Assembly (NCBI GenBank): GCA_014523665.1
Contig: JAATVR010000198.1
Coordinates: forward strand, 1-11,947
DNA length: 11,947 nucleotides
From: Nitrososphaerales archaeon TH526
GTDB lineage: Archaea > Thermoproteota > Nitrososphaeria > Nitrososphaerales > Nitrososphaeraceae
Direction of reading: 5' to 3'
Below are positions 1 through 11,947 of the stretch, piece by piece; within the stretch, counting starts at the first letter, position 1; each line of letters opens with the position of its first letter. The notes beneath the pieces are model-generated. The model searched no databases. It was given only the letters and a program-made list of their open reading frames with translations, and was not told the DNA's origin. The position numbers were made by a program, and so were the translations under genes.

Positions 1-140
1 CAAGTTATGCCATGTCGCTTTCTGAAGAAAAAAGAGCTGCCTTAAGGGAGCATATTCGGTTAAATCTTCCCATCTCTTCTGATGGTTCAATCCGTCTTAT
101 CGCTCGTGCTTGGGCCGTGTGTGGAGTACGTAAAGAATAG
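1..140 (+). CDS. C-terminal fragment of a probable SAM-dependent methyltransferase (5' end outside window)
   Basis: The reading frame is open from the first bases (codon phase starts at base 3) to TAG at 138-140, giving about 45 residues. It contains SLSEEKRAALREHIRLNL followed by SSDGSIRLIARAWAVCG. That helix, then a D-G-S-I turn, then a strand ending in ARAWAV, resembles the extreme C-terminus of class I (Rossmann-fold) methyltransferases. The catalytic and SAM-binding parts would lie left of the window, so substrate cannot be inferred. The assignment rests on a short tail only; any other protein with a similar C-terminal hairpin is possible. No gene follows closely on this strand. It may mark the chromosomal side of the region. 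Confidence 0.45.
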   Translation, partial: SYAMSLSEEKRAALREHIRLNLPISSDGSIRLIARAWAVCGVRKE

Positions 141-465
141 GGTATCTGACAATACATTTGCGAATATTCTCTTTTGCTTCTCTTATTAGATACCGACGCC
201 TGATGAACCAGGGAATGTTGGCGGCCATGGTAACGGCGGAGATACAATTATTGAAACCTCCACTAAAATAAGCTCAAATTAAGCTCTATTTGATGAAAGA
301 AGCAAGAATGGAGGTGGTGGAGACAGTGGAGGTATTATAGGGTATTCTGATAGATTTTACGAAGTCAATATTGAGATGATACTTAAGATAATGTCTGGAA
401 CCGCACTTTAACAAATTATTTATTAATATAACACGAACTTACAAAAAATAAAAGGGAAAGACGGC
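141..465. other. Gap without a convincing gene; possible decayed glycine-rich reading frame
   Basis: No intact gene is seen. On the plus strand one frame is open from 190 to a TAA at 280-282, and in the same frame continues to TAA at 409-411. The two pieces encode Gly-rich stretches (PTPDEPGNVGGHGNGGD, then KNGGGGDSGG), which look like a linker of a surface or secreted protein. There is no start codon after the TAG at 187-189, so if this was a gene it has lost its beginning and gained a stop. It could equally be chance composition. Confidence 0.25.
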
Positions 466-849
466 TTAGTTGAGTGCGGATATGAAATAGCGGGTATCTT
501 TACCTAAGCCAAGTCTTTGAATTCTGAGCCTGTTCTGTCCTTCTGATAAGAATGCATCTATGTCTTCTGACGTACGTTTTCCTACTGTGAGAACCTTCTC
601 CTGATTGTTGCCGGATCCAAGATCAATCACTGGGTATTCGTATCTTTTTGTCTTGATACCATTGAATTCAGCAATTGTCTATAGGATCCCGTCCGGATTG
701 ATCTGCACATTCTTCTTTTCTCCCGGCTGGAGCTTCATGAATCTACTGTCGTTCTGTCGTGATTCAGCATTCTTGCGTAAGTTTTCCCTTGCTTTGTCGC
801 TTAAATCAGCCTTATCCGGCTGGTTTTCATATTTATTTGCTTTAGACAT
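466..849 (-). pseudogene. SSB-like (putative OB-fold) protein interrupted by an in-frame TAG
   Basis: Starting at ATG 849 (residues MSKANKYEN), the frame runs through RFMKLQPGEKK and NPDGIL, meets TAG at 679-681, and continues in the same frame (TIAEFNGIKTKRYEYPVIDL, then GKDTRYFISALN) to TAA at 466-468. The protein-like character is the same on both sides of the stop, so this is one 127-residue gene with a single nonsense change, probably from CAG or GAG. The pattern (RF-K near the start, a central basic strand, then ID-L with an RIQR strand) parallels the intact protein at 2941-3519. I therefore place both in one small ssDNA-binding-like family. A BoxA-like TTATA lies at 866-871, with an inverted repeat further upstream. 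An in-frame start at 927 exists but adds an unlike N-terminal stretch. Confidence 0.6.
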
Positions 850-1700
850 TTTTCTTTGCCGATTCCTATAACACATTAGCTTACCCTGTAATGTAAGCAC
901 CTTTGAAGAGATAATTTCACAAATCAAAACGAATTAGGTCAATTTTCCCCAATAGTAGATTTAGCCCCGTGATCTGTCTTGACTAAATTCTGGCGAACTG
1001 TATCCATCGATCTTTGACTTTCTACTATATACTTTTTTATGAATTTCAAGCCTTTTTTTTCTCTCTTCAAATACAACTGCAGTACTCGTTATAGGTTACG
1101 ATAAAATGACATAGCATTATATCCGGTACCCAGATATCTATTACTTCTTATAAAAATAGAGATGGGTGGGTTATGCTTGTGGTTCCAGCTCGTTATCGAT
1201 TACTCTAAGTGATGGCATTTACCGTTGCTGGATTCGGAACCCTGGGATTTTTTTGAACACCCATGCCATGGATAGTCTATTTCTTGTTTGCAACTAAGGC
1301 CGCACTATCTTACTGCTAACAGCATCACTACTATTACTACCGTCTATACTCTAAGCCGTGCTAGGCTGCCGAAATAAAACAAAATTAGAAAAAAACCTTC
1401 ATATCATTTTTTATCTGTAGTAATATAGCAACATTAAAGCTTTAAAATTTACTACTTGAAGCCCAGATTTTTAATGCACTTATACACCAAAAATTACTAA
1501 ACCTTATAATCATCCGACATCTCAAATGATATATTATGAATGTCGAAGACGTGGTCACGATTGTTCAACAAGAGTTGCGGAAAAAGTGCGCGTCTTGTCT
1601 CAGATAGGTAACTTAATTCACCTTTAAGCCACGAACCTAGTATGTTGAACTTTATATCGTAATATAAGGTAACTTATTGAATTGATTATCTGATAGGCAA
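850..1700. other. Long gene-poor region
   Basis: No intact gene longer than about 60 codons is seen on either strand. Visible structure: an inverted repeat at 879-898 (GCTTAC, 8-nt loop, GTAAGC) upstream of the broken SSB-like gene; a T-rich run near 1031-1060; a possible membrane-protein remnant at 1173-1319; a palindrome near 1651-1667 (TTATAT, 4-nt centre, ATATAA); and a 10-bp direct repeat AGGTAACTTA at 1606-1615 and 1667-1676. A small plus-strand frame at 1526-1627 (about 33 residues, with Cys and His) has no visible RBS. The stretch looks like decayed DNA next to a mobile element. Confidence 0.4.
1173..1319 (+). pseudogene. Possible remnant of a membrane protein (two stops in frame)
   Basis: In one plus-strand frame, stop-separated pieces read VPARYRLL, VMAFTVAGFGTLGFF and TPMPWIVYFLFATKAAL, broken by TAA at 1206-1208 and TGA at 1254-1256. 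The last two pieces are hydrophobic and transmembrane-like. The second stop falls just after a run of seven T, where an indel is easy. This could be debris of a transporter, but the assignment is weak because any T-rich DNA gives hydrophobic translations. Confidence 0.18.
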
Positions 1701-1760
1701 TAACAGAGCAAAACAGTTGAAAACAGATCGTAACAAGAAGAAATAAATGATAACAATGTT
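1701..1760. repeat. Helically phased 10-bp array with AACA core
   Basis: AACA occurs at 1702, 1712, 1722, 1732 and 1752, exactly ten bases apart, and the missing position 1742 reads AATA. The six consecutive decamers share W-A-A-C-A-R at their first six bases (the fifth reads AAATAA), while the last four bases vary. The array ends about 48 bp before the HTH/coiled-coil gene at 1808. A 10-bp period puts all cores on one face of the helix, as expected for a row of protein-binding sites. A-rich sequence makes chance AACA commoner, so this is less certain than the array at 11182. Confidence 0.5.
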
Positions 1761-1807
1761 TTTGAACAAGATCTCTGAAGATATTCTAGTAATACACTCA
1801 AAGCTAT

Positions 1808-2710
1808 ATGTCAGATTTCATATCACTAAATCAGCATCAGAAAAAGGCCCTTGTGATCGAGCTTTACAAGCAAGGCAAGACACGACGCCAAATAGCAGAA
1901 GTTGCTCACATGTCATTCAAGGACATAGCAGATGTAATTAAGAAACATACTGGCGAAGACACTGATTCAACTGATAAGCCGGCGAAGTCGAAAGACGCTC
2001 GTGCATTTGAGCTATTTCTAAAAGGGAAGCAATCAGTTGAGGTTGCAATAGAACTAGACTTGTCTGCAGACGAAGTGGAAGATCTGCATGTGCAATATTG
2101 GAGACTTTCAAAATTAGATGACTTGGAAGAACTTTATTACGAAGCAGAATACTCTTTGTCACTATTCCTGAGACTTCATAACATACTGACAGACAAGAGA
2201 ATTACAAAAGATAAAGATATTTCTGATTTAATTGAATTAGTGAATGATGGTTTACCAAATATTAGAAAAAGATATGATGATTTATTATATCAGGTAACAC
2301 AATTAGAGAACCAGAAAACTGTATTAAGCTCAGAAATTCTGGGATTAAAAAATTCTATTTATGCAAATAACGAAATTATCAATAGGCAAACTGTACAATT
2401 TCGAACGCTAGACAGAAAACGAAATCAGATACAGGTCTTGCTTCGGAAATCAAGCAAAGACTCGAAGTATCAAAAAATAGTAGAAATAGTAGATCAAAGA
2501 CTGAATGATAAAAGATCGTTATTAGTAGCTGCTCTGCTAGCTGTTTTTAAAACACTCAGAACTAATCCATATGGATTAAATTTATTATCTAGTCCACCTC
2601 TAGACGTCGAAGACTACCTCGGTACTAATATCGATGGAAGAAAGCTATTACAATTTGCAGAATCATGTTATAATATGCTATTGAAGAGTTATGCGAAGAC
2701 TATTGCGTAA
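1808..2710 (+). CDS. Tandem HTH / coiled-coil DNA-binding protein
   Basis: This is a 300-residue protein. Residues 10-47 form a clear helix-turn-helix (LVIELYKQGKTRRQIAEV, then an MS-x2-DI recognition helix), of the type that reads 'grow by K-G, decide by IA'. A second HTH-like unit follows at about 65-100 (FLKGKQSVEVAIELDLSADE). A long heptad-like helix covers roughly 150-210, and a compact C-terminal domain ends the protein. The design suggests a dimeric or filamentous DNA-binding protein: a regulator, partition adaptor or chromatin-like factor. ATG 1808 has no Shine-Dalgarno sequence, which fits a leaderless transcript, though the BoxA is weak. The phased AACA array lies directly upstream. 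The gene shares its architecture, but not obvious close sequence identity, with 10171-11094. Target and role are unknown. Confidence 0.85.
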   Translation: MSDFISLNQHQKKALVIELYKQGKTRRQIAEVAHMSFKDIADVIKKHTGEDTDSTDKPAKSKDARAFELFLKGKQSVEVAIELDLSADEVEDLHVQYWRLSKLDDLEELYYEAEYSLSLFLRLHNILTDKRITKDKDISDLIELVNDGLPNIRKRYDDLLYQVTQLENQKTVLSSEILGLKNSIYANNEIINRQTVQFRTLDRKRNQIQVLLRKSSKDSKYQKIVEIVDQRLNDKRSLLVAALLAVFKTLRTNPYGLNLLSSPPLDVEDYLGTNIDGRKLLQFAESCYNMLLKSYAKTIA

Positions 2711-2902
2711 TATATTCAAAAGAACTGACACCTTTCAGAACTGAATATTATGATCGTCTAAATTTGGCTCCGGAAATAAGCCAATATCGATCTACGTCGC
2801 CCTAGGAATCCTTCTCACTGAATAGCGGTATGTAAGACTAAAACACAATAAGACCGATCAATGAACGAAGCGGAGGTCAGTGAAAATATCGAAACTATCA
2901 TT

Positions 2903-2921
2903 CAATTTTGGATCAAAATTG
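2903..2921. terminator. Inverted repeat behind the SSB-like gene
   Basis: CAATTTT, 5-nt GGATC, AAAATTG forms a perfect 7-bp stem. It lies about 20 bp downstream of the stop of the minus-strand gene at 2941-3519 and about 190 bp after the plus-strand gene ending at 2710. It could act as a bidirectional 3' end signal or as a binding site; no long T-run follows it. Confidence 0.3.
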
Positions 2922-2940
2922 GGTCAGAGATAGGAGGGGG

Positions 2941-3519
2941 CTAATCCTCCTTTGTATTCCCCAGATTTTGAAGTGCTTCTATTTCTTCTTCAGATATCTC
3001 ATTGAATTTCTCTTCTGTCTGTAATCTGGCCAGATCTTCTTTGGTCAGCTTTGGTAATAAGTTTTGTATATCTTGTTCATCCATTTGCAATGCATATAAC
3101 ACATTGTAAGTTGTGCTTGTGCTCTTTGCTTGTCCATCTCTTCTAATTAGTAGAATTGAATGGCCCTTATCGATTTCTCTCTGTATTCCTTGCACTGCAG
3201 ATTGAGGAGTTGACCATATCTTTGCATCTTCGATCTTCAGTGCTCTGACATCGATTGCAGTCAGCTCTATCTTAGGATGAGTAATTGGCTCTTCTCTGTC
3301 ATAATTCCAGTCACCTAGTATGTGTGCTCGGTAATGAGGCTTTAATCTCTTTTTACCTTGCATGTCCTTGACTTCACGATCAAATCCCTCAAATGGTGCT
3401 ACGATCTTTATGACCATCGTGTCTTGATCGTTTACGAATTTCAGGAACCTTCCCATACTCCTGGACTGCATAATTTGTCTTCTTTCTGCATTCCGTTTAC
3501 GAATCTCATCAAGTACCAT
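2941..3519 (-). CDS. SSB-like (putative OB-fold) single-stranded DNA-binding protein
   Basis: This 192-residue protein has no recognised catalytic motif. Residues about 20-145 show alternating strand-like segments (GRFLKFVNDQDTMVIKIVAP, then KIELTAIDVRALKIE, then HSILLIRRDGQ and TTYNVLYA) compatible with an OB fold. The last 40 residues are acidic (EISEEEIEAL and an ED end), as in many SSBs, where the tail recruits partners. The segment order parallels the broken gene at 466-849. I infer a role in binding single-stranded DNA during replication or recombination of the element; a transcription-associated role is an alternative. ATG 3519 lacks a clear Shine-Dalgarno. A BoxA at 3614-3624 would give a leader of about 70 nt that contains a hairpin. 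Confidence 0.6.
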   Translation of the reverse strand: MVLDEIRKRNAERRQIMQSRSMGRFLKFVNDQDTMVIKIVAPFEGFDREVKDMQGKKRLKPHYRAHILGDWNYDREEPITHPKIELTAIDVRALKIEDAKIWSTPQSAVQGIQREIDKGHSILLIRRDGQAKSTSTTYNVLYALQMDEQDIQNLLPKLTKEDLARLQTEEKFNEISEEEIEALQNLGNTKED

Positions 3520-3557
3520 TTTAAAAAATTAGACCCCTGATGTTTCCAATTGTTGTT

Positions 3558-3573
3558 CCTTTCGGATGAAAGG
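3558..3573 (-). other. Hairpin in the leader of the SSB-like gene
   Basis: CCTTTC, 4-nt loop, GAAAGG is a perfect 6-bp stem lying 39-54 bases before the ATG at 3519. If transcription starts about 25 bp after the BoxA at 3614-3624, the hairpin lies within the 5' leader. It could affect translation or be a dyad operator. Confidence 0.3.
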
Positions 3574-3613
3574 AGATGGTATTTACTAACATCAAGTTAC
3601 CTGTGGAGAAGGG

Positions 3614-3624
3614 CCAAATATAAA
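3614..3624 (-). promoter_or_regulatory. BoxA-like promoter element for the SSB-like gene
   Basis: On the minus strand the bases read TTTATATTTGG, close to the archaeal TATA consensus. It lies about 95-105 bp before ATG 3519, so the transcript would carry a leader. It is the best TATA match between the two divergent genes on this strand. Confidence 0.4.
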
Positions 3625-3632
3625 CCTTTACC

Positions 3633-3650
3633 TAGCTACGTTAGCTACGT
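3633..3650. repeat. Tandem 9-bp repeat between divergent BoxA elements
   Basis: TAGCTACGT occurs twice head to tail (3633-3641 and 3642-3650). The pair sits between the leftward BoxA (3614-3624) and the rightward BoxA (3668-3676). This is a suitable place for an operator controlling both the SSB-like gene and the zinc-ribbon gene. Confidence 0.45.
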
Positions 3651-3667
3651 AATTGCCGTAATAACAG

Positions 3668-3703
3668 TTATAAAATAGAGTAGGGAATACTATGTAAAGG
3701 AGA
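3668..3703 (+). promoter_or_regulatory. BoxA and ribosome binding site of the zinc-ribbon gene
   Basis: TTATAAAAT at 3668-3676 is TATA-like. AAAGGAGA at 3696-3703 is a strong Shine-Dalgarno sequence nine bases before ATG 3713 and fixes that start. Transcription would begin close to the Shine-Dalgarno, giving a very short leader. Confidence 0.5.
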
Positions 3704-3712
3704 ATTATCAGT

Positions 3713-3937
3713 ATGCAAATTGATATAATTAAAAAAGAAAGAGGATACATGTGTGAACAATGTGGCTACAAATGGGTGCCCAGAATATTCAAGCAGGAAT
3801 ATAATAAGAAGCCACGTATGTGTCCAGTATGTAAGTCACCTGATTATGATAAGACTAATGAAAAGAGTAGAATAAGAAATAGTGAAGTTAGGGCTGCTGC
3901 AACTACAGAAATTATTTATCAATCAAAGAAGAAATAA
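3713..3937 (+). CDS. Small rubredoxin-like zinc-ribbon protein
   Basis: This is a 74-residue protein. Residues about 13-43 carry CEQCGYKW and, after a basic linker, CPVCKSPDY. The two C-x2-C pairs make a classic zinc ribbon. The rest is a Lys/Arg-rich tail ending in KKK. Such proteins bind nucleic acid or a protein partner; nothing shows enzymatic activity. A good Shine-Dalgarno supports the start. The gene converges with the primase-like gene, with only six bases between their stops. It diverges from the SSB-like gene and may share its control region. Its partner is unknown. Confidence 0.8.
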   Translation: MQIDIIKKERGYMCEQCGYKWVPRIFKQEYNKKPRMCPVCKSPDYDKTNEKSRIRNSEVRAAATTEIIYQSKKK

Positions 3938-3943
3938 AACCTC

Positions 3944-4672
3944 TTAACCATCCATTTTATTTTTAATTAAATCATATAGGTCAATGCCTCCAGTCAATTT
4001 CCATTGGTATGTTGCTAGCTTTTCAGGTGAAGGCGGAAAATATCCTGTATCTTTGGCAACATTTAGATAGTAATCTATTTTCTCGTCAATATTATAATTA
4101 AGATCGATTTTAGCAATAAAATTATAACGATCTGTCCACTGCTTAATCCATGTAAAAGCATCTATATGTGACATCTTCTTTATGTTGACTGCATATGGAG
4201 TAAGGATCAACCAAATGATTCTTTTTCTACAATCAGAGACTCCAGTATTCCATAATACTTCAATCCAATTATATACATGTCTATTAATTTTTCGCTTCCT
4301 TGTTGTACTATCAGTAGCTCCTCCAAATCTGTTCTTGGTCTGACGATTTCCAGCAACTAAAGAAAGATGATGCATAAAATCATAGAATAAATCAGTATGT
4401 GGATGCAAATCACCAAAACTGGGAATGGTATCACTTTCGTAGCTCCATTCATGTTCGATTCTAACAGTTTCCATTAAACCATATTTCATTTTCACGTTTA
4501 TTGTGCCTGGTACTCGTAAAAACATGGATGCAAAATTTGGATGATTCCCCAAATCAGCTTGATTACTTGAAAGATACTTCTTTGCAAACGGTAGAAATTC
4601 CTCACTTACAACGTTGCTAGTATTCTTCTTATTTTTAGATGCCATTAAAGGTAAGATTATGTGAAAAGCCAA
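3944..4672 (-). CDS. PriX/primase-like protein without a visible catalytic half
   Basis: This 242-residue protein has FLRVPGTINVK at about 52-62, resembling the R-x-PG-x-hN-K signature late in the archaeal primase-polymerase fold. Residues about 145-185 (CRKRIIWLILTPYAVNIKKM, then a helix with WIKQW) resemble the helical PriX / primase C-terminal domain, whose usual form is DGR-hRI-LILAPYLhN. The h-D-h-D metal-binding motif expected upstream in a catalytic PrimPol is not present. Family knowledge suggests a role in priming element replication, perhaps as a non-catalytic subunit; that is inference. The start is TTG 4672, supported by AGGAG five bases upstream; ATG 4645 is the alternative. It overlaps the preceding gene by 38 bp (or 11 bp from ATG 4645), so translation is probably coupled. 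Confidence 0.6.
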   Translation of the reverse strand: MAFHIILPLMASKNKKNTSNVVSEEFLPFAKKYLSSNQADLGNHPNFASMFLRVPGTINVKMKYGLMETVRIEHEWSYESDTIPSFGDLHPHTDLFYDFMHHLSLVAGNRQTKNRFGGATDSTTRKRKINRHVYNWIEVLWNTGVSDCRKRIIWLILTPYAVNIKKMSHIDAFTWIKQWTDRYNFIAKIDLNYNIDEKIDYYLNVAKDTGYFPPSPEKLATYQWKLTGGIDLYDLIKNKMDG

Positions 4673-5276
4673 GTTTACTCCTACATTTCATACATTCTCT
4701 GGGTTTTGTGGGAATATCTAGTATATTGACAACTTCCCTTTCAATGACTTCATCACATTTATAGCACTTCCACTGTGATTTCTTTACTAATTGATATGTT
4801 TCGGATATTGCGATTATGATGCCACTAATCATAATAGTTCCTGAATGTGTGCGGATTGCTTCTGGGATGGTAAGTATTTTTGGTGCTGTCTTTGGGGATT
4901 CATCATCGTCGGTACCACAACTATTGGATTTTACTGTAAATCCTGATTCAGCTACTTTAAGATCATAACCCATTACCCATGAGGCATTTTGGACTAAAGT
5001 AGATTCGAGAATGCACTGTAGTTCTCGAATGTTTGTTTTATTATCATGTACGTTATTGTGACTAACATGAAATCTTTCACATGCCCTTTTTAGGTTTGTT
5101 AATGCACTGTTCCAACTATTACCTACAGCAAATACTAATGGTTTATCATTGATTACCACATGAATTACAAACCCTTCTCTAGAAGAACCGTGTCTTGTAA
5201 TTTTTGAAATGCCATATCCATTTATCGAATCTGTGAGAATAAGGACGTCTGATGGTGATATAGTTGTCGGTGCCAT
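4635..5276 (-). CDS. MCM-N-terminus-like OB / zinc-ribbon protein, no helicase domain
   Basis: This is a 213-residue protein. The first half (about 1-110) is of unknown fold. From about 143 the order PEAIRTHSGTIMISGIIIAI, a VKKSQWKCYKC strand-ribbon and PRECMKC resembles the OB fold and zinc ribbon in the N-terminal domain of MCM helicases, where the motif grips DNA and helps hexamers form. The AAA+ ATPase that should follow is absent, because the frame ends about 12 residues after the last cysteine pair. It may be a stand-alone ssDNA-binding replication factor or the remains of a larger one. ATG 5276 lies two bases after the stop of the upstream gene. The overlap with the primase-like gene suggests the two act together. 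Confidence 0.55.
   Translation of the reverse strand: MAPTTISPSDVLILTDSINGYGISKITRHGSSREGFVIHVVINDKPLVFAVGNSWNSALTNLKRACERFHVSHNNVHDNKTNIRELQCILESTLVQNASWVMGYDLKVAESGFTVKSNSCGTDDDESPKTAPKILTIPEAIRTHSGTIMISGIIIAISETYQLVKKSQWKCYKCDEVIEREVVNILDIPTKPRECMKCRSKLGFSHNLTFNGI
4678..4682 (-). promoter_or_regulatory. Shine-Dalgarno deciding a TTG start
   Basis: AGGAG on the minus strand is followed by five bases and TTG 4672, inside the 3' end of the previous gene. No comparable site precedes ATG 4645, so the TTG start is favoured. Confidence 0.5.
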
Positions 5277-5278
5277 AG

Positions 5279-5710
5279 TCAGATACTTTCCAATGTTGAC
5301 TTCAGTTTATGACGATGATTTTGTTGTTGTAAGTTAGTAATACATACTCTATTTTCATTATTTTGTCTCCTATTATGGAGTTGATCGTGATTTTGTATTC
5401 TTGTTATAATTCTTCCATTATTCCTCTTGATATCATCATTCATTCTGAACCTTGAGAGACTTTCTTTGCCATTCATACAAATATGATTAGTACCTTTGCG
5501 AACTACTGCTGTCCAAGGTAACGCTGATATATTCTGTTCAATAGAATAATTATATTCATCAAACCTATATCTACAAAATCCCAGTTTTACAACATATATC
5601 CATTTACCATATTTGTTACACGGTGTACGAATTTTTTGTCGTAGTTTTGTATGAATGGGTATAAATCCTAATTCCCTGTAATTCTGCTTCCTGTGTACTA
5701 GTTTAGGCAT
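5279..5710 (-). CDS. Hypothetical basic protein in the replication operon
   Basis: This protein has 143 residues from ATG 5710 (MPKLVHRK). I do not recognise it. The first 90 residues have a normal globular mix with aromatic strands (KWIYVVKLGFCRYRFDEYNY, then ALPWTAVVRKG). The last 50 are strongly polar and basic (many N, Q, R, H), perhaps a nucleic-acid-binding or disordered tail. Earlier in-frame starts exist (ATG 5722, TTG 5731). ATG 5710 was chosen because it overlaps the previous stop by only eight bases, as the other genes of this operon do. The stop is two bases before the next start, which supports it being a real gene despite the odd C-terminus. Confidence 0.55.
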   Translation of the reverse strand: MPKLVHRKQNYRELGFIPIHTKLRQKIRTPCNKYGKWIYVVKLGFCRYRFDEYNYSIEQNISALPWTAVVRKGTNHICMNGKESLSRFRMNDDIKRNNGRIITRIQNHDQLHNRRQNNENRVCITNLQQQNHRHKLKSTLESI

Positions 5711-6086
5711 ATTTTTTCTCATCTTCTTCAATCGTTTCTATTGTATCTATCCTAGGTCCAATACTGGGGCGCTCATTATTTGCAGCTTCCCAATCGGCAC
5801 CATCTGTGGGTATCAGACCATACTTTATTCTCTTCTCTTTTTCAAAATTTAATTTCTCTAAATGATCGGAAAGAAAATCAGATGTTCGTAATACTTCGAA
5901 TATATGAATGTCAAGTTCCCGATTTGACATTCCCTTTACTAGTTTTAATATGTGCTCTTCATTTACATTAATATTCGAGTCCAATTCTTTCTGTGTTACT
6001 CCACTTAGGCATTCTTGTAATTCTGTTAACTTGCGATTTACCTGCTCGTTAGTTTCCACTGCTAAATTTACATTTTTGTTTTCCAA
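5703..6086 (-). CDS. Hypothetical helical acidic protein (TTG start or frameshift product)
   Basis: This is a 127-residue protein of unknown family, mostly predicted helix (EQVNRKLTELQECLSG, LDIHIFEVLRTSDFLSDHLE) with an acidic C-terminus (ETIEEDEKKYA). The only upstream start in this frame is TTG 6086, which has no Shine-Dalgarno; a TAG lies a few codons further up. The small frame at 6049-6162 overlaps it by 38 bp in another phase and does have an excellent Shine-Dalgarno. This protein may therefore be translated by coupling from it or by a frameshift. Its stop overlaps the next gene by eight bases. Confidence 0.6.
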   Translation of the reverse strand: MENKNVNLAVETNEQVNRKLTELQECLSGVTQKELDSNINVNEEHILKLVKGMSNRELDIHIFEVLRTSDFLSDHLEKLNFEKEKRIKYGLIPTDGADWEAANNERPSIGPRIDTIETIEEDEKKYA

Positions 6087-6162
6087 GTTTGTTGACTACA
6101 TTAATGGCATTGGCGTTCACAGTTGACTTCCAGAACTGAGTCTTTGATAATCTGCTTGTCAT
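6049..6162 (-). CDS. Small 37-residue protein in the operon
   Basis: ATG 6162 directly follows the TAA of the previous gene (6163-6165). It is preceded by GAGGAGG about eight bases upstream, the best Shine-Dalgarno of the operon. The frame runs 37 codons to TAA 6049-6051 and encodes a basic peptide (MTSRLSKTQFWKST at its start). It fills what is otherwise the only sizeable gap in the operon. It could be a stand-alone small protein, a leader that couples translation to the next gene, or the first part of a longer fusion made by a frameshift within the overlap. Confidence 0.5.
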   Translation of the reverse strand: MTSRLSKTQFWKSTVNANAINVVNKLGKQKCKFSSGN

Positions 6163-6480
6163 TTAGATGTCCTCCTCTTCGCCTACTATTCTCATGCTAC
6201 ATGGCCTGAAGAGTCCACAATTACAGCGCTCACTATTGCCATTACAATAAATAGTTACTACGTGACCATATCTGTCACGGGCAGTACAATGTCGGTCAAC
6301 ATGGTGTGTACAAATGCAGTTAGCAGACTCTCCTGTCCCGGGCCACTCTTCCTTAGTTGATTTCCTGATCTTCTCTAGCTTTCCCTGTGCGGTATCATAA
6401 AACAGCGCATTACAGAGCTGGTTATCCCAGGCATAACACTTAATTCCAGGTTTAGATAATATAGAAACTGTATCAGTCAT
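6163..6480 (-). CDS. Cys/His-rich small protein, probably zinc-binding
   Basis: This is a 105-residue protein. Residues about 54-92 hold CICTHHVDRHC and, after a YGHVVTIYC strand, CNCGLFRPC, so at least eight Cys and three His lie within 40 residues. That is enough for two metal sites. There is no signal peptide. The fold family is not recognised. ATG 6480 overlaps the TGA of the preceding gene (ATGA type), and GGGAG lies nine to ten bases upstream, so translation is coupled and the start is secure. Its place in a run of zinc-binding proteins suggests a DNA- or protein-binding role. Confidence 0.7.
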   Translation of the reverse strand: MTDTVSILSKPGIKCYAWDNQLCNALFYDTAQGKLEKIRKSTKEEWPGTGESANCICTHHVDRHCTARDRYGHVVTIYCNGNSERCNCGLFRPCSMRIVGEEEDI

Positions 6481-6749
6481 CTAATAGCGCTCCCATGCTG
6501 TTGCATTGACTGATTCTGGCTCGAAGTGCTAGAACACGCTGGTCTGACAACCTGTTGTTCTAACGCCCCTTTGTTTTTGAATATTTTAGAGCAATATCTA
6601 CAGAAATAAAATAAAACATCAGTTTCATTTATCCTAACTTTAATAATCGTTGATGACTGCTTTGAACAGTTTAATCCTTCGCAGAGGCTACTAGAAAATT
6701 GAGCCATAGAAGGGTTTTTATTATTAATTTTTAGCGTAGAAGATTTCAT
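6477..6749 (-). CDS. Small zinc-ribbon-like protein
   Basis: This is a 90-residue protein. Residues about 23-54 read CEGLNC, an IIKVRINETDVLFYF pair of strands and CRYCSKIF: two cysteine pairs separated by a beta hairpin, a typical zinc ribbon. The N-terminus and C-terminus are polar and probably flexible (SSTSSQNQSMQQHG). Function is unknown; similar short ribbons often bind nucleic acids. ATG 6749 lies three bases after the stop of the previous gene, with GAGGG about ten bases upstream. Confidence 0.7.
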   Translation of the reverse strand: MKSSTLKINNKNPSMAQFSSSLCEGLNCSKQSSTIIKVRINETDVLFYFCRYCSKIFKNKGALEQQVVRPACSSTSSQNQSMQQHGSAIR

Positions 6750-6752
6750 GAG

Positions 6753-6992
6753 CTAATGTCCCTCGTTATTATCACCAAATGTTGTCATGACTGCGACACC
6801 GTCGTGAATTTGTGGCTGTGTTGTCGAGCATTGCCGGTATTTTCCTTTCCTTTCCCCAGAATCAGATATGCCTAACGCATAGGACAGCAGGATTCCTGCA
6901 GCCGAACCTACAGGGATCGACCTAACGGTTGCAATATCCTTAACTCTGCCCCATGTCCTTCTATCTACATCGATTAAAGTTTTCAATTTCAT
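6753..6992 (-). CDS. Small ribbon-helix-helix-like protein, first gene of the operon
   Basis: This is a 79-residue protein. Residues 2-42 (KLKTLIDVDRRTWGRVKDIA, then IPVGSAAGILLSYALG) fit a strand-helix-helix plan like RHH DNA-binding proteins, but no diagnostic residue proves it. The tail is polar and may be unstructured. As the first gene after the divergent promoter, it could be the element's autoregulator. ATG 6992 lies about 22 bp from a BoxA-like element, so the mRNA is probably leaderless. Confidence 0.6.
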   Translation of the reverse strand: MKLKTLIDVDRRTWGRVKDIATVRSIPVGSAAGILLSYALGISDSGERKGKYRQCSTTQPQIHDGVAVMTTFGDNNEGH

Positions 6993-7040
6993 TAAATATT
7001 TAAAAAGACTAAAATATAGGGTTTTTTCTGGGTTTATATT
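6993..7040. promoter_or_regulatory. Compact divergent promoter with a shared TATA
   Basis: Only 48 bp separate the two divergent starts. AAAATATA at 7011-7018 is centred 26-27 bp before ATG 7041 and, read on the other strand as TATATTTT, about 22 bp before ATG 6992. One near-palindromic TATA could thus serve leaderless transcripts in both directions. A second match, TTTATATT at 7033-7040, abuts ATG 7041 and could serve the leftward operon with a short leader. Confidence 0.5.
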
Positions 7041-8618
7041 ATGATAACCCCATATTTATTAGACGGTAGTTTTTATAACAAAAAGAAACCAATACTACAA
7101 TTAAAGGTTCTAAGTGAGTTAGTCAGTCATGACAAGCTTTCAAAAAGCCAATTTCAGAAATTCTTCAATCAACATCATTATAAAGAAGTATCAGAGAGTT
7201 TTGATAATTTACGAAAAAAGAAGTTTATTGAGGAGGCTGGGACAAAGATAGGAAGGGGGGAACCAGAAAAATTCTATCGTATAACAGAAGAGGGTCTAGA
7301 AGCATTATTCGATAGAAATATTACTCCTGAGAAATTTTGGTTTTTGATTACATTCTATTGTTGGAACTCTGTTAGCTCAGTTAGATCGGGGTTAATTGAT
7401 AAGTTTTATAGGTCGTTCGTAAAAAAATATACGAAATATTCTTCTGGATTTGGTTCCATTGCCAACATTGACCAAATAAACGACATGTGTATAAATTGGC
7501 TGAATAATAATTCGCATACTGATATTGGTTCAAAAATTATAGAAACTCTTGCTTCTTATCCATTATTAACCATTGATGACTTATCTTCAAAATTAAAGTG
7601 CTCTAAGACATTAGTAAAGAAAGAACTAGATAATATTTCAATGTCAGAGGGGGGTGATGGATATTTATTTCCTCTTGACGAATACGATACAGAATTCTCT
7701 ACATATGGAAGATATTTGGGTATGCTTCAGCATTGCATGGTAATATATAGAACCAAAGCTAGTAACAAGACATTTTTCTATGAACTGTCCTTGGTCGGAA
7801 TAATAATGTACCTTACTCTTGTCAGGCACAGAGGTCCACCCGAGAAGCTTATATCCGCATGTAACAGAATAGGATATAGTTACAGAAATCGAGTTCTCCC
7901 ATTGATTTTTGGAAAATGGTCCACACTAAGGAAGAATCTCGGTCCTATTGCAGCATATAATTTTGAAATACTTTTAAATAAAGAGGCTCGGAATAAATCT
8001 ATTTCATTATCAGTAGTTATGGGGGGAATTAATGAATTCTATGCGAGTATGAAATCAATAACAAGTTATAATATTGAACAAATGAAAAGAATATACAATG
8101 AGGGCGAAGAGGTTATTTTCAATATAATGAAAGAGAATATCATAAAGCCCGAAAAAACTATGGATATTGAAAAAAAACTGCAAGAGGTTTCACTTCTGTC
8201 AAGTTATAATGATATAGCAAGACTTCAACGGGATTTAGAGACAATGAACAAGCAATACTTCGGACGAGATAATTTTGTTGAGGCGTTATGCAATGCCTTT
8301 TCGGAAGAAATCGCTTTTTTATATTACTTTAACCTTTTTGACGATTCCAGTTTTAGTAGATTTTTGGCTAATCCATACTTTTTTTCATCTAGTAAATATC
8401 TTTTACACTACCAAGTCAAGGAATCTCACAAAGGCAAAAGACCTCGCAGTTATAGAAGTTTAATTAAGCAAACGTCAATTGACACATTTACTAGGAGAAA
8501 ATTAATACAAATCATGAAAGAAACCGATGAAATCCATGCGTGGTTCAGTACGTGGGTAGACGACATATATAAATTTCAGAATGATGTCTCAGATACTATT
8601 TTAAGACTGGAATTCTAG
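7041..8618 (+). CDS. Large winged-helix protein of unknown family
   Basis: This is a 525-residue protein. Residues about 20-90 form a winged helix (KVLSELVSHDKLSKSQFQKF, then a wing ending GEPEKFYRITEEG). A second HTH lies at about 160-200 (IIETLASYPLLTIDDLSSKL, then CSKTLVKKEL). The remaining 300 residues are mixed helical, with aromatic segments and no Walker, nuclease or transmembrane motif that I can see. It may be a large element-encoded regulator or a replication initiator; initiators are often two winged helices, but that is only a possibility. ATG 7041 fits a leaderless mRNA. The 3' end overlaps the convergent integrase gene by four bases. Confidence 0.75.
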   Translation: MITPYLLDGSFYNKKKPILQLKVLSELVSHDKLSKSQFQKFFNQHHYKEVSESFDNLRKKKFIEEAGTKIGRGEPEKFYRITEEGLEALFDRNITPEKFWFLITFYCWNSVSSVRSGLIDKFYRSFVKKYTKYSSGFGSIANIDQINDMCINWLNNNSHTDIGSKIIETLASYPLLTIDDLSSKLKCSKTLVKKELDNISMSEGGDGYLFPLDEYDTEFSTYGRYLGMLQHCMVIYRTKASNKTFFYELSLVGIIMYLTLVRHRGPPEKLISACNRIGYSYRNRVLPLIFGKWSTLRKNLGPIAAYNFEILLNKEARNKSISLSVVMGGINEFYASMKSITSYNIEQMKRIYNEGEEVIFNIMKENIIKPEKTMDIEKKLQEVSLLSSYNDIARLQRDLETMNKQYFGRDNFVEALCNAFSEEIAFLYYFNLFDDSSFSRFLANPYFFSSSKYLLHYQVKESHKGKRPRSYRSLIKQTSIDTFTRRKLIQIMKETDEIHAWFSTWVDDIYKFQNDVSDTILRLEF

Positions 8619-9820
8619 GGAATCTGGTTTATAGTTTTGTTTAGAAGTACTCCCGGTTTTATGCTTGCTAGTCTCGGATCCTGTCGGACCATTACCATCA
8701 GTTGATTCATCTGTTCACGTATAGTCGCAATCTCTTCTCGGTGTTTGAGCTCCATGGTTTCAATTCCATCTTTCTTTTTAGTTACTTCATCTAACTTTAG
8801 TCGCAATCGGTTTTCTTCATTTATTGTTAGATAATCTACAGCTTTAAGATATTCGTTTAGTACATATGTGTCTAGGGGTGAGAAGTAGTGATCATCTAAT
8901 CCTATACTGTGACCCATGAATAGTTCTTTTGTTCGTTGTTCTACTTTTGCATAGATCAACTGAGTATCAAAAAACTTTCTGAATCCTACTGTGAGCTTTA
9001 CATTCTTTCTAATCTTCCCTTTCTCACGGTGGAGCTCTGTAACTCTTTCCACCGTCCTAATTCCTGACTTTTCCACAGTACGCGATACCAGACGTTCTAC
9101 TGTTCTAAGCTTGAGTGGTTTTGCATTATGAACAGAAACAATATCTTCTCGGTCAAATTGGTCTCTAAAGAGTGGAGACTTGGGGGTTAATCTCTCACCA
9201 CATCTCTCTCTATATTTTAGATAAATGTCTATGGCTTTAGCGGCCTCTGGTGTGGTGAGTGTTAGATAACGCTGGTTGGAGTCTGAATACACTCGCATCT
9301 GATATAGCTTGTAGTCCGGAATAGTAATTAGATCCTCTAATTTCAAATCGATTATTGCTCTAATTCTAATACCTGATGAAGCTAAAAGCAAAATAATTGC
9401 TCTTGTTCTTTCATCACTGACCCCAAGCATTTTTGATATCTCTTCTGTAGTGTAACCCCGATTGTCAAGCGGTCTCTCTTCTTCTCCCAGATATCGATAG
9501 ATTTTTTTCTTGCTTAGCGGCACGTCGTTTAGTTCGTAAAATGTCATAATTGCCGCCAGATATTGGCTTCGTGTGGCATATCGTAATGAAAATGGCGGAT
9601 TTTTTAATTGAATTAGATATTCAATAATTTGATTCTGTATAATTTTGGGATTTTCTTGATGAATTAATAGGTCATCTGGATTGCCTATGTTTAGATAATT
9701 CATGTATTTTTGGAGAGCATAGCTATACGCAGCTTTGGTGACAGGGGATTTGAGACCCTCAATAAATATGCGATAGGAATTACCGGGTAGCGAGAGTTGA
9801 AATGCCTTTCCTCTGAACAT
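8615..9820 (-). CDS. Tyrosine recombinase (integrase)
   Basis: This 401-residue protein would catalyse site-specific recombination between element and chromosome. An N-terminal SAM-like core-binding domain covers about 15-110. The catalytic domain shows Arg I (SSGIRIR, R152), Arg II (VGFRKFF, R281), the GHS histidine (H304) and the nucleophile Tyr312 in DDHYFSP. The position three before Arg II, usually His, is Val278, which is unusual. A charged coiled-coil-like tail follows (about 330-385). ATG 9820 lies 25 bp from a BoxA, so the mRNA is probably leaderless. The gene sits 61 bp from the 3' end of a tRNA gene, the expected place for an integrase whose attachment site is that tRNA. Confidence 0.9.
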   Translation of the reverse strand: MFRGKAFQLSLPGNSYRIFIEGLKSPVTKAAYSYALQKYMNYLNIGNPDDLLIHQENPKIIQNQIIEYLIQLKNPPFSLRYATRSQYLAAIMTFYELNDVPLSKKKIYRYLGEEERPLDNRGYTTEEISKMLGVSDERTRAIILLLASSGIRIRAIIDLKLEDLITIPDYKLYQMRVYSDSNQRYLTLTTPEAAKAIDIYLKYRERCGERLTPKSPLFRDQFDREDIVSVHNAKPLKLRTVERLVSRTVEKSGIRTVERVTELHREKGKIRKNVKLTVGFRKFFDTQLIYAKVEQRTKELFMGHSIGLDDHYFSPLDTYVLNEYLKAVDYLTINEENRLRLKLDEVTKKKDGIETMELKHREEIATIREQMNQLMVMVRQDPRLASIKPGVLLNKTINQIP

Positions 9821-9839
9821 ATATGCTGCGTGGTTAATT

Positions 9840-9850
9840 GAGTATAAACC
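9840..9850 (-). promoter_or_regulatory. BoxA of the integrase gene
   Basis: On the minus strand the bases read GGTTTATACTC, with TTTATA centred 25-26 bp before ATG 9820. The same TATAAAC word recurs at 9855-9861 on the plus strand, giving two half-sites with a CTAGC spacer. Confidence 0.55.
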
Positions 9851-9869
9851 TAGCTATAAACGTATTGAA

Positions 9870-9885
9870 CCCACTTTAAAGTGGG
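9870..9885. repeat. Perfect 16-bp palindrome across the tRNA 3' end
   Basis: CCCACTTTAAAGTGGG is its own reverse complement. Its right four bases lie in the 3' acceptor end of the tRNA gene (which ends at 9882); the rest lies in the flank between tRNA and integrase. It could be part of the attachment site, an integrase binding site or a transcription end signal. Confidence 0.6.
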
Positions 9886-9955
9886 CCCAAGGGGGTTTGA
9901 ACCCCTGGCCGACCGGTTATGAGCCGGTCGCTCTACCAGGCTGAGCTATGGGCCC
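9882..9955 (-). tRNA. tRNA-Met (anticodon CAU), elongator type
   Basis: The 74-nt cloverleaf is complete: acceptor GGGCCCA/TGGGCCC with discriminator A, D-stem GCTC/GAGC, anticodon stem ACCGG/CCGGT with loop CTCATAA, 5-nt variable region, and T-arm AGGGG-TTCAAAC-CCCCT. CCA is not encoded. Position 1 is G paired with C72, and the anticodon stem lacks the three G:C pairs of initiators. That points to elongator Met, with tRNA-Ile (CAU, lysidine-like modified) as the alternative. A TTTTAATATC BoxA-like element lies about 28 bp upstream. The neighbouring integrase suggests the 3' end is an attachment site. Confidence 0.93.
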
Positions 9956-9978
9956 ACGAAAATTCCCTTAAGTGGTTC

Positions 9979-9988
9979 GATATTAAAA
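9979..9988 (-). promoter_or_regulatory. BoxA-like element of the tRNA gene
   Basis: On the minus strand TTTTAATATC is centred about 28 bp upstream of the first tRNA base at 9955, the normal archaeal spacing. Confidence 0.45.
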
Positions 9989-10170
9989 CGTTTGACTGAA
10001 AGCATCTTCTTACGAACGACGATCGGTCCCGTTAGAATTGCTCCTACTAATTTCAAACCTCTAACTTTGGGAATCCCTATCCTGGACCAAAGAATACCAC
10101 TAATCATTGCTAGAAAAAGAATTGAAAGATTATGCTATATCCCCCATTTGAAAAAAAATGCATTCATTGG

Positions 10171-11094
10171 TCAAATCCTAAATTGATTCTCGTTAGCATA
10201 ATAGTTTCTCCAATAGAGGGGGTGTCCATGCACTAGATCATAGGTATCACTAACTTTTCTTATTGATTCGACATATTTACCAGGATGGCGATAAAGGTCC
10301 AGAATAATCTCCATTAATCCAGGATTTGTCAATCTAGAAACATAGTGATCGCCGCCTATCTCAGAGCTGAGTTCCATTTCGGCTTTTTTTACCTCTTCCT
10401 GATCGACATACCATCCGTATTCTTCTTCTTTCTGGTCCCAAAGTTTTTGGTTATATTGTTTCCTACGATAATCAAGCTCTCTTCGGCATGAATCTCTCTC
10501 CTGAGTAACCTTTCCTAAATCATTCATTGCGGTCTTAAGTGCTGGCATGTTAGCTTGATACTCTTGCAATAGATTCATCGTTGCTCCTTGTCTTTCTACT
10601 TCATTTTTGGTTTCTGATCGCAGTCGCAGGATCTCGTTTTTCTGATTCTCAAGATATTCGGATAATCTTTCTATGGGAATACCGAGATTACCAATAGCGT
10701 AGAGATTGCGAATCCGTTCAAAAAATTGGTCCATAGGTATTTCGTGTTTGAAACACAGCACTTCGAGAGTAATTATGATTGCTTCAAATCTTTTATATTC
10801 GGAGAATAGGTTTTCATTCTGGGATATTTCTAGTCGTAATTCCTTTTCTTCAAGTAGACTCTTCAATCTGAGCAGGGGTGCGTAATCCTCCACGCGCATG
10901 CCCCGATCTCTAAGTTCTAAGGCGACTCCGCGTAACAAGTCAAAATCCGCATCATCCTGTCTGCATTGTTGTAATATCCCGCTAACGGTTCCTGTACCAA
11001 TCCCGACGTCCTTGGCAATTTCGTCTCTTGAGTATCCTCGCAACCACATTCTGATTACCTCCAACCTTACTGGTTGAGGAATCCTTCCTTCCAT
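10171..11094 (-). CDS. Second tandem HTH / coiled-coil DNA-binding protein
   Basis: This is a 307-residue protein. Residues 9-45 form a clear HTH (LEVIRMWLRGYSRDEIAKDV, GIGTGTVSGIL). Another helical unit follows at about 53-90 (GVALELRDRGMRVEDYAPLL), then a long coiled coil at about 145-235 and a short C-terminal domain rich in aromatic residues (HPLYWRNYYANENQF). The architecture matches 1808-2710. The family is common in Nitrososphaeria; its role is not established to my knowledge. BoxA-like TTTTTTATTT lies about 26 bp before ATG 11094, suggesting a leaderless mRNA. The 11-bp TGAC array lies 88-180 bp upstream and is the obvious candidate operator. The gene sits on the 5' side of the tRNA, so it may be chromosomal or from a different element. 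Confidence 0.85.
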   Translation of the reverse strand: MEGRIPQPVRLEVIRMWLRGYSRDEIAKDVGIGTGTVSGILQQCRQDDADFDLLRGVALELRDRGMRVEDYAPLLRLKSLLEEKELRLEISQNENLFSEYKRFEAIIITLEVLCFKHEIPMDQFFERIRNLYAIGNLGIPIERLSEYLENQKNEILRLRSETKNEVERQGATMNLLQEYQANMPALKTAMNDLGKVTQERDSCRRELDYRRKQYNQKLWDQKEEEYGWYVDQEEVKKAEMELSSEIGGDHYVSRLTNPGLMEIILDLYRHPGKYVESIRKVSDTYDLVHGHPLYWRNYYANENQFRI

Positions 11095-11115
11095 TCAGCT
11101 CCATTAATGGACCAG

Positions 11116-11125
11116 AAATAAAAAA
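11116..11125 (-). promoter_or_regulatory. BoxA-like element of the second HTH/coiled-coil gene
   Basis: On the minus strand TTTTTTATTT is centred about 26 bp before ATG 11094. The phased TGAC array starts about 57 bp further upstream. Confidence 0.4.
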
Positions 11126-11181
11126 GAAGTGGCGCTCACTTTTTTTGACTATATGAGGTCACATGAGTGTAAATAGTCAAA

Positions 11182-11273
11182 TGACGGTTGTATGACTGAT
11201 AAATGACGGAGACATGACTAGGATTTGACATTCTATTGACCATCGTCTGACCGATACTAGACAGACCTATGGC
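11182..11273. repeat. Helically phased 11-bp array with TGAC core
   Basis: TGAC occurs at 11182, 11193, 11204, 11215, 11226, 11237 and 11248, exactly eleven bases apart, followed in the same phase by AGAC (11259) and TGGC (11270). The seven bases between cores differ in every unit, so this is not a recent tandem duplication: only the core and the spacing are kept. That pattern suits a row of protein contacts on nearly one face of the helix. An 11-bp period is not a codon multiple, so coding cannot explain it. A further TGAC at 11146 and inverted GTCA at 11158 and 11176 flank it out of phase. Confidence 0.8.
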
Positions 11274-11549
11274 AGATAAAAATCAGTTGGACTAGAATCG
11301 AAAGAAAATAAATCCTTGTTTATCATCCTACAAAAGCATAATAAAATTAGTGTTCTTCCCAGGAATGTAATGACTTGCTAGAGCTGAAACTGCAAACCAG
11401 GTAGTAGTTTGTCGATCACTTCACGATCTAACATACTATAGCTTATTCTCCAATTTAATTTAATTATGCAGATCTATGTTCTAGAATATTGTATTCACTT
11501 CATTTTTTTCTTGTTTGCAAGGTCAACGATGATGTATTTATCTGAACCA
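11274..11549. other. Intergenic stretch, no gene seen
   Basis: Between the TGAC array and the stop of the PqqC-like gene I see no reading frame with a credible start, no RNA gene and no long repeat. An AT-rich stretch (AATTTAATTTAATTA) lies near 11453-11467. A T-run with TCTTGTTTGCAA near 11506-11520 could end transcription or be incidental; the same 12 bases recur near 1281-1292. Confidence 0.4.
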
Positions 11550-11947
11550 TCAGTGACTAGACCTAGTTTGGTAGCTTGTTTTTTCCGGTAAGTAGGTTTC
11601 ACACACACCATCCAATATCATGTTCTGATAGTTCAATGACTTTGATGCAGCGTCTAATATCGATTCGTGTAGTGATACAGGCATAGATTCCAATAAGCAA
11701 CGCCAAAGTTCCGCGTGCTCAATATCAACCTTCTGGTGAATATTAAAGTATTCTAATGCCCTATCATTTTGAACACCATAGAAATTCATTAGCCCTTCAA
11801 TCTTTTTTGCACTTATTTCAGGTAGCTGTTTCTCAAAAGTGTACAGCGTCGATATTCCAGAGGCTAGTGTTAGGCGTGTCAGCTCACTCATATTCAGAAC
11901 TGCATCTTTTGTTTTTCTGGAGCATTCATAATCATACAGGTCATTTC
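11550..11947 (-). CDS. PqqC/CADD-like haem-oxygenase-fold diiron protein, C-terminal part (5' end outside window)
   Basis: The frame stays open to the window edge, upstream of the internal ATG 11891, so the gene starts outside. Counting from that ATG, Glu20 (LYTFEKQLPE), His52, Asp56 and His59 (H-x3-D-x2-H in FNIHQKVDIEH) match the spacing of the second half of the metal ligands in CADD/PqqC-like haem-oxygenase-fold oxidases (E, then 32 residues on H-x3-D-x2-H). The first-half ligands would lie outside. Such enzymes carry out metal-dependent oxidations in cofactor or p-aminobenzoate synthesis; the substrate here is unknown. The protein ends in a normal helical tail and seems intact at the C-terminus. 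Confidence 0.65.
   Translation of the reverse strand, partial: NDLYDYECSRKTKDAVLNMSELTRLTLASGISTLYTFEKQLPEISAKKIEGLMNFYGVQNDRALEYFNIHQKVDIEHAELWRCLLESMPVSLHESILDAASKSLNYQNMILDGVCETYLPEKTSYQTRSSH

Follow-up and report, generated by a model that had tools for sequence, protein, structure and literature searches.

A nine-unit array of four-nucleotide cores at exact 11-bp steps stands upstream of an HTH gene in the window, by which we mean the whole stretch of 11,947 nucleotides that was analysed, and arrays of this kind form a wider pattern before the genes of one protein family. As far as sequence can tell, the pattern suggests an undescribed family whose proteins are aligned in rows on DNA next to the genes that encode them. 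We propose with moderate confidence that copies of the neighbouring protein would sit next to each other on the array, with one copy on each turn, and would control their own gene. A multi-copy family of uncharacterised function would then be tied to a readable DNA code, with a candidate partner for each array. The hosts, Nitrososphaeraceae, are soil ammonia oxidisers. No description of such arrays in Nitrososphaeria was found among titles and abstract openings of a largely open-access literature (bioRxiv not included).

The array and the gene next to it

Exact TGAC words start at positions 11182, 11193, 11204, 11215, 11226, 11237 and 11248, and AGAC at 11259 and TGGC at 11270 continue the 11-bp phase, just as the sequence-only reading had described. 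The two deviating words are real units; both are identical in the orthologue from the same genus (genome G066). On the strand of the neighbouring gene the array reads GTCA. Over all 4-mers and all fixed periods from 8 to 40 bp, the longest run in the window is 7. Markov shuffling of the window, done 60 times, gave a longest run of 3 in 55 cases and of 4 in 5. The earlier reading had asked whether shuffled sequences of the same composition give such arrays often, and they do not: 3000 shuffles of the intergenic region 11095-11549 stayed at 4 or below, 4 being reached in 8, against the real 7. In the 4.9-Mb assembly that includes the window, this array is the sole match to a four-unit TGACN7 pattern, and the three-unit pattern occurs at one place besides. 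Tandem Repeats Finder detected 2.5 copies here, a low number because most spacers differ. The spacers had been called unrelated. They are not entirely so, since two 19-mers at a distance of 22 bp from each other show 79% similarity.

The neighbouring gene and the other features of the locus are listed in Table 1. Its protein has 72 homologues at E≤0.001. The structure model is all-helical, with a three-helix HTH and no strand, at low overall confidence (pTM 0.27), and the long helix of this model is proposed as the part used for self-association. A PDB sequence search found nothing convincing (best E 0.008), and the best E with Foldseek was 0.23. On the upstream side of the start codon, at a distance of 22-31 bp, there is a TATA-like A/T stretch (11116-11125), separated from the array by 56 bp and located in a block that probably acts as the promoter of the HTH gene.

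Table 1. Features of the array locus in the window
Feature	Position	Strand	Basis
Nine-core phased array	11182..11273	+	TGAC x7, AGAC, TGGC, exact 11-bp steps
HTH + coiled-coil protein gene, 307 aa, proposed array binder	10171..11094	-	ORF; Pfam HTH_23 E=1.8e-5
Tri-helical HTH, predicted DNA-binding, residues 7-47	10954..11076	-	
Predicted long helix, interpreted as coiled coil, residues 141-225	10420..10674	-	Structure model, pTM 0.27
Probable promoter block of the HTH gene	11113..11139	-	27 bp identical in same-genus orthologue

Other parts of the window deserve a brief description. Positions 2941-9820 are likely an integrated element, within which lie a PriX-like primase (3944-4672) and an MCM OB-like protein (4635-5276) that narrowly missed the cut-off. 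A tyrosine recombinase (8615-9820) ends beside tRNA-Met (9881-9955). Roughly 100 bp before a 300-aa HTH-like gene at 1808, AACA appears four times at 10-bp steps (about 1702-1735). This may be chance, since runs of 4 also arose in 5 of the 60 window shuffles. Kinship of that HTH-like protein (1808-2710) with the array's neighbour is not claimed (BLASTP E=0.32), and a search that reaches close relatives only found no relative of it in viral contigs.

Conservation and turnover of the units

The orthologous locus in G066 (G066:C33) has the same gene order as the window: a haem-oxygenase-like gene, the array, the HTH gene and tRNA-Met. Past tRNA-Met the window has the integrase, and G066 has a 509-aa open frame without a Pfam match. 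The nine units align in register between the two genomes. Identity is 34/36 (94%) in the cores, 37/63 (59%) in the spacers and 92/137 (67%) in the flank, and the difference between cores and spacers gives a Fisher p of 0.00013 for this one pair of sequences. Because cores outlast spacers, the comparison points to selection on core and phase as opposed to the spacer, which supports what had been read from the window. Phased cores, the absence of which from orthologous loci would speak against that reading, are present in G066 and in syntenic relatives.

The same reading had held that the array is not a product of slippage, and this stands only in part. Core and phase appear to be selected, but many relatives carry perfect tandem 11-mers in their arrays, with spacers specific to the species. 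In four species of genus g5 the family gene sits in one conserved neighbourhood and the array spacers differ. Arrays there keep the 11-bp step with differing units (TGACGGGTAAA, TGACCAGGGTT and TGACGGCTATT), and the fourth species (L016) has mixed units, of which 2/7 read ATCA for GTCA. As the spacers differ per species, units must be copied and spread within an array while the core and the 11-bp step largely survive. Thus, slippage or unit amplification helps to build such arrays, given the perfect tandem copies in relatives. A functionless minisatellite made by slippage would account for these copies, but we regard this as extremely improbable. The window spacers differ and the core outlasts them in the orthologue. 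Moreover, the arrays are associated with a single gene family, on a particular side of the gene, and a second code with 9/12-bp spacing exists, as described below.

A gene family with two array layouts

The neighbouring protein belongs to a family of HTH and coiled-coil proteins of Nitrososphaeraceae. Its relatives are found in 21 of 70 genomes of this taxonomic family at E≤1e-10, and an alignment of the protein family (A1) matches in 37 of the 70 at E≤1e-6. On a sample of the phylum, A1 matched 3 of 300 genomes, all from the same taxonomic family. A second alignment (A2), made for the members with the type II layout defined below, matched 49 of 300 genomes of the order, other families included.

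With 60 further stretches, taken around part of the A1 matches and added to the earlier loci, 104 distinct genes with an HTH start were obtained, and 101 of them have at least 250 bp upstream (starts were estimated from the profile). The 101 are not all independent, because 19 pieces shorter than 120 aa and, among the 25 type I members, four similar copies of genome G044 are included. Layouts were called with 200 shuffles per upstream region at p≤0.01. Phased TGAC words occur upstream of 71/101 family genes or gene pieces: 25 have type I (11 bp), 47 have type II (9/12 bp), one of them both (L136, weak), and 30 have neither, several of these carrying other phased words. Among 283 control upstream regions, taken from other genes of the fetched loci, only 1 was called type I and 6 type II. 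Furthermore, of these seven, at least half turn out to be arrays or genes of the family. For L098, the sole type I control, the upstream array is one of those of G044. As for type II, L078 and L106 are family arrays viewed from the divergent gene, L188 seems to be the latter portion of a family gene, and L077, L078 and L113 are the same gene from three genomes, which has just one pair at a distance of 21 bp. The array is therefore tied to the gene family next to it, in line with the earlier reading.

The spacings are also visible in pair counts over the 101 upstream regions. GTCA pairs on the gene strand number 109 at 11 bp (shuffled mean 0.43), 91 at 22 bp and 65 at 33 bp, the 11-bp period having been fixed beforehand. 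For TGAC on the gene strand, there are 60 pairs at 9 bp, 64 at 12 bp and 62 at 21 bp (shuffled about 0.3), distances that were taken from the same data later scored. In type I, the core points away from the gene and the array ends at a median of 103 bp before the start. In type II, 9-bp and 12-bp steps alternate and add up to 21 bp, or two turns; the core points to the gene, and the array ends at a median of 41 bp before the start, often near a TATA-like box (by eye). Both layouts prefer the unit A-W-W-TGAC-S-R, and in type I, G hardly ever precedes TGAC. A family gene can be preceded by as many as 11 exact phased tetranucleotides. Many type II proteins are longer than those of type I, reaching 611 aa vs 307 aa. 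The structure model of a type II protein was poor (pLDDT 58). P0102, a distant type II relative, matched an archaea-specific SMC-related model with 26.5 bits (cut-off 300), probably through its coiled coil only.

The layouts cluster on a protein tree of 82 members. Type I requires 7 changes vs 16.5 with shuffled labels and type II 11 vs 27.4, with 0/500 shuffles as low for either, a clustering that near-copies on the tree help. The core itself also varies between sub-clades, with the register kept. It has changed to TTCA at 11 bp in L024, L069, L177 and L198 and to GTCG/GCCG in L027 and L142; L152 has GTCCA. TGAAC at 9/12 bp is found in L191, L497 and L500. A different family of the order has TTTGA at about 10 bp (L481, L483). 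One position of the recognition helix is F in two of the three TGAAC genes and H in the third. The same position is S in 31, Y in 9, T in 2, H in 2 and N in 1 of 46 TGAC type II genes (with one gap), and S in 19 and T in 4 of 23 type I genes, none having F. Among 50 unclassed genes, 3 have F. Such a match between a recognition-helix residue and the core variant is a hint from three TGAAC genes only. Two spacing codes and several core variants within one family amount to a natural experiment on HTH stacking.

Arrays without a family gene

Arrays were also searched for blindly in the 70 genomes. A four-unit 11-bp pattern gave 110 matches in 20 genomes vs 9 for the reversed pattern, and 7 of these 9 lie in G063, probably derived from an 11-bp TTCA array before a family gene. 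For 19 of 34 distinct type I arrays, the expected side carries a family gene at no more than 900 bp; for 2 more (L103, where the expected side is off the contig, and L107) the gene is on the opposite side. The remaining 13 are orphans, in which tblastn found no gene remnants; three are at the 3′ ends of NuoN-like genes and three are G044 copies. For type II, a four-unit pattern matched 53 times, in 23 genomes, and its reversed form 2 times. At strict type II loci, a family gene was detected by HMM in 19/38, where L203/L237, L217/L239 and L220/L238 are the same place counted twice each; two further loci examined held no such array. Several type II loci without a family gene sit inside open frames (L202, L214, L217/L239, L220/L238), and L229, inspected by eye, seems to keep the start of a family gene. 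For 11 type II orphans, tblastn gave a weak match at L226 (E 0.007) and one at L227 (E 0.041) that is away from the array. Three-unit patterns were less clean, with 52 matches vs 14 reversed (13 genomes) and 42 vs 18 (12 genomes). The word TTTGTGCT was seen flanking arrays at L026, L079, the G044 copies, L215, L234, L069 and L177; as a flanking motif it is present in 6/101 upstream regions only.

The arrays at the NuoN-like genes (Pfam Proton_antipo_M) comprise 4, 17 and 8 TGAC units in three g5 genomes (L079, L081 and L083, respectively), and no family gene was detected beside them. One might therefore suppose that another TGAC-reading protein, such as a general regulator or a chromatin protein, binds the arrays, and that the HTH genes are its commonest targets. 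The same core before paralogues of much diverged sequence would agree with this. However, the association is with one gene family, the spacing class clusters on the tree of that family, and core variants appear in some of its sub-clades. We judge such a binder improbable.

G044 has eight scattered similar copies of an array (L095-L102) in differing contexts, and the family gene that follows is broken or was not found within the stretches examined. Such copies, none with an unbroken full-length gene in those stretches, would fit a decayed integrative or transposable element with the array, as iterons, and the gene as its core, and in the window an integrase and tRNA-Met do adjoin the gene. Against this, no clear transposon ends or target-site duplications were seen by eye in the G044 alignment. 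The window gene and the integrase are on opposite sides of the tRNA, the order of gene and tRNA is the same in G066, and in genus g5 the family gene keeps its conserved chromosomal neighbourhood. Nor was any relative of the window protein found in genome contigs or viral contigs by a search that reaches close relatives only. A mobile or replicative origin is accordingly very improbable in our estimate.

Outside these genomes, a five-unit TGACN7 scan found at least 119 stretches in GTDB contigs and at least 120 in IMG/VR. Among 80 GTDB matches listed and classified, 33 lie in open frames of at least 100 codons and 47 outside; among 80 from IMG/VR the numbers are 45 and 35. The pattern occurs in many unrelated bacteria and viruses among the matches listed, so that the 11-bp TGAC motif alone is not diagnostic of the family. 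The diagnostic feature is the link to the gene family. One array-bearing match among the GTDB contigs listed is from Candidatus Nitrosocosmicus. In Bacteroidota contigs (L247, L251, L261, L265, L297 and others), 11-bp TGAC arrays such as TGACTACTGAA stand outside long open frames beside genes that look unrelated (by eye). The viral L378, L428 and L432 have 11-bp TGAC arrays outside long frames and within about 1 kb of frames that resemble large terminases (by eye).

Proposed function

An operator for the gene's own control is, from the sequence evidence, the best supported of the functions that had been offered, the others being a centromere-like site and a filament seed. The array would be a cis-acting platform for the protein encoded just downstream. 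Each HTH domain would read one A-W-W-TGAC-S-R unit. As 11-bp units recur on nearly the same helix face, 7-9 monomers or dimers could sit side by side, held together by their coiled coils. The most likely role of such a platform is autoregulation with a steep cooperative response, because the array lies 56 bp upstream of the TATA-like box and because arrays usually precede family genes. We infer that this protein is the binder; its stoichiometry, and the purpose and sign of such regulation, are inferences too. The 13/34 type I arrays without a detectable family gene alongside and the 30/101 family genes with neither spacing stand against the proposal. The arrays may have a further purpose besides self-control, as some of them are geneless and as it is unusual for a regulator to have its long phased sites so often at its own gene.

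One such purpose is a centromere-like or nucleoid-anchoring site, with autoregulation as a side effect, as for ParR on R1 parC. Such a site would look like the present array, with its numerous direct repeats of about 11 bp immediately ahead of the gene that encodes the presumed binder. Long strict arrays are few per genome, unlike a broad regulon (neighbours were checked for part of the matches), and they stand also where no family gene was found, at L088 and the NuoN-like loci. ParR of R1 itself requires at least two 11-bp repeats, according to PMC9426499. On the other side, neither a partition NTPase nor a gene for filaments was seen among the neighbours examined. At the syntenic locus, the neighbours scanned comprise metabolic genes, a protein with a cyclase domain, proteins lacking any match and, at a distance of about 5 kb, an Mrp/NUBPL-type Fe-S ATPase. 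Moreover, many genomes hold several members that share the TGAC core, which is poor for telling centromeres apart, and many type II arrays end near a TATA-like box in the fashion of a promoter element. We consider such a site rather unlikely.

A more general version would be an archaeal class of row-forming proteins. A large and fast-turning family of Nitrososphaeraceae and relatives would read an 11-bp and a 9+12-bp code, each protein would assemble on its own array into a superhelical nucleoprotein body, and these bodies would anchor or partition chromosome regions, with self-regulation as a by-product. This is a doubtful proposal. If the arrays do serve segregation or nucleoid structure, they would be a lead for archaea; to our knowledge, such systems are poorly known in this group.

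Comparison with known systems

Several known systems were considered. Cbp1, the CRISPR repeat-binding protein, was rejected with 14.3 bits for its NCBIfam model against a cut-off of 140. An iteron-type replication initiator was also rejected: no Rep family was found in Pfam, NCBIfam or PHROGs, and the gene is chromosomal by synteny. The small terminase (TerS) of phages has a likeness in the HTH fold only; no terminase Pfam match exists among the window proteins scanned, and the gene is in a syntenic chromosomal locus.

The R1 plasmid offers the parallel that the sequence-only reading had drawn. In PMC9426499, parC is described as 11-bp direct repeats upstream of the operon, on which a small DNA-binding protein seeds a higher-order structure. 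The layout is indeed alike, with an 11-bp direct-repeat array upstream of a gene for a DNA-binding protein. However, this protein has a tri-helical HTH and a long predicted coiled coil, whereas ParR is a ribbon-helix-helix protein, and Pfam found no ribbon-helix-helix family in it at E≤0.1. An actin-like ParM gene was not found among the 10 window proteins scanned, the shared g5 neighbours or the L078 and L108 neighbours scanned. A PF06406 search of genomes is uninformative, with 0/7 genomes but also 0/14 controls. The family differs from ParMRC further in that many genomes have several paralogues and the spacers are free to vary. Thus the parallel holds for the layout, and membership in the R1 parC/ParR system is ruled out by the missing ribbon-helix-helix and by the lack of a partition NTPase among the neighbours examined.

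The preferred reading, an operator for the protein's own gene, leads to a different comparison. Autoregulated archaeal transcription factors have their operators next to BRE/TATA. The array here occupies a comparable position ahead of the TATA-like box of its gene, and type II arrays in many cases end near one. The differences lie in the number and distribution of the sites: up to 11 phased tetranucleotides stand before a family gene here, and 17 at an array without such a gene, and few such long arrays are present elsewhere in the genome.
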